A DNA stretch of 64,000 bases, taken from Tolumonas lignilytica. GTDB taxonomy: Bacteria > Pseudomonadota > Gammaproteobacteria > Enterobacterales > Aeromonadaceae. Position numbers and translations under genes: made by a program. The first letter of the stretch is position 1. Every line of letters starts with the position of its first letter. Below the pieces are notes generated by a model, which was not told where the DNA came from, did not search any database, and worked only from the letters and a program-made list of their open reading frames with translations. The stretch spans positions 1,996,001-2,060,000 of the forward strand of contig NZ_AZUK01000001.1 of NCBI RefSeq assembly GCF_000527035.1. Direction: 5' to 3'. This document shows, piece after piece, positions 1 through 64,000 of this stretch.

Positions 1-390
1 TTAAAACAGCATTATCCCGCGATTCAGGGGCCCCGCAAAGATGACATCTGCTATGCCACGCAGAACCGACAGGATGCTGTCCGGGCATTGGCACCCAGAG
101 TTGATGTCATGCTGGTGGTCGGTTCACGGAATTCATCCAACTCCAACCGATTACGTGAACTGGCTGAACGATTAGGTCCCCGCGCTTATTTGCTGGATGA
201 TGCATCGCAACTGCAGGATGAATGGTTTGTGAATGCTAACACTGTAGGCGTCACTGCCGGTGCGTCAGCCCCTGAGGTGTTGGTGCAAAGTGTCATTGAT
301 CGCTTATATCAGCTGGGTGGCAGTGATCTGGAACAGATGGATGGCGTGCTGGAAGATACCGTATTTGAAGTACCTATGGAATTGCGATAA
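1..390 (+). CDS. ispH: 4-hydroxy-3-methylbut-2-enyl diphosphate reductase, 3' part
   Basis: C-terminal 129 residues of IspH, the cytosolic iron-sulfur enzyme of the last MEP-pathway step, which makes IPP and DMAPP from HMBPP. The reading frame is open from base 1, so the true start lies before the window. Recognisable family motifs are [15 protein letters not shown] near the left edge (conserved cluster cysteine), [13 protein letters not shown], and the end [12 protein letters not shown] followed by a short tail. A later ATG at position 88 is internal and not the start. The downstream gene is a type IV pilin, 279 bp away. The identity is secure; only completeness is limited by the window edge. 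Confidence 0.95.
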
Positions 391-428
391 ACAAACGTCA
401 TAATTTTAAGCAAAAAACATATCCCATC

Positions 429-488
429 GGTACTCATGCGAAGTGATTATTATTTACAGGTTAGTTTAAACACTTTCGCGTGAGTACC
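429..488. repeat. Long imperfect inverted repeat between ispH and pilE
   Basis: The left arm 429-445 pairs with the right arm 471-488 over about 17 bp, with one G-U wobble and one bulged base, around a 25-base AT-rich loop. There is no T-run after the right arm, so it is not a standard intrinsic terminator. It could end ispH transcription by another route, act in the pilE leader region, or be an operator. The rest of 391-669 is AT-rich, with only a promoter candidate visible. Confidence 0.6.
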
Positions 489-593
489 TGTTCATTTAAA
501 TTTGTTCCGGCTCTCATTGTTCTCAAATAACCCTACAAAAATCATACTTATCCCTTGAATACAGTGGTTTGTTATGTAAACTTCTGTGCCGTT

Positions 594-623
594 TTGTATA
601 AAAAAGCATCGTAATAGTAATAC
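594..623 (+). promoter_or_regulatory. Candidate sigma-70 promoter for the pil operon
   Basis: TTGTAT at 594-599 and TAATAC at 618-623 are separated by 18 bases and lie about 50 bases before the pilE start. A GAGG ribosome site at 661-664 precedes the ATG. I found no sigma-54 -24/-12 element here, although major pilins often use one. The assignment rests on consensus matching only. Confidence 0.45.
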
Positions 624-669
624 ACAGAGCACTAGCTTTTACGATATAAAATAAAAAGTAGAGGGATAA

Positions 670-1083
670 ATGAATAATAAAAATAAAGGCGTAACGCTCA
701 TTGAGCTTATGCTTGCGGTTGCTATTGTTGGCATATTAGCCGCCATTGCCTACCCCAGCTATTCCCGTTATGTATTAAGTTCCCATCGAACAGAAGCGCA
801 AGCAGCATTGACCCGAATTGCGAATCTGGAAGAACGATATTTCATGGACGCTAACAGTTACGGGACACTTCAAGACCTTCACCTGACAGCCACTTCTGCT
901 GCAATCTACACCACCGACAATGGCTACTATCAGGTCAGCATCACCCCGAGTAGTGCCACCTATACGCTGACGGCAACAGCAACAGGAAACCAAGTGGGGG
1001 ATACGGACTGTCAAACCTTCACTCTGACTCAGGATGGTTTAAAAACCAGCTCTTCTGCAGCAGCCAGCATTTGCTGGCACTAA
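670..1083 (+). CDS. pilE: Type IV (minor) pilin, PilE type
   Basis: A 137-aa prepilin. A short basic leader ends in Gly7 and is followed by [18 protein letters not shown], the class III signal with Glu at mature position 5. Mature position 1 is Val instead of the usual Phe. The pseudopilin helix continues to about residue 30, and the C-terminal domain has a cysteine pair (DCQTF and SICWH) that probably forms the disulfide loop. PilD would cleave and methylate it at the inner membrane. It leads the operon with pilV, pilW, pilX and pilY1, so it is probably the minor pilin PilE of the assembly-priming complex and not the major subunit. Confidence 0.85.
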
Positions 1084-1100
1084 TCACAGGATAATCAAGC

Positions 1101-1694
1101 ATGAACCTGACTCAAGGAAGTGCGAACGATCAGGCTGGATTTACGTTGCTGGAGGTTTTGGTGACGGCCGTTATTCTCTCTGTCAGCTTATTGGGTCTGA
1201 TTGCATTACAAGGGATCGCTAAGTTTTCATCTTATGAAGCAAGGCAACGAACACTGGCAGTTTATGCAGCTTCCGATATTGTTGAGCGGCTTCGTATCAA
1301 CAAAACCCCTTGGATTGATCAGCATTTAAATTCAAGCGGTGCCTCGTGGGCTGTGTCTGTCGGGAAGGATCAGACTGTGCAGACAAAACCCACCTGTATT
1401 AATGACAACGGTATCACCACGGCTAGCTGCAGTTATGCGGATTTGGTCAACAATGATTTGTACAGTTGGCAGCAGTTGCTAAGTAATGCGGCTTCCAATG
1501 CCAGTTCAACGTTAATCGATCCCGTCGGCTGTCTGAGTTTATCTCGAATTAATTCACAGAGTGCCGCCACCGCCACGATTGTTATTAGCTGGCAGGATAG
1601 AGAATCAATACGGGATGCAGCCGAAACCACAGGGCAAACCTGTGGTACGGCCGATGCCAAACATCGCCAGTTCGTGTTGAGTACCACGCTATGA
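1101..1694 (+). CDS. pilV: Type IV pilus minor pilin PilV
   Basis: A 197-aa prepilin-like protein. The leader ends at Gly13, giving GFTLLEVLVTAVILSVSLLG with the Phe1/Glu5 signature of class III signals. PilV is a minor pilin that, with PilW, PilX and PilE, primes pilus assembly and helps display PilY1. It has several cysteines in the C-terminal region (residues about 94-180). Start chosen at the ATG preceded by AGGATAA. It starts 17 bases after pilE, and its stop overlaps the pilW start in an ATGA arrangement, indicating translational coupling. Confidence 0.88.
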   Translation: MNLTQGSANDQAGFTLLEVLVTAVILSVSLLGLIALQGIAKFSSYEARQRTLAVYAASDIVERLRINKTPWIDQHLNSSGASWAVSVGKDQTVQTKPTCINDNGITTASCSYADLVNNDLYSWQQLLSNAASNASSTLIDPVGCLSLSRINSQSAATATIVISWQDRESIRDAAETTGQTCGTADAKHRQFVLSTTL

Positions 1695-2683
1695 AAAAAC
1701 AAACAGGTTTCACATTGCTGGAATGGATGATCGCGCTCACGATCGGATTGTTTTTGCTCGCTGGTATGATGTCGTTATATTCAGCTTCACACGAAACAAC
1801 AAATGATTCCTTAGATAGTGGCGAATTGCAGGAAAATGGCCGGATTGCCATGAATTTGCTCATGCGTGATCTGCACATGGCCGATTTCTGGGGCGATTAT
1901 ACAGGCTCCGTGTTATCCGCAGCCTCAGGCGCCAATATCACGCTCAGTAGCGCGGCCTCTAATCTATCAGCGGCAAACGACTGTCTTGATGATCGAAACG
2001 CCGGCAGTTTTCCTGTCGGAAGCAACAATCTGCGCCCCGTCTGGACCGTGCACGTCAATCATTCTGGAAGTAAAGGGACGGTATTAGGTTGTATCAGTAA
2101 TACTGCCGTTTTATCGCCAGATTCAGACATCATTAATATAAAACGGTTAAGAGGTGAAGATGCCTCAAATCTGACACTGGATAATGATCATTTTTATATG
2201 GCCACCACGGTACATGCCGGTTATTTCTTTAAGGGGAATGAAACGGCTCCAACCGCGGCCAACATGCCGAATCGACGGATATGGGAATATTTAAATCATC
2301 TCTATTTCATTCGCGTTACCGATAATATTCCGGAACTACATATGACCTATCTACTGGGTTCAATGACCGACTCTGCCTTGGTGCAAGGCGTTGAAAAAAT
2401 GCGTCTACTATTTATGGTTGATACGACTTTTCAACCAGATGGCATCGTTGATCAATATATCACGCCTGAAAATATTACCCAGCAAGAATGGGATGAAGGC
2501 CGGGTGTTGGGTGTCAGGTTATTTCTATTAGTTCGCTCACTGCAACCAAGCCCGCTATATACCAATACCAATACCTATCAGTTAGGCGATATTTCTTATA
2601 CCCCCACAACGGATGATCATTTCCGGCGTTTATTACTGCAGTCCACGGTGAAATTTAATAACGGAGGATTGTATATCCAATGA
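1691..2683 (+). CDS. pilW: Type IV pilus assembly protein PilW
   Basis: A 330-aa minor pilin with a six-residue leader, then GFTLLEWMIALTIGLFLLAG, carrying Phe1 and Glu5 after the PilD cleavage site. Its length matches the PilW family, which has a large globular C-terminal region. It overlaps pilV and pilX by four bases each, so the three are translationally coupled. Role: a component of the minor-pilin priming complex in the inner membrane and at the pilus tip. Confidence 0.87.
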   Translation: MKKQTGFTLLEWMIALTIGLFLLAGMMSLYSASHETTNDSLDSGELQENGRIAMNLLMRDLHMADFWGDYTGSVLSAASGANITLSSAASNLSAANDCLDDRNAGSFPVGSNNLRPVWTVHVNHSGSKGTVLGCISNTAVLSPDSDIINIKRLRGEDASNLTLDNDHFYMATTVHAGYFFKGNETAPTAANMPNRRIWEYLNHLYFIRVTDNIPELHMTYLLGSMTDSALVQGVEKMRLLFMVDTTFQPDGIVDQYITPENITQQEWDEGRVLGVRLFLLVRSLQPSPLYTNTNTYQLGDISYTPTTDDHFRRLLLQSTVKFNNGGLYIQ

Positions 2684-3123
2684 AAAAATATTCAGCTGAT
2701 CGCGGCATGGTATTAATTGTCGCGTTGATTTTATTACTACCGCTGACTCTGATTTCAGTATCTGTTATGCAGTGGGCCCGGGAGGATTTAAAAATGACCG
2801 GTGCAGCTTCTGGGCGCAGTGCAATGGAACAACAACAGGAAGGGACAGTGCAGAATATTTTAATTCTCAACTCCCTGGCCAGTACGATTGCAGGAATGCA
2901 AACCGGTGTTTCTGCCAGTGTGACAACAGGTGGCTCGACCGTACCGTTGACGCTCGTGGTGGATACTAATTGCAAACATAAATTAAGGGGCTACAGCACT
3001 AATCTGGCCGAATCTTGTCGTTATGTGGATGCCAATTTAAGCCAGACCTTCGACAAAGGTGGTATGGGGCAATTGCAAACGACAATTGGCATAGAGCAGC
3101 GTCTGCTAACCACCACAAATTAA
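2680..3123 (+). CDS. pilX: Type IV pilus minor pilin PilX
   Basis: A 147-aa protein with the PilX N-terminal pattern: a short leader, RGMVLIVALILLLPLTLISV as the membrane helix, then a charged helix (AREDLKMTGAASGRSAMEQQ). As in other PilX proteins the hydrophobic stretch lacks a clear Glu5. Two cysteines lie near residues 98 and 112. It overlaps the end of pilW by four bases and precedes pilY1 by 19 bases. It is expected to connect PilY1 to the minor-pilin complex. Confidence 0.85.
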   Translation: MKKYSADRGMVLIVALILLLPLTLISVSVMQWAREDLKMTGAASGRSAMEQQQEGTVQNILILNSLASTIAGMQTGVSASVTTGGSTVPLTLVVDTNCKHKLRGYSTNLAESCRYVDANLSQTFDKGGMGQLQTTIGIEQRLLTTTN

Positions 3124-3142
3124 AATAAAGCAGGGATGTGAG

Positions 3143-6100
3143 ATGAAAAAAATAATAAGCATAATACTGTGGGGTCTGCTATTTGCCGGAATTATGCAGA
3201 GTTATACGGCACAGGCAGATGATACGGAACTGTATGTTTTGAATGTCGCACAGGCGAATGGTATCCGTCCAAAAATACTAGTGATTCTGGATAACTCTGG
3301 CAGTATGAAAGATACCAATACGGTTACGCCTTATTTTTCCTACAATGCTAATACTAATTATATTCCGACGGTATTAGATGAGGCTACTTACAGAAAACAT
3401 GCTTTTTTAACTGATTCTTCGACTACCTATCCATCTATCAGTAATTCATATTATTTAAATAACTGTAATGCCTCGTATGCTTCTGGTTTCCTATATGATG
3501 TATTCAAGCAGTACTATGTTCCGCAATCAACAGACCAATGTATTTCATACTCGAGAAGAACAGGGGCGTGCAGACAATATCAGACTATTGACACATGGGG
3601 TACTCCTGGTAATGGCAGTGGTGCTATAGATTGTGCCTCAGATGTGTCAGCGTTGAGTTTAACTAATCCTGGTAGCGATGATGTAGGTTATCCAGTCGAT
3701 GATGGCGCGACTGGTTATGCATCATCTGGGGCTGCGAGTAGCCAATTTGGTTCTGGTTCTTATTATTTGTATACCGAAAATTATTTGTATTATCGAACAA
3801 AATTAGTATCGGCCAAGCAGGCAGTCAAAGATATTATCAATTCTACTTATGATGCCAGTTCAAGTAAAACAAATATGGATTTTGGATTGGAGATCTTCAA
3901 TGTCAACACTGTTGATACAACGGGATATGACAGGAATGGCAATTATTACATAAATAATAATGGTGGCCGAATAATAAAAAATATAGCGCAATTAGATCAA
4001 ACAACAAAAAGCACTTTTTTTAGTACCCTAGACAGTTTGGATGCAACGACAAATACTCCCTTGGCTGAATCTATGTGGGAGGCCTATCGCTATTTATCCG
4101 GTGGTCATTCTGGATTATCGGATAGTAATGCTAATGACTATGGTTTAAATACAGATACGGGATTACCAGCCAAAGATCTTGCGGCTTTTACGTCTACCAC
4201 ATCAGGTATTTATCAATCTCCATTACTGAGTGACTGCGCTGATCATGCATATATCATTCTGGTAACCGACGGCGATCCAACCAGTGATACCAATGCTGAT
4301 TCGGCAATCAAGACTTTGACCGGAAAAAATAGTTCCGAATATGGCAACGGCAGCTATTTGCCCTATCTGGCAGAGTGGATGAATAAAAACGACATTCTGG
4401 ATGGGCAAAGTGGCCGAGCAAATAAAACCGGTAAGCAATATGTGACGACCTATACGGTCAGTTTTGGGAATGACATATCTGCAAATGGCAAAGCCATACT
4501 GCAAGCTGCTGCGACAAAGGGTGGTGGTACTTATTACGATGCCAGCAGTGCCGGTTCATTGTCCAGCGCATTAAACAATATCATTAAAGATATAGCTAAA
4601 CGTCAGTTCACTATGACCGCGCCGTCAACTGCGGGTAGTAATACTGACCGGACGCAATATCTCGATAGTCTCTATATCACCGGTTTTGTGCCTGCCAGCG
4701 GTCCATTTTGGGGTGGAAATCTTAAAAAACTGAAATATACGGCCAATGGCATAGAAGATAAAAACAATCATTTGGCCTTTGATAGCAATGGTCGCTTGCT
4801 GGCGACGGCTCAAACCTATTGGTCAACAGCGGTGGATGGGGATGCCGTTGCCAAAGGCGGTGTGCAGGAAATGCTCGCCGATCAAACGACAGCAAGAACG
4901 ATCTATACCAATACCTCGGCACCCGCATTAACACCGCTGACCCGTAGCAATCTGAATACAATTACAGGAAATGACGATGCTACGCTAAAAAGTGCACTGG
5001 GGTTGGCCAGTAGTGCTACCAGCACGGGTTCGCCGAATGATGTCGATACCATGATTAGCTGGATTCAGGGTGTGAACACCGATAGCACCGCAACGCCTAA
5101 ACCGAATCGGGATACCATCATTGGCGACATGATGCACAGCCACCCACGAGTGATTAATTATGGTGCCAGTTCCGGTGATCCGGATCTGCGCATCGTCGTC
5201 GGCACGAACAGTGGTTTTCTGCATATGTTTAAAGATAACGGCGATACAGTGGCAGAGAGCTGGGCGTTTATCCCGTATCCACTGTTAAAGATGCAATCGG
5301 TATTAAAAACCAATAGTGCTGCTTTGAATCATGTCAACGGCATTGATGGTTCACCGGTTTCCTATATCGTCGACAAAAACAACGATGGCCGGATTTCCAG
5401 TGCGACACCAGGGGATAAAGCCTGGATATTTGTCGGCCAACGCCAGGGTGGTCGCAGTTATTATGCACTGGATGTCACCAATCCTGATGCGCCGACGCTG
5501 AAATGGATCATTACAGGCGGTGCTGGTGGCACTACCGGATTTAGTCGCTTGGGCCAAACATGGTCAACGCCCCAAGTGACTAAAATTCCGGGCTATACCG
5601 ATACGGATGGCAAAAGTAAACCCGTTGTTGTTTTTGCGGGTGGCTATGATGTCAATAAAGATGCCTCCACGATTGGTACCGATGATTCTATGGGCAATGC
5701 AATTTATTTTGTGGATGCTGACACCGGAGCTCTGATTTTATCCGTATCCCCAGATGCTGCTTCTGCAACTAATCTGAGTAAAAGTTCAATGGTCGATAGC
5801 ATCCCCAGTGATGTGACTTTGCTGGATAGCGATGGTGATGGCATTACCGATCGTCTGTATGTCGGTGATACTGGGGGCAATGTCTGGCGTATGGATATGT
5901 CGGGCACGGATCGCAGCAAATGGTCGATTTTCAAACTGGCCAGTCTGGGTAGCGATGATACGCAAACGGCTGATCGGCGTTTCTTTGGTGCGCCATTGGT
6001 GGTGCGCAGTATTAACCCGAAAGTCACTGCTATGGCTGACGGTACCTATAAATACACGCAGGAACCATACGATGCGGTGTTGCTCGGTAGTGGCAATCGC

Positions 6101-6772
6101 AATCACCCGGCATCAGATAAAACTACCGTTAATGCTTATTTTATGATCCGGGATATGCATACGGCGGTGTATGGTGCCAATGACACCAAACCCGCGGATG
6201 CCTCTGCTGTCGTCATTACTGATTTGTACGATATCACCGGAAATAAAATCGGCCAGATTGCGAGTAGCGGGCCAACTTCAGCACAGCTGACGGAAATTGC
6301 CAAACTGACGTCACAAAAGAAAGGCTGGGTTTATTGGATCTCCGGTACGGGTGAAAAAGTGTTTGGTTCAGGTTTTGTATCTAATGGTACCCTTTATTTT
6401 ACCTCATTCATCCCGGAAGCTTCGGCCGATGCGAATGCCAATCAGTGTTCGCTGGGGAGTTCCATTGGCAGTACCCGTCTGTACGCTGTCGATATGACGT
6501 ATGGATATTATACTGGGTTGACCGCTTATATCAGCGCGAATGATTTGTTAACTGAAGATTTGAGTTATATCGTGGATAGTAATGGCAATATTCTCGGATT
6601 GGGATTCCCCGGCGCAGTTAAGGTTTCTGGTGCGGATGCAAATGGAGTACAACAATGTCAGGATGGGCAACCATGCATGCAATTATGCACCGGGGATTGT
6701 TCGGGAACCTTCGGGCCGGTAGGGTCTATTTTACCGGAAATGGAATATCAATACGTTCATGAACCGAAATAG
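3143..6772 (+). CDS. pilY1: Type IV pilus tip adhesin/biogenesis factor PilY1
   Basis: A 1209-aa secreted protein with a signal peptide of about 26 residues ending in AQADD. The N-terminal half carries a von Willebrand A domain; DNSGS at residues 50-54 gives the MIDAS DxSxS motif. The C-terminal half matches the PilY1 beta-propeller and has Asp-rich calcium-loop candidates near residues 744 (DKNNDGRISS) and 895 (DSDGDGITD). In known systems PilY1 sits at the pilus tip, controls extension and retraction, and mediates adhesion and surface sensing. Bases about 3300-4250, coding the vWA region, look clearly AT-richer and Asn/Tyr/Ser-rich compared with the C-terminal half. Last gene of the pil operon; start supported by AGGGATGTGAG. 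Confidence 0.93.
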   Translation: MKKIISIILWGLLFAGIMQSYTAQADDTELYVLNVAQANGIRPKILVILDNSGSMKDTNTVTPYFSYNANTNYIPTVLDEATYRKHAFLTDSSTTYPSISNSYYLNNCNASYASGFLYDVFKQYYVPQSTDQCISYSRRTGACRQYQTIDTWGTPGNGSGAIDCASDVSALSLTNPGSDDVGYPVDDGATGYASSGAASSQFGSGSYYLYTENYLYYRTKLVSAKQAVKDIINSTYDASSSKTNMDFGLEIFNVNTVDTTGYDRNGNYYINNNGGRIIKNIAQLDQTTKSTFFSTLDSLDATTNTPLAESMWEAYRYLSGGHSGLSDSNANDYGLNTDTGLPAKDLAAFTSTTSGIYQSPLLSDCADHAYIILVTDGDPTSDTNADSAIKTLTGKNSSEYGNGSYLPYLAEWMNKNDILDGQSGRANKTGKQYVTTYTVSFGNDISANGKAILQAAATKGGGTYYDASSAGSLSSALNNIIKDIAKRQFTMTAPSTAGSNTDRTQYLDSLYITGFVPASGPFWGGNLKKLKYTANGIEDKNNHLAFDSNGRLLATAQTYWSTAVDGDAVAKGGVQEMLADQTTARTIYTNTSAPALTPLTRSNLNTITGNDDATLKSALGLASSATSTGSPNDVDTMISWIQGVNTDSTATPKPNRDTIIGDMMHSHPRVINYGASSGDPDLRIVVGTNSGFLHMFKDNGDTVAESWAFIPYPLLKMQSVLKTNSAALNHVNGIDGSPVSYIVDKNNDGRISSATPGDKAWIFVGQRQGGRSYYALDVTNPDAPTLKWIITGGAGGTTGFSRLGQTWSTPQVTKIPGYTDTDGKSKPVVVFAGGYDVNKDASTIGTDDSMGNAIYFVDADTGALILSVSPDAASATNLSKSSMVDSIPSDVTLLDSDGDGITDRLYVGDTGGNVWRMDMSGTDRSKWSIFKLASLGSDDTQTADRRFFGAPLVVRSINPKVTAMADGTYKYTQEPYDAVLLGSGNRNHPASDKTTVNAYFMIRDMHTAVYGANDTKPADASAVVITDLYDITGNKIGQIASSGPTSAQLTEIAKLTSQKKGWVYWISGTGEKVFGSGFVSNGTLYFTSFIPEASADANANQCSLGSSIGSTRLYAVDMTYGYYTGLTAYISANDLLTEDLSYIVDSNGNILGLGFPGAVKVSGADANGVQQCQDGQPCMQLCTGDCSGTFGPVGSILPEMEYQYVHEPK

Positions 6773-6782
6773 TTATGTAGAT

Positions 6783-6803
6783 GATGTCTGCAATGTAGGC
6801 ATC
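6783..6803. terminator. Weak hairpin between convergent pilY1 and fimT-like genes
   Basis: A seven-base stem (6783-6789 with 6797-6803, one G-U pair) and a seven-base loop are followed on the plus strand by TTCGTTT. It lies just after the pilY1 stop and before the end of the convergent pseudopilin gene. The short stem and poor T-run make it a weak terminator candidate. Confidence 0.4.
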
Positions 6804-6808
6804 TTCGT

Positions 6809-7309
6809 TTAACACGCGGCGGATGTTTTCCTGATACGACCACTCATGGCAACAATAATGTGATAACTGTTGTTGCCATGCCTGTCACACACACTGATGG
6901 TGCCCGGCGAACCGGCCACCGAGCCATCCGGTTGAAAGACATATTCATTCCGGTTGGTTTGGATGTTTAACCGATTAGAGAAAGTCGTACTGGATAATAA
7001 GGGAATATCCGGATCTGCGTTATGTAGTGTTAAGCGGTTATCGGTGTTTTTATCAATAAATAACAGAAGATGAGTAAAACCGGCGCTGACACAGTCATTC
7101 TTTTCATTGGCTAGACAAGCAACCACACGTTGATTGATCGCAATGGCATGGCTTCTGGCTGAACTGAGGGCATTGTGAATAGAGTCTGACTGATATTGCA
7201 GATCACTGTTTGAGACAAATGCGTACAGTGCGGGTGGCGCCAAAACAGCTAATAAACTCCCGATAGTCAGAGACAGTAATAATTCCGGTAAGGTAAATCC
7301 TTTTGACAT
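6809..7309 (-). CDS. GspH/FimT-family pseudopilin, copy A
   Basis: A 166-aa protein beginning MSKGFTLPELLLSLTIGSLL: a class III signal with cleavage after Gly4, Phe1, and Glu5 at mature position 5. The C-terminal domain has the FimT/GspH ending (YVFQPDGSVAG, ISVCDRHG, IIVAMSGRIR). It closely resembles the next gene upstream, for example ALSSARSHAIAINQRVV against ALHSARSHAVDINQHVV, so the pair is a tandem duplication. FimT/FimU proteins prime type IV pili and, in some species, bind DNA during competence. It is convergent with the pil operon. Which of FimT or FimU it corresponds to cannot be decided here. Confidence 0.82.
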   Translation of the reverse strand: MSKGFTLPELLLSLTIGSLLAVLAPPALYAFVSNSDLQYQSDSIHNALSSARSHAIAINQRVVACLANEKNDCVSAGFTHLLLFIDKNTDNRLTLHNADPDIPLLSSTTFSNRLNIQTNRNEYVFQPDGSVAGSPGTISVCDRHGNNSYHIIVAMSGRIRKTSAAC

Positions 7310-7404
7310 GACACACCCAGTACTGAACGATAGTAATGGGCATTGTCAAAATTTGCTGTATTGACGGGAACTGCCAAATCAGACAGAAAGGATAAGCAGC
7401 GGTA

Positions 7405-7917
7405 TTAATGACAGGCAATATTGTCAGATTGGGTTCGGCCACTGAGGGAGACACTGAGCCGATGCCCTTCGGTGGAGGCTTGCGTATCACCGGAACAAAC
7501 AGAGATAGAACCCACCGCAGAGGTTGAACCATCGGCCAGAAAGACATAACTGCCTGCATCCGGCGCTATGTTGAGCGTATGATCAAAAGCAGAGCCATTG
7601 AGGATAATGGCATCCGGATTGGCTCCTGAGGTGGTTAATACGCCATCATTATTTTTATCAACAAAGACGAGCAGATGGGTAAATCCGTTGTTTTTGCAGA
7701 TGTTACTGTTGTCGGCAAAACAGACAACAACATGTTGATTGATATCAACGGCATGACTGCGGGCCGAGTGCAGGGCGTTACTGATATTGCTTGCTTCCGC
7801 ATCAATGGCGTTGTTGGTGATCAGCGATGCTAAGCCGGGGGCGGCAATACTCAGTAATATGGCCCCCAATGTGATAGTGACCAGCAATTCCAGTAATGAG
7901 AAGCCTTTCGTTATCAT
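7405..7917 (-). CDS. GspH/FimT-family pseudopilin, copy B
   Basis: A 170-aa pseudopilin starting MITKGFSLLELLVTITLGAI, with cleavage after Gly5 and Glu at mature position 5. The start at 7917 was chosen over an upstream in-frame codon (7950) because it gives a normal short leader and has AAGGTG upstream. The body is homologous to copy A along its length, including the DKNNDG segment and the terminal SVCSGD and SLSGR elements. The 95 bp between the copies hold no other gene. Probably transcribed toward copy A. Confidence 0.82.
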   Translation of the reverse strand: MITKGFSLLELLVTITLGAILLSIAAPGLASLITNNAIDAEASNISNALHSARSHAVDINQHVVVCFADNSNICKNNGFTHLLVFVDKNNDGVLTTSGANPDAIILNGSAFDHTLNIAPDAGSYVFLADGSTSAVGSISVCSGDTQASTEGHRLSVSLSGRTQSDNIACH

Positions 7918-7953
7918 GCGACACACCTTGCACCATGTGAACTGATGCAATTG

Positions 7954-7974
7954 TATCCCTCCTATTGAGGGATA
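7954..7974. repeat. Perfect 8-bp inverted repeat between lgt and the pseudopilin pair
   Basis: TATCCCTC at 7954-7961 and GAGGGATA at 7967-7974 form a perfect stem with a five-base loop. There is no T-run on either strand. It may be a weak terminator for lgt or a hairpin in the pseudopilin leader. Confidence 0.4.
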
Positions 7975-7989
7975 GATAGCCGCTGAAAT

Positions 7990-8766
7990 CTACGCACTTC
8001 TCATTTTTCTGCTTCGCAGCATCAGAATAATACCGGCGAAAACAAACGGTACGCTTAGCCATTGTCCCACAGTGATCAAATTGCCAGCTTCATAGGCGGC
8101 CTGCGGTGTTTTGAAAAATTCCAGAACAAACCGGGCTGAGAATACCAGTGCCAAAAATAGACCTAACAGATAACCGGGTTGTCTGATTTTTGGGGTTTTT
8201 GCCAAGGTGAACAACAAGACAAAAATGACCAAATAACAGGCCGCTTCATAAAGTTGTACTGGATGCCGTGGAATGTTATCTACCCGTTCAAATACCACCC
8301 CCCAGTTGCCATTAGTCGGATTACCCAGGATCTCTGAATTCATGAAATTACCGAGGCGGATAAAGCAACCGGTCAAGGCCGTCGGAATGGCCAGCCGATC
8401 CGCCAGCCATAAAAAGTGATTTTCTGGATGCTGACGTACGAATAACCAGATGGCCAGTAATACGCCGACGCCACCACCGTGACTGGCCAAGCCGCCTTCC
8501 CATATTTTCAGGATTTCGATGGGATGTGCCAGATAGAATTCTGGTTCGTAGATCAACGTGTGCGCGAGGCGTGCACCGACAACAGTCCCGATAAAAATAT
8601 AGGTGAGGAGCTTATCCAGTTGTTCTGTCGGACGGCCCTCTTGACGATACATGCGTTGCATCAGTTGATAACCGAGCAGGAAACCTGTCGCAAAAAGAGC
8701 GCCATACCAATGGATAGCTATCGGACCGAGTTGCAGCAAAATAGGGTTTGCATTCCAGAACAACAT
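7990..8766 (-). CDS. lgt: Prolipoprotein diacylglyceryl transferase
   Basis: A 258-aa polytopic inner-membrane enzyme that moves diacylglycerol from phosphatidylglycerol to the lipobox cysteine of prolipoproteins. Visible family motifs are IHWYGALFATGFLLGY near the start, the Lgt signature around GGLASHGGGVGVLLA, and RLGNFMNSEILG. At least six hydrophobic segments are present and the length is typical. It starts at MLFWNANPILLQLGPIAIHW. Neighbours are metE upstream and the pseudopilin pair downstream on the same strand; there is no clear operon partner. Confidence 0.96.
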   Translation of the reverse strand: MLFWNANPILLQLGPIAIHWYGALFATGFLLGYQLMQRMYRQEGRPTEQLDKLLTYIFIGTVVGARLAHTLIYEPEFYLAHPIEILKIWEGGLASHGGGVGVLLAIWLFVRQHPENHFLWLADRLAIPTALTGCFIRLGNFMNSEILGNPTNGNWGVVFERVDNIPRHPVQLYEAACYLVIFVLLFTLAKTPKIRQPGYLLGLFLALVFSARFVLEFFKTPQAAYEAGNLITVGQWLSVPFVFAGIILMLRSRKMRSA

Positions 8767-8846
8767 TCTTTTTCTCGCTAGTGAAGCATCACCTTAGTTA
8801 TCTTTGGCGACAGGGTAGCATGTTATCAGAGCTGCGGTGAAGCGTG

Positions 8847-8878
8847 ATCACCGGCAGGCTCGGGCGCCTGCCGGTGAT
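8847..8878. terminator. Strong 13-bp hairpin downstream of metE
   Basis: 8847-8859 and 8866-8878 are perfectly complementary (ATCACCGGCAGGC and its partner) around a six-base loop. It lies ten bases past the metE stop on the minus strand. The position suggests a transcript end, but no T-run follows on either side. It could instead be a stabilising 3' hairpin or factor-dependent terminator. Confidence 0.5.
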
Positions 8879-8888
8879 TCATGATGGT

Positions 8889-11162
8889 TTATTGGCGCAG
8901 TTGCTGCGCGGCCTTGACCATATTTTGCAGGGCGGCCCGCGTTTCTGGCCAACCCCGCGTTTTTAAGCCACAGTCGGGGTTGACCCACAGGCGCTCTGTG
9001 GGGATGTGCTGCTGGGCTCTTTGTAAGAGCCGGGTCATCCATTCGGTATCCGGGATATTGGGGGAGTGAATGTCATACACACCGGGTCCGATATCATTAG
9101 GGTAAGCTTGGTGATGAAAGACATCCAGCAATTCCATATCCGAACGAGAGGTTTCCAATGTGATGACATCGGCATCCAACGCAATGATTGCGGGCATGAT
9201 GTCGCCAAATTCACAGTAGCACATGTGAGTATGGATTTGCGTATCATCATTGACGCCGGAGACTGCAATTTTAAACGCGTTAACGGCCCAATGAAGGTAG
9301 GCTTCCTGATCTTGCTGACGTAGTGGTAATCCTTCGCGTAGCGCCGGTTCATCGACTTGAATGATGGCTATTCCGGCTTTTTCTAAATCCAATACTTCTT
9401 GTCGCAATGCTAATGCCAACTGCAAGGCCATGGTTTCCTTTGCAATGTCTTCACGGGGAAACGACCAGCATAGCATCGTGATGGGGCCGGTCAGCATGCC
9501 TTTCATCGGTTTTTGGGTTAATGACTGGGCATATTGACTCCAGCGTACGGTCATGGTGGCAGGGCGGCTGATGTCGCCTACAATCACAGGGGGCTTGACG
9601 CAGCGTGAGCCATAGCTTTGTACCCAGCCATTTTGTGTAAAAGCATAACCGTCTAATTGTTCGCCAAAATATTCCACCATATCATTTCGCTCGGCCTCAC
9701 CATGCACGAGAACGTCCAGGCCGATTTGTTCCTGCTCGCGGACCGCATAAGCAATCTCTTGTTGAATGCCTTGTTCATAAGCGGCAAGCCCGATGTTTCC
9801 TTGTCTGAATTGGCGGCGGAGTTCGCGAATTTCCTTGGTCTGCGGAAAGGAACCTATGGTGGTGGTTGGCCAGGCGGGCAGTTGCAAGCGAGCACGTTGT
9901 TTCGTCACGCGTTGTGCATATCCGGTACTGCGCTCAGCGTCTGCGGGACGGATGGCGGCGGTTGCGATTTGTACGGCCTGATTTTGAACCCGGGTTGATG
10001 ATTGACGTTGTAATAACGGCGCACTATAGGCCTTGAGCGTTAATATTTTTTGATCGTCCGGTTCTCTGAGTGCGCGCTGTAACAGATGAAGTTCAATACA
10101 TTTTTGTCTGGCAAATGCGAACCAGCTTTTCGTTTCGGCATCCAACCGGGTTTCGGCATTGAGATCGATCGGGCAGTGTAATAATGAACATGAAGTGCCT
10201 ATCCAGAAATCAGGTCGTTGCTGTTTTATGGATGATAACTGGCTATAAAGCGCATCGAGATCAGCTCGCCAGATGTTGCGCCCGTTAATCAGACCCAGTG
10301 AAAGCTGCCAATGTGCAGGCAGTGCTGCAATGAGCTTGTCTAAGTCATGCGGACTTGCAGTTGCATCCAGATGGATGCCATCGATCGCCAATTCAGGCAA
10401 CCAGCCCAACTGATGTGTCACACTACCGAAGTAGGTGGTCAACAAGAGCTTGCTCTTGCCCTGTCTCAGTTGTGAATATGCCGACAGATAAGCCTGTTGC
10501 CATTCAACGGGTAGATCTAAGGCTAAAATAGGCTCGTCGATTTGTATCCATTCCACTTGTCGTTCTGAGAGTTTATGTAATATCTGCTGATACACAGCTA
10601 ACAACTGGGGCAACAGAGAAAGTTTATTGAATTCACTACCTTTGTTTTTCCCTAGCCAGAGATAGCTGAGTGGCCCCAGCAGCACGGGTTTGGCCTGATA
10701 TCCTGCCGCGAGAGCTTCATCCAGTTCGTCAAATAACTGCGTCCAGCCGAGGTGGAAATCCTGTCCGGCGTGAAATTCAGGAACCAAATAATGATAGTTG
10801 GTATTAAACCATTTACTCATTTCAGCTGCCGGAACGGCTTGACCTGTGGGCGCTTTTCCTCGAGCGATCCGGAATAACGTGTCTAAGTTAATTTCGCCCT
10901 GTAATTCTGCGTGGCGGGCAGGAACATTGCCAACCATCAGGCTGGTGGCCAGTATATGATCATACCAGGCAAAGTCACCAACCGGGATAAGGTCAATTCC
11001 GGACTCCTGTTGCCATTGCCAATGCCGTAAACGAAGTGCTTTGCCGACGTTGATGAGTTCAGCCTGCGTTATTTTTTCAGCCCAATAAGCTTCCAAAGCT
11101 GTTTTCAACTCACGATGTATGCCGATGCGGGGAAAACCCAGGGTATGTGTTGTGTAACGCAT
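8889..11162 (-). CDS. metE: Cobalamin-independent methionine synthase
   Basis: A 757-aa cytosolic enzyme that transfers the methyl group of 5-methyltetrahydropteroyl-triglutamate to homocysteine. The N-terminal domain starts [15 protein letters not shown]; the C-terminal catalytic domain has [14 protein letters not shown], the zinc ligands in [11 protein letters not shown] (His646, Cys648) and Cys731 in [11 protein letters not shown]. An in-frame GTG lies two codons upstream, but the ATG at 11162 has GGAG five bases before it and is the better start. Divergent from metR; the intervening region holds met boxes, so repression by MetJ with S-adenosylmethionine and activation by MetR are expected. 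Confidence 0.96.
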
Positions 11163-11175
11163 AATCACTCCAAAT

Positions 11176-11199
11176 AGATGTTTAGATGGCTAGATGTTT
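11176..11199. promoter_or_regulatory. Three tandem met boxes (MetJ operator) in the metE-metR intergenic region
   Basis: Three adjacent 8-mers read AGATGTTT (11176-11183), AGATGGCT (11184-11191) and AGATGTTT (11192-11199), with a weaker fourth unit at 11200-11207. They match the MetJ met-box consensus AGACGTCT, which works as tandem repeats without spacing. The array begins 14 bases upstream of metE and 73 bases before metR, so MetJ could control both. I found no clear TGAA-N5-TTCA MetR site. Confidence 0.78.
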
Positions 11200-11271
11200 A
11201 CACATCCATATTTGCGCGTTACCTTAATGGATACCAGTGCATTTATTGCATGCAGAACTTGCAGGATCCTC

Positions 11272-12147
11272 ATGTTTGAACTGAAACATCTTCGATCGTT
11301 ACTGACGTTAAAACAAAATGGTTCGCTAGCGGCGGCGTCGGCGGTGTTAAATCTGAGTCAGTCGGCGTTATCGCATCAATTCACCGAATTGGAAGGGCGC
11401 ATTGGCGGCCCGTTATTTTTACGCAAAAGTAAACCCATCGTTTTTACTGCTGACGGAATCAGACTAGTGACCTTGGCCGAAGCGATATTACCGCAGGTGG
11501 ATGATGTACAACGGTATTTGCAACGAGAACAGCATCCGGTTCAACTGCGCTTGAATATTGAATGCCACAGTTGTATTCGTTGGCTTACCCCTGCACTGCA
11601 TACGTTGCAAGATCGGTTTCCCAATCTGGAATGGATCTTTGCCAATCAGCTGGATTTTTCTCCGCAGCAGAGTTTGCTGCAAGGGGAGTTGGATATGGTG
11701 CTGACGGCGGATGTATTACCTGAAGCCGGTATTTTTTATGCGCCGTTGTTTGATTTTGAGATGCGATTGGTTATTCCAGCGACACATGCCTTAGCGGCAA
11801 AAGCCGTGATAGAACCGGAAGATTTGTGTCATGACGTCTTGCTTTCATATCCGGTGTCGCCACAGCGGCTGGATGTGATCAAACATTTCATGGCGCCCGC
11901 AAGCGTGAGCCCGAAGCAGATCAAAACAGTGGATAATACGCTCATGTTAATACAGATGGTGGCTGCAGGGTGGGGGATTGCCGTGTTACCGGATTGGGTT
12001 TGTCAGGAGTTTGAACCACCGGCGCTGATTGTATCCCGATCACTCGGACATGGACTATGGCGTCGTTTACATGCTGCGGTCCGAGTGGGCGAACGACAGC
12101 AACCGGCTATCAGTAGATTAATACAAGCACTGACCCGTCTTTCATAG
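11272..12147 (+). CDS. metR: LysR-type regulator of methionine synthesis
   Basis: A 291-aa LysR-family protein. The N-terminal winged helix-turn-helix covers residues about 2-60 (LKHLRSLLTLKQNGSLAAAS, then LSQSALSHQFTELE); the rest is the effector-binding domain, which in MetR senses homocysteine. The start at 11272 (MFELKHLRSL) matches the family start and has AGGA upstream; an earlier in-frame ATG at 11194 would lie inside the met boxes. Divergent orientation to metE is the classical arrangement and supports the name. It is convergent with npr, only one base apart. Confidence 0.93.
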   Translation: MFELKHLRSLLTLKQNGSLAAASAVLNLSQSALSHQFTELEGRIGGPLFLRKSKPIVFTADGIRLVTLAEAILPQVDDVQRYLQREQHPVQLRLNIECHSCIRWLTPALHTLQDRFPNLEWIFANQLDFSPQQSLLQGELDMVLTADVLPEAGIFYAPLFDFEMRLVIPATHALAAKAVIEPEDLCHDVLLSYPVSPQRLDVIKHFMAPASVSPKQIKTVDNTLMLIQMVAAGWGIAVLPDWVCQEFEPPALIVSRSLGHGLWRRLHAAVRVGERQQPAISRLIQALTRLS

Positions 12148-12148
12148 G

Positions 12149-12424
12149 TCATTCATTTTCATCGAATCGGGTTTCAAACAAATGCTGAACCGCTTCCATG
12201 ACCTCAATTGCCTCTGGTCCATCACAGATCACGCGGATCGTTTCTCCCTGTGCTGCTTCCAGCATCAGCAAGCCGACGACACTATCAGCACTGGCCTGTT
12301 TTTCTCCATTGCAGAGCGTGATCTTGGCTTTGAAATTAGCGACTAATTGCACCAATTTTATGGCGGCCCGCGCGTGTAATCCCAGCTTATTGATCACGGC
12401 GACTCGTTGTTCAACGCGAGGCAT
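12149..12424 (-). CDS. npr: Nitrogen PTS phosphocarrier protein NPr
   Basis: A 91-aa HPr-like protein. The phospho-accepting His17 sits in [15 protein letters not shown] and the regulatory serine region in [18 protein letters not shown]. It passes phosphate from EI-Ntr (PtsP, not in the window) to PtsN. The start at 12424 gives a normal length; a longer in-frame extension to 12553 overlaps rapZ and has no family similarity. Its first 14 bases overlap the end of rapZ. The last gene of the rpoN-hpf-ptsN-rapZ-npr block. Confidence 0.94.
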
Positions 12425-13277
12425 GAGACTTCTCCAGCGTACGGTGACGACGTTGTACGGTTTTTCCCAGCACCAAAAAATGGTTCGCCAGTTGTTCGGC
12501 AATAAACACCGAGCGATGTTGACCGCCAGTACAACCAATGGCGACGGTGACATAGCTCCGGTTATTGCGTTCCAGTTGCGGTAGCCAGGTTTCCAGCAAA
12601 CTGATCAACTGATTGATGTATTTGACCACATCAGGTTGCGAATGCAGATAACGCTGCACAGGCTCATCCAATCCGGTGAGTGGCTTGAGCTCTGCAATCC
12701 AATGCGGATTTGGCAAAAACCGTGCGTCAAAGACAAAATCTGCATCTTTGGCGATGCCGTGCTTGAAGCCGAAAGACTCAAACACCATCACTAATTCATG
12801 TTCTTTTTTCCCGAGCACCCGTTCGCGGATTTGTTCACTGAGGTCATGAATACTTAGATGGCTGGTATCAATACGCAGATCGGCGAGCGATGATAATGGG
12901 GATAATAAATTGGTTTCCTGACGGATCGCCTGTTCTAACGTTAACTGTTGCCGAGACAAGGGGTGCAGTCGACGACTTTCGCCATAACGCTTTAACAAGG
13001 TTGCATTATCGGCATCAAAGAAAAAGCTGGAAAATTGCAGATCCCGATGCTGTCTGATGGCATCCAGGATAGAAACCAACTCATCGGCATTGGCTGGTAG
13101 GTTGCGAACATCGATACTCACCGCGATTTGATCGTATTTCCCTCGTAGCTCTGCCACCAACTGAAATAACAGCGAAACCGGCAAATTATCTACGCAGTAA
13201 TAACCCAGATCTTCCAGAACCCGCAGGGCAACGGTTTTCCCTGAGCCAGAGCGACCACTAACCACGATGAGTTTCAT
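12411..13277 (-). CDS. rapZ: RNase adapter protein RapZ
   Basis: A 288-aa protein with a Walker A motif GRSGSGKT at residues 8-15 and the C-terminal RapZ region [13 protein letters not shown] followed by a basic tail ([11 protein letters not shown]). In E. coli RapZ binds GlcN6P, guides RNase E to the small RNA GlmZ and thereby controls GlmS and the supply of hexosamine for the envelope. Located between ptsN (6 bases upstream) and npr (overlapping). Length and motif positions are typical. Confidence 0.95.
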
Positions 13278-13283
13278 CGATCA

Positions 13284-13730
13284 TCATCCATTGATCATTT
13301 GTTGATAAAGCGCTTCGTCGGATTCGGCTAGCCGTAATTGACGACAGAAGTTTTTATCGTTGAATTTTTCTGCCACCAGCGCCAGTGTTTTCAGATGCAT
13401 TTTACACTCGCTTTCTGGCACTAACATGGCAAACAAAAGATCCACGGGTTGATTGTCTATGGCATCGAAAGGGATCGGTTGTTCCAGCGTCAGGAGTATC
13501 CCAGTGACAGGATAACCATCGGGGATTCTGCCGTGCGGAATGGCAATCGCTCCGCCGATACCGGTCGTTCCCATTTTTTCCCGAGCTTGCAGACTGTCGA
13601 AGATCTTTTGTTCGTCGAGTCCTAGTTTGGGGGCGGCTAATTCGCTGATGATTTCCAGCACACGTTTTTTGCTGCTGCATGGGACTGCACTTTTCGTGCA
13701 GTCCGCAGACAAGATTTCAGAAATTAACAT
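13284..13730 (-). CDS. ptsN: Nitrogen-regulatory EIIA protein PtsN
   Basis: A 148-aa EIIA-Ntr protein. The active His66 lies in GGAIAIPHGRI, and the family stretches KKRVLEIISELAAPKLG, REKMGTTGIGG and AIDNQPVDLLFAMLVPE are clear. It takes phosphate from NPr and in known bacteria regulates potassium transport, the phosphate-starvation kinase and other partners. Start: ATG at 13730, two bases after the hpf stop; an in-frame GTG at 13736 would overlap hpf and cannot be excluded. No strong ribosome site is seen, so coupling to hpf translation is likely. Confidence 0.94.
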   Translation of the reverse strand: MLISEILSADCTKSAVPCSSKKRVLEIISELAAPKLGLDEQKIFDSLQAREKMGTTGIGGAIAIPHGRIPDGYPVTGILLTLEQPIPFDAIDNQPVDLLFAMLVPESECKMHLKTLALVAEKFNDKNFCRQLRLAESDEALYQQMING

Positions 13731-13732
13731 GA

Positions 13733-14020
13733 TCACTTGCTAGATAGTTTTTCTTTGTATTTGATGATCTGACGATCCAGTTTATCCATCAGAGCATCAA
13801 TGGCGGCATACAGACTGTCATCTTCGGCATTGGCAAAAATCTCACCACCATTGACATTCAGTTTCGCTTCCGCGATTTGTTTCAGTTTTTCTACAGATAA
13901 GATCACTTGAACGTTGTTGATGTGCTCGAAGTGACGTTCTAAACGGGCAAATTTAGTTGTGACATAATCACGCAATGCATCAGTTAACTCGATATGGTGA
14001 CCTGACAGGTTGATTTGCAT
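13733..14020 (-). CDS. hpf: Ribosome hibernation promoting factor, short form
   Basis: A 95-aa protein starting MQINLSGHHIELTDALRDYV, the HPF/YfiA S30AE fold, without the long C-terminal domain. It binds the 30S decoding region and promotes 100S dimers in stationary phase together with RMF. It sits 21 bases after rpoN and immediately before ptsN, as in other gammaproteobacteria. Size and charged C-terminus (KYKEKLSSK) fit the short class. Confidence 0.94.
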   Translation of the reverse strand: MQINLSGHHIELTDALRDYVTTKFARLERHFEHINNVQVILSVEKLKQIAEAKLNVNGGEIFANAEDDSLYAAIDALMDKLDRQIIKYKEKLSSK

Positions 14021-14041
14021 AACGTCTTCCTTATTGTTGGC

Positions 14042-15493
14042 CTACAGCAGGCGTTTGCGTTGGCTTGATGGTGGTATGGACAACGATTCGCGGTATTTTG
14101 CGATCGTTCTTCGTGCCACCATAATGCCTTGTTCAGTCAGCAAGTCTGCGATCTTGCTGTCGCTTAACGGTTTGGCCGGGTTTTCTGCCGCGACCAGTTT
14201 TTTTATTAAGGCTCTGATCGCGGTCGAAGAACACTCGCCGCCGCTCTCAGTATTAACATGACTAGAGAAAAAATACTTCAGTTCAAAGATGCCACGAGGC
14301 GTGTGCATGTATTTTTGTGTAGTAACTCGCGAAATTGTCGATTCGTGCATCTCCACTTCCTCGGCAACATCATTCAAAACCATCGGCTTCATTGCCTCTT
14401 CGCCATACTCAAAGAAGTCCTGTTGCTGTTGTACAATACAGTTGGCTACTTTCAGAAGTGTTTCATTCCGGCTTTCTAAGCTCTTGATAAACCACTTGGC
14501 TTCTTGCAAATGAGAACGGATGAACTGGCTGTCGCTGCTGTTACGGGCATGGCGTGCCATCGAGGCATAGGTTTCATTGATACGAATTTTGGGCATCGCA
14601 TCCGGATTTAATTCCACCACCCAGCGCCCATTTTTCTTCAGCACGGCAACATCAGGAATGACATAACTGGATTCGCTCGGCATGACACGACTGCCGGGAC
14701 GCGGCTCCAACGTCTGGATCAGTTGCAGAATTTCTTTCAGGTCAGTTTCTTTCAACTGGAGTTTGCGGGCCAGATTCCGGTAATCGCGCGCACCCAGTAG
14801 ATCCATGTGATCTTTGATGGCCTGACGGGCTTCATTCAACCAGGGTGTTTCTGGTACGAACTGATTGAGCTGGATTAACAAACACTCCTGTACCGAACGG
14901 GCGGCCACTCCGATGGGATCAAAATGCTGGATCCGTTTTAACACGGCTTCAATTTCATCCATCTCCACGGGGTCTTCATCCGTTGTGACGGCTTGCTGGA
15001 TCTCTTCCAGTGTGGCGCTGAGATAGCCGGATTCATCGATACTATCAATGATCGTGAGCGCAATGGCGGCATCTTGATCACTGAACGGGGTTAGGCGCAT
15101 CTGCCACAAGAGATAGTCTTGTAAGGTTTCCGATGTTTCACCCTGATAAATGGATTCATCATCACTGTTCATCAGTCCACTGGAGGGGGCGGAGCCAGCA
15201 GCGGTATAAACCTCATCCCAGGTGGTATCCATGGGCAGTTCCTCAGGCATGTTTTCTTGTGCCTGAGCCATCTCTTCGCTGCTATCCGGCGGAGTGAAAT
15301 CTTCATCATCAGGAAGTTCCGGCGTAGCAATATCTGATTCATCCTCTTGTTCCAATAAAGGATTGGCATCAATGGCTTGCTGGATTTCCTGCTGTAGTTC
15401 CAAAGTGGACAGTTGCAGCAGACGAATCGCTTGTTGCAATTGTGGGGTCATGGCAAGTTGTTGGCCAAGACGCAACTGTAAGGTCGGCTTCAT
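14042..15493 (-). CDS. rpoN: RNA polymerase sigma-54 factor
   Basis: A 483-aa sigma-54. Region I is the Gln/Leu-rich activator-response segment (residues about 1-50), region II is acidic (about 50-115), and region III ends in the RpoN box [10 protein letters not shown] at residues 460-469, which reads the -24 element. A helix-turn-helix ([13 protein letters not shown]) precedes it. It directs transcription that needs AAA+ activators, for example in nitrogen assimilation, motility and pili. The start follows AAGGA with longer than usual spacing. A structured inverted repeat lies about 40 bases upstream. Confidence 0.96.
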
Positions 15494-15532
15494 CTACGGG
15501 ATTTGTCCTTAGTCTCTAATTTCCATATCGGC

Positions 15533-15574
15533 GCTTGTAGTCAGCCGGTTGGCTGAAACGATCAATCTACAAGC
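15533..15574. repeat. Nested inverted repeat upstream of rpoN
   Basis: An outer stem GCTTGTAG (15533-15540) with CTACAAGC (15567-15574) encloses a perfect inner hairpin TCAGCC/GGCTGA (15541-15546 and 15551-15556), leaving a ten-base one-sided bulge. In the rpoN mRNA it would end about 40 bases before the start codon. No T-run follows, so a structured leader or an intercistronic processing site is as likely as a terminator. Confidence 0.55.
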
Positions 15575-15619
15575 TGTCCGTGAGTTAATTATGGCTGATA
15601 ATCGCCATTGACACACTGT

Positions 15620-16345
15620 TTACAGGGTAAATCCTTCACCGAGGTAAACTTGTTTCACATGCTCATTTTGCAGGATCTCTGCCGGTGTGCCTTCAGCAAT
15701 CAGGTTTCCATGGCTGACAATATAGGCTTTTTCGCAGACATCCAACGTTTCACGCACGTTATGATCGGTAATTAATACACCGAGACCGCGATCACGTAAA
15801 TGCTCAATGATGCGTTTAATGTCGATCACGGAAATAGGATCAACACCTGCAAACGGCTCATCCAGCAGAATAAAGCGGGGCTCTACGGCCAAGGCCCGCG
15901 CTATTTCTACCCGGCGGCGTTCCCCTCCGGAGAGACTCATACCTGTGTTTTTCCGAATATGACCGATATGAAATTCTTCCAGCAAGGCTTCCATTTTTTC
16001 TTTTTGCTCCGCCCGGGTCAGTTCGCCGCGCAGTTGTAAGACGCCAAGTAAGTTCTCTTCCACCGTCAGGCGGCGAAAAATGGAGGCTTCCTGTGGAAGA
16101 TAGCCAATACCATGACGTGCACGCTGATGCATGGGCATGGACGTGATGTTTTGTTCATCAATGGTGACGGTTCCACCATCTTGCGGTACCAGTCCGACAA
16201 TCATATAAAAAGAGGTGGTTTTGCCTGCACCATTTGGCCCTAACAGGCCTACGACCTGCCCGGTCGCCACCTGGAGACTGACATTTTGAACCACTTGTCG
16301 GCCTTTATAACTTTTCTTCAGACCGCTTGCTTGCAAAAGAGCCAT
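15620..16345 (-). CDS. lptB: LPS export ABC transporter ATPase LptB
   Basis: A 241-aa ATPase with Walker A GPNGAGKT (residues 36-43), signature [15 protein letters not shown] and Walker [14 protein letters not shown]. It powers LptFG extraction of LPS from the inner membrane to LptC. The start at 16345 ([16 protein letters not shown]) matches the family and follows the lptA stop by four bases; an in-frame codon at 16381 would lie inside lptA. Third gene of the lptC-lptA-lptB set. Confidence 0.96.
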
Positions 16346-16349
16346 AAAT

Positions 16350-16868
16350 TTATTGTTTGCCTGCTTTGTTAAATTCGTCAATTTCCTGTGGTAGGAAAAT
16401 GGTTTTTACGCGAGAACCTTTGCCACTGCTCTGTGCAACCATCTGTTGCTTCTGGATGTCATAGCGGATCACATCGCCGTTCACTTGATTATCATCCTGT
16501 TTCAGCTCGGCTTTTCCCGTTAAGGTGACCAAGCGATCTTTGAGTTGATAGCGCAGTTCGTTGGCACTGGCATTGACTGGTTTGCCATTATCCAGGATTT
16601 GGAAAAATGTCGCCGGATAGCCGGTGGCAATCATTTCATCATTGCCTTTTTCATGACGTAATACCACGACTTTATCGGCATGGATAATGATAGACCCCTG
16701 AGTGATCTTGACGTCTTGAAGAAAGGTCACTTTGTTGGCATTCAATTCGGCCTGCTGGCTGACCGAGTCAACCGTCACAGGTTGCTGATAATCGGATTGT
16801 TTCGCAAAAGCGCTGGCCGAGAACAGCAGCATCAATCCAAAACTAACGTGGCTTAAAGTAAGTCGCAT
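16350..16868 (-). CDS. lptA: LPS transport periplasmic protein LptA
   Basis: A 172-aa periplasmic protein with a signal peptide ending in SASAFAKQ (cleavage about residue 22). The OstA-type beta-jellyroll region runs from about residue 30 to 150 (for example [20 protein letters not shown]). It bridges LptC and LptD across the periplasm as LPS moves outward. Its start overlaps lptC by 26 bases. The length is slightly below the E. coli protein. Confidence 0.94.
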
Positions 16869-17406
16869 GTCCTTGGTCCAGAATTTGGTAGCGTTTGTTA
16901 TTCAAATCAGCATGTAAGCCGACACCTTGTACATGATAATCCGGGCTGTCAATAGTAATGGGCTTGTCGCTCGTTATCTGATGTTTATTAATGTCCATTT
17001 CCAGATACGAGGTTTGCATACGATCAACATCTATTGCCGGATTATGATTTTTGATCAATACGTTATCGTGCAAAATCAAGCGATCGTTACTGAAAAGCTG
17101 GCCGCTGTTGGCGGAAATATTCCAGGCTTTTTGACCATCAGGATCAAATGTCTGTAATACCGGGTGTGTGGTCTTGGTCATTTTATCTTGCTGATAATAA
17201 AAAGCCTGATCTGCAGTAAAAATATCGGTTAACTTCCCATCTGCTGAGTAGCGCTGGTTATGAAGTTTGGTCGCAGTAAAACTGGGTAAAGAAAGATCTT
17301 GTTTCTGCAATTGAGCATTCTGATTATCGCGCTGCGAAGACCATTGCCAAGCCAGCAGAGAGGCTAAAAACAGGAAAAACATCAGTAGCGTTTGCCGGCT
17401 GATCAT
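16843..17406 (-). CDS. lptC: LPS export membrane protein LptC
   Basis: A 187-aa bitopic protein: one N-terminal membrane helix (MISRQTLLMFFLFLASLLAW) and a periplasmic LptC/YrbK domain with alternating polar strands. It accepts LPS from LptBFG and passes it to LptA. The start at 17406 overlaps the kdsC stop by four bases (ATGA); a longer frame to 17463 lies inside kdsC. The end overlaps lptA. Confidence 0.92.
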   Translation of the reverse strand: MISRQTLLMFFLFLASLLAWQWSSQRDNQNAQLQKQDLSLPSFTATKLHNQRYSADGKLTDIFTADQAFYYQQDKMTKTTHPVLQTFDPDGQKAWNISANSGQLFSNDRLILHDNVLIKNHNPAIDVDRMQTSYLEMDINKHQITSDKPITIDSPDYHVQGVGLHADLNNKRYQILDQGHATYFKPR

Positions 17407-17960
17407 ATTGACATTCCCTGGGCCGAGTCGAACAAACCCTGAGCAAGCAGAATCAGATCGCATACTTCCCGCACAGCGCCTTCACCCCCACGGGTATGGG
17501 TCACCCAGTCTGCCTTCTGTCGTACCAGCGGGTGCGCATTGGCGACCGCAATACCGAGTGCAGCATTGTTCATGACGGGCAAATCAATGACGTCATCCCC
17601 GATATAGGCAGCTTGCGAGGCAGAAAGTTCCAGTTTATCTAACAGATCTTCAAAGGCCGGCAATTTGTTACCCTGACCTTGATAGATATGCTGGACACCG
17701 AGCGCCTGCATGCGGCGCTGCACGATGTTGGAATTACGACCAGTAATGACTGCCACATCGATACCGGCATTGAGCAAGGCTTTGATGCCGAAACCATCAT
17801 GGGTATGAAACGTTTTCAGCTCTTCGCCGTCGTTGCCCATATAGATCAGTCCATCTGACAAGACGCCATCGACATCGCAAACCAACAGACGAATATCAGC
17901 CGCCAGTGTCATAACGTGCTTTTCTACAGGGCCATAACAGGTCGTTATTAACTCGCTCAT
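17403..17960 (-). CDS. kdsC: 3-deoxy-D-manno-octulosonate 8-phosphate phosphatase
   Basis: A 185-aa HAD-family phosphatase of the small tetrameric KdsC type. The nucleophile motif is VCDVDGVLSDG (Asp29, Asp31), motif II lies in AVITGRNS and the distal acidic motif is GDDVIDLPVM. It makes free Kdo for the LPS inner core. The start overlaps the kdsD stop by four bases (ATGA), and the end overlaps lptC by four, so all three are translationally coupled. Confidence 0.95.
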   Translation of the reverse strand: MSELITTCYGPVEKHVMTLAADIRLLVCDVDGVLSDGLIYMGNDGEELKTFHTHDGFGIKALLNAGIDVAVITGRNSNIVQRRMQALGVQHIYQGQGNKLPAFEDLLDKLELSASQAAYIGDDVIDLPVMNNAALGIAVANAHPLVRQKADWVTHTRGGEGAVREVCDLILLAQGLFDSAQGMSI

Positions 17961-18931
17961 ACTACACCGGCTTTGAGGACATCATGCATATTAAAAGCAC
18001 CGATAGGATGGCGTTGTTTATCCAGCACAATCAGTGCGTTGATTTTTCTTTCCTGCATCAGTTTAACCGATTGGGCCACCAGCATTTCGGCTGGCACGGT
18101 GATGCAATTGACCGTCATGACTTTGGTGATCGGGGTGGTATGGATATCAAGCTGCTGATCCAGTATGCGACGTAAATCGCCATCAGTGAAAATACCGGCC
18201 AGGGTTCCGGCATTATCCAGAATGGCAGTCATGCCAAGGCCTTTACGACTCATTTCGAGTAAGGCATCACTCACCGTCGCCTGATCGGAGACCGCGGGTA
18301 TCAGTTCGCCCTGATGCATAATATCGGCGTTGCGTAATAGCAGTTTTCGACCCAGCGCTCCGCCTGGGTGCGACATGGCGAAGTCATCGGCGGTGAACCC
18401 TCGGGCTTCCAGCAACGATACAGCCAGCGCATCGCCGAGCACTAACGTAGCGGTGGTGCTGGAGGTAGGTGCGAGTCCTAATGAGCAGGCTTCTTGTTCC
18501 ACATGCAGGCAAAGATGAATATCCGCCTCTTTGGCCATGGTGGAATCAGGACGGCTGGTCATGCAGATTAGCGGGATCCCCCAGCGCTTGATCACAGGCA
18601 GGACGGCCATAATCTCATTGCTTTCACCAGAGTTGGAAATGGCAATGACAATGTCATTGGCACTCAGCATGCCAAGATCACCGTGGCTGGCTTCGCCTGG
18701 GTGGATAAAAAAGGACGGCGTGCCGGTACTGGCAAAACTCGCGGCCATTTTACGGGCAATGTGGCCTGATTTACCCATTCCCATCACCACGACTTTACCG
18801 CGACACTCAAAGAGCATCTGACAAGCCTGACTGAATTGTTCATCCAGCGTTTGAAAAAGCCCTTCTATCGCTTGCAACTCCAAGCGTAAAACCCGTTGTG
18901 CGGACTGGCGGAAATCAAAATTGGTTGTCAT
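17957..18931 (-). CDS. kdsD: Arabinose-5-phosphate isomerase
   Basis: A 324-aa enzyme that converts ribulose 5-phosphate to arabinose 5-phosphate, the first step toward Kdo. An N-terminal SIS domain (GMGKSGHIARKMAASF, then FIHPGEASHGDLGM) is followed by two CBS domains from about residue 205 to the end. The start at 18931 (MTTNFDFRQSAQ) has GAGG seven bases upstream; a longer frame to 18958 lacks this. It leads the minus-strand LPS/rpoN block. The yrbG gene that precedes kdsD in E. coli is absent. Confidence 0.95.
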   Translation of the reverse strand: MTTNFDFRQSAQRVLRLELQAIEGLFQTLDEQFSQACQMLFECRGKVVVMGMGKSGHIARKMAASFASTGTPSFFIHPGEASHGDLGMLSANDIVIAISNSGESNEIMAVLPVIKRWGIPLICMTSRPDSTMAKEADIHLCLHVEQEACSLGLAPTSSTTATLVLGDALAVSLLEARGFTADDFAMSHPGGALGRKLLLRNADIMHQGELIPAVSDQATVSDALLEMSRKGLGMTAILDNAGTLAGIFTDGDLRRILDQQLDIHTTPITKVMTVNCITVPAEMLVAQSVKLMQERKINALIVLDKQRHPIGAFNMHDVLKAGVV

Positions 18932-18964
18932 CAACGATCCTCTGAGCGTATTGCGCAATAGCCT

Positions 18965-18970
18965 ATTATA
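18965..18970 (-). promoter_or_regulatory. Candidate -10 element for the kdsD operon
   Basis: A perfect TATAAT on the minus strand lies 34 bases before the kdsD start. The -35 region is poor. The 171 bp between kdsD and mlaF must hold the divergent promoters; a small palindrome GTATC-AATA-GATAC at 19021-19034 also lies there. Confidence 0.5.
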
Positions 18971-19102
18971 TGAAAACCTCAGCGCATAAGCGATAACGGC
19001 TCTTTTTTTGCTTTAAAACAGTATCAATAGATACCAGTTTAATTGGCTACGGCATTTTGCAGCATATACAATGGGCGCCAGACGTTTGTCAGTGGAGGTT
19101 AC

Positions 19103-19891
19103 GTGAGCAATTCGTTGATCCAGATCCAAAACTTAAGTTTCAGTCATGGAGAGCGGTTGATTTACGACAATATCAGTCTGGAGATACCCAAAGGCAAAAT
19201 TACGGCATTCATGGGCCCCAGTGGTATTGGTAAAACGACGCTGTTACGGTTGATCGGTGGACAGATCAAGCCGGATCAAGGAAAGATCCTCTTTGATGGG
19301 AATGATATTCCGCAGTTAAAGCGGGGTGATCTTTATGCGATCCGCAAACGTATGAGCATGTTGTTTCAAAGCGGTGCGCTATTCAGTGGGATCAGTGTCT
19401 TTGATAACGTAGCATACCCGTTGCGTGAACATACCCACTTACCCGAGGAGATTATCCGCACTCTGGTGCTGATGAAACTGGAATCGGTCGGGTTGCGTGG
19501 TGCCGCGAATTTGATGCCTGCGCAGCTTTCTGGCGGTATGGCGCGTCGTGCGGCGTTGGCGCGGGCCATTGCGTTGGATCCTGAGCTGATCATGTATGAT
19601 GAACCGTTTGCCGGACAGGACCCGATCACCATGGGGGTTCTGGTGAAATTGATCCGGGAGCTTAATCAATCGCTGGGGATCACGTCGGTGATTGTTTCGC
19701 ATGATGTGGCTGAAGTGATGAGCATTGCCGATCATGTGTATTTGATTGCGAATCATCGGATCGTCGCACAGGGTTCTCCGGAAGAATTACGGCGTGAAGG
19801 TAATCCGGAAGTTGTGCAGTTCGTGCAGGGGTTACCGGATGGCCCGGTTCCATTTCATTATCCAGCCGTTGAATTGTTACAGGAATTGTAG
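19103..19891 (+). CDS. mlaF: Phospholipid ABC transporter ATP-binding protein MlaF
   Basis: A 263-aa ATPase of the Mla system, which moves glycerophospholipid between outer and inner membranes to keep lipid asymmetry. Walker A is GPSGIGKT (residues 38-45), signature LSGGMARRAALARA and Walker B ELIMYDEPFAGQDP. The start is GTG at 19103, chosen because GGAGG lies at 19094-19098; an upstream in-frame ATG at 19043 lacks such a site. First gene of mlaFEDCB, divergent from kdsD. Confidence 0.95.
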   Translation: MSNSLIQIQNLSFSHGERLIYDNISLEIPKGKITAFMGPSGIGKTTLLRLIGGQIKPDQGKILFDGNDIPQLKRGDLYAIRKRMSMLFQSGALFSGISVFDNVAYPLREHTHLPEEIIRTLVLMKLESVGLRGAANLMPAQLSGGMARRAALARAIALDPELIMYDEPFAGQDPITMGVLVKLIRELNQSLGITSVIVSHDVAEVMSIADHVYLIANHRIVAQGSPEELRREGNPEVVQFVQGLPDGPVPFHYPAVELLQEL

Positions 19892-20671
19892 ATGTTGGTG
19901 GATTTTATCAGCCGTCTTGGACGGCGGGGCATCCAGAGCCTGAACACGATCGGACGAGCCGGGATCATGCTGTATCAGGCATTGATCGGACGACCCGAGC
20001 CGAGAAAACATTTTCCACTACTGATCCAGCAGCTTTATGTTGTTGGCGTTGAATCGGTGTTGATTATTTTGGTTTCCGGTTTGTTTATCGGTATGGTGCT
20101 CGGTTTGCAAGGTTACCGAGTCTTAGTGGATTTCGGTGCAGAAGCATCACTGGGGCCGTTAGTGGCACTGTCATTGTTACGAGAGCTGGGCCCTGTGGTG
20201 ACGGCGTTATTATTTGCAGGTCGTGCCGGTTCAGCCTTGACAGCCGAAATCGGGTTAATGAAAGCGACAGAGCAACTCAGCAGTCTGGAAATGATGGCGG
20301 TCGACCCTTTGCGTCGCATTATTTCACCACGATTCTGGGCTGGCGCAATCAGCCTGCCGCTGTTATCCCTGATGTTTTGTTTCATTGGTATCATTGGGGG
20401 CAAATTGGTCGGGGTTGACTGGTTGGGGGCTGATGACGGTGGTTTCTGGTCATCCATGCAAGCTTCTGTGGACTGGAACAAGGATATTGTTCAGGGCATT
20501 TATAAAGCCATTGTTTTTGCATTGGCTGTCACATGGGTCGCACTGTTTAATGGTTATGACAGTCAGCCCACGGCAGCAGGGATCAGTCAGGCAACCACTC
20601 GTACCGTGGTTCATGCCTCATTGCTGGTATTAGGATTGGATTTTTTAATGACAGCCGTCATGTTCAGGTGA
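19892..20671 (+). CDS. mlaE: Phospholipid ABC transporter permease MlaE
   Basis: A 259-aa inner-membrane permease of the MlaE/DUF140 family, with five or more hydrophobic segments and the family stretches [18 protein letters not shown] and [17 protein letters not shown]. It forms a dimer with MlaF, MlaD and MlaB. The ATG follows the mlaF stop directly, with AGGA within the end of mlaF. The stop overlaps the region of the mlaD ribosome site. Confidence 0.95.
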
Positions 20672-20676
20672 GCGCA

Positions 20677-21192
20677 ATGAAGTTCAGTAAAATTGAGTTT
20701 CTGGTTGGATGTTTCATGCTGGCAGGTATTTTTGCCGGTGTGATGTTGGCCCTCAAAGTGGCCGGGCTGAGTTTTAGTAGCCAGGGGGATAGCTACGCGG
20801 TATATGCCAGTTTTGATAATATCGGCAGCCTTAAGGTGCGGGCACCGGTCAAAATTGGGGGGGTGGTGATTGGACGGGTTTCTAATATTTCAATTGATGT
20901 TAAAAACTTCACCCCTAAAGTGGAAATGCAGATCGAAAGCCGTTACAACCAATTGTCTGATACAAGCACCGCCGCCATTCGGACTTCAGGTCTATTAGGT
21001 GAACAATATATTGCTATTACGCCTGGATTTTCTGATGCCGACATGGGTACTGCTATGTTGAAAAACGGGGATTCCATTACCGACACCAAATCGGCATTAG
21101 TGCTGGAAGATTTGATCGGCAAGTTCGTCTATGGACAAGCAAATGGTAAGTCTGCTGAGCCGACCTCGGCAGCGAAAAGTACCAATCACTAA
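20677..21192 (+). CDS. mlaD: Phospholipid transport substrate-binding protein MlaD
   Basis: A 171-aa MCE-domain protein: one N-terminal membrane helix (residues about 7-27), then the MCE beta-barrel (YAVYASFDNIGSLKVRAPVK). A hexamer of MlaD forms the periplasmic channel on MlaE. The ATG at 20677 has AGGTGAG just upstream; an in-frame GTG at 20668 is possible but overlaps mlaE. A low-complexity Ser/Ala-rich tail is normal for this family. Confidence 0.94.
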   Translation: MKFSKIEFLVGCFMLAGIFAGVMLALKVAGLSFSSQGDSYAVYASFDNIGSLKVRAPVKIGGVVIGRVSNISIDVKNFTPKVEMQIESRYNQLSDTSTAAIRTSGLLGEQYIAITPGFSDADMGTAMLKNGDSITDTKSALVLEDLIGKFVYGQANGKSAEPTSAAKSTNH

Positions 21193-21212
21193 AAAATATT
21201 AGGAGTCACGCA

Positions 21213-21851
21213 ATGTTTAAGTGGGTAAGTCGTTGGGTTGTCTGGTTATTCCTGCTGGTATCAGCGCAGGCATTTGCGATCAATGCGCAAGATCCATACT
21301 CGCTGGTTAAAGACGCTGCTGGAAAAACGTTTTTGCGGTTGGAACAAGATGCACCACAAGTCAAAAAGGATCCGAACTACCTGCGCACTATTGTTCGTGA
21401 GGAGTTGATGCCTTATGTCGATAACAAGTTTGCTGCCTATAAGGTCATTGGTGCAGAACTGAAAAACACCACACCAGAACAACGGGATCGGTTTGTTAAG
21501 GCATTCACTGACTATATTGTGGCTACCTATGCCGATGCATTAGGGAAATACGATAAACAGACGATTCAGGTCGAATCCAGCCAGCCTGTTGATGATAAAA
21601 AAGAAGTGTCAGTGAAGGTGACCGTTATTGACCCGAGTAAGCCTGAAATTAACGTAGTATTCCAACTGCGGAAAAACAGTCGCACCGGGGAATGGAAAGT
21701 ATTCGACATGGTTGCGGAAGGAGTCAGTCTGCTGTCGTCAAAACAATCAGAACTGGGTGGTTCAATTCGACAGAAAGGGATCGACAGTGTGAGTTCTATG
21801 CTGGAACAACATAACCTGAAACCAGCAACATTACAGAGTAAACAGTCATGA
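21213..21851 (+). CDS. mlaC: Periplasmic phospholipid-binding protein MlaC
   Basis: A 212-aa periplasmic protein (Tol_Tol_Ttg2 family) with a signal peptide ending near AQAFAIN (cleavage about residue 22). It ferries phospholipid between the MlaA-porin complex at the outer membrane and MlaFEDB. Family segments include VREELMPYVDNKFAAYKVIG and RTGEWKVFDMVAEGVSLL. AGGAG precedes the ATG. The stop overlaps the mlaB start by four bases. Confidence 0.94.
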   Translation: MFKWVSRWVVWLFLLVSAQAFAINAQDPYSLVKDAAGKTFLRLEQDAPQVKKDPNYLRTIVREELMPYVDNKFAAYKVIGAELKNTTPEQRDRFVKAFTDYIVATYADALGKYDKQTIQVESSQPVDDKKEVSVKVTVIDPSKPEINVVFQLRKNSRTGEWKVFDMVAEGVSLLSSKQSELGGSIRQKGIDSVSSMLEQHNLKPATLQSKQS

Positions 21852-22108
21852 AGCTGACAGGCAGTCTGAATGCTGAACAAGTGACACAATTATGGGCGGA
21901 ACGGGCAACCCTGTTCCGCCAGAACATGGTTGATCTTGGTACAGCAACGAAGATTGATTCTGCCGGAGTGGCTTTTTTGGTGAAGTGGGCTCAGGCTTGT
22001 CAGGCTGATAATCAGCGCCTTTCTATTACCGGCGCGTCACCCGAATTAGTGCGGTTGCTCGCTTTATATGGCGTCAGCACACTGTTCGATCTGGTATCAC
22101 CGCAATAA
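21848..22108 (+). CDS. mlaB: STAS-domain protein MlaB
   Basis: An 86-aa cytosolic STAS-domain protein that binds MlaF and is needed for transporter assembly and activity in E. coli. The core motif [17 protein letters not shown] holds the conserved Asp-Ser of STAS folds. It overlaps the mlaC stop (ATGA) and is the last mla gene; ibaG follows after 13 bases. Confidence 0.9.
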
Positions 22109-22121
22109 ACGAGAAATTATT

Positions 22122-22376
22122 ATGCATCCAACCGAGATTGAGAGTATTCTTCGGGCCGCTCTCGCGCTGGACGAGTTACATGTACAGGGTGACAATGGTC
22201 ACTATCAAGTTATTGCCGTTTCCTCCCTGTTTGCCGGTATGAGCCGGGTGAAAAAACAGCAGACTATTTATGCTCCGCTGACGGAACATATTGCCAGCAA
22301 TGCCATCCATGCCCTGAGTATCAAAGCGTTTACACCTGAAGAGTGGCAACGCGATCGGAAACTGAACGGTTTTTAA
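22122..22376 (+). CDS. ibaG: BolA-family protein IbaG
   Basis: An 84-aa BolA/IbaA-family protein ([14 protein letters not shown] at the start; [25 protein letters not shown] in the core with the family His/Ala pattern). Relatives bind monothiol glutaredoxins and an iron-sulfur cluster; in E. coli it is linked to acid stress. The start at 22122 gives the family length; an earlier in-frame codon at 22068 is inside mlaB. It precedes murA, as in other gammaproteobacteria. Confidence 0.92.
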
Positions 22377-22379
22377 GTC

Positions 22380-22397
22380 AGCGCGGATCACCGCGCT
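22380..22397. repeat. 7-bp GC-rich hairpin between ibaG and murA
   Basis: AGCGCGG at 22380-22386 and CCGCGCT at 22391-22397 form a perfect stem with a four-base loop right after the ibaG stop. No T-run follows, so it probably separates or processes the mla-ibaG and murA transcripts and does not end transcription. Confidence 0.45.
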
Positions 22398-22414
22398 ATG
22401 AAATCTAATGTTGA

Positions 22415-23686
<1,272 letters not shown>

Positions 23687-23705
23687 TATCACTGGCGTAA
23701 ATGAT

Positions 23706-23733
23706 AAAAGGCACCTGAAGGTGCCTTTTGTTT
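23706..23733. terminator. Bidirectional intrinsic terminator between murA and degS
   Basis: AAAAGGCACC and GGTGCCTTTT (23706-23715 and 23720-23729) form a 10-bp stem with loop TGAA, followed by TTTTGTTT on the plus strand and preceded by A-residues that give a T-run on the minus strand. It serves convergent murA and degS. Confidence 0.92.
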
Positions 23734-24832
23734 ATCCATTGTTGGTTTTATTGAAGCGCATATCTTCATCAACGGTAATCATGAAATCGAGCTGTTTTCC
23801 GTTACGCAAGACGGTGAATTTTGCTTTGGTTCCGGGTTGCATTTCAGCAATAAGATCCATGGCGTCGCGAACGTTGACAATGGGTTTATCGTTGATCCGC
23901 AACAGAAAATCGCCACGTTGTAAGCCCCCCTTGGCTGCAGGACCTTCACTATCCATATTTTCGATCATTAAGCCCTGTGACATCTTGGCGTCTTCTAATT
24001 TCGCCGTGACGGAATCGATTTGAATACTTGAAATTCCCACATATCCCCGTTTTACGCGGCCATGGGCAATCAGTTCATCCATGATCCGTTTTGCCAGGCG
24101 ATATGGGATCGCAAAACTGATGCCATATCCCTCCTGTGATGTACCGGAATGATAGGAACCGGCATTGATACCAACCAATTCGCCTCGGGTATTGACTAAG
24201 GCTCCACCAGAATTCCCGGAATTAATGGCGGCATCCGTCTGTAACAGATCCTGACGCCCGTTACTGTCTGGCCCCATTGTGCTAAGACCGATGCGGCCTG
24301 TGGCACTAATAATACCCTGCGTGATGGTCTGACCAACGTTATAGGGGTTACCGATAGCCAGCACGACATCGCCGACTAGGGGCGATAGCTGCGGATCTTG
24401 GGGAATTTCCGGCAGATTATCAGCAGAAATTGACAGCACCGCCAGATCGGTAGGCACATCCGCACCGACTAACTCGGCGGTAAAAACCCGACCATCCTGC
24501 AAGGCCACAATGATTTGATCTGCATCGGCAATAACATGGAAATTGGTGAGAACATAGCCCTTACGCTGCATGATCACACCAGAACCCAGGCTTTGTGGTA
24601 ATAATTCTTTGCCATTGTTCAGCGAGGAGTGCTGAAAACTGCGAGTGTATATATTGACAACGGCCGGACCTGCGCGACTGGCTGCATAGGCATAACTCAA
24701 GGGTGGAGAATCCCGTGGATCGGGAGTATCAAAACTGAATTGACGCAGGCGAGGAGCCCAGATAATCAAACCAGCAAGCAACAGCCCTAATAGCACGGCT
24801 TTGCCAATATAACGTAAGGCTGCGATTATCAT
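23732..24832 (-). CDS. degS: Periplasmic site-1 serine endoprotease DegS
   Basis: A 366-aa membrane-anchored protease. An N-terminal hydrophobic anchor (residues about 7-25) is not followed by a clear cleavage site. The trypsin-like domain has the triad His99 (TNFHV), Asp129 (PTDLAVL) and Ser208 (NSGNSGGALV), and there is one C-terminal PDZ domain. In E. coli DegS senses misfolded porins and cuts RseA to release sigma-E. The start at 24832 has GGAGAG seven bases upstream; the in-frame ATG at 24847 lacks spacing for a ribosome site. Downstream of degQ, as in relatives. Confidence 0.94.
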   Translation of the reverse strand: MIIAALRYIGKAVLLGLLLAGLIIWAPRLRQFSFDTPDPRDSPPLSYAYAASRAGPAVVNIYTRSFQHSSLNNGKELLPQSLGSGVIMQRKGYVLTNFHVIADADQIIVALQDGRVFTAELVGADVPTDLAVLSISADNLPEIPQDPQLSPLVGDVVLAIGNPYNVGQTITQGIISATGRIGLSTMGPDSNGRQDLLQTDAAINSGNSGGALVNTRGELVGINAGSYHSGTSQEGYGISFAIPYRLAKRIMDELIAHGRVKRGYVGISSIQIDSVTAKLEDAKMSQGLMIENMDSEGPAAKGGLQRGDFLLRINDKPIVNVRDAMDLIAEMQPGTKAKFTVLRNGKQLDFMITVDEDMRFNKTNNG

Positions 24833-24887
24833 GAACACTCTCTCCATTCCAACTGAATGAAAAGAATAGCATATCTTCCAGAAGAAT

Positions 24888-24914
24888 CGCCTGCTGACAC
24901 ATGATCAGCAGGCG
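24888..24914 (-). terminator. Hairpin downstream of degQ
   Basis: CGCCTGCTGA and TCAGCAGGCG (24888-24897 and 24905-24914) form a perfect 10-bp stem with a seven-base loop six bases past the degQ stop. On the minus strand only ATTCTTCT follows, so termination may be partial and allow some read-through to degS. Confidence 0.6.
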
Positions 24915-24920
24915 GATTTG

Positions 24921-26285
24921 TTAACGCAGTACCAGATAGAGATTGGCATCGCCACGGCGAATATTCAATGCCAGAATATCACCATGATGTTTCATCTCAG
25001 CACGCAGCTCTTGCAGATTCGTAATTGGTGTACGGTTTACACCAATGATGACATCACCTTTCTGTAATCCCGCCTGTGCCGCTGCGGAATGTTGGTCCAG
25101 TTTGGTAATGACTACCCCGACGATATCAGAACCCGGTTCGCTGTTACCTAAGGTAGCGCCTTCCAGAGCGGGATGCAGCACACTGGCTTTGGTTTCAGAA
25201 AGGTCAGCCTGCTTCAGTGTTACATTGACTTCCTGTTCTTTGCCATCACGGATGACACCCAGCGTGACGGTTTTTCCTGCCCCCATGGTAGCAATGTTGG
25301 CCCGTAACTCGCCGAATGACTTCACTGCTTTTCCGTTCAGCTTAACGATGATGTCGCCCGGTTTGATCCCGGCTGCGTCAGCGGCAGAATGAGGCACCAC
25401 CTGATTAACAAACGCACCCTGTTGTTTATCTGTACCAAATGCTTTTGCTAAATCAGCCGTCAGCTCTCCGCCCATGATACCAAGGACACCACGACGAACT
25501 TCACCGTATTTCAGGATCTGGTCTGAGATATCACGGACCATATTTGCAGGGATCGCGAAGCCGATACCGATGTTGCCACCGTTAGGCCCTAAAATAGCGG
25601 TGTTGATACCAATCAGTTCGCCCTGGAGATTCACCAGTGCACCGCCGGAGTTACCGGAGTTGATGGCGGCATCGGTTTGGATGAAGTTCTCGATATTTTC
25701 GATATTCAGGCCACTACGCCCCAGCGCACTGACAATGCCGGATGTCACGGTCTGACCCAGACCAAACGGGTTACCAATGGCAATGGCAAAATCGCCGACG
25801 CGTAACTGGTCGGTATTTGCCAGCTTGATTTCAGAAAGACCATCGGCCTTTATCTGTAACAGTGCGATATCTGATTGCTGATCCTCACCAATCTTCTTCG
25901 CTTTGAATTCCCGGCCATCCTTGAGGGTTACTTTAATTTCGTCTGCACCATCCACAACGTGGTGGTTTGTGATCACGTAGCCTTTAGCTGCATCAATAAT
26001 AACGCCTGAACCTAAAGCCTGAAACGGCTGTTCCTGTACCTGGGAATCTGGCGCATCAGGACCAAAGAAGAAGCGGAATTGTTCCGGGATCTCCTGACGG
26101 GTCTTCTTTTTGCCTGAAACCAGAATATTAACAACCGCAGGCGTCACCTTTTCAACGACGGGGGCCAAGCTCGGCATCTCTTGTCCGTTAACAGTTAACG
26201 GTAAAGCGGCCTGAGCAGGTAATGCAGATAAAGCCATACTCAAACTTAATGCTAAAGCACTCAACATGTGTCGGGTATTGCTCAT
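24921..26285 (-). CDS. degQ: Periplasmic serine protease/chaperone DegQ
   Basis: A 454-aa DegP/DegQ protease with a signal peptide ending in LPAQAALP (cleavage about residue 26). The triad is His109, Asp139 and Ser213 in GNSGGALV. Two PDZ domains follow (about 260-350 and 370-450), which separates it from DegS. The short LA-loop (about residues 60-90) fits DegQ better than DegP. It removes or refolds damaged envelope proteins. AAGGAG precedes the ATG. Confidence 0.93.
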   Translation of the reverse strand: MSNTRHMLSALALSLSMALSALPAQAALPLTVNGQEMPSLAPVVEKVTPAVVNILVSGKKKTRQEIPEQFRFFFGPDAPDSQVQEQPFQALGSGVIIDAAKGYVITNHHVVDGADEIKVTLKDGREFKAKKIGEDQQSDIALLQIKADGLSEIKLANTDQLRVGDFAIAIGNPFGLGQTVTSGIVSALGRSGLNIENIENFIQTDAAINSGNSGGALVNLQGELIGINTAILGPNGGNIGIGFAIPANMVRDISDQILKYGEVRRGVLGIMGGELTADLAKAFGTDKQQGAFVNQVVPHSAADAAGIKPGDIIVKLNGKAVKSFGELRANIATMGAGKTVTLGVIRDGKEQEVNVTLKQADLSETKASVLHPALEGATLGNSEPGSDIVGVVITKLDQHSAAAQAGLQKGDVIIGVNRTPITNLQELRAEMKHHGDILALNIRRGDANLYLVLR

Positions 26286-26363
26286 GCGCCACAGCTCCTT
26301 ACAAACAAGACCAAGTAACTACCAACTCATTGGTATATGACAAGAATTGCTAAGAAGAGTTCA

Positions 26364-26759
26364 CTAAGATTTATGATCATTTAATAAACCTGATGGCTCA
26401 CCTGAGTAGTCGCGTGGTGGATGAACGCCTTCGTTAACGGGTGTTGGCAGTTCTTTTTCCTCGGCAGGAACATCCGGTTGGAAATTGTAAACGGTCTGAC
26501 TGTTCGTGAGCTTTTCGCTCTGTTCAGTCATATGTTGTGACATGCGTTGATACTGGACATCTAGTTGCTCCATCAGCGTGGAGAATCCGATGAAATGATC
26601 CTGCACATCCCGTTTGTACTGTTCAAATTCCTTACGGGTTTTGGTTAATTCTTTGTGCAGTTTGGCTGCATCACCAGCCCGGGAAGTTGAACGTCCTGCC
26701 ACAAAGCCAATAATCAGGCCGATTACTACAAACAGGATCATGGTGAATTCAGTCGTCAT
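26364..26759 (-). CDS. zapG: DUF1043 cell-division and envelope protein ZapG (YhcB)
   Basis: A 131-aa bitopic protein: one membrane helix (MILFVVIGLIIGFVAGRSTS), then a coiled coil of about 65 residues (KELTKTRKEFEQYKRDVQDHF, LDVQYQRMSQHM) and a disordered acidic tail. YhcB/ZapG of E. coli interacts with divisome and elongasome proteins. Its place between degQ and rplM matches the conserved order. The role in this organism is inferred from the family. Confidence 0.88.
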   Translation of the reverse strand: MTTEFTMILFVVIGLIIGFVAGRSTSRAGDAAKLHKELTKTRKEFEQYKRDVQDHFIGFSTLMEQLDVQYQRMSQHMTEQSEKLTNSQTVYNFQPDVPAEEKELPTPVNEGVHPPRDYSGEPSGLLNDHKS

Positions 26760-26949
26760 AACAACACCTTAAATACATTACAGGAGACGGCTTCACTATA
26801 GCCGCAGACTTAAGCTAAGTGTAACGCTTTTATATTGCGGACTCTACGTAGTGTGATTACACAATAAAAAGCTGAAATCAAACTTAAACAGATAGAACTA
26901 TTTGTAGCGATAAAATAAAAATCAAGATGCTTTTCTCATCAGCTTCCCC

Positions 26950-26955
26950 TATAAT
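26950..26955 (+). promoter_or_regulatory. -10 element of the rplM-rpsI promoter
   Basis: A perfect TATAAT lies 171 bases before the rplM start, followed by a GC-rich stretch (CTTGCGGCCC) as in stringently controlled ribosomal promoters. No good -35 is seen at 16-18 bases. Further upstream, 26760-26940 is AT-rich and I see no gene in it. Confidence 0.65.
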
Positions 26956-26960
26956 CTTGC

Positions 26961-27126
26961 GGCCCACGTTACAGGCCACCTCCGTAGACGGTGCCCACGC
27001 CGCTACGCGTGGACTAGCAACTCTGCTGGTCTTGTATTCGAAGGGGTACAAGCGAAAGCATTCACAGGTTATGTCTTAAATCAAGACGTAATTCGTTATT
27101 TTATTTAGGTAATTTGGGTTTACTCG
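26961..27126 (+). promoter_or_regulatory. Structured 5' leader of rplM-rpsI mRNA
   Basis: About 165 bases of leader hold consecutive hairpins: GGCC/GGCC (26961-26964, 26974-26977), CCACGC/GCGTGG (26995-27000, 27007-27012), GACTAGCA/TGCTGGTC (27012-27019, 27024-27031, one G-U) and CTTGTA/TACAAG (27031-27036, 27047-27052). E. coli L13 is known to repress its own rplM-rpsI mRNA, so this is a candidate L13-binding autoregulatory leader. Secondary structure was judged by eye only. Confidence 0.6.
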
Positions 27127-27555
27127 ATGAAAACTTTCGTTGCCAAACCAGAAACCGTTAAGCGTGACTGGTACGTTGTTGACGCAGAAGGCAAAACCTT
27201 AGGTCGTCTGGCCACTGAAATCGCTTCCCGCCTGCGCGGTAAGCACAAACCAGAATACACTCCGCATGTTGATACCGGTGATTACATCGTTGTTATCAAT
27301 GCAGAGAAAATTGCTGTGACTGGTAACAAAGCAGCAGCTAAAACTTACTATTCATACTCTGGTTTCCCAGGTGGTCTGAAATCTATCACTTTTGAAAAGC
27401 TGATTGATCGTAAGCCAGAAATGGTTCTCGAAATCGCAGTCAAAGGTATGTTGCCAAAAGGCCCGCTGGGTCGTGCTATGTTCCGTAAACTGAAAGTTTA
27501 CGCAGGTACCGAGCACAACCATGCGGCTCAACAACCTCAAGTACTGGACATCTAA
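27127..27555 (+). CDS. rplM: 50S ribosomal protein L13
   Basis: A 142-aa ribosomal protein, the same length as in E. coli. The start [20 protein letters not shown] and the L13 signature [20 protein letters not shown] are clear. It binds 23S rRNA early in 50S assembly. It forms an operon with rpsI, 14 bases downstream. A structured leader upstream suggests autogenous control. Confidence 0.98.
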
Positions 27556-27569
27556 TCGGGAGCTGGCAA

Positions 27570-27962
27570 ATGGCTGAAAATCAATACTACGGCACTGGCC
27601 GTCGCAAAAGCTCTACCGCTCGTGTATTTGCTAAAGTAGGTAGCGGCAATATCGTTATCAACAAGCGTTCACTGCAGGATTACTTCGGTCGTCCTACCGC
27701 TCGTATGGTGGTAATGCAGGCTCTGGAGCTGGTTGAACTGACTGATAAAATCGACCTGTACATCACCGTTTCTGGCGGTGGTATCACTGGTCAGGCCGGC
27801 GCTATCCGTCACGGTATCACCCGTGCACTGATGCAATACGACGAATCTCTGCGTCCAACACTGCGTAAAGCGGGCTTCGTTACCCGTGATGCACGTCGCG
27901 TTGAACGTAAGAAAGTTGGTCTGCATAAAGCGCGTAAGCGTCCACAATACTCCAAACGTTAA
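27570..27962 (+). CDS. rpsI: 30S ribosomal protein S9
   Basis: A 130-aa ribosomal protein with the S9 start [15 protein letters not shown] and the conserved basic C-terminus ending KRPQYSKR, whose tail reaches the P-site tRNA. Cotranscribed with rplM, with GGGAGC upstream of the ATG. A strong intrinsic terminator follows. Confidence 0.98.
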
Positions 27963-27992
27963 TTTTACGTTTCAGTATTTGTGTTGCGAAGA

Positions 27993-28025
27993 AACCGTCT
28001 GGCGAAAGCCGGGCGGTTTTTTTTT
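27993..28025 (+). terminator. Intrinsic terminator of rplM-rpsI
   Basis: AACCGTCTGGC and GCCGGGCGGTT form an 11-bp stem (one G-U pair) with a GAAA tetraloop, followed directly by a run of T. It lies about 30 bases after the rpsI stop. Confidence 0.95.
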
Positions 28026-28158
28026 ATCCGGTAAAAAGCGATTCCTGTGCTATAACAAATGTTAAATGTTATTGGATTATGTCACAGTTCAAACCCTGAA
28101 TTGCTGAGGGTGGTTGAAATCATCCGCAACAGGTATCATGTTGATAAACAGGATATGA

Positions 28159-28518
<360 letters not shown>

Positions 28519-28530
28519 TCCTCTTCCTGT

Positions 28531-28580
28531 AACCACATCGTTACTGTGCATTAAGCAGATGACGATGTGGTTTTGTTTTT
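28531..28580 (+). terminator. Intrinsic terminator after glnB
   Basis: AACCACATCGT (28531-28541) and ACGATGTGGTT (28562-28572) form an 11-bp stem with a 20-base loop, followed by TTGTTTTT. The long loop is unusual but the stem and T-run are good. The next gene begins only about 15 bases later. Confidence 0.8.
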
Positions 28581-28595
28581 ATGGATTGTCGTGTC

Positions 28596-29177
28596 ATGTT
28601 AAAACCACTCTTTCTGCTTTTGTTGTTATTGCTGACCTCATGCAGTTCAATAACGACGCAACGCCCCGCAAATCCAGAAAATATTTGTGATATTTTCAGG
28701 CAGAATAGTGACTGGTATGAAGCTGCATTGGATATGCAGAAGCGCTGGAAAATCCCTCTGACGGTGCCGATGGCGATGATGTATCAGGAATCGAGTTTCA
28801 AATATGATGCGAAACCGCCGATGGATTATTTCCTCTTTGTACCGATTGGTCGACGTAGTTCCGCCTATGGTTATGCCCAGGTGAAAGATGAAGCGTGGGA
28901 TGATTATAAAAAGCAGACCGGTAATCGCTGGGCAGATCGGGATAATTTTGCCGACGCCATTGATTTCATGGGCTGGTATGCCTACAAGACGAGCCGGGTA
29001 AACAAAGTTGCACCATCGGATGCGTATAATATGTATCTCAATTATCATGAAGGCTGGGGCGGTTTTCGGCGTGGTACGCACAACGATAAACGCTGGTTAC
29101 TCAAGACCTCCCGCATCGTAGATACGCGGGCGAAACGCTATGCGGCCCAGTTCCGGCAATGTCAGAGTTCGCTGTAA
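28596..29177 (+). CDS. Lytic transglycosylase-like lipoprotein
   Basis: A 193-aa lipoprotein. The signal peptide is MLKPLFLLLLLLLTSCSS with lipobox LTSC, so it should be lipidated at Cys16 by Lgt and Lsp. The mature part resembles the SLT lysozyme-like fold: catalytic Glu in YQESSF, then the AYGYAQVKDEAWDDYK stretch and an N-terminal-to-C-terminal helical region with MYLNYHEGWGGF. It probably cleaves peptidoglycan glycan strands. The start at 28596 was chosen over 28581 because it gives a compact signal peptide. A terminator lies right upstream, so its promoter must overlap the terminator or it relies on read-through. Confidence 0.8.
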   Translation: MLKPLFLLLLLLLTSCSSITTQRPANPENICDIFRQNSDWYEAALDMQKRWKIPLTVPMAMMYQESSFKYDAKPPMDYFLFVPIGRRSSAYGYAQVKDEAWDDYKKQTGNRWADRDNFADAIDFMGWYAYKTSRVNKVAPSDAYNMYLNYHEGWGGFRRGTHNDKRWLLKTSRIVDTRAKRYAAQFRQCQSSL

Positions 29178-29201
29178 ACACAGAATGTTAAAGGAGGCAG
29201 C

Positions 29202-29711
29202 ATGCCGTTATTAGATAGTTTTACTGTAGATCATACCCGTATGCAGGCTCCGGCAGTGCGTGTGGCAAAACAGATGCGCACACCACATGGTGATCCGATT
29301 ACGGTGTTTGATCTGCGCTTCTGTGTGCCGAATAAGGAGATCCTGCCTGAGCGGGGGATTCATACGTTGGAACATTTGTTTGCGGGTTTCATGCGCGATC
29401 ATCTGAATGGCAGTGATGTGGAAATTATTGATATTTCCCCTATGGGCTGCCGGACTGGTTTTTATATGAGTTTGATTGGTACGCCAGATGAAGCGCGTGT
29501 AGCTGCGGCCTGGCAGGCGGCGATGGCGGATGTGCTGAACGTGGTGGATCAAACCAAGATCCCTGAGTTGAATGTATATCAATGCGGGACCTATCAGATG
29601 CATTCACTCGAAGAGGCTCATGAGATTGCCAAGGCTATTCTGGCGCATGGGATCGGTATTAACAAAAATACGGAACTGGCGTTGCCTTCCGATAAACTGG
29701 CTAGTCTGTAA
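29202..29711 (+). CDS. luxS: S-ribosylhomocysteine lyase
   Basis: A 169-aa LuxS. The metal site HTLEH has His54, Glu57 and His58, the catalytic Cys83 is in [10 protein letters not shown], and Cys128 is in [10 protein letters not shown]. It splits S-ribosylhomocysteine to homocysteine and DPD, the precursor of autoinducer AI-2. It feeds the same homocysteine pool used by MetE. AGGAGG precedes the ATG. It is close to rraB downstream. Confidence 0.97.
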
Positions 29712-29785
29712 TAATGAAACATGAAAAATCTGAGCCGACGAAGCAGGAAGTCTCTCGGCATAATGGTTCGGGGCAAGGAGCTGAT

Positions 29786-30133
29786 ATGAGTCAAGAATTA
29801 ATGGAATGGCAGGAAGAAACGGCGGAAATTATTGCTGAATTGATGGAAGACGGCAGTAATCCAGATGCAGAATATCCGATAGAACATCACTTTGCAGCTA
29901 TTGACTTCGACAGTCTGGAAAAACTGGCCGTGGATTTGTTTAAGGCCGGTTTTGAGGTCGAGGACGCAGAAGAAGTGGAACTGGATGACGGTGCGATAGT
30001 GTTTTGCTTTGACGCTACCAAAGAGGGTTCGTTGGATGTTGAGCGGATCACGGCGGAAATCGCTACCCTGTTGCCACTGTGTAAGAAATACCGCGTCGAT
30101 TATGACGGTTGGGGCACCTATTTCGCGGAATAA
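29786..30133 (+). CDS. rraB: Ribonuclease E inhibitor RraB
   Basis: A 115-aa acidic protein of the RraB family: EETAEIIAELMEDGSNPDA near the start, IEHHFAAIDFDSLEKLAVD in the middle and VDYDGWGTYF at the end. It binds RNase E and changes degradosome composition. The start at 29786 has AAGGAG five bases upstream; a longer frame starting at 29714 would add 24 unconserved residues. The usual C-terminal acidic tail of the E. coli protein is missing. Confidence 0.9.
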   Translation: MSQELMEWQEETAEIIAELMEDGSNPDAEYPIEHHFAAIDFDSLEKLAVDLFKAGFEVEDAEEVELDDGAIVFCFDATKEGSLDVERITAEIATLLPLCKKYRVDYDGWGTYFAE

Positions 30134-30159
30134 TGGACCATTCTTCCGTCAGCATTAGC

Positions 30160-30187
30160 AAAGCGGCCATTCACGGCCGCTTTTTTA
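30160..30187. terminator. Bidirectional intrinsic terminator between rraB and pirin gene
   Basis: AAGCGGCC (30161-30168) and GGCCGCTT (30175-30182) form a perfect 8-bp stem with a six-base loop, followed by TTTTATT on the plus strand. It sits between convergent genes. Confidence 0.88.
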
Positions 30188-30190
30188 TTG

Positions 30191-31033
30191 TCAGAATTGA
30201 CCGGTCTGGTAGTCGGCAATGGCTTGTTCAATTTCCTCGCGGCTGTTCATGACAAACGGCCCCCATTGCACAATCGGTTCGGCCAACGGCTGGCCGGTTA
30301 ATACGAGCAGTTGATCGCCGGCATTCCCTTGCAGCAGCACACCATCGGCCTGTGGGTTGTTTTCCAGAACCGCCATCCGACGGGCCGTGACGCGCTGTCC
30401 GCCGACCTCGGGTTCCCCTGCTACCACATAAACCAGCGCATTGTGACTGGCGGTAATGGGAACAAAGATCGGCTGGGCATTGGCCAACTGAATGTCCAGA
30501 TACAAGGGGGCAGTATCTGGCCGTTGCAGCGGTCCGACGATGTCATGCCACTGACCGGCAATCACTTTGACCGAATGCCCTTCTTGACTACGGACGACCG
30601 GGATCTGATTACTTGCTACTTCCTGATAGGTTGGTTTGGCCAGTTTGTTTTTGGCTGGCAAGTTGATCCAGAGCTGAAAACCGTGCATCAGACCTTCCAC
30701 TTGTTCGGGGGTTTCTGAGTGCAGGATCCCTTTGCCCGCCGTCATCCACTGGACATCACCCGGACCGACGACACCTTCATGGCCAGCATTGTCTTTGTGA
30801 CGCATTTGCCCGGCCAGCATATAGGTGACCGTTTCAAAGCCACGATGCGGATGTTCCGGAAAACCTGCGATGTAATCATTCGGATCGTCGGAGCGAAATT
30901 CATCGAGCATCAGGAACGGATCCAGCCGACGTTGCCATTGGTGGGTCAGCACCCGCACCAGATTAACCCCGGCACCATCCCGGGTTGGCTGACCTTGTAC
31001 GAGATGTTCGGTTTTACGGCTGAGTTGCGACAT
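30191..31033 (-). CDS. Pirin family protein
   Basis: A 280-aa bicupin. The N-terminal cupin holds the pirin metal site: His61 and His63 in FPEHPHRGFETVTY and His105 and Glu107 in GKGILHSETPE. The C-terminal cupin covers about residues 160-270. Family members bind iron; some act as quercetinases or redox-sensitive regulators, but no role is known here. AGGTGA precedes the ATG. It appears monocistronic. Confidence 0.9.
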   Translation of the reverse strand: MSQLSRKTEHLVQGQPTRDGAGVNLVRVLTHQWQRRLDPFLMLDEFRSDDPNDYIAGFPEHPHRGFETVTYMLAGQMRHKDNAGHEGVVGPGDVQWMTAGKGILHSETPEQVEGLMHGFQLWINLPAKNKLAKPTYQEVASNQIPVVRSQEGHSVKVIAGQWHDIVGPLQRPDTAPLYLDIQLANAQPIFVPITASHNALVYVVAGEPEVGGQRVTARRMAVLENNPQADGVLLQGNAGDQLLVLTGQPLAEPIVQWGPFVMNSREEIEQAIADYQTGQF

Positions 31034-31088
31034 ATTATCACCTGCGGCATTTTTAAATTGACGATGACAGTATGACTGCAGATTTATC

Positions 31089-31113
31089 GAAAAATAAGTG
31101 GATTATTTCCACT
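31089..31113 (-). terminator. Candidate terminator of the zinc operon
   Basis: On the minus strand AGTGGA (31113-31108), loop AATAA and TCCACT (31102-31097) are followed by TATTTTT. It lies about 35 bases after the stop of the NicO-type permease. The six-base stem is short. Confidence 0.5.
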
Positions 31114-31146
31114 AAATCGTTCGATTTTATGCAATTAAAGTCTGTC

Positions 31147-32169
31147 TCAATAATGCCGGAAAAACGGTGAAATCTGTGTGCTGAAGGCGTGAGCCATGCC
31201 ATAACCCAGCAGGATCAAGAATATTCCTCCCAACAGCGCGATGATTTCCAGACTGTAATACACCCATGGCCCGGATTTTTTATGACTAATGAGACGGATC
31301 GCCAGATGACGCATGCTGTGGCTGAACCAGGCGAGTAAACACACGGTTCCAGCAGTGCCGAGCGCCATCAATAAGACGGCGGCAATTCCCAGTGAGAACA
31401 GACCGATGGATTTGGCCAACACCATGATCAGGAGGGCACCAGTGCAGGGACGGATCCCCATGGTGAACATGACTCCCAGTTGGCTGTGCCAGTCTTGCGC
31501 CTTGTTTAATTGCGTGAGATCCGGGGTGTGGGCATGGCCACAGCCGCAGGCGGCTTGCGAGGAAACGGGTTGGCGCTGGAGCCCGGTCACGGTTTTATGG
31601 CTGGCCGGTTGTACGCGATGAATGGTGAATCGGGGTTTTGCCGGTTGTCTGAGTTGGTATAACCGATAAGTAGCGCGCAGACTGAGATAACCACCCAGCA
31701 GGGCAATCAGCCAGAAACTGAATTGATCCAACTGCAGACCGAATTGCTGGGCGCGGATCTGTGTCCAGCCGAGTAAAGTGGTGATAACCGTCATCAGCAA
31801 GATGGCGACCAGCGCCTGCATCAGGGCGGCCCCCAGCGACAGACTCATTGCTCGTTTTAGCTGGCTGTCATGTGTGGCCAGATAGGTGCTGAGTACGGCT
31901 TTACCATGGCCGGGCCCGACCGCATGAAATACACCGTAGAGAAAGCAGAGCCCCAGCAGTAATGCTTTGGTTTTGATATCAGGGCTCAGCGCAGCCCGTA
32001 ACAGAATGGCCATTTGCTTATGCAGCTGATTTTGCCATTGCATGACCTGCCAGCTGAGCCACTGCCAGTGCAACATGGCGGTGAGCAGGATGCCACCTAA
32101 GGCAAGAAATGCTGTCAGCAGAAGAATGAAATGAACACGATCTTGTTGCGGTGTGGTTATGGATGACAT
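31147..32169 (-). CDS. NicO-type (nickel/cobalt efflux or uptake family) metal permease
   Basis: A 340-aa polytopic protein of the NicO/RcnA superfamily, with the two family motifs GVFHAVGPGHGKAVLSTY (first third) and MGIRPCTGALLIMVLA (second half). A cysteine/histidine-rich loop (CGCGHAHTPD) lies between them and could bind metal. About seven hydrophobic segments are present. The start overlaps the DUF1007 gene by 13 bases. The family is best known for Ni/Co, but its place at the end of an operon headed by a Zur box suggests a role in zinc handling here; the substrate is an inference. Confidence 0.82.
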   Translation of the reverse strand: MSSITTPQQDRVHFILLLTAFLALGGILLTAMLHWQWLSWQVMQWQNQLHKQMAILLRAALSPDIKTKALLLGLCFLYGVFHAVGPGHGKAVLSTYLATHDSQLKRAMSLSLGAALMQALVAILLMTVITTLLGWTQIRAQQFGLQLDQFSFWLIALLGGYLSLRATYRLYQLRQPAKPRFTIHRVQPASHKTVTGLQRQPVSSQAACGCGHAHTPDLTQLNKAQDWHSQLGVMFTMGIRPCTGALLIMVLAKSIGLFSLGIAAVLLMALGTAGTVCLLAWFSHSMRHLAIRLISHKKSGPWVYYSLEIIALLGGIFLILLGYGMAHAFSTQISPFFRHY

Positions 32170-32786
32170 GTCACGATGACCTTTTCAGCAAAGAGTGTTC
32201 CCAGTCCTTTATCGCTTTGCTGTGTTACATCCAGCGAAGCGGCATAAGCACTTAGATCGTCTGGGGGTTTCGGGGTTTCAAGCCGTGCACTGCACAGTTT
32301 GCTGGCATTATCCGAGAAGCTGATGGCGCTGAGTCTGTGGTGCAGCATCTCCACATAATAGGTTGAATCATAAATGGAGAGGCTGAAGGTATTGCCTTTG
32401 ACCACGACGGGTTCTTTCAGCGGCAGCACAAAATGCAGCACCAGATGATATTGCTGTTTTTCAGTGCGGTAAGCCGTCGGCGGGGAGAAGGTGAGATCTT
32501 TTCCATTCATTTTTAAATGGGTTAACCAGTTCTCGGAAGCCATGAATTCAACGCTTTGTTTGGCAAAATCCTGATATTGCTGTGCCAGCGGCTCTTTCTT
32601 CTGCTTCATGTCTTCGATGATGTTGGCGGAATAAAAATCGTCGAAGTGCCAGATCAGATCGAGTGCCGTTAATTGCTGTTTATCATCAATCAAAAAGCGG
32701 GTTTGCAGATCCATCCAAGCATGCGGATGAGCCATCGCCAGCGGTGCGGCGAGGCTCAACAGAAGAAATAGGCAGAATCTTTTCAT
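32157..32786 (-). CDS. DUF1007 periplasmic protein
   Basis: A 209-aa exported protein with a signal peptide ending in LAMAHPHAW (cleavage about residue 19), followed at once by HPHAWMD, a His-rich mature N-terminus typical of DUF1007. The family often sits next to NicO-type permeases, as here, and is thought to bind metal. The ATG at 32786 and one codon before it (32789) are both possible; they follow the znuA stop directly. The 3' end overlaps the permease gene. Confidence 0.82.
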   Translation of the reverse strand: MKRFCLFLLLSLAAPLAMAHPHAWMDLQTRFLIDDKQQLTALDLIWHFDDFYSANIIEDMKQKKEPLAQQYQDFAKQSVEFMASENWLTHLKMNGKDLTFSPPTAYRTEKQQYHLVLHFVLPLKEPVVVKGNTFSLSIYDSTYYVEMLHHRLSAISFSDNASKLCSARLETPKPPDDLSAYAASLDVTQQSDKGLGTLFAEKVIVTCHP

Positions 32787-32789
32787 CAT

Positions 32790-33698
32790 TTACTGCTTCA
32801 GCGCGGCCAGAATTTGTGCGGTATTGTAGCGCATCATGTCCAGATAGGTCGAAGCCGGACCATCCTTGGCGGACAAGGCGTCGGAGTACAATTCCTTACC
32901 GGGGATCACACCGGTTTCTTTGCTGATTTGCAACATCAGCCGCGGGTCAGAAATATTTTCGACAAACAGGGCTTTGATCTTTTCCTTACGGATTTGCTGG
33001 ATAATTTTTGCCACATCACCGGCAGACGCTTCGGATTCGGTATTGACGCCCTGCGGGGCAATGGCGGTGAGCTGATAGTGACGTGACAGATAGCCAAAGG
33101 CATCATGGCTGGTGATCATCTTGCGCTGTTCGCTTGGGATCGCGGCAAATTCCTGTAACAGGGTATGGTCGAGCGCGTCCAGCTTCTGAATATAGTTCGC
33201 GGCATTGCGCTGATAATCGGCCTGATGGGCCGGGTCGGTCTGGCTTAAGCCATCTGCAATGTTATGTACATATTGGATCACATTGGGAATGCTGTGCCAG
33301 GCGTGAGGGTCTTGGGTGGGCTGCGCATGTTTTGCCGCATCTTCGGCATCAACGAAGGTCTGGGGTTGAATGCCCTGACTGGCGGTGATCACCTTGCCTT
33401 TGTAATGACTGGCGGACACCAATCGATCCATCCAGCCTTCAAAGCCCAGTCCATTGACGACAAATAACTGTGAGTGGGTCAGATGGATGGTGTCCTGCGG
33501 CGTTGGCTGATAAACGTGCGCATCACCATTCACTCCAACCAGTGTCGTCACGGTGACATGTTCTCCACCCACCTGTTTCACCAAATCGCCGAGGATTGAG
33601 AAACTGGCCAGCACCGGTATCTTATCAGCGGCAAACACGCTGCTACTGCTCAGACAGGATGCCAATACGGCAGAAACGAGGAGCGATGATAAACGCAT
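32790..33698 (-). CDS. znuA: Zinc (metal) ABC transporter substrate-binding protein
   Basis: A 302-aa periplasmic cluster A-I metal-binding protein; signal peptide ends SSSVFAADK (about residue 24). Likely ligands are His in GDAHVYQPTP, DPHAWHS and SHDAFGYL and the Asp in ELYSDALS. The His/Asp-rich loop of E. coli ZnuA is missing; only a short KHAQPTQDPHAWH segment is there, so on sequence alone manganese or iron are possible. The Zur box, znuB, znuC and zur support zinc. TAAGGAG precedes the start. Confidence 0.88.
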   Translation of the reverse strand: MRLSSLLVSAVLASCLSSSSVFAADKIPVLASFSILGDLVKQVGGEHVTVTTLVGVNGDAHVYQPTPQDTIHLTHSQLFVVNGLGFEGWMDRLVSASHYKGKVITASQGIQPQTFVDAEDAAKHAQPTQDPHAWHSIPNVIQYVHNIADGLSQTDPAHQADYQRNAANYIQKLDALDHTLLQEFAAIPSEQRKMITSHDAFGYLSRHYQLTAIAPQGVNTESEASAGDVAKIIQQIRKEKIKALFVENISDPRLMLQISKETGVIPGKELYSDALSAKDGPASTYLDMMRYNTAQILAALKQ

Positions 33699-33707
33699 GA
33701 AAACTCC

Positions 33708-34586
33708 TTAGGCTTGCAGATGTGAACGGTGAACATAACGCCAGAGCAAACCGCTTTGACGCCCAAAAATCACCGAGAGAAAATAGCCGATCCCCAATGT
33801 CAGGATGATGGCCGGACTGGTAGGCCACCCCAAATGGTAGGAAATCAGCAGACCAACCAGTGCACTGAACATGGCCAGTAGCACAGAAATCAGTAACAGG
33901 TGGCTGAGACGGTTGGTCCAGTAACGGGCCGTGATGGCGGGCAGGATCATGATGCCGACTGCCATCAGGGTGCCAATGGCGTGGAACCCGGCGATCAGAT
34001 TCAGCACCGCCAGCAAGAGAAACGCGATGTGGGCAATCGGCCCCATCCGGCTGACGCTGCCGAGAAAATCCGGATCCAGACACTCCATCACCAAAGGGCG
34101 ATAGAGCAGTGCCAGCAAGAGCAGCGTGAGTGAAGTGACACTTCCCAGCAGCCAGAGTGCGGCGTCGTTCAAGGCCAGGGCAGAACCGAACAGGACATGC
34201 AACAGATCGACACTGCTGCCATGCACGGAAATAATCATCACCCCCAGTGCCATCGAGATCAGATAGAACGCGGCCAGACTGCTGTCTTCGCCACTTTCGG
34301 TCAGGCGCGCCACAAATCCGGACAGGATCACCACCAGTCCACCGGCCAGCAACCCACCAATGGTCATCGCTTCCACCGACAACCCAGCCACCAGATATCC
34401 CAGTGCGGCACCGGGTAAGATGGCATGTGCCATCGCATCACCGGTCAGGCTCATCCGGCGCAACATCAAAAAGACACCCACCAGTGGCGCACTGAGTGAT
34501 AACGCAATACAACCGGCCAGAGCCCGTAGCATAAAATCAAATTCGGCAAAGGGTTGGATCAACCACTGCCATAACAAGGTGAGCAT
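33708..34586 (-). CDS. znuB: Zinc ABC transporter permease
   Basis: A 292-aa ABC-3 family permease with about eight hydrophobic segments; the family stretch LRRMSLTGDAMAHAILPGAA is clear near residue 45. It moves metal across the inner membrane with ZnuC. The start at 34586 (MLTLLWQWLIQPF) overlaps the znuC stop by one base (TGATG). The longer in-frame extension to 34616 lies inside znuC. Followed by znuA after nine bases. Confidence 0.91.
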   Translation of the reverse strand: MLTLLWQWLIQPFAEFDFMLRALAGCIALSLSAPLVGVFLMLRRMSLTGDAMAHAILPGAALGYLVAGLSVEAMTIGGLLAGGLVVILSGFVARLTESGEDSSLAAFYLISMALGVMIISVHGSSVDLLHVLFGSALALNDAALWLLGSVTSLTLLLLALLYRPLVMECLDPDFLGSVSRMGPIAHIAFLLLAVLNLIAGFHAIGTLMAVGIMILPAITARYWTNRLSHLLLISVLLAMFSALVGLLISYHLGWPTSPAIILTLGIGYFLSVIFGRQSGLLWRYVHRSHLQA

Positions 34587-35329
34587 CAGGCAACTTCCTT
34601 TTCTGAGAGATGACACACCGGAGCATCTTCATCAAACGAGTCGATTTGATGACGGGCCTGTTGCCAGTTTTCTGCGGTGATCACCTCGGCGGTCGGGCCG
34701 TAAGCGATCATCTGGCGGGCCAGTAACAGGCTCTGCGGAAAGTGATGACGGACCTGTTCGTTGTCATGCAGCACCGCCAGAATGGTACGGCCTTGTGCAT
34801 GCCAGTGATGCAACAACTGCAGCAGATCCTGACAGGTTCGGCTATCAATGGCGTTGAAGGGTTCATCCAGCAGGATCAGCTGTGCATCCTGCAGATAAAG
34901 CCGGGCAAACAGGGTGCGTTGCAGTTGTCCACCAGACAGTGAGGCGATCGGGCGGTTGGCAAAACCCTGCATGCCCACGGCGGCCAGTGCATGTTCAATC
35001 TGATGGCGGTGTGCCTTGGTCAAACGGCCAAAGCTACCCAGTTCACGCCATAGGCCCATGCCGACCAGTTCCGTGACGCTGATGGGAAACTGTCGGTCAA
35101 TGCGCGATTGTTGCGGCAGATAGGCGATCTGCTCGCGGGTGATACCTTGTAGCTGTAAAGTGCCCTGCAGGGGTTTTAGCTTGCCCATGATACCTTTCAG
35201 CAGCGTCGATTTACCGGCGCCATTAGGGCCAACAATGGCCAATAGCTGACCGGCTGGGATATCCAGATTCAGATGATGAATGGCCGGGTGCCGATCATAC
35301 CCCAGCGTCAGATTTTCAAACCGTAGCAT
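34586..35329 (-). CDS. znuC: Zinc ABC transporter ATP-binding protein
   Basis: A 247-aa ATPase with Walker A GPNGAGKS (34-41), signature LSGGQLQRTLFARLYL and Walker B LILLDEPFNAID. The start at 35329 (MLRFENLTLGYDR) gives the normal family length; the frame stays open to 35476 but that part has no ABC similarity and overlaps a separate small gene. It follows that small gene by two bases. Confidence 0.92.
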   Translation of the reverse strand: MLRFENLTLGYDRHPAIHHLNLDIPAGQLLAIVGPNGAGKSTLLKGIMGKLKPLQGTLQLQGITREQIAYLPQQSRIDRQFPISVTELVGMGLWRELGSFGRLTKAHRHQIEHALAAVGMQGFANRPIASLSGGQLQRTLFARLYLQDAQLILLDEPFNAIDSRTCQDLLQLLHHWHAQGRTILAVLHDNEQVRHHFPQSLLLARQMIAYGPTAEVITAENWQQARHQIDSFDEDAPVCHLSEKEVA

Positions 35330-35331
35330 GA

Positions 35332-35463
35332 TTAACGCATACTCCAGAGTAAGAGCGCCCAGATCGGCAATAAGATGACAGCAGCAACTAACAGGCGTTG
35401 CCCGACGGACCAGAATAGACTGGCTGCTGGCCGTGGCGATGAAGCTTGATGGGAATGAGACAT
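35332..35463 (-). CDS. Small membrane protein ORF (43 aa) at the head of the zinc operon
   Basis: A 43-codon ORF starting MSHSHQASSP: a His/Ser-rich N-terminus, a basic middle (VGQRL) and one strong hydrophobic helix LLVAAVILLPIWALLLW, ending SMR. I do not recognise the family. Its stop is two bases before znuC, and the Zur box lies 34 bases upstream of its ATG, so it would be the first gene of the Zur-controlled transcript. No strong ribosome site is visible, which lowers confidence. The N-terminal HSH could bind metal. It may be a small accessory subunit of the transporter. Confidence 0.55.
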   Translation of the reverse strand: MSHSHQASSPRPAASLFWSVGQRLLVAAVILLPIWALLLWSMR

Positions 35464-35496
35464 TGCAGTGAACCATGAGGTTACAGATTGTTGCGG

Positions 35497-35513
35497 ATGT
35501 TATAACATAACAT
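35497..35513. promoter_or_regulatory. Zur box between zur and the zinc operon
   Basis: ATGTTATAACATAACAT contains TGTTAT-N3-ATAACA, close to the known Zur palindrome (TGTTATANTATAACA with one mismatch). It lies in the 148 bp between the small ORF/znuC and divergent zur. Zinc-bound Zur would repress the operon and perhaps itself. Confidence 0.85.
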
Positions 35514-35611
35514 TCGGGATGAAAAGTATTATCAATAAGACTTTTTGCTGCTGAATCGGCAGTGATTCGGTATCCTTAATAGGGATCAGGTTATTCAGGA
35601 GTATTGAACCC

Positions 35612-36061
35612 ATGCAGCATGCATCGCCTCGCTGTGAACATAATCAGGCCGGCTTGACCACCAATCGCCGGTTAGTGCTGGATGTATTGCTGCAGGCGGA
35701 TCGGGCCGTCAGTGCTTATGACGTGCTACAACTGTTGCGTGAGAAAGAGGTGCACTGGCAGCCGCCGACTGTGTATCGAGCACTGGCGTTTCTGGTCGAG
35801 GCGGGGATGGTGCACTATATCCAGTCGATCCAGAAATATATGGTTTGCCATCATCAACACTGCGGACATGTCACGCAATTGTTGATTTGCCATCGGTGCG
35901 GACAGGTGCAGGAAGTGCCGATCGCTGACTCACTGGTGGCGGAACTGGAACAACAGGCCGCCGCGTATCATTTCACGTTAATTCCGCAATTTCTCGAATT
36001 GCAGGGCATTTGTGCCACATGTCAGGGCGAGAACACGGATGTTCAGATAACAGAACGCTGA
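35612..36061 (+). CDS. zur: Fur-family zinc uptake regulator
   Basis: A 149-aa Fur-family repressor. The winged helix has VSAYDVLQLLREK and PPTVYRALAFLVEAGMVH (residues 33-68), matching E. coli Zur more than Fur. Structural zinc cysteines are Cys93 and Cys96 (LICHRCGQ) and Cys134 and Cys137 (ICATCQ); regulatory-site ligands probably include Cys79 and the CHHQHCGH cluster. It lacks the His-rich tail of E. coli Zur. AGGAG precedes the ATG. It is divergent from the zinc operon, with a Zur box between. Confidence 0.9.
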   Translation: MQHASPRCEHNQAGLTTNRRLVLDVLLQADRAVSAYDVLQLLREKEVHWQPPTVYRALAFLVEAGMVHYIQSIQKYMVCHHQHCGHVTQLLICHRCGQVQEVPIADSLVAELEQQAAAYHFTLIPQFLELQGICATCQGENTDVQITER

Positions 36062-36063
36062 CA

Positions 36064-36123
36064 CGCCATAAATACATCCCTGTAGGCTCGAACGGCGGCA
36101 TCCCTGCCGCCGACGGTCGCTTA
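36064..36123 (-). repeat. Dispersed hairpin repeat, copy 1
   Basis: Read on the minus strand, it starts TAAGCGACCGTCG, then a perfect hairpin GGCGGCA-GGGA-TGCCGCC (36111-36094), then CGAGC, CAGGGATG and GGCGTGTC. Copy 2 at 42431-42497 on the plus strand has the same order of elements. It begins just after the zur stop. It looks like a REP- or small MITE-type element; no transposase is near. Confidence 0.7.
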
Positions 36124-36248
36124 TATCTTATCTGACCAATCTTGAATCATATGTATATCTGAAAATCACAGATTAAGTATCGCAACATCCCGCAGTTGCA
36201 TCACTGCTGTTATGCTTTAGATATTGATCGTAAACGGATTGTCTGAAC

Positions 36249-39140
36249 ATGACCTCATCGACTGTACTTCCTTTACCTGCCTTGTTGTCTGAATTGGCGA
36301 ACCGGCAGTGGCAACGGCTGTTGGAACGCGCTGATACTACGCAGCAAGCCTTGTTTTTCGCTCATCAGCCGATGCTGTTACGCTTGCTGGCCTTATCTGA
36401 TTTTGTCGCCGAAGCCTGTATTCAGTCGCCCGCCATGCTGGCCGAAATGCTGACCAACGAACATTATCTGCAGGCCGAACGCAGTGACAGTTACGCGCCG
36501 TTATTACAGCAGGCACTGGCTGAGATCGAGAACGAAGAACAACTGAAACGGGTATTACGCCAATTCCGTCGTCAACAGATGGTGCTGATTGCCTGGCGGG
36601 AGCTGCTCGGTTTATCGACGGTTCAGGAGAGTTTTACCCATCTATCGGTGTTGGCGGAAAGCCTGATCATGGCCGCCTATGACTGGTTATATGCGCGGAT
36701 GTGCCGGGAGGTGGGTACGCCGATTGGGCGCGACAGCCATGAGCCGCAACGCATGCTGATCTTTGGTATGGGGAAACTGGGTGGCGGCGAGCTTAATTTT
36801 TCCTCCGATATCGATTTGATTTTTGCCTATCCCGAACGGGGATTTACGCAAGGTGGCCGGCGGGAGTTGGATAACCAGTCGTTCTTTACCCGTCTGGGGC
36901 AGCAACTGATCCAGGCATTGCATCAGCAAACCGTTGACGGACAGGTGTATCGAGTGGATATGCGCCTGCGTCCGTTTGGTGATTCCGGCCCGCTGGTGGC
37001 GAGTTTTGCGGCGCTGGAAGATTATTACCAGCAGCATGGCCGCAACTGGGAACGCTATGCGATGGTCAAGGCCCGGATCATGGGGCCGGAAAACGCAGAT
37101 AGCCGTTATCTGATGCAGATGCTGAGGCCGTTCATTTACCGACGTTATGTCGACTTCGGCGCGATTGATGCCTTGCGCAAAATGAAGGGCATGATCGTGG
37201 CTGAAATCCGGCGCAAGGGGTTGAAAAACGACATCAAACTGGGTGCTGGGGGTATTCGGGATGTCGAATTTATCGTGCAGGCGCATCAGCTGATCCGCGG
37301 TGGTCGGGAGCCGGGGCTACAGGTGCGGCATATGCCCGCGGCACTGGCGGCCTTGCGTGATTATCAGGTGATCAGTACCGAAGAATATCAGACGCTGCAC
37401 GAAGGCTATCATTACCTGCGGCGGGTAGAGAATATCCTGCAGGAAATCGCCGATCAGCAGACGCAGACGCTGCCCGACAATGATCGTGACCGCTGGAGGG
37501 TTGCCGTGGCGATGGGACATGCCAGCTGGGAAGATTTCAATCGCGAATTGCAGCAGGTGCATGCTCAGGTCAACCAACTCTTCCGTGAGGTCATTGGTGA
37601 GCAGGAGGAGCAGGAATCGGATGTTCCGGCGTGGTGGCAGGATGTCTGGCATGGCCATTTGTCGGCGGCGGATCTGACATTACTTTTGCAACAACAGGCG
37701 ATCACCGATGCGGAGAAGCTGGCCACGGAACTGGTCGCGCTGCGTGACGAGTGCGCACATCGTCCCATTGGCCCACAGGGGCGAGAAGCGTTAGCCAAGC
37801 TGATGCCCCGCTTATTGAATCTGCTGGTTCAGGACGAGGCGCCTACTGCACTCCTCATCCGTATCCGGCAGGTGCTGTTGCAGATCGCGACCCGTTCGGC
37901 GTATCTGCAACTGCTGGCGGAAAATCCCGGTGCGTTGAAACAGTTATTGAAACTGTGTGCGGCCACACCGCTGGTGGCGGAACAACTGGCCCGTTACCCA
38001 GTGTTGTTAGATGAATTGCTGGACCCGGCGCAGTTGTATCATCCGACACCGTTGGAGCAGTATCGAGATGAACTGCGGCAATATCTGTTGCGAGTGCCGG
38101 AAGAGGATGTCGAGCAGCAGATGGAGGCGATGCGCCAGTTCAAACAGATCCAATTGTTGAAAATTGTCGCAGCCGATATTGTGGGCGCCTTGCCGCTGAT
38201 GAAGGTCAGCGATCATCTGACTTGGCTGGCAGAAGCCTTGCTGTCAGAAGTGATCAATCAGGCCTGGAACCAACTGACCGGTAAACATGGTGTCCCGCCG
38301 CAAACGGTGCAGCATGGCGGGAAAAATTTTGCGGTGATTGCCTACGGCAAACTGGGAGGCATCGAGCTGGGGTATGGTTCTGATCTGGATGTGGTGTTCA
38401 TTCACGGCGGTGACCATGACGATGGCTATACCAACGGTGACAAACCGATCAGTGTGCGCCAGTTTTATGTCCGTCTGGCTCAGAAGATCATTCATCTGAG
38501 CGAAACCCGGACAACATCCGGCATCCTGTACGAAATTGATATGGAACTGCGGCCATCGGGAGCTTCCGGCATGCTGGTGTCCTCGCTGAAGGCCTTTGAA
38601 CATTATCAGCAACACGATGCCTGGGTCTGGGAACATCAGGCGCTGGTGCGTGCCCGGGCTGTCTACGGTGATGATCTGCTGTTACGAGAATTTGCACGGG
38701 TTCGTGCTGCGGTATTAAGCCAACACCGGGATATTGCCATGCTGGCACAATCCGTGGCCGATATGCGCGCCAAGATGCGTACGCATCTGCTGCGTGGCAC
38801 GGCAGAGCAGTTCGATCTCAAGCAAGGGGCGGGTGGAATGATCGATATCGAATTTATCGCCCAGTTCATGGTGCTGGCCTATGCGGAACAGCATCCGGCC
38901 CTGCTGACACACTGGTCAGACAATGTCCATATTTTTGAATCTTGTGTGGCGGCCGGCTTATTGTCGGAAGCGGAAGCGACCACCCTGAAGAATGCCTATT
39001 TGCTCATTCGGGATCGCGCCCATCGCTGTACCCTGTCGGGGTTGATCCGGATCATTGATGGACAAGAGCTACAGGCCGAGCGCACGGCGGTGATTTCACT
39101 TTGGCATCAGCTGATTGAATCGCATCTGCCTGCCAACTGA
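36249..39140 (+). CDS. glnE: Bifunctional glutamine synthetase adenylyltransferase/adenylyl-removing enzyme
   Basis: A 963-aa enzyme that adenylylates and deadenylylates GlnA under control of P-II and glutamine. Two nucleotidyltransferase domains are visible: FGMGKLGGGELNFSSDIDL near residue 171 and YGKLGGIELGYGSDLDVVF near residue 698, each followed by a helical GlnD_UR-like segment (for example GGIRDVEFIVQ and GGMIDIEFIAQ). The first holds the adenylyl-removing activity in E. coli, the second the transferase. Monocistronic, between copy 1 of the repeat and lacZ. Its regulator glnB lies about 8 kb upstream. Confidence 0.97.
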   Translation: MTSSTVLPLPALLSELANRQWQRLLERADTTQQALFFAHQPMLLRLLALSDFVAEACIQSPAMLAEMLTNEHYLQAERSDSYAPLLQQALAEIENEEQLKRVLRQFRRQQMVLIAWRELLGLSTVQESFTHLSVLAESLIMAAYDWLYARMCREVGTPIGRDSHEPQRMLIFGMGKLGGGELNFSSDIDLIFAYPERGFTQGGRRELDNQSFFTRLGQQLIQALHQQTVDGQVYRVDMRLRPFGDSGPLVASFAALEDYYQQHGRNWERYAMVKARIMGPENADSRYLMQMLRPFIYRRYVDFGAIDALRKMKGMIVAEIRRKGLKNDIKLGAGGIRDVEFIVQAHQLIRGGREPGLQVRHMPAALAALRDYQVISTEEYQTLHEGYHYLRRVENILQEIADQQTQTLPDNDRDRWRVAVAMGHASWEDFNRELQQVHAQVNQLFREVIGEQEEQESDVPAWWQDVWHGHLSAADLTLLLQQQAITDAEKLATELVALRDECAHRPIGPQGREALAKLMPRLLNLLVQDEAPTALLIRIRQVLLQIATRSAYLQLLAENPGALKQLLKLCAATPLVAEQLARYPVLLDELLDPAQLYHPTPLEQYRDELRQYLLRVPEEDVEQQMEAMRQFKQIQLLKIVAADIVGALPLMKVSDHLTWLAEALLSEVINQAWNQLTGKHGVPPQTVQHGGKNFAVIAYGKLGGIELGYGSDLDVVFIHGGDHDDGYTNGDKPISVRQFYVRLAQKIIHLSETRTTSGILYEIDMELRPSGASGMLVSSLKAFEHYQQHDAWVWEHQALVRARAVYGDDLLLREFARVRAAVLSQHRDIAMLAQSVADMRAKMRTHLLRGTAEQFDLKQGAGGMIDIEFIAQFMVLAYAEQHPALLTHWSDNVHIFESCVAAGLLSEAEATTLKNAYLLIRDRAHRCTLSGLIRIIDGQELQAERTAVISLWHQLIESHLPAN

Positions 39141-39186
39141 TTTGGGATACAAGCAAGGGAATGAAACATGTCCCTTTGCTTTATAG

Positions 39187-42387
<3,201 letters not shown>

Positions 42388-42430
42388 TCGTCAAATTTAA
42401 TTTGATGTGTGGCGGTGGGCAGGGAATAAA

Positions 42431-42497
42431 TAAGGGAACCGTCGATGGCAGGGATGCCATCGTCGAGCACCCAGGGATGGGTTCACAGCGTGTTCCC
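42431..42497 (+). repeat. Dispersed hairpin repeat, copy 2
   Basis: TAAGGGAACCGTCG leads to a perfect hairpin GATGGCA-GGGA-TGCCATC (42444-42461), then CGAGC, CAGGGATG and AGCGTGTTCCC. The ends GGGAAC (42434-42439) and GTTCCC (42492-42497) are inverted repeats, so the unit can fold as a whole. The loop and flanking words match copy 1, while the stem bases differ in a compensatory way. It lies in the 199 bp between lacZ and the efflux operon. Confidence 0.7.
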
Positions 42498-42533
42498 GTT
42501 TTATTGCCTGTCTGCTGCCTTTGCCCACTCAAC

Positions 42534-42570
42534 AAAAAGCCCGTCGGTATCACCAACGGGCTTTATAGTT
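42534..42570. terminator. Intrinsic terminator between lacZ and the RND efflux operon
   Basis: AAAGCCCGT (42536-42544) and ACGGGCTTT (42556-42564) form a 9-bp stem with an 11-base loop. On the minus strand TTTTTGTT follows, so it ends the efflux operon well; on the plus strand the T-run is short, so it may also serve lacZ. Confidence 0.85.
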
Positions 42571-42586
42571 GCTGCAGTATCTGGCG

Positions 42587-45500
42587 CTATTCTTCGTGCA
42601 ACGCCAGCGGGGCAACCGCTTCGTCAAACTCCTGCAGCGGCTTGTGGTTTTTACCAATAAAGGTATAAATCACCGGCAGTACAAACAGGGTAAACAGCGT
42701 ACCGATGCTCAGACCGGCAATGATCACGATACCGATACTGAACCGGCTCAGGGCTCCGGCGCCGACCGCACCCAGCAGCGGGAACAAGCCGGACACCATG
42801 GCTGCGGTCGTCATCAGGATCGGGCGCATACGAATGCGGGCTGCGACTTTCACCGCATCCATCTTGTTCAGCCCTTTCAGTAATTGCTGTTCACGGGCCA
42901 CCTCACAGATCAGGATCCCGTGTTTACTGATGAGCCCGACTAGCGTGATGATCCCCACCTGGGTATAGATATTCATCGTCGATAATCCCCAGGCCAGCGC
43001 CACCAGCGCACCACAGATAGCCAGCGGCACCGACACCATGATCACCAGCGGATCGCGCCAGCTTTCAAACTGCGCAGCCAGTACCAGGAAGATCACGCAC
43101 AATGCCAGCAGGAACGTGAACATCAGCGCATTCCCTTCCTGCACGTACTGACGGGCTTCCCCCATATAGTCGTGCTGATACCCTTGCGGGAAATCAGGTA
43201 CCACATTCTCTTCCAGCCATTTGACCGCATCGCCCATCGGCATGATTGGTACAATCCCAATGGTGGCTGCGTTTAGCTGGTTATAGTGCGGTAAGGCCCG
43301 GATCTCACTTTTCAGTTCAACCGACACCAAATTGCTCAGCGGGATCGATTGTCCGCTGGCGGACAGCACATAGTAGTTTTTGAGTGATTCCGGGTTGAGA
43401 CGGAACTGACGTTCCACCTGCGGGATCACCTCATAACTGCGGCCATTCAGCGAGACACGGTTGACGTTACCATCCCCCATCATGGCGCTCAGCGTCGAAG
43501 CGATATCCTGCATGGTGACGCCATAAGCACCGGCTTTATCCCGATTGATCTTGATGTGCATCGTGGCGGAATCAAAAGCCAGATCCAGATCGGTATATAC
43601 GAACTGACGGTTGGTTTTGATTTTTGCCAATGCATCGCTGGCGACTTCAAACAGATTGCGGAATTCGTTTGGTGTCGTGATCACCAACTGTAACGGTAAT
43701 CCGCCGCCAGCTCCCGGCAATTCAGGGAATGGGAATGAACTGATGGCCACGCCCGGAATGCTTTGCAAAGCCGCGTTGGTGCGTTGCAATACGACCGGCG
43801 CTTTGTCACGCTCACTCCACGGTTTCAGGATCGCAATCGCCAGCCCCTGGTTACTGTTGGGGATCCCAGCCAGCGCCAGATTGGTCGACATCGCCGGATC
43901 TTTCATCAGTTGATTGCCCGCTTCGGCCACGTTCTTCTGGATATAGTCCAGATTGGCGGTATTCGGAGCCTTGGCCATCATCAGATAGGCGCCACGGTCT
44001 TCTGAAGGAGCCAGTTCAGCCGGGATCAGCTTAAACAGTAACGGCATGACGGCTAACACGATCAGACCAAACGCAATAATGACCGGACGACGGGTCATCA
44101 CCTTATCCAGCATCCGACTGTAAGCCGCCGTAATTGAGTTCAGCGTATTTTCGACCGCTTTCTCAAAACGGTTTGGATTGACATGCGCCTTCAGCATCTG
44201 CGAACACATCATCGGCGATAAGGTCAGTGCAATGACACCGGAGATGAACACGGCCCCCGCCAGTGTCAGCGCAAATTCCTTAAAGATCGAGCCGGTGACG
44301 CCGCCCATCAGCGCAATCGGCGTATAAACTGCCGCGAGCGTAATGGTCATGGTTATGACCGGATTGGCAATTTCCCGCGTACCGATGATGGCGGCCCGGA
44401 ACGGACTTTCACCCGCCTTGATATGCCGGTCGACGTTCTCGACCACGACGATCGCATCGTCGACCACCAGACCGATCGCCAGCACCATGGCTAACAGCGT
44501 GATGAGGTTGATTGAGAAGCCAAACATCTGCATCAGCATGACCACCCCGATCAGGGATAGCGGGATCGTCACAATCGGGATCACCACCGCCCGCATCGAG
44601 CCGAGGAACAGTGCAATGACCACCAATACGATAGCTGCCGCTTCTACAATGGTCTTTAACACCTCATGGATCGATTCATTGATCGCTTGGGTAGAATCGT
44701 ACAGCAGTTTCATCTGCATGGTATTGGGCAGGTTGTGCTCAAAATCCGGCAACAGCTTGCGCACATTCGCGGCAATATCCAGCGGGTTGGCAGACGGTGA
44801 AGAGTCAACCCCAATGATCACCGCTTCTTTACCATTGGCCAGGGCGCGGTAGATATCGTGGTTTTTCTCCAGCGTCACTTTGGCGATATCGCGTACCCGG
44901 ATCACGGCGCCATCATGGCTGGCGACCACCAGATCTTCCAGCTGTTGGGTACTGTTGATCTGGGTATCCGCTTCGGCGTTGTACAGCACAAAATAGCCAG
45001 TTGCCTGACCCGGTGCCGACTGATAGTTGTTGGCCTGCAAGACCGACATGACCTGCGAGGAGGAGAGGTTATAAGCCCCCATCTTCAACGGATCCAGCCA
45101 GATGCGCATCGCGAACTGGGTACCGCCATACAGGTTCACTTTCGCAACACCTGGGACGGTAAACAGCTGCGGCTTGATCACGCGCTCCAGATAATCGGTA
45201 AGCTGAGAGGAGTTCAGCGCCGCACTGGAGAAGGCAATATACAAGATCGAAGTATTACTGCCCGTCGAAGAGGTGATGGAGGGATCCTCCGCCTCTTTCG
45301 GCAGTTGTGACCGGACGGAGTTCACCTTGGCCAGTACATCAGCCAAGGCCGCATTCGGATTGGTGTTAAGGCGCATATTCACCGTGATGGTGGAGCTGCC
45401 TAACTGACTACGAGAGGTCATGTAGTCAATATTTTCAGCCTGTGCGATGGCTTGTTCCACGGGTTGTGTAATAAACCCCTGGATCACATCGGCACTGGCA

Positions 45501-45658
45501 CCATAATAGTTGGTAGTAACGGTGATGACGGTATTGGTGACTTTCGGGTATTCCCGAACCGCCATCCCCCGTAATGCTTCCAACCCGAAGAGTACCATCA
45601 TCAGGCTGATGGTGACGGCCAGCACGGGCCGCCTGATAAAGAGATCGGTAAAACGCAT
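42587..45658 (-). CDS. RND (HAE1) multidrug efflux pump, inner-membrane subunit
   Basis: A 1023-aa AcrB-type transporter starting MRFTDLFIRRPVLAVTISLM. Twelve membrane helices in the 1+5+1+5 layout are expected; the proton-relay aspartates are in LAIGLVVDDAIVVVENV (helix 4). Two large periplasmic loops with porter and docking domains lie between. It exports drugs or other amphiphiles using the proton gradient. It follows the adaptor gene by 12 bases. No outer-membrane factor gene is in the operon, so a TolC-like channel encoded elsewhere is needed. Substrate unknown; it is closer to the MexK/VexH-like single-copy type than to AcrB by its N-terminus, but that is only an impression. Confidence 0.93.
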   Translation of the reverse strand: MRFTDLFIRRPVLAVTISLMMVLFGLEALRGMAVREYPKVTNTVITVTTNYYGASADVIQGFITQPVEQAIAQAENIDYMTSRSQLGSSTITVNMRLNTNPNAALADVLAKVNSVRSQLPKEAEDPSITSSTGSNTSILYIAFSSAALNSSQLTDYLERVIKPQLFTVPGVAKVNLYGGTQFAMRIWLDPLKMGAYNLSSSQVMSVLQANNYQSAPGQATGYFVLYNAEADTQINSTQQLEDLVVASHDGAVIRVRDIAKVTLEKNHDIYRALANGKEAVIIGVDSSPSANPLDIAANVRKLLPDFEHNLPNTMQMKLLYDSTQAINESIHEVLKTIVEAAAIVLVVIALFLGSMRAVVIPIVTIPLSLIGVVMLMQMFGFSINLITLLAMVLAIGLVVDDAIVVVENVDRHIKAGESPFRAAIIGTREIANPVITMTITLAAVYTPIALMGGVTGSIFKEFALTLAGAVFISGVIALTLSPMMCSQMLKAHVNPNRFEKAVENTLNSITAAYSRMLDKVMTRRPVIIAFGLIVLAVMPLLFKLIPAELAPSEDRGAYLMMAKAPNTANLDYIQKNVAEAGNQLMKDPAMSTNLALAGIPNSNQGLAIAILKPWSERDKAPVVLQRTNAALQSIPGVAISSFPFPELPGAGGGLPLQLVITTPNEFRNLFEVASDALAKIKTNRQFVYTDLDLAFDSATMHIKINRDKAGAYGVTMQDIASTLSAMMGDGNVNRVSLNGRSYEVIPQVERQFRLNPESLKNYYVLSASGQSIPLSNLVSVELKSEIRALPHYNQLNAATIGIVPIMPMGDAVKWLEENVVPDFPQGYQHDYMGEARQYVQEGNALMFTFLLALCVIFLVLAAQFESWRDPLVIMVSVPLAICGALVALAWGLSTMNIYTQVGIITLVGLISKHGILICEVAREQQLLKGLNKMDAVKVAARIRMRPILMTTAAMVSGLFPLLGAVGAGALSRFSIGIVIIAGLSIGTLFTLFVLPVIYTFIGKNHKPLQEFDEAVAPLALHEE

Positions 45659-45670
45659 GCGCAGCTCCCG

Positions 45671-46792
45671 TTACAGTGCAGGCAAAGTCGCCGGTTTAGC
45701 GAGGGTATTGTCTTCCTCCGCCTTGACCTGGCTGCCGTTTGATAAACGGATCTGACCGGATGTCACCACGATATCGCCGATTTTCAGACCACTCAGCACA
45801 TGGGCAACATCTTCATTTCGCTCGCCGACATTCACCACTACCTGTTTGGCAATGGTTGCCGGCTGGCCTTTGATATTCTTACCATTTTCGACGACATAAA
45901 CCGTTTGTCCGTAAAGGGTAAAATTAATGGCGGTTTGCGGAATGATGATCTGATCTTTTATGACAGGTAACAGCACCTGGACTTTGGCATACATCCCGGA
46001 GCGCAATAAACCTTCGGCATTCGGAATCGATGCCTGAACCTCAACGACACCGGATAATTGCTTGACGGCGGGTTCAATCGCCGCAATTTTGCCGGTGAAA
46101 GGACGCTGCGGATACGCATCGACAAAAATATTGATCGACTGCCCGACCTTCACTTTGGACAAATCAGTCTGGGCGATCGTGAAGCGGATCTTCATCACCG
46201 AGGTATCTTCCAGACGGACGATATTGTCTCCTGCTTTTAGATACTGCCCTAAAAACACATTCCGTAACCCGACCTGCCCATTGAATGGGGCCCGGATCGT
46301 CATGCGGTCAATGGTGGCCTGCAGGGAATCGATCTGCCCTTGCAAAGAAAGATACTCCGCCTGGGCATCATCCAGATTTCCTTTAGAGACACCGCCTTTG
46401 CCATACAGGCTGCGCATCCGCTCATAATTGGCTTTTGCCGCCGGTAATTTCCCAAGTGAACTTTTCAGATTTGCACGTTCCACATCGGTATTCAGAGACA
46501 GCAATAACGTGCCTTTTTTGACCTTTTCACCTGATTCAAACGACAGTTTATCTACGGTACCGGCAACCTGTGTGCTGATATCCAGACCCTGATTGGGTTC
46601 GATAAAACCGATAGCTTCAATCGTCGGTGACCAATCGTGGCCTTTGACGGTCAGCGTGGTGACTGGGAAAACCGGTGCCGGTTTGCTGGCCATGGCTTTA
46701 CCCATCTGAGCAAACTTATAAAAATTGAAACCAATCACACTGCCAAATAGCAACAGTACGATCAATATCATGATGATTATCCATTTTTTCAT
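45671..46792 (-). CDS. RND efflux periplasmic adaptor (membrane fusion protein)
   Basis: A 373-aa adaptor. An N-terminal membrane anchor (residues about 3-22, IIIMILIVLLLFGSVIGF) has no lipobox. The order is lipoyl half-motif (GFIEPNQGLDISTQVAGTVD), a helical hairpin (about 95-150), the second lipoyl half (RAPFNGQVGLRNVFLGQYL) and beta-barrel/membrane-proximal parts. The start at 46792 has GGAG eight bases upstream; a longer frame to 46861 is not supported. Lies between tetR and the pump gene. Confidence 0.92.
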   Translation of the reverse strand: MKKWIIIMILIVLLLFGSVIGFNFYKFAQMGKAMASKPAPVFPVTTLTVKGHDWSPTIEAIGFIEPNQGLDISTQVAGTVDKLSFESGEKVKKGTLLLSLNTDVERANLKSSLGKLPAAKANYERMRSLYGKGGVSKGNLDDAQAEYLSLQGQIDSLQATIDRMTIRAPFNGQVGLRNVFLGQYLKAGDNIVRLEDTSVMKIRFTIAQTDLSKVKVGQSINIFVDAYPQRPFTGKIAAIEPAVKQLSGVVEVQASIPNAEGLLRSGMYAKVQVLLPVIKDQIIIPQTAINFTLYGQTVYVVENGKNIKGQPATIAKQVVVNVGERNEDVAHVLSGLKIGDIVVTSGQIRLSNGSQVKAEEDNTLAKPATLPAL

Positions 46793-46836
46793 TCTGCTCT
46801 CCGTTTTTGTCTTTATCTTGCTGTAGGGTAGGGCAT

Positions 46837-47403
46837 TCACTGGGCCAGAATGGCATGCCAACCGGCCTGAAGCAGTTGGTCTTCCAGTTCTGGAGTCATT
46901 TCAAAGGGATTGACACGTTGGGCTTGAGCAATACTCAATAATGAGCCAATGCTTAGATAGCCCAACATGCAGATCGGCATGTTCCGGAACAGGCCGCTGG
47001 CAATGCCTTGTTGATAAAACGCATCAACCGGTTGCCAGAGTTGGTCAGCCCAGAGTCGATCGTCATCATTAAAGAATGGGGAACGTTCATACAATTCTTT
47101 GAAATGCACCATATTTTGTTTGTCACGCAGCCCGTGATAGGCATTCAACCAAAAATGGCGGTATTGTTCGAAAGGAGCTCGTGTCGCATCGTGACCGGCC
47201 AGTAAACAATCCAGCATGGCACTGGCAGCCCGACGATAAATCGTCCGGATCAGAACCTCTTTACTCGGGAAATGCAGATAAACCGTTCCTGCCGCGATCC
47301 CGGCGGCCTTCGCAATCATTTGCATTGAGGTACCATGAAAGCCATGTTCGATGAACAACTGCTCTGCCTGGGCCATGATGATTTCGTTTTTTTCCTGCGA
47401 CAT
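46837..47403 (-). CDS. TetR-family repressor of the efflux operon
   Basis: A 188-aa regulator. The N-terminal helix-turn-helix covers residues about 8-55 (AEQLFIEHGFHGTSMQMIAK, GIAAGTVYLHFPSKEVLI), and the rest is a ligand-binding helical domain. It is first in the operon with the adaptor and pump, 44 bases upstream of the adaptor. A perfect 16-bp palindrome 20 bases before its start is a likely autoregulatory operator. The inducer is unknown. Confidence 0.9.
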   Translation of the reverse strand: MSQEKNEIIMAQAEQLFIEHGFHGTSMQMIAKAAGIAAGTVYLHFPSKEVLIRTIYRRAASAMLDCLLAGHDATRAPFEQYRHFWLNAYHGLRDKQNMVHFKELYERSPFFNDDDRLWADQLWQPVDAFYQQGIASGLFRNMPICMLGYLSIGSLLSIAQAQRVNPFEMTPELEDQLLQAGWHAILAQ

Positions 47404-47422
47404 TATTCACACTCATAAAAAT

Positions 47423-47438
47423 GAATGAACGTTCATTC
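47423..47438. promoter_or_regulatory. Palindromic operator of the TetR-efflux operon
   Basis: GAATGAACGTTCATTC is a perfect 16-bp palindrome just upstream of tetR, with length and symmetry typical of TetR-family operators (relatives use ...TGAACG/CGTTCA... cores). It would repress the whole operon. Confidence 0.8.
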
Positions 47439-47566
47439 CATAACGAAGTTTAAAGAGATCCTGATGCAGATCAAGTCTGATATGATAAAAAATGAACAAT
47501 AACTGCGCAGATTGGTTTCTGACTGAACAGAGTTGCAGCATCCGTACATTTTTTTATTAAAATTGC

Positions 47567-47595
47567 TGGACATGTTTTTCATCAGCCCTTAATAT
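47567..47595 (+). promoter_or_regulatory. Promoter of the tRNA cluster
   Basis: TGGACA at 47567-47572 and TAATAT at 47590-47595 are 17 bases apart and are followed by the GC-rich discriminator TCGCCCCG, typical of stringently controlled stable-RNA promoters. It lies 22 bases before the first tRNA. Confidence 0.75.
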
Positions 47596-47616
47596 TCGCC
47601 CCGTCTTGAGGACAAG

Positions 47617-47693
<77 letters not shown>

Positions 47694-47732
47694 AGTGCTT
47701 CAGATTCAACCGAGCAGTTCCAAGATAGCAGT

Positions 47733-47809
47733 GGTGGCTATAGCTCAGTTGGTAGAGCCCTGGATTGTGATTCCAGTTGTCGTGGGTTCGAGTCCCATTA
47801 GCCACCCCA
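47733..47809 (+). tRNA. tRNA-His (anticodon GTG)
   Basis: 77 bases including the extra 5' G(-1) that pairs with C73, the identity element of tRNA-His. The anticodon loop is TTGTGAT (anticodon GTG); the T-arm is GGTTCGAGTCC and CCA is encoded. Confidence 0.97.
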
Positions 47810-47834
47810 GATTTAAAAGTAAAGATATCCCGAT

Positions 47835-47919
47835 GCGAAGGTGGCGGAATTGGTAGACGCGCTAGCTTCAGGTGTTAGTGCCTTCGGGTGTGAGGGTTCG
47901 AGTCCCTCCTTTCGCACCA
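47835..47919 (+). tRNA. tRNA-Leu (anticodon CAG)
   Basis: 85 bases with a long variable arm (TGCCTTCGGGTGT), as expected for Leu. The anticodon loop TTCAGGT gives CAG; the D-arm GGCGGAATTGGTAGACGC is typical of leucine tRNAs, and CCA is encoded. Confidence 0.97.
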
Positions 47920-47943
47920 ATCTTTACTGAATAAATCAAACCT

Positions 47944-48020
<77 letters not shown>

Positions 48021-48027
48021 CATTTAG

Positions 48028-48058
48028 AAAACCCCGCTTCGGCGGGGTTTTTGCTTTT
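48028..48058 (+). terminator. Intrinsic terminator of the tRNA cluster
   Basis: AAAACCCCGC and GCGGGGTTTT form a 10-bp stem with a TTCG tetraloop, followed by TTTGCTTTT. The same unit, with loop ATTC, follows the second tRNA-Pro. Confidence 0.95.
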
Positions 48059-48071
48059 CTGTTCACTTGCC

Positions 48072-48752
48072 TTAATCAGCCTGCAAATCGTCATCAATGT
48101 TGGAATATTGATAATCGTTCGGTACGTCAGGCCAGCGATCCTTTGCTTCGGTCGTGGTCACCGCTGACAGGGCCGTGACATTGAATAGGTCAGCCCATGT
48201 TCCGGAGGGTTGCTGTTTGCGTAAACGGATGACGCTATTGAACATGGGCGACCAGCAAATCTGATAGCGGGGTGAGTCTGGCGTTTGCAACCGAACTTGT
48301 GACCAATGGCAAGCCACGGCGGTTTGCTGCGGATGCGCCACCTTTTCACTCAGGAAAGGGGATTTGGGTTGGGACAGATGAGTCGCTAACTGATCCCAAT
48401 CCTCAAAAATACCCACCTGATATAATCCGGAGCGTTTGGCATCGAGCACTTTTTTATGTTGTCGATCCAAAAGCCGGATCTGCACTTGACCATCCTTTTC
48501 GCGCTGGGCAAATAGCTCCAATTGCTGATCAGTTACCCGATGCAGCCAATGTGAACCATGTCGTTCCAGATGTAACTCATGCTTGTTGCCGGCTTCATCC
48601 CAATAATCAGCCTGCAGTGTGACCGAGGGGATCTGGGCAGCATGTGGAAACAGTTTGGTCCAGTCGGATGCGGGGGTCGCTACGGCTGAACCTGCGGAAA
48701 AAATGCCTGCAATCATTGCAGGCATCCATCTATATTTCAGTAACTTACTCAT
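48072..48752 (-). CDS. Exported protein of unknown function, partner of the phosphodiesterase
   Basis: A 226-aa protein with a signal peptide (MSKLLKYRWMPAMIAGIFSA, then GSAVATPA). I do not recognise the family. The mature part is rich in Gln, His, Trp and Asp (for example KLFPHAAQIPSVTLQADYWD), with two cysteines in the C-terminal half (VACHWSQ and YQICWSP). The start at 48752 overlaps the phosphodiesterase stop by eight bases, which implies coupled translation and a linked role in the periplasm. A longer frame to 48791 is inside the upstream gene. Confidence 0.75.
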   Translation of the reverse strand: MSKLLKYRWMPAMIAGIFSAGSAVATPASDWTKLFPHAAQIPSVTLQADYWDEAGNKHELHLERHGSHWLHRVTDQQLELFAQREKDGQVQIRLLDRQHKKVLDAKRSGLYQVGIFEDWDQLATHLSQPKSPFLSEKVAHPQQTAVACHWSQVRLQTPDSPRYQICWSPMFNSVIRLRKQQPSGTWADLFNVTALSAVTTTEAKDRWPDVPNDYQYSNIDDDLQAD

Positions 48753-50838
48753 GGCGAACCGCTTTAGCCTGATCCAGATAAATATAAGCATGGTGGCTTT
48801 GTTTATCCGTCAGCACTTTCTGCTGTAAGGTAAATTGGTAGCTGCCGGTCACAGGGGCTGCACAGGTGATGTCGAGAACGTCGCAGATGGGTAATTCCTT
48901 TACCAGGCTGCTGTTGGTCATCTTAGTGCTCATCTGATAATTCGCGGCTTTAAATTCATGTTGTAAGGCTTCACGCAGGATACGTCCTTGCGCCTCTGGC
49001 ATCGTCAGGCCCAGCAAATGTGCTGCGGTGGGCGCAATATCGACATTACCGGTTGGGTAATGGTCGCTGAAACCCCGGCGGAAATCGGGACCACTGGCGA
49101 TCAAGGTATTATGCACATCACGCGGGCTGAAGCTGCCATGCATGCCGCGGTTGCCCTGTGCACTTTCATATTCGGTGCCTGGAACCGCCTGATTGGCTGC
49201 TGTTACCGCATTTTCATCAAAGTTGAAGCTGACGATGATATCTGGGTTCGGCGGTGATTTACGTGAACTGCTGGCTGGTAATTCATTAAAGATGCTTTTC
49301 AGCGACAGAGTTCCCGGCACGTTACCATAACGACTGTGTACGAAGACTGCGCCGTATTGCGGACGAGATTGCAACGCTTTGACCAGTTTGCTGACTTCTT
49401 TTGCATCATGGCTCGGCACGTAAAGGTAATCGGAACCGCCATTGGCCGCGATAATGACCGAATCATCCGCCAGTTTTTCCGGAACCAAGTAGGAACCATA
49501 GGTATATTTCATGCCGGCTTTACCACAGACTTTGCCATCTTTATCCTCCAGTGTTGGATATAACGGCGTGCCATCGGCTTTGATGCCCGACATGACCGGA
49601 TCATAAAGACAGCCGGCACCATCATAGACATGCGCAAAACCCGCTTTGGTTAAGAGGTCGGCGGTACGTACATCGCCAGAGACGGAATAACCCTGGGTTG
49701 CATCCGCCGTTTGTTTCATGTCTACGCTACCTTTGCCATCAGCCGAACCGGTCAGGGCGCGTAACGGGAATTTGGCCGGATCACCCGCCACGGTGCTGTG
49801 TGCATGATCCGACACGATAATCAGATCGGTGGTGTTGCGCAGATGCATCGCATCCAGTTTAGCTAACAGTTCACCCAGCAGTTTGTCTTGGTCTTCCAGC
49901 GCATTTTTGTAGGCTGGTGTACCTGGTCCGTAGGTGTGTTCGGTGCTGTCCGGATTACGGAACCAAATTAGCGACAGATCCGGGTTGGTTGTTGGCAGAA
50001 TGTCACTCAGATACACCTTCATCATGTATTCATTTTTGGCATTGTGCGGCGATGGCATCGTGGTTCGCGGATCGGACGTCACTTTGTCATCCAGCAAGGT
50101 GCTTGCCGTGCTGGCAGTCGGATCGCCATTTTCTTTGTTCAGTGTCAGCGGATGTTCTGCATAGGCTTTGCTGGTATTCACTGGCAGTGCATAGCCGGCT
50201 TGCTGTAAATGTTCAGCAAAGCTTTGTGGATAAGCCATATTCTCATCCAGAATGACGCCGAATTTACCATTCTGTTTGTAATCCTGAATGAAGGCCGGAC
50301 CGGATTTGCCAACGACGGCGGTCTTCAGACCGGCTTTATGCGCTTGCTGGAACAGGGTTGAAACCAAGAAAAGATCGGCGTTGTCGCGTCCCATATAGAA
50401 CGAATCCAGATCCTTCAGAATGGCATAATCTTCAGTGAAAAATGGCTGACTGAAATCAACGGTAGCACCTTTGGCGTTTTTCCCTGTGACGCCTGGCTGA
50501 TATTCGGTGTTACCAAAAAAGCCATGGTGACCAGGATAGGAGCCGGTTGCGAAGGCGGCGGCGTTCATCATGGTAAATGTCGGATATACGGCATGATGAT
50601 CTTCAAAATGGACGCCATCCTGATTCTGCAGTTTTGCCAGATTAGGCGTAATTTCGGGTGTCACCGAGTCAGGACGCAAACCGTCCCAGACAAAAATGAT
50701 GACTTTTTTAGCCGTGTGCGGCGCTGTTTTCGCTTGTACTGCCGGAGCATGAAGCCCGCCGAAAACCAGTAAACCAGAGATAGTTAGAGCCAGTGTACTT
50801 TTGCTGAATGAGAAAGAACCTTGCAATATCTTAGACAT
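48745..50838 (-). CDS. Periplasmic alkaline-phosphatase-superfamily phosphodiesterase/nucleotide pyrophosphatase
   Basis: A 697-aa exported hydrolase; signal peptide ends in PAVQAKT (about residue 36). The two-zinc site of the type I phosphodiesterase family is visible: Asp in VWDGLRPDS, nucleophile Thr in YPTFTMMNA, Asp and His in RNPDSTEHTYGPGTPAY, Asp-His in IIVSDHAHS and His in RGMHGSFSPRDVHN. It could release nucleotides or phosphate from periplasmic phosphodiesters. The substrate is unknown. Followed by an overlapping unknown exported gene. Confidence 0.88.
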   Translation of the reverse strand: MSKILQGSFSFSKSTLALTISGLLVFGGLHAPAVQAKTAPHTAKKVIIFVWDGLRPDSVTPEITPNLAKLQNQDGVHFEDHHAVYPTFTMMNAAAFATGSYPGHHGFFGNTEYQPGVTGKNAKGATVDFSQPFFTEDYAILKDLDSFYMGRDNADLFLVSTLFQQAHKAGLKTAVVGKSGPAFIQDYKQNGKFGVILDENMAYPQSFAEHLQQAGYALPVNTSKAYAEHPLTLNKENGDPTASTASTLLDDKVTSDPRTTMPSPHNAKNEYMMKVYLSDILPTTNPDLSLIWFRNPDSTEHTYGPGTPAYKNALEDQDKLLGELLAKLDAMHLRNTTDLIIVSDHAHSTVAGDPAKFPLRALTGSADGKGSVDMKQTADATQGYSVSGDVRTADLLTKAGFAHVYDGAGCLYDPVMSGIKADGTPLYPTLEDKDGKVCGKAGMKYTYGSYLVPEKLADDSVIIAANGGSDYLYVPSHDAKEVSKLVKALQSRPQYGAVFVHSRYGNVPGTLSLKSIFNELPASSSRKSPPNPDIIVSFNFDENAVTAANQAVPGTEYESAQGNRGMHGSFSPRDVHNTLIASGPDFRRGFSDHYPTGNVDIAPTAAHLLGLTMPEAQGRILREALQHEFKAANYQMSTKMTNSSLVKELPICDVLDITCAAPVTGSYQFTLQQKVLTDKQSHHAYIYLDQAKAVRHE

Positions 50839-50997
50839 GGATGCGTCACCCCGTGATTACAGATTAAGCCACTGTAAGTACCGAAAATGACAGAATGATG
50901 AAGTATTAAGGCTCACGTGAGATTCTTTGGGGCGAATAAACCGGGGACAGTGACAGAAAATAGGTGCGGCGATGAAGCTGATACTGAGTGTCGGACT

Positions 50998-51024
50998 GAC
51001 CAGAGATCAGGGCGATCTCTGGTC
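50998..51024. repeat. Perfect 11-bp hairpin after the arn-uppP operon
   Basis: GACCAGAGATC (50998-51008) and GATCTCTGGTC (51014-51024) pair perfectly around a five-base loop, 19 bases beyond the uppP stop. There is no T-run on either side. It probably marks or protects the mRNA 3' end. The other part of 50839-51043 shows no gene. Confidence 0.55.
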
Positions 51025-51043
51025 GTGAATGGCATGGTCAGGA

Positions 51044-51937
51044 TCAGATATAGCCGAACACCGAACCGAGGATCAGGCCACAGCCCAAGACAAAACGGTA
51101 CCAGACAAAGACCCAGGTACTGCTTTTTTCCAGATAATGCAGCAAACCATAGATCGCCAGGAAGGCAGTGATACTGGCGCTGACCAGACCAATACCCAAG
51201 GTTTCCCAGCCAGCCAGATCCAACCCTGCCTTATGCAGTACCCAAATTTCATGGAAGCCGGCCAGCGTGATCGCAGGCAGACCCAGCAGGAAGGAGAATT
51301 TGGCTGCGGTTTCCCGATTCAGACCACAGAATAAAGCCGCCGTCAGTGTGGAGCCAGAGCGGGATACGCCAGGGATCAGGGCGAATGCCTGTGCCAGACC
51401 GACCAGGATACCATCGCGCAGTTTGATCTGGCCAAAGGTACGGTCATGGCGGGCTGAGCTTTCGGCCCATGCCAACAACAGCGACATCACCACACTGGCG
51501 ATACCGATCACCATCAGGCTGCGCAGGGGAGAATTACACTCATTGAGGACTGACTTGAGTGAAACCCCTGCAATCACCAGCGGCACGGTACCTACCATAA
51601 TCCCCAGTAGCATCTGGGATTCTGTGGTCTGATAGCGTTTGCCGATGACATCGCGCGTACCATTGACCAGAATCTGTTTAATGTCTTTAAAGAAGTAAGC
51701 AATGACGGCACAGAAGCTGGCCAACTGCATTGCGGCAGAAAACGCAGAACCGGGATCTTGCCATCCCAGCAGACCGGGGACGACACGCAAGTGCGCCGTA
51801 CTGCTAATTGGCAGCAGTTCCGTGATGCCCTGCACAATGCCTAAGATGGTGACTTGAAACCAGGTCAAGTGCGCAAAGCCCAAATCGATAATATGGGGAT
51901 CCGTACAAACAGCCGCCGTCGCGGGAGAAATAGCCAT
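51044..51937 (-). CDS. uppP: Undecaprenyl-diphosphatase
   Basis: A 297-aa polytopic membrane enzyme (BacA/UppP) that removes a phosphate from undecaprenyl pyrophosphate and gives bacitracin resistance. The two motifs QGITELLPISSTAHL and PGVSRSGSTLTAAL are intact. The ATG at 51937 has GGAAG upstream; an in-frame TTG at 51943 is too close to it. It follows arnF by 14 bases, so it belongs to the arn operon. This makes sense because ArnC uses undecaprenyl phosphate. Confidence 0.95.
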   Translation of the reverse strand: MAISPATAAVCTDPHIIDLGFAHLTWFQVTILGIVQGITELLPISSTAHLRVVPGLLGWQDPGSAFSAAMQLASFCAVIAYFFKDIKQILVNGTRDVIGKRYQTTESQMLLGIMVGTVPLVIAGVSLKSVLNECNSPLRSLMVIGIASVVMSLLLAWAESSARHDRTFGQIKLRDGILVGLAQAFALIPGVSRSGSTLTAALFCGLNRETAAKFSFLLGLPAITLAGFHEIWVLHKAGLDLAGWETLGIGLVSASITAFLAIYGLLHYLEKSSTWVFVWYRFVLGCGLILGSVFGYI

Positions 51938-51951
51938 GTTCAATACTTCCG

Positions 51952-52347
51952 TTATGTATTAGATGGACGAGAAACAATGAGCCAGACCCCGAGCGTGATC
52001 AAGAGAACGCCGAAGGTCTTAGCCGTGGTAAAGGTTTCCTGATACCAGGGTAAAATTGCGGTCGCCAGATAGACTAACGCATAGCTGATACTCAGGAGTG
52101 GATAGGCCTTATTCAGCGGCAAATAATGCAAGGCCTGTAACCAGCAAATCATGGAAAGCAGGTAAGCCAGCACACCACAACTCACGAAGAATAACGCACT
52201 AGTGTGACTCAGCAATGACAACGAGGTAAACCAGTCAAGGCTGAAGTGCGGCAGATGCGTCATGCCCCATTTCATGGTGAGTTGGGCCGCTGTGGTCAGC
52301 AAGACACTGCCTGCTGCTAAAACATATCCGCGCAGGGAAGAGGTCAC
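51952..52347 (-). CDS. arnF: Aminoarabinose-undecaprenyl-phosphate flippase subunit ArnF
   Basis: A 131-aa small EmrE-like membrane protein with four hydrophobic segments; similar to ArnF in CWLQALHYLPLNKAYPLLSISY. It forms a pair with ArnE to move Ara4N-undecaprenyl phosphate across the inner membrane. The start is a GTG at 52347 that overlaps the arnE stop (GTGA); a longer frame to 52410 lies inside arnE. Confidence 0.87.
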   Translation of the reverse strand: MTSSLRGYVLAAGSVLLTTAAQLTMKWGMTHLPHFSLDWFTSLSLLSHTSALFFVSCGVLAYLLSMICWLQALHYLPLNKAYPLLSISYALVYLATAILPWYQETFTTAKTFGVLLITLGVWLIVSRPSNT

Positions 52348-52688
52348 TGATGGGCTCCCATAAGTATGACGCCGAGCATGATACAGACGATCCCGGCCCA
52401 GCCCCGCCAATGAGTTTGTTCGCCAAACCAGAAGCGAGCCACCAGTGTCACCAGCACAAAATTCAGACTCAGCATGGGATAGGCGATGCTCAGCGGGACA
52501 TATTGCAGTACGATGAGCCAGACCGCCATTCCGAGCCCGAGCGAACCAATCCCTGCCAGCAACCAGCGATCCAATAACTTGGCTTGCCAGCTAAGTGATT
52601 GGTGTCGCCAGTTTTCGACTGCTTGTTTCTGGCACAACTGTCCACAACAAGTCAGCAGGCTGACCAGAATGATGAGTAAACTAGTCAT
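52344..52688 (-). CDS. arnE: Aminoarabinose-undecaprenyl-phosphate flippase subunit ArnE
   Basis: A 114-aa four-helix EmrE-like protein. The stretch LIVLQYVPLSIAYPMLSLNF matches the ArnE/ArnF family. Its start overlaps the arnT stop by eight bases and its stop overlaps arnF by four. The role as one half of the flippase is inferred from its place in the operon. Confidence 0.88.
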   Translation of the reverse strand: MTSLLIILVSLLTCCGQLCQKQAVENWRHQSLSWQAKLLDRWLLAGIGSLGLGMAVWLIVLQYVPLSIAYPMLSLNFVLVTLVARFWFGEQTHWRGWAGIVCIMLGVILMGAHQ

Positions 52689-54348
52689 GCTTGGTTTGTC
52701 GGTAATAGAACAGCGTGAAATTTTGCTGCGGGATCACTTCGTCCGCCTGAGGCAGCTTCGTTGGAATGAGCCCCGGTTTATTTCGGGTGACCACGGCCAC
52801 ATTGCCCTGCTCACGCGCTTGCGGCAGCCACTGTGCGAAGCTTTCTGCATTCAGATATTTATCTTTCTGTGCAGAGTCAGCCAGCCCATAAGCCAGTTCG
52901 CCGTCGGCACCAAAAAGCCGAATATCGGCACGCTGCAGTTGCCAGCCCAAACTGACGGCCAAACCGACATCATTACTGAATACAAAACGGCTATCATGCA
53001 ACTCTTGCAGATGTTTGGAGATAAAGGTTTCGGGCAGTTTGGAGTTGATCAGCGTGCTGGGCAGTGACCAGCCAAGTAATAATCCGAGCACCAGAGGGCA
53101 GCAGGCCGTCAGCAACAGGGATTTTTCGGGATACCGTAAACTGAACCAGCCAGCCAGTAACCACCCCAGAAAACAGCAAATCGCCAGTGTTAATGCCAGA
53201 TGATCTTCGGTGGTATAAACGGTTTTTTTCCCGACCAAACCTAAGCCGACTAAAATAAGCGCCAGTACCAACAGGCCACCGAACAGCATGTTGATCCAGC
53301 TATTGAGGCGGATGGATTGCCATTTTTTCTGCTCGATCAGTTCCATGATGCCATGACCCAGCAGGATGGCGAGTGGCGCAAAGCATGGCAGAATATAGGT
53401 CGGCAGCTTGCCTTTTGCAGCACTGAAAAAGAGAAACGGGATCAGACACCAGCTCAGCAAAAATACGACGACCGGGCGGAGCTGATTCTGTTGCCAGGTT
53501 TGTCGCAATGCGGCCGGAACCACGCCCAGCCAAGGCAAACAACCTGCTACCAAAACAGGCAGGTAATACCAGAAGGGTGCCTTATGTTGTGCATCGTTGC
53601 CGGAAAAACGCTGAATATGTTCGACCCAGAAGAAATAGTGCCAGTAATCCGGCGCCCGTAAATGAACGGCAATCGCCCACGGCAGGCTGACCAGTAGCAT
53701 AGTCAGTAATGCTACCCAGAGATAACGCAATTCATTCAGTTGCTTGCGATAAACCAGATACGGCAGGGCTACGATCACCGGCACTGCCAGCGAAATAAAC
53801 CCTTTCGTCAGGAATCCTAACCCGGCAGCCACTCCCATCAGAGCATAACCGAGCAGTTTTGTCCGCGAGTGACGCGCTTGCAGGCTGACGTAAAAGCAGA
53901 CCAGTGTCAGGTTCAGCCACAAGGTCACCATACTGTCGAGCACGCTGTAGGTGCCGATGGCATAGACCAGAATAAACGACAGATAGCAGGCGGTAGCGGC
54001 GATAGCTTTCTTGTAATTCTGGAATAACCAGTTGCTGAACCAGAAGATCAGCAGCGCGGTTAGCCCGGCTGACAGAGTTGAGGCAAAACGCACGGCAAAA
54101 TGGGTCTCACCGAACAACAATTGACTGATGCTGTTGAGCCAGTAACCGGCAATGGGTTTTTCAAAATAGTGTAGCCCCAGCAGATGCGGCACAATCCAGT
54201 CACCACTTTGGATCATTTCCCGACTGATCTCGGCATAACGCGATTCGTCAGGGATCCATAACAGGCGATTGTTGATGGGCAACAGATAAGCCAGTACAAA
54301 AAAGAGGGTTAATAGCCACAGCCCGGTTTTTTGCGATAAAGTTTTCAT
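52681..54348 (-). CDS. arnT: Lipid A aminoarabinose transferase ArnT
   Basis: A 555-aa GT83-type membrane enzyme. The start region has [27 protein letters not shown], with the conserved DESRYAE loop, followed by about a dozen hydrophobic segments and a C-terminal periplasmic part. It transfers L-Ara4N from undecaprenyl phosphate to lipid A phosphates, which lowers polymyxin binding. The start at 54348 overlaps the arnD stop by four bases (ATGA); an upstream in-frame codon at 54366 is inside arnD. Confidence 0.95.
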
Positions 54349-55226
54349 TGTTGACATCCAAGCCATCCTTCACGTCCGTCAATTACTGCGCGTTGTACTT
54401 TTCCTGCTGGCAGTGTCGCTGGATCGGGTAATAATTCGCCGAGCGGGCAAAAACGAATGTTGGCCTGCTGTGCTCGTTGTAGCAGATCTTCAAACAAAGA
54501 TGACATCACAATGCCTTCCACTTCGGCATGAATGGTGTACACATTCAGTGCATTCGGACGTAACAGGGAAAGGATGTGCTGGTTGAAGTTTTGGGTGGTG
54601 ATCTCGGTGCCAATGACCTCATCAAACGTAGGCAGTGTCACCGGGATCTGCGGTGTGCCGAGCGAACCATCGGCCAATTGGGGACGAAAGATCGAGGTGC
54701 CACGGCAATCGCTGTTGTAGCGAAAACGGTAAGGCTGTTTGAGTTGAACCACGCGCTCATCAGCCCGCCAGCCAGCGACGGCAGAACAATCAATTTTCCG
54801 GCCCAGGATCTGTTCGAGGGAATCGACACCCAGTTTGATCTGGTGTTGTAATGCCGCGTCAGACCAATCACCGGCATGAGCTTGCCAGCCATGATGATCC
54901 CAGGCATGTAATCCTATTTCGTGTTGCATCAGATCGGTATCGCGCATGATGTGACCAAGATGCTTCCCAATCTGTTTTCCGGGCCAGGCGGTACCGGCCA
55001 GCAAAATATCCCAGCCATATAAAGATGCTGCATTGGAACGCAGCATCTTCAGCAGGAACTGTGGTTTCAGTAATCGCCATAGATGTCGCCCCATATTGTC
55101 CGGGCCGACACTAAAGAAGAAACTGCCTTTGACACCATATTTATCCAGCAATTCAAGCAGGCGGGGAACGCCATCACGCGTTCCCCGGAAGGTGTCGACA
55201 TCAATACGTAAACCAACGTCCAGCAT
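54345..55226 (-). CDS. arnD: 4-deoxy-4-formamido-L-arabinose-phosphoundecaprenol deformylase
   Basis: A 293-aa polysaccharide-deacetylase-family enzyme. Metal-site motifs are [13 protein letters not shown] and [13 protein letters not shown] (His-x3/4-His with Asp). It removes the formyl group so that the product stays on the correct side for flipping. It starts three bases after the arnA stop and overlaps arnT by four. Confidence 0.95.
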
Positions 55227-55229
55227 TGC

Positions 55230-57212
55230 TTACTCCGCTGCTACACAACCACGCAGGAAGAAGTCGAGTGTATTCTCGATGGTTTCTTCAGTTGGAATGG
55301 TTGGCGTCCAGTCGATCAGACGTTGTGCATTGCGGATGCTCGGACGGCGGTGAGAGACGTCCTGATAGCCATTACCGTAGTAGGAATGGCTTTCAATTTC
55401 GTTAAAGCCGGCAAACGCTGGGAAATGTGCGCGCAGCGGGTGCGCTTCAAATTTCTCCAGCAGGATCTCCGCCATTTCACGGATACTGGCTTCGTTCACT
55501 GGGTTACCGATGTTGATGATTTGACCATCACAACGACCGCCTTTGTTTTCGATGATACGGAACAGTGCTTCGATACCTTCACGGATATCAGTGAAGCAGC
55601 GTTTCTGTGCACCACCGTCAACCAGTTTGATTGGTGTACCCTCAACCAGGTTCAGGATCAGCTGGGTAATCGCACGGGAGCTACCAATACGGGCTGAATT
55701 CAGAGAGTCCAGACGTGGCCCCATCCAGTTGAACGGACGGAACAGGGTAAATTTCAGGCCGTCTTTCTGGCCGTAAGCCCAGATCACGCGATCCAGCAAC
55801 TGCTTGGAGACAGAGTAGATCCAACGTTGTTTGTTGATTGGGCCAACGATCAGACGTGAGTTGTCTTCATCGAAGCTCTGATCATCACACATACCGTATA
55901 CTTCAGAAGTCGACGGGAAGATGATGCGTTTGTTGTATTTCACGCAGTAACGCACGATCTTCAGGTTTTCTTCGAAGTCGAGTTCGAACACTCGCAGCGG
56001 GTTACGGGTATATTCGATAGGCGTGGCAATCGCGACCAGCGGCAGGATCACGTCACATTTCTTGATGTGGTATTCCAGCCATTCGGTGTGGATGCTGATA
56101 TCCCCTTCCACAAAATGGAAGTGCGGATTGCCGATGAAGCGGGTGATAGCATCAGAACCGATGTCCATACCGAAGACTTCATATTTGTCATCTTCCAGCA
56201 GGCGCTCAGTCAGGTGGTTACCGATAAAGCCGTTCACACCCAGGATCAGCACGCGGGTACGACGCAGAGCTTGCAGGCTGCTGGAAACTTTAGGGCCCAG
56301 AGATGAACCTTCGGTCAGACCCAGTTCACGTGCCAGCTGGCTACCGCGAACATACAGACCTTGTTCTGACTGGCCGGAAGTGATTTCCAGAATGTCTTTA
56401 CCACAAGCAACTTGCAGCGGATCGATGGAAACGATAGTGCCAGGGGTGTGATTACCACCGCGCGCCGGAACTACAGCCGCCTGCCAAACCAGCAGTTTAC
56501 GATCACCGGCAAAGGTAAAGGCGCCAGGATAAGGACGCGTCACTGCACGCACCAGGTTGTAAATTTCCTGAGCCGGTTTATGCCAGTGAATTTCGCCATC
56601 TGCTGGAGTGCGGCGGCCGAAGTAGCTGGCTTTGGCTTCATCTTGTGGTGTCAGGGTGATGTTACCGGCTTTCATCTGTGGCAGTGTGGCGGCCAGCAGT
56701 TGTTCAGCGGCGGCTTTCAGTTTGCCGTGCAGGGTCAGCGCGGTATCTTCGTTGCTGATAGCAACGACCTGCTGTGCGACGATATCGCCAGCGTCAGGCT
56801 GGGTCACCATCTTATGCAGTGTTACACCGGTTTCGCTTTCACCGTTGACCAGCACCCAGTTGGCTGGTGCGCGGCCACGGTAGCGTGGCAACAGGGAACC
56901 ATGCAGATTGAATGCGCCAACCTGTGGGATATCCAGAATTGGCTGGCTTAACAGGTGACGGTAGTAGAAAGAGAAAATGACATCTGGGGCCAGCTTCTGA
57001 ATGCGTTCAACCCACAGCGGGTGGTTGACATCTTCCGGTGCGAATACAGGCAAATCGTGTTCGGCACAGATCTGAGCAACAGAGCCGAAGAAGGTGTTTT
57101 CATTCTGGTCATCCACATGGGTAAAGACTGCCTGAATTTCGTAGCCCGCATCAATCAGGGATTTAATACCAGCGCAACCAATATCATGATAGGCAAAGAC
57201 AACAGCTTTCAT
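55230..57212 (-). CDS. arnA: Bifunctional UDP-Ara4N formyltransferase/UDP-glucuronate decarboxylase
   Basis: A 660-aa fusion. The N-terminal formyltransferase domain has Asn102, His104 and Asp140 ([13 protein letters not shown] and TQPDAGDIV); the C-terminal SDR-type decarboxylase from about residue 315 has [10 protein letters not shown] for NAD binding and [13 protein letters not shown] with the catalytic Tyr/Lys. It produces UDP-Ara4O and later N-formylates UDP-Ara4N. Length and domain order equal the E. coli enzyme. The start overlaps the arnC stop by one base (TAATG). Confidence 0.97.
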
Positions 57213-58183
57213 TAATTTTTCTCCACAGAGGATGATTCAGAAATTTGACGGACAACCGTCTGAATAAAATAACGGGGGCGGGCACGGACATCCGTGTAGA
57301 TGCGCCCGATGTATTCACCGAGCAAGCCCATCCCGACAAACTGGGCACCGATAAAAATGAACAGTAACGCAAACAGGGTGAATACTCCATTTGCGGCCCA
57401 GGTTGCACCAAGTGCAAAGCGTAACAACAGCAACATCACGGCCAAGGCGAAACCGGAGCCGGCAATGACGCCACCGACAAAACTGAGCAGACGCAATGGG
57501 GCTGTGGTCATGCTGGTGACCAGATCAAACATCAGATTGATCAGCTTTAGCAGGTCATATTTGGATTCACCATGTTCCCGTTCGGCATGCAGTACCGGCA
57601 GTTCGATGGTATTGCGGGCAAATGAGTTGGCGAGGATCGGAATGAAGGTGCTGCGTTCCTGACATTGTAACATGGCATCGATGATGGAACGGCGATAGGC
57701 GCGTAGCATACAACCGTAATCACTCATGTCTTGTCCGGTGGCTTGTTTTACCATCCGGTTAATCACTTTCGATGCACTCTTGCGGAAGAAGCTGTCCTGA
57801 CGGTTGGTACGGATAGTACCAACGACGTCATAGCCTTCGGCCGCAGTAATTACCAGACGCGGGATCTCTTCCGGCGGATTCTGCAGGTCAGCATCCAGCG
57901 TGATCACCAGATCACCGCGGGCTGTTTCAAAGCCAGCCATCACAGCCGCATGCTGACCATAGTTACGGTTCAGGATCACCGCGACAATTTTGCTGTCGGC
58001 TTCATTGGCGGCCGCAGTCAGCATCTCGGCAGAGCGGTCACGGCTGCCGTCATCGACCAGCACAATCTCATAGGCGGTGCCGATTTTTTCACAGGCGGCG
58101 GTGGTCCGACGCAGTAATTCCGGCAAACTGGCTTCTTCGTTATAAACAGGGATAACGACAGAAACTAAATTAAACTCAGACAT
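57212..58183 (-). CDS. arnC: Undecaprenyl-phosphate 4-deoxy-4-formamido-L-arabinose transferase
   Basis: A 323-aa GT2 glycosyltransferase with nucleotide-binding and metal motifs [20 protein letters not shown] and [10 protein letters not shown], and two C-terminal membrane helices ([18 protein letters not shown] and the following one). It loads formyl-Ara4N on undecaprenyl phosphate. The start at 58183 has family similarity from residue 1 ([10 protein letters not shown]) and overlaps arnB by eight bases; the frame extends to 58237 inside arnB. Confidence 0.95.
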
Positions 58184-59321
58184 TAACAGACTCCAGAACA
58201 GCATGAATCGCCTGAATAACCCGATTGAAATCGTCATCGGTCATATCAGGGAACATAGGCAGTGTGCATAACCGATCAGAATTCCATTCGGTGTCAGGCA
58301 GAAAGACCAGCGGGAATTTCTCTCGATAATATTTTTGCGTATGGGCAGCACGGAAATGCAATCCGGTGCCAATTTCCATGGCTTGCAGGCGTTGCATGAA
58401 GGTATCGCGGTCGATACCGCAACGGGCCGGATCCACCCGCACCATGAACAGATGATTGGCGTGTAAATGCGGATAATCAGGCACACTCAGTGGCAGCAAC
58501 GGCGAATCCGCCAACGCGGCACGATAACGGGCAACCAGCTCGGCACGACGGGCATTGAGTTCATTGATGCGGTGTAGCTGAACGACGGCTATCGCGGCAT
58601 TGATATCCGGCAGATTATATTTATAGCCGGGAGTGATCACTTCCGCCTGAGGTTTACGTCCTTGCATCTGGCGATCAAAGGCATCCACACCGAGCCCATG
58701 GAATTTCAGCATGCGGACTTTGGCTGCAAAGTCATCATCATCGGTGGTGACTAAGCCGCCTTCAGCACAGGTCACGTTTTTAATGGCATGGAAAGAGAAG
58801 ACGGCGGTTCCTTTCGCACCAATCCAACGACCACGATATTGCGTTCCCACGGCATGCGCCGCATCTTCAATAATGGCGATCTGGTGTTGCGCGGCCAGTT
58901 CATAGATAGGATCTAAATCTGCGGGTGCACCGGCATAATGCACCGGAATAATTGCTTTGGTTCTGGGGGTAATGACATCGGCAATCAGACGGGCATTGGT
59001 CATCAGGGTATTGCGATCGACATCGACAAAGATCGGGGTCGCACCCAGTAAGGTAATCATGTTGACCGTGGAGACCCAGGTCTGGGAAGGCGTGATCACT
59101 TCGTCACCCGGGCCGATCCCCAACGCCATCAGGGCTACATGCATGCCTGCGGTCGCAGAAGAAACGGCGATGGCATGTTTACAGCCATACATCTGGCAAA
59201 AAAGTTGTTCCAGTTCATGATTTTTCGGACCGGTGGTGATCCAACCGGATTTTAATACTGCGGTGACGGCAGCAATTTCTTCATCCCCGATTGCTGGACG
59301 TGAAAAAGGCAAAAAACTCAT
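58176..59321 (-). CDS. arnB: UDP-4-amino-4-deoxy-L-arabinose aminotransferase
   Basis: A 381-aa DegT/DnrJ/EryC1-type PLP enzyme. The Schiff-base Lys181 lies in [28 protein letters not shown] holds the PLP-ring Asp. It aminates UDP-Ara4O to UDP-Ara4N. First gene of arnBCADTEF, in the same order as in E. coli. The UDP-glucose dehydrogenase that supplies UDP-glucuronate (ugd) is not in the window. Confidence 0.96.
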
Positions 59322-59355
59322 TTAGTTAAGCCTCACAAAGGGTATTTAGACGAGA

Positions 59356-59361
59356 ATTATA
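59356..59361 (-). promoter_or_regulatory. -10 element of the arn operon
   Basis: A perfect TATAAT on the minus strand lies 34 bases before arnB. The -35 region (AAACAG) is poor, which fits a promoter that needs an activator. Confidence 0.6.
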
Positions 59362-59442
59362 CTAGTTATCTTGTATTACTGTTTCTGTGCTGTACACGGT
59401 TTTTTACCACAGTAATGATTGGATACATTATGAATAAAGAAC

Positions 59443-59459
59443 CTTATTTAAATCTTAAA
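59443..59459 (+). promoter_or_regulatory. PmrA-box-like direct repeat upstream of arnB
   Basis: CTTATT and CTTAAA are separated by five bases (11-base period), similar to the PmrA/BasR pattern CTTAAT-N5-CTTAAT with one mismatch in each half. It reads opposite to arnB and lies about 120 bases before the start, farther than usual, in a very AT-rich stretch. A weak assignment. Confidence 0.3.
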
Positions 59460-59541
59460 AATAGGGCGTTCTCATTGTTAATCGCTGTAAAAAATCATCA
59501 ATTTATTGATATATAACAAATTCAGCCGGATACACTGACCA

Positions 59542-60009
59542 CTAATACATATACGTCAGCCCATAGAAGATCGTATGTGGCGTGATGTCATTGACCACGC
59601 CGATCCGCGGCGTAAAGTTGTATTTTACCCTTAGCCCCAGATAAGGCATCAGATCTTTTGGGATCATCTTGTAGATCCGTGAATTCTGAAACGAGACTGA
59701 TTGGTTGATGTCACTGATGTAATCGTTGACAGGATCATCCAAGTTATCAGGGTAATCGAAATCAAACCGACTGCCGGAAGACATGGCCGTTTCAAAATTA
59801 AATGATTTATTTTTCTCGATTTTATCAAAAAACGATGGGCTATTCGGTACGTTGCTTTCCCGATAGGGCAGAAAAACGGCAGGTGTATTGACTGGCAGGT
59901 TGGCTTCAAAACTAAACGGGGCATGTTTAGAAAACGAATCGTCGGAATACGCCAGCCAGGGCGTGCACAACAGCAACAGGCTCAGGGTCGTTTTTTGGCG
60001 TTTATCCAA
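59542..60009 (-). CDS. Small exported protein of unknown function
   Basis: A 155-aa protein with a signal peptide (KTTLSLLLLCTPWLAYSDDS, cleavage about residue 22). I do not recognise it. The mature part is Asn/Asp/Phe-rich; the end YLGLRVKYNFTPRIGVV... FYGLTYMY alternates polar and non-polar residues and ends in an aromatic residue, like the last strands of an outer-membrane beta-barrel. The start is a TTG, supported by AAGGA seven bases upstream. It lies between the DUF4337 gene and the arn promoter, on the same strand. Confidence 0.65.
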   Translation of the reverse strand: MDKRQKTTLSLLLLCTPWLAYSDDSFSKHAPFSFEANLPVNTPAVFLPYRESNVPNSPSFFDKIEKNKSFNFETAMSSGSRFDFDYPDNLDDPVNDYISDINQSVSFQNSRIYKMIPKDLMPYLGLRVKYNFTPRIGVVNDITPHTIFYGLTYMY

Positions 60010-60025
60010 TGCATTATCCTTCAGG

Positions 60026-60046
60026 CGGCCATGTCAGTCATGGCCG
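60026..60046. repeat. Hairpin between DUF4337 gene and the TTG-start gene
   Basis: CGGCCATG (60026-60033) and CATGGCCG (60039-60046) form a perfect 8-bp stem with a five-base loop. On the minus strand it ends only four bases before the AAGGA ribosome site of the next gene. It has no T-run. It may end the first transcript weakly or affect translation of the second. Confidence 0.5.
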
Positions 60047-60067
60047 TGTTGGTTGATTCATGGTGGT

Positions 60068-60640
60068 TCAGAGTGCCAATAATGCGAATACACCGGAAAC
60101 GATCCCGACGCCAGACAACCCCCACATCAGCCATTCTAACCAACGTTTTCGCGTAAGTAACGAGATCGCTGCCATAGAAATGGCAACTTGTATGATCGTT
60201 GTGGCCTGTGCCCAGCGATGATGCAGGTGCATTTGTTCATCACTGCGACGATTCCATTCCACCGCGTCTTTTTCCAGTTTTTCAGCTTTGCTTTTTATCT
60301 GTTCCTTTTCTTGGTCATAACGACGGGCCATCTTTTCGTAACTGGCTCGTTTATTTTCGGGCAGTAAATCCAGTGCCAGCAGATTTAGATTTTGCCGGTT
60401 GCTTTTGGCCTGATAATAGTTCCATTGATCCGATGCCTCGGTTTTGGCAATGGCGGCATTGTTTTTATAAAGCATGGCATTGGCCTGTGTTGCTCCCCCC
60501 ATATAGGAATAGAGCGCACCAATGGTGGCCAAAATGGCGGTTGTGACCGCGATCTGATTGGCGAATGCGTGAGCATGATGATGACTGACATGTTCTATTT
60601 CGTGATCATGCGGTCCGTGAACGTGAAAATCATCTGACAT
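60068..60640 (-). CDS. DUF4337 membrane protein
   Basis: A 190-aa protein of the DUF4337 type. A His-rich start (VHGPHDHEIEHVSHHHAHAF) precedes a first membrane helix (ITVTTAILATIGALYSYMGG region), then a long charged coiled coil (about residues 75-145, RRYDQEKEQIKSKAEKLEKD) and two C-terminal helices. Function is unknown for the family; the His cluster suggests metal binding. Convergent relationships are absent; it is upstream of the small exported gene. Confidence 0.78.
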   Translation of the reverse strand: MSDDFHVHGPHDHEIEHVSHHHAHAFANQIAVTTAILATIGALYSYMGGATQANAMLYKNNAAIAKTEASDQWNYYQAKSNRQNLNLLALDLLPENKRASYEKMARRYDQEKEQIKSKAEKLEKDAVEWNRRSDEQMHLHHRWAQATTIIQVAISMAAISLLTRKRWLEWLMWGLSGVGIVSGVFALLAL

Positions 60641-60735
60641 GGTTTTTTCTCGATAAAAGAGGAAATGTGATACGGGAAATATAGATTTGAGATATTAATT
60701 TTTCATTAAAGTTCCGAACAGCTGGTGTCGGGTGT

Positions 60736-60753
60736 CGTGTGTCGCGATACACG
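60736..60753. repeat. Near-perfect 18-bp palindrome upstream of the DUF4337 gene
   Basis: CGTGTGTCGCGATACACG is symmetric except for one pair and overlaps short direct repeats of GTGTCG at about 60725-60743. It lies about 100 bases before the DUF4337 start and 124 bases before tRNA-Pro copy 2. It may be an operator. The remaining part of 60641-60876 holds no gene; a 60-codon frame there looks random. Confidence 0.4.
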
Positions 60754-60876
60754 GGTTCGGTTTTGAACAAATATTCTGCGGTTAATCTCTTAATTGTTCT
60801 TTTTCTGGGCAATCAGTTGATTTCATTTATTCTTTGAATTTCCATCGCAACAGGTTAATGGCATAATATAGTTATT

Positions 60877-60953
<77 letters not shown>

Positions 60954-60959
60954 CCTTCT

Positions 60960-60993
60960 AAAAACCCCGCATTCGCGGGGTTTTTGCTTTTCT
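60960..60993 (+). terminator. Intrinsic terminator of tRNA-Pro copy 2
   Basis: AAAACCCCGC (60961-60970) and GCGGGGTTTT (60975-60984) with loop ATTC, followed by TGCTTTTCTGT. Stem and the downstream 12 bases match the terminator of copy 1. Confidence 0.93.
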
Positions 60994-61098
60994 GTACCGC
61001 CAAAAATACCGCGTGAAAACTTTGTAACAAAATTCTCGTTGTTTTTAACATCGTCTAGATGGAGTATCCACAGCAAACAACAAGCTGGACGACAATCA

Positions 61099-62205
61099 AT
61101 GCGTAAATTTGTTTTGGGGTTACTGCTGGTGCTGGTCTTTCCGGTATGGGCTCTGCCGTCGCCCAAAGCCGTGTCGGATGCGGTACAGGCGGGGAATTTT
61201 TCCCATGCGGAGCAGATGTTACAGCAGATCCTGAAAGAAAAGCCGAATAGTGCCATGGCGCACTATGAGTTAGGTCAGGTGCTGGCCCGAGAACAGCGGC
61301 ATCAGGAAGCCTTGAGTGAACTCAATCAGGCGAAAACATTGGATCCTGCCTTGAAATTTGCCAAGAACCCGGAACGCTTTGATGCCATCTATCGGGCCGA
61401 AGTTGCGGCATTGCAAAAGCCAGTGGCACTGACGACGCATTCGCCGATCCATCCGGCTACTCATACGGCTTCCTCCGGAAGCTCTCTGGTGGGTTTTGTG
61501 CTCTCGATCCTGTTGGTATTCGGGGCGATCTTGCTGGCCATCTATTTCTGGATGCGGCGAGCAGATAAGCAAAGAAAACAAGAGCAACAGCAATATCAGT
61601 CTGCATTAAGTCAGGAACAGTTGTCCGCACTGTTGCAAATGGCGGATGCCATGCGTGATGCCGAACTGGAGTGTCGTGCAGCGAGTTACGCAAGTGAACA
61701 AAAGCAAGCGATCTCAACGGCGGTAAATGCCCATCGGGACGCGTTACTGCGCGCTATTTCGCAATGTAAAGATGAGCATGTGCCGCTTTATGATGAACAG
61801 TTCACGGCATTACAGGCAGAAACTACTCGCCTGACACAAGCTGCCCGCAGTGGCACGTTACCTGCACCGATCACCGCCATGCCTCACGAACCGGTAATGA
61901 GAGCGCCGATAATGGATGCCGGAGCATTGGCGGGTAGCAACGCACAGCCGATCATCATCAACAACAATACGCCGTCTTCTGGCGGGTTGGGCAATGTGCT
62001 GACCGGGGTTGTGCTGGGCGAAATGCTGGCGGGAGATCGCCACTCAGAAACAGTGATCTATCGCGAGCGACGTGAGGATTTGCCACCGAAAGAGGATATC
62101 CCCTCTTTTGATGGCAGCACGGATGGAAGCGACAGTGCCTGGGATGAGGATAACAGCTCATTCGATAGCGGTAATGATAGTGGTAACGATGACGCCTGGT
62201 CTTGA
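61099..62205 (+). CDS. TPR-containing membrane protein of unknown function
   Basis: A 368-aa protein. Signal sequence MRKFVLGLLLVLVFPVWALP, then two TPR-like repeats (about residues 25-95, AEQMLQQILKEKPNSAMAHY), a membrane helix (GFVLSILLVFGAILLAIYFW, about 133-152), a Gln/Glu-rich coiled coil, and a Gly-rich segment (GGLGNVLTGVVLGEMLAG) before an acidic Ser/Asp/Asn-rich tail. The frame is open back into the tRNA, so the start at 61099 was chosen by its signal peptide. It is followed after 41 bases by a PspA-family gene. It may anchor or control that protein; this is inference. Confidence 0.75.
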   Translation: MRKFVLGLLLVLVFPVWALPSPKAVSDAVQAGNFSHAEQMLQQILKEKPNSAMAHYELGQVLAREQRHQEALSELNQAKTLDPALKFAKNPERFDAIYRAEVAALQKPVALTTHSPIHPATHTASSGSSLVGFVLSILLVFGAILLAIYFWMRRADKQRKQEQQQYQSALSQEQLSALLQMADAMRDAELECRAASYASEQKQAISTAVNAHRDALLRAISQCKDEHVPLYDEQFTALQAETTRLTQAARSGTLPAPITAMPHEPVMRAPIMDAGALAGSNAQPIIINNNTPSSGGLGNVLTGVVLGEMLAGDRHSETVIYRERREDLPPKEDIPSFDGSTDGSDSAWDEDNSSFDSGNDSGNDDAWS

Positions 62206-62246
62206 TGGATCAGGGTTATAAGAAAACTGAATAATCGGAGAACGGT

Positions 62247-62918
62247 ATGTCAGGTATTTTGGATAAATTGTCCCGCACCATTAAAGGGTTGGCCAATGAT
62301 GCTCTGGATTCAGTGGCTGATGCAGGACGCGATGCCCGCCAAATCGTGAGGGAACTGGAAGCTCAGATCCAACAGGCAGAAAGTGCCTTGCTGGATGTGC
62401 GTGCAGAATATGAATTGATGTTGAGTGGCAAAGAGAAAACTGCTCAGGAAGTCGCCCGTTGGGATGGTCTGGCGCGTCAGGCGATCACCGGTGGGGATGA
62501 TGGTTTGGCGCGGGAATGTCTGGCACGTAAACAACAGTTTGCGGCGACGTTACAGCGGGAAAGCGAGCAGCTTGCGCAATATGAACCGTCGGTGCGGGAG
62601 CTGGAAAGTCGTATTGCGGAGTTAAAACAACAGCATGAAGCGATGCAGCAGAAAATTGAATTGCTGGAAGCCCGCAGCCATATGGCCGCGGCACAGGAAA
62701 AAGCTGCAACGGCGATCAGCGGTATTGGCGGGGATTCGTTGATCGCCGACTTTGATAAACTGGAAACGCAGGTCGAAAAACAGGAAGCGCGTGCCAGTGC
62801 AGCCAGTTCGCTGGCACAACAACAGAAAGGCGATGATCTGGAGCAACGCATTAAAGCGCTGCAGCACAGTGATGTCGATGATGAACTGGCTAAATTAAAA
62901 TCGGAAATGGGGCGTTAA
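62247..62918 (+). CDS. PspA/IM30-family protein
   Basis: A 223-aa ESCRT-III-like membrane-remodelling protein. The N-terminal amphipathic start (MSGILDKLSRTIKGLANDAL) is followed by a long coiled coil over residues about 25-145 and a C-terminal helix region ending LAKLKSEMGR. Relatives bind stressed inner membrane. No pspF, pspB or pspC is nearby, so this is not the classical psp operon. CGGAG precedes the ATG. It lies between the TPR gene and an exported hydrolase. Confidence 0.87.
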   Translation: MSGILDKLSRTIKGLANDALDSVADAGRDARQIVRELEAQIQQAESALLDVRAEYELMLSGKEKTAQEVARWDGLARQAITGGDDGLARECLARKQQFAATLQRESEQLAQYEPSVRELESRIAELKQQHEAMQQKIELLEARSHMAAAQEKAATAISGIGGDSLIADFDKLETQVEKQEARASAASSLAQQQKGDDLEQRIKALQHSDVDDELAKLKSEMGR

Positions 62919-62940
62919 TGTGCATTCGTGTGGATTGATC

Positions 62941-64000
62941 ATGAAAAAAGCCGTGATTACAGCTTTTCTGGCACTTGTCTGTTGTTATGCCGTGCCATCT
63001 TTTGCGGCGACTGATAAACGGATCGATCCGAATACCGTGCAATGGTGGGGGCCGGCCTATCGGTATCCGCAAGCCGGCTGGATCAATATTCATATCGAAG
63101 GTGAGCCGCATGAACGTGGTGTGCAGCATGGCCGGTTATTGGCACCGGAAATTGCGGCCTATGTGCAGGCGTTAGCGCAGTTTTACAATCCCAAATCGCC
63201 AGAAGATGGTTGGGATAAAACGCGTGATCTGGTTAAAGCGCTGTTTTTAAGAGGGTTTACACCAGAACAACTGGAAGAGATGGATGGTATTGCCGTCGGC
63301 GCCAGTGCCAGTGGCGCTCAGTTTTTCGGGCGTCATCTGGATATCATTGATATTGCTGCGCTGAATCTGACGAATGAAATCGATTCGCTGAATGATGCTC
63401 TGGCGGCGACACCTAATGGCCTGGATCCGGTGAAGAGCGCAGGTGGTGAAGCGGTGGCGGGTAGTCTCCATCCGTCACATGGACCGGTGCGTTGCGATGC
63501 GTTTGCCGCGGTAGGGTCGGCGACGAAAGATGGCAAGGTGGTCTTCGGTCATATCACCATGTTTGATTTGCTGCCTGGTAACTACTACAACGTATGGCTG
63601 GATGTAAAGCCGAGCAAGGGCCATCGCTTTGTCATGCAGACCACACCGGGCGGTATTCACAGTGGGATGGATTACTCCATTAATGATGCGGGGCTCCTGC
63701 TCAGTGAAACCACGGTCGGGCAAACCAGTTTTGAATCCCGCGGTATCCCGCTGGCGGCGAGAATTCGCCAGGCACAGCAGTATGCCGACAACATTGAACA
63801 GGCAGCGTCGATTCTGACCACCAACAGCAATGGTTTATCGACGACCGAGTGGATTCTGGCCGATGTGAAAAAGAATGAAATCGCGCTGCTGACGCTGGGG
63901 ACTCATGAACACAAGCTGTATCGCAGCAGCCAAAAAGAGTGGATTGCCGGGGCAGAAGGTTTCTACTGGAGTAATAACAACACCAAAGATCGCAACGTGC
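62941..64000 (+). CDS. Exported Ntn-hydrolase-fold protein (C45/phospholipase B-like), 3' end outside window
   Basis: An open frame of 353 codons reaching the right edge. A signal peptide (AFLALVCCYAVPSFAATD, about residues 6-24) is followed by an N-terminal helical part (EPHERGVQHGRLLAPEIAAY), then GPVRCDAFAAVGSATKDGK, where the Cys can be the autocatalytic N-terminal nucleophile of C45-type acyltransferases or phospholipase B-like enzymes, and GHITMFDLLPG, TPGGIHSGMDYSINDAGLLL as in that fold. It probably hydrolyses an amide or ester in the periplasm. Start at 62941, 22 bases after the pspA stop. The exact family is uncertain. Confidence 0.75.
   Translation, partial: MKKAVITAFLALVCCYAVPSFAATDKRIDPNTVQWWGPAYRYPQAGWINIHIEGEPHERGVQHGRLLAPEIAAYVQALAQFYNPKSPEDGWDKTRDLVKALFLRGFTPEQLEEMDGIAVGASASGAQFFGRHLDIIDIAALNLTNEIDSLNDALAATPNGLDPVKSAGGEAVAGSLHPSHGPVRCDAFAAVGSATKDGKVVFGHITMFDLLPGNYYNVWLDVKPSKGHRFVMQTTPGGIHSGMDYSINDAGLLLSETTVGQTSFESRGIPLAARIRQAQQYADNIEQAASILTTNSNGLSTTEWILADVKKNEIALLTLGTHEHKLYRSSQKEWIAGAEGFYWSNNNTKDRNV

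Follow-up and report, generated by a model that had tools for sequence, protein, structure and literature searches.

The zinc-importer operon and its first ORF

The window, meaning the whole stretch of DNA analysed here, is 64,000 nt of the Tolumonas lignilytica genome (contig NZ_AZUK01000001.1, positions 1,996,001 to 2,060,000). It contains a set of genes for a zinc ABC importer, all on one strand and in the order small ORF, znuC, znuB, znuA, DUF1007 gene and NicO-like gene, with the gene zur oriented divergently. The features are as follows, with coordinates counted from the first base of the window.

35612..36061, plus strand: zur, divergent Fur-family regulator (PF01475)
35498..35512, no strand assigned: Zur-type box TGTTATGTTATAACA, separating zur from the small ORF and invariant in the 11 aligned Tolumonas loci
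35332..35463 (stop included), minus strand: small ORF of 43 aa, first ORF of the operon, predicted single-pass membrane protein
35449..35463, minus strand: MSHSH, the N-terminal arm, whose HSH appears to be an abbreviated version of the His-rich arm of relatives
35338..35427, minus strand: helix predicted for residues 13-42, in which R23, W35 and W40 lie; confidence is high from residue 21 onward
34586..35329, minus strand: znuC, AztA-like ATPase (NF040873, 229.6 bits, cut-off 220)
33708..34586, minus strand: znuB, AztB-like permease (PF00950; NF040871, 246.5 bits, cut-off 280), its start taken as the ATG overlapping the znuC stop (the listed ORF runs to 34616)
32790..33698, minus strand: znuA, AztC-like binding protein (PF01297; NF040870, 294.3 bits, cut-off 350)
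32157..32789, minus strand: DUF1007 protein (PF06226), presumably ZevA-like
31147..32169, minus strand: nickel/cobalt-transporter-like membrane protein, overlapping the DUF1007 gene and taken by us to be NicO/ZevB-like

The small ORF specifies MSHSHQASSPRPAASLFWSVGQRLLVAAVILLPIWALLLWSMR (43 aa), ends in a TAA stop, and is separated from the ATG of znuC by two bases (TAATCATG). By eye, no clear Shine-Dalgarno sequence precedes it in the window strain, which counts against its easy translation. The ATPase passed the cut-off of the AztA model, and the permease and binding protein scored below those of the AztB and AztC models, yet these were the best NCBIfam models for both proteins. The importer is nearer to the AztABC models than to those of E. 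coli ZnuABC, and because the AztB and AztC cut-offs were missed, it is referred to here as AztABC-like rather than AztABC. No AztD match was found between 30001 and 37000 of the window. In one draft Tolumonas genome (locus L012, genome G003), the znuC match contains an in-frame TGA, which could reflect either a pseudogene or an assembly error.

Judged by sequence, the small ORF is the first ORF past the Zur-type box, which matches the pattern exactly and which we take to be a Zur box from the known consensus and the neighboring zur gene. A scan of 35440-35640 found no sigma-70 promoter. When the whole genome was scanned with up to one mismatch allowed, the pattern occurred once and a reversed control pattern four times, so that the genome-wide count is no evidence, and the evidence for this putative Tolumonas box is its position and its conservation in 11 loci. 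In the wider samples described below, the pattern (as we wrote it) was found upstream in only 34 of the 56 loci from the order and 18 of the 98 from the phylum, and zinc control at the remaining loci is therefore unsupported by the pattern.

Coding evidence and spread of the small ORF

An earlier note on this DNA had described the small ORF as lying between a Zur box and znuC, with HSH near its start and a single helix, and had made frame conservation in close relatives one of the points on which it should stand or fall. The description agrees with what is found: the ORF runs from 35463 to 35332 on the minus strand with the box upstream and the two-base gap to znuC, HSH makes up residues 3-5, and AlphaFold2 predicts one helix. 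The frame is likewise kept, the ORF being intact and immediately before znuC in all 11 Tolumonas genomes searched, with purifying selection on its product. At one of these 11 loci there is a difference of one in-frame codon, at another the small ORF and znuC overlap as ATGA, and the proteins of seven aligned genus members are 72–88% identical to that of the window.

In seven representatives of the 11 genus genomes, the pooled pN/pS was 0.20 in the frame of the small ORF, and the two alternative frames gave 0.81 and 4.9. After shuffling of the alignment columns the mean was 0.90, and none of 500 shuffles gave a value as low as 0.20. Pairwise NG86 ratios for 7 of the 11 genomes were finite in 13 of 21 pairs, ranging from 0 to 0.18 (rough values, as synonymous sites were often near saturation), and the other eight pairs were saturated. 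Since all 11 genomes retain the frame and it is under purifying selection, the small ORF is, on this comparative evidence, a real and conserved gene and more than a chance reading frame.

Direct searches with the small protein gave clear matches only in Tolumonas (11 of 75 Aeromonadaceae genomes, with a best E-value of 0.0075 outside the genus), and a search of a contig collection returned six loci, all titled Tolumonas. Direct sequence search is no measure of the spread of this protein, and a positional search was used instead, covering the region upstream of the ATPase gene at loci with an AztB-like permease, in drawn samples of 394 (order), 369 (class) and 398 (phylum) genomes. Among the 64 Aeromonadaceae genomes outside the genus, an AztB-like permease was found in 3 of 19, and all three loci have a small ORF of 32–40 aa with a single hydrophobic stretch. 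The order sample had a permease match in 57 of 394 genomes, the window's included; of the other 56 loci, 47 have the small ORF by a relaxed motif and 53 by eye (L118 doubtful), and none was seen at L117, at L119, where the upstream sequence ends after 333 bases, or at L150, whose genome is 1.0 Mb. K replaces R at three order loci (L121, L126 and L127). In the class sample, a small ORF was seen by eye at 11 of 13 loci, and none at L166 and L172.

The permease was present in 98 of the 398 phylum genomes, at 99 places; leaving out L311, a second place in genome G1114 where the ATPase is not adjacent, gives 98 phylum loci, window included. A strict motif, learned partly from the same loci on which it was scored, identified at 71 of the 98 an R-x11-W ORF with one hydrophobic stretch that ends near the ATPase start, and seven more relatives were added by eye (L183, L187, L295, L308, L314, L316 and L320), bringing the family to 78 members. 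At 20 of the 98 loci the small ORF was found neither by the strict motif nor by eye, so not every AztB-type importer has one. Dinucleotide-shuffled upstream DNA satisfied the strict motif at a mean of 1.15 of 98 loci (largest value 3 in 40 rounds), as did 6 of the 1052 start positions belonging to other ORFs of at least 150 aa at the same loci, and a tighter motif retained 67 of the 98 loci with none in shuffled DNA and none at other ORF starts. Columns outside the search motif are also conserved in the 78 members (counting from R: S in 74% at -9, L in 87% at +11, W in 74% at +17 and A in 85% at +18). At 20 other ABC-3 (metal ABC) loci of the family Aeromonadaceae, no small ORF was found; this negative control excludes L065-L071, where the upstream sequence is cut off, and L155-L158, which repeat L080, L083, L084 and L086 (0 of 31 before exclusion). 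The family members are 29–86 residues long (median 48.5). In 51 of the 78 the stop falls within the range -8 to +7 relative to the inferred start of the ATPase gene, and 17 of the 78 have it at +4, as in an ATGA overlap. Short relatives of the small ORF precede AztB-like importers in many other Proteobacteria.

The idea that the small ORF belongs with the DUF1007/NicO-like pair instead of the importer was rejected, as a same-strand DUF1007 gene was detected at 1 of the 78 small-ORF loci, that of the window itself (the query was from Tolumonas, and distant DUF1007 proteins may be missed). Paracoccaceae La 6 has genes for nickel transport and for an uncharacterised periplasmic protein downstream of the importer, and Thioclava has a DUF1007 gene upstream of it.

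The small ORF was also found in 11 of 17 named regions: Paracoccaceae La 6, Comamonas antarctica, Skermanella, Gemmobacter, Thioclava, Methylobacterium, Bartonella, Azospirillum, Neisseria gonorrhoeae, Enterobacter hormaechei and the zni locus of Klebsiella pneumoniae. It was not found in five (two aztABCD operons, Sinorhizobium RAC02, Mesorhizobium huakuii and Bradyrhizobium 172), and the Roseomonas region (L325), which gave no ATPase match, is counted only in the total of 17. Three bearers have a 'hypothetical protein' annotated at this place (LA6_005487, HUK68_RS21680 and JL100_RS36275), and no gene is listed there for the others in a gene table that is incomplete by its own description.

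Co-inheritance with the permease and features of the family

A permease tree was built from 104 sequences (the 98 phylum loci and six named records), 82 with and 22 without the small ORF. Presence of the ORF requires four changes on this tree, compared with 20.3 for shuffled labels, and 20 of the 22 absences fall in two clades. The first, of 12 loci (L241, L243, L245, L246, L251, L254, L256, L259, L272, L309, L226 and L227), has support of 100/100, is nested among bearers, and holds the two annotated AztABCD operons. The second consists of eight loci of family f186, another f186 locus (L240) having both the small ORF and a different permease. The remaining absences are L312, from a 1.0-Mb genome (G134), and the long-branched L310. 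Loss of the small ORF is the likely reading of these absences, though not the sole one, as the root of the tree is unsure. Overall, such a distribution would be expected of a protein that is integral to the importer and yet can be replaced.

Two strongly reduced genomes carry the importer; that of L313 (1.2 Mb, G219) keeps the small ORF, and none was detected in that of L312. A strict exchange, by which a locus would have either the small ORF or AztD, found no support as a general rule, since AztD was detected at three of the 20 ORF-less phylum loci (once on the opposite strand) and at none of the 78 bearers. AztD is also present in the two annotated AztABCD operons, and is found in 5 of the 12 members of the larger clade without the ORF. 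The Tolumonas permease belongs to a clade of four (support 99/93) that includes a plasmid copy from Paracoccaceae, 64% identical, and because of this grouping the Tolumonas operon may have been acquired by horizontal transfer.

AlphaFold2, run on a single chain with a 40-member alignment, predicted a helix over residues 13-42 of the Tolumonas protein, with pLDDT values of 92–96 for residues 21-40 and 63 for residues 11-20; the N-terminus is of low confidence. All sequences of the same alignment have R23 and W35, and nearly all have W40. Loci of the alpha-, beta- and gammaproteobacteria share the pattern R-L-x2-A-x6-LW-x4-WA, usually after SLL. The Tolumonas protein fits the R-x11-W pattern with R23, W35 and W40, and has L24, A27 and I34 in register, its SLF lying one residue nearer to R than the SLL of most members. 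Before the helix (15 residues plus R), the family has 152 K+R against 35 D+E, compared with 17 and 10 after it. By the positive-inside rule, these positive charges ahead of the helix suggest an N-in, C-out topology.

Function of the small protein and comparison with known systems

The small ORF probably encodes a single-pass, inner-membrane accessory subunit, a fourth one in the broad sense, of AztB-type zinc ABC importers, and represents an unnamed protein family. A small subunit of the zinc importer had been suggested in the earlier note, and it stands as the best-supported reading, given that the ORF goes with the importer type across the phylum sample and that its absences cluster as described; that the protein is physically part of the complex is what we infer. 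Its synthesis would be translationally coupled to that of the ATPase, and it would insert N-in/C-out, leaving the arm in the cytoplasm. The face bearing R and W may pack on the permease and so serve assembly, stability or gating, and the arm, presumably at the cytoplasmic mouth, could bind zinc as it enters. The Tolumonas arm (MSHSH) is short, and the membrane part must therefore carry the core function. Operon linkage alone cannot separate a subunit from a regulator that is made with the importer.

One alternative is a zinc relay or sensor, in which a His-rich arm takes zinc leaving the permease and hands it to a COG0523 metallochaperone, or acts as a brake on the importer when zinc is replete. 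His is the commonest residue of the N-terminal arms (251 of 1497, with start codons chosen by rule), and 26 of the 78 members have at least three. Of the 17 loci at which a COG0523-like gene lies downstream, 15 have arms with at least five His, as do 4 of the 61 that lack such a gene. These 17 represent only three families, and the one from f232 has a single His. Within family f224 the arms have 3–13 His with a COG0523-like gene and none without (five loci each). The arms of 14 loci (L247, L250, L253, L255, L260-L262, L264, L266-L268, L271, L275 and L277) have 8–18 His, and a same-strand COG0523-like gene follows all but L277. Against this, about two thirds of the members have fewer than three His, the cytoplasmic placement of the arm is itself a deduction from charge, and Paracoccaceae La 6, Gemmobacter and Skermanella all have a COG0523-type GTPase downstream, yet their arms lack His. 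Because of these three loci the COG0523 link is a lead only, and as the arm is variable, a zinc-binding role is likely to be secondary or lineage-specific. We regard a relay or sensor as the main function as unlikely.

The small protein might instead be an independent product of zinc starvation that acts on some other target, such as an exporter or a protease, and merely shares the operon. MntS of E. coli, a manganese protein, is a model for a small protein acting on another target, and many known small membrane proteins regulate other proteins; the small size of the Tolumonas protein and its Zur-type box are in keeping with this. The ORF nevertheless tracks one importer type over the phylum sample, was found at none of the 20 other ABC-3 loci of the Aeromonadaceae, and in 51 of 78 cases stops within a few bases of the ATPase start (-8 to +7), all of which make an independent role decidedly improbable. 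A leader ORF with an inert peptide, one that merely sets the translation or transcription of znuC, would account for the tight spacing, the ATGA overlaps and the first position in the operon, but the amino acid sequence is under purifying selection and a pattern of about 28 positions, which a pure leader need not keep, recurs across classes; we consider this very unlikely.

An out-of-frame ATG at 35476 opens a 296-aa znuC reading across the small ORF (34586-35476, minus strand), and gene prediction that favors the longest ORF would mask the small gene. That the small ORF is an artefact, the true gene being an N-terminally extended znuC from this ATG, is scarcely credible, for the 296-aa ORF is present in the window strain but its frame is open for just 249 aa in seven of the 11 genus genomes (six of them mutually close), and codon changes favor the small-ORF frame (pN/pS of 0.20 against 0.81 and 4.9).

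An accessory subunit remains the preferred reading. No Pfam model matched any of 40 family members at an E-value of 0.01. Relaxing this to 1 for ten members gave three Pfam matches (E-values of 0.035–0.09), and NCBIfam gave two for ten members (0.097 and 0.16), all below the cut-offs. A sequence-profile search of the PDB found no relative (best E-value 0.39), and no description of the small gene turned up in searches of an open-access literature collection. Since a conserved small ORF recurs before them, AztB-like importers probably have an overlooked fourth part, and if so, studies of these importers by reconstitution, complementation or inhibitors may have omitted a component. A more ambitious proposal, tentative and on balance doubtful, is that of a phylum-wide fourth subunit whose helix sits on the permease and whose arm, His-rich in many lineages with a neighboring COG0523 gene, passes zinc to the metallochaperone, giving a direct route from importer to chaperone. 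The association of His-rich arms with COG0523 genes makes it testable how imported zinc reaches COG0523 chaperones, and if the route exists, lineages without the subunit would have changed how their importer is served.

Several characterized importers are related to that of Tolumonas. AztABCD of Paracoccus denitrificans, according to the available text of PMC5387054, is induced by zinc depletion, and its ABC type is the same as that of the Tolumonas importer. The two annotated aztABCD operons (Paracoccus alcaliphilus and K. pneumoniae pBio30) differ in lacking the small ORF, and AztD, which belongs to AztABCD operons, has no match near the Tolumonas operon. ZniCBA of K. pneumoniae has, like Tolumonas, an AztB-like permease, and a small ORF precedes the ATPase region of the zni locus (35 aa in K. 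pneumoniae CP125156, 33 aa in Enterobacter hormaechei). The zni locus lies between mltB and pncC, so that pncC is found downstream of the operon where Tolumonas has the DUF1007 and NicO-like genes. In CP125156.1 (L224), the match to the zni ATPase begins only at query residue 108, and neither the ATPase nor the binding protein has a CDS in the incomplete gene table of the record. In K. pneumoniae zniA is expressed more strongly when zinc is limiting, and the available parts of the source describe the importer as three genes and do not mention a small one (PMC10797113); the word 'hypothetical' is absent from the main text of that paper. In Neisseria gonorrhoeae, the permease is 56% identical to that of Tolumonas, and a 34-aa small ORF precedes the ATPase gene of an unannotated locus that we infer to be znuCBA/mntABC. 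The gonococcal ZnuCBA/MntABC handles zinc and manganese and, in the available text, is described as three genes (NGO_0170-_0168), a small gene going unmentioned there (PMC9280163).

The Tolumonas protein may be set beside other small proteins by its size and its setting in the operon. MntS of E. coli, of about 42 aa, is made under metal limitation; it is encoded outside an importer operon and is not known to have a membrane helix, and the Tolumonas protein differs in both respects. KdpF, CydX, AcrZ and CbiN are experimentally tested small membrane subunits of transporters or oxidases, all of them short and hydrophobic and each working for a larger complex in the membrane. The Tolumonas protein is a predicted counterpart and, unlike these four, matches no Pfam model. 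It shares with KdpF and CbiN a short, single-pass form (the helix being predicted) and is both co-encoded and co-inherited with its importer, the latter with only four changes on the permease tree. Small transporter subunits are a known kind, and a conserved one for an AztB-type importer appears to be new.
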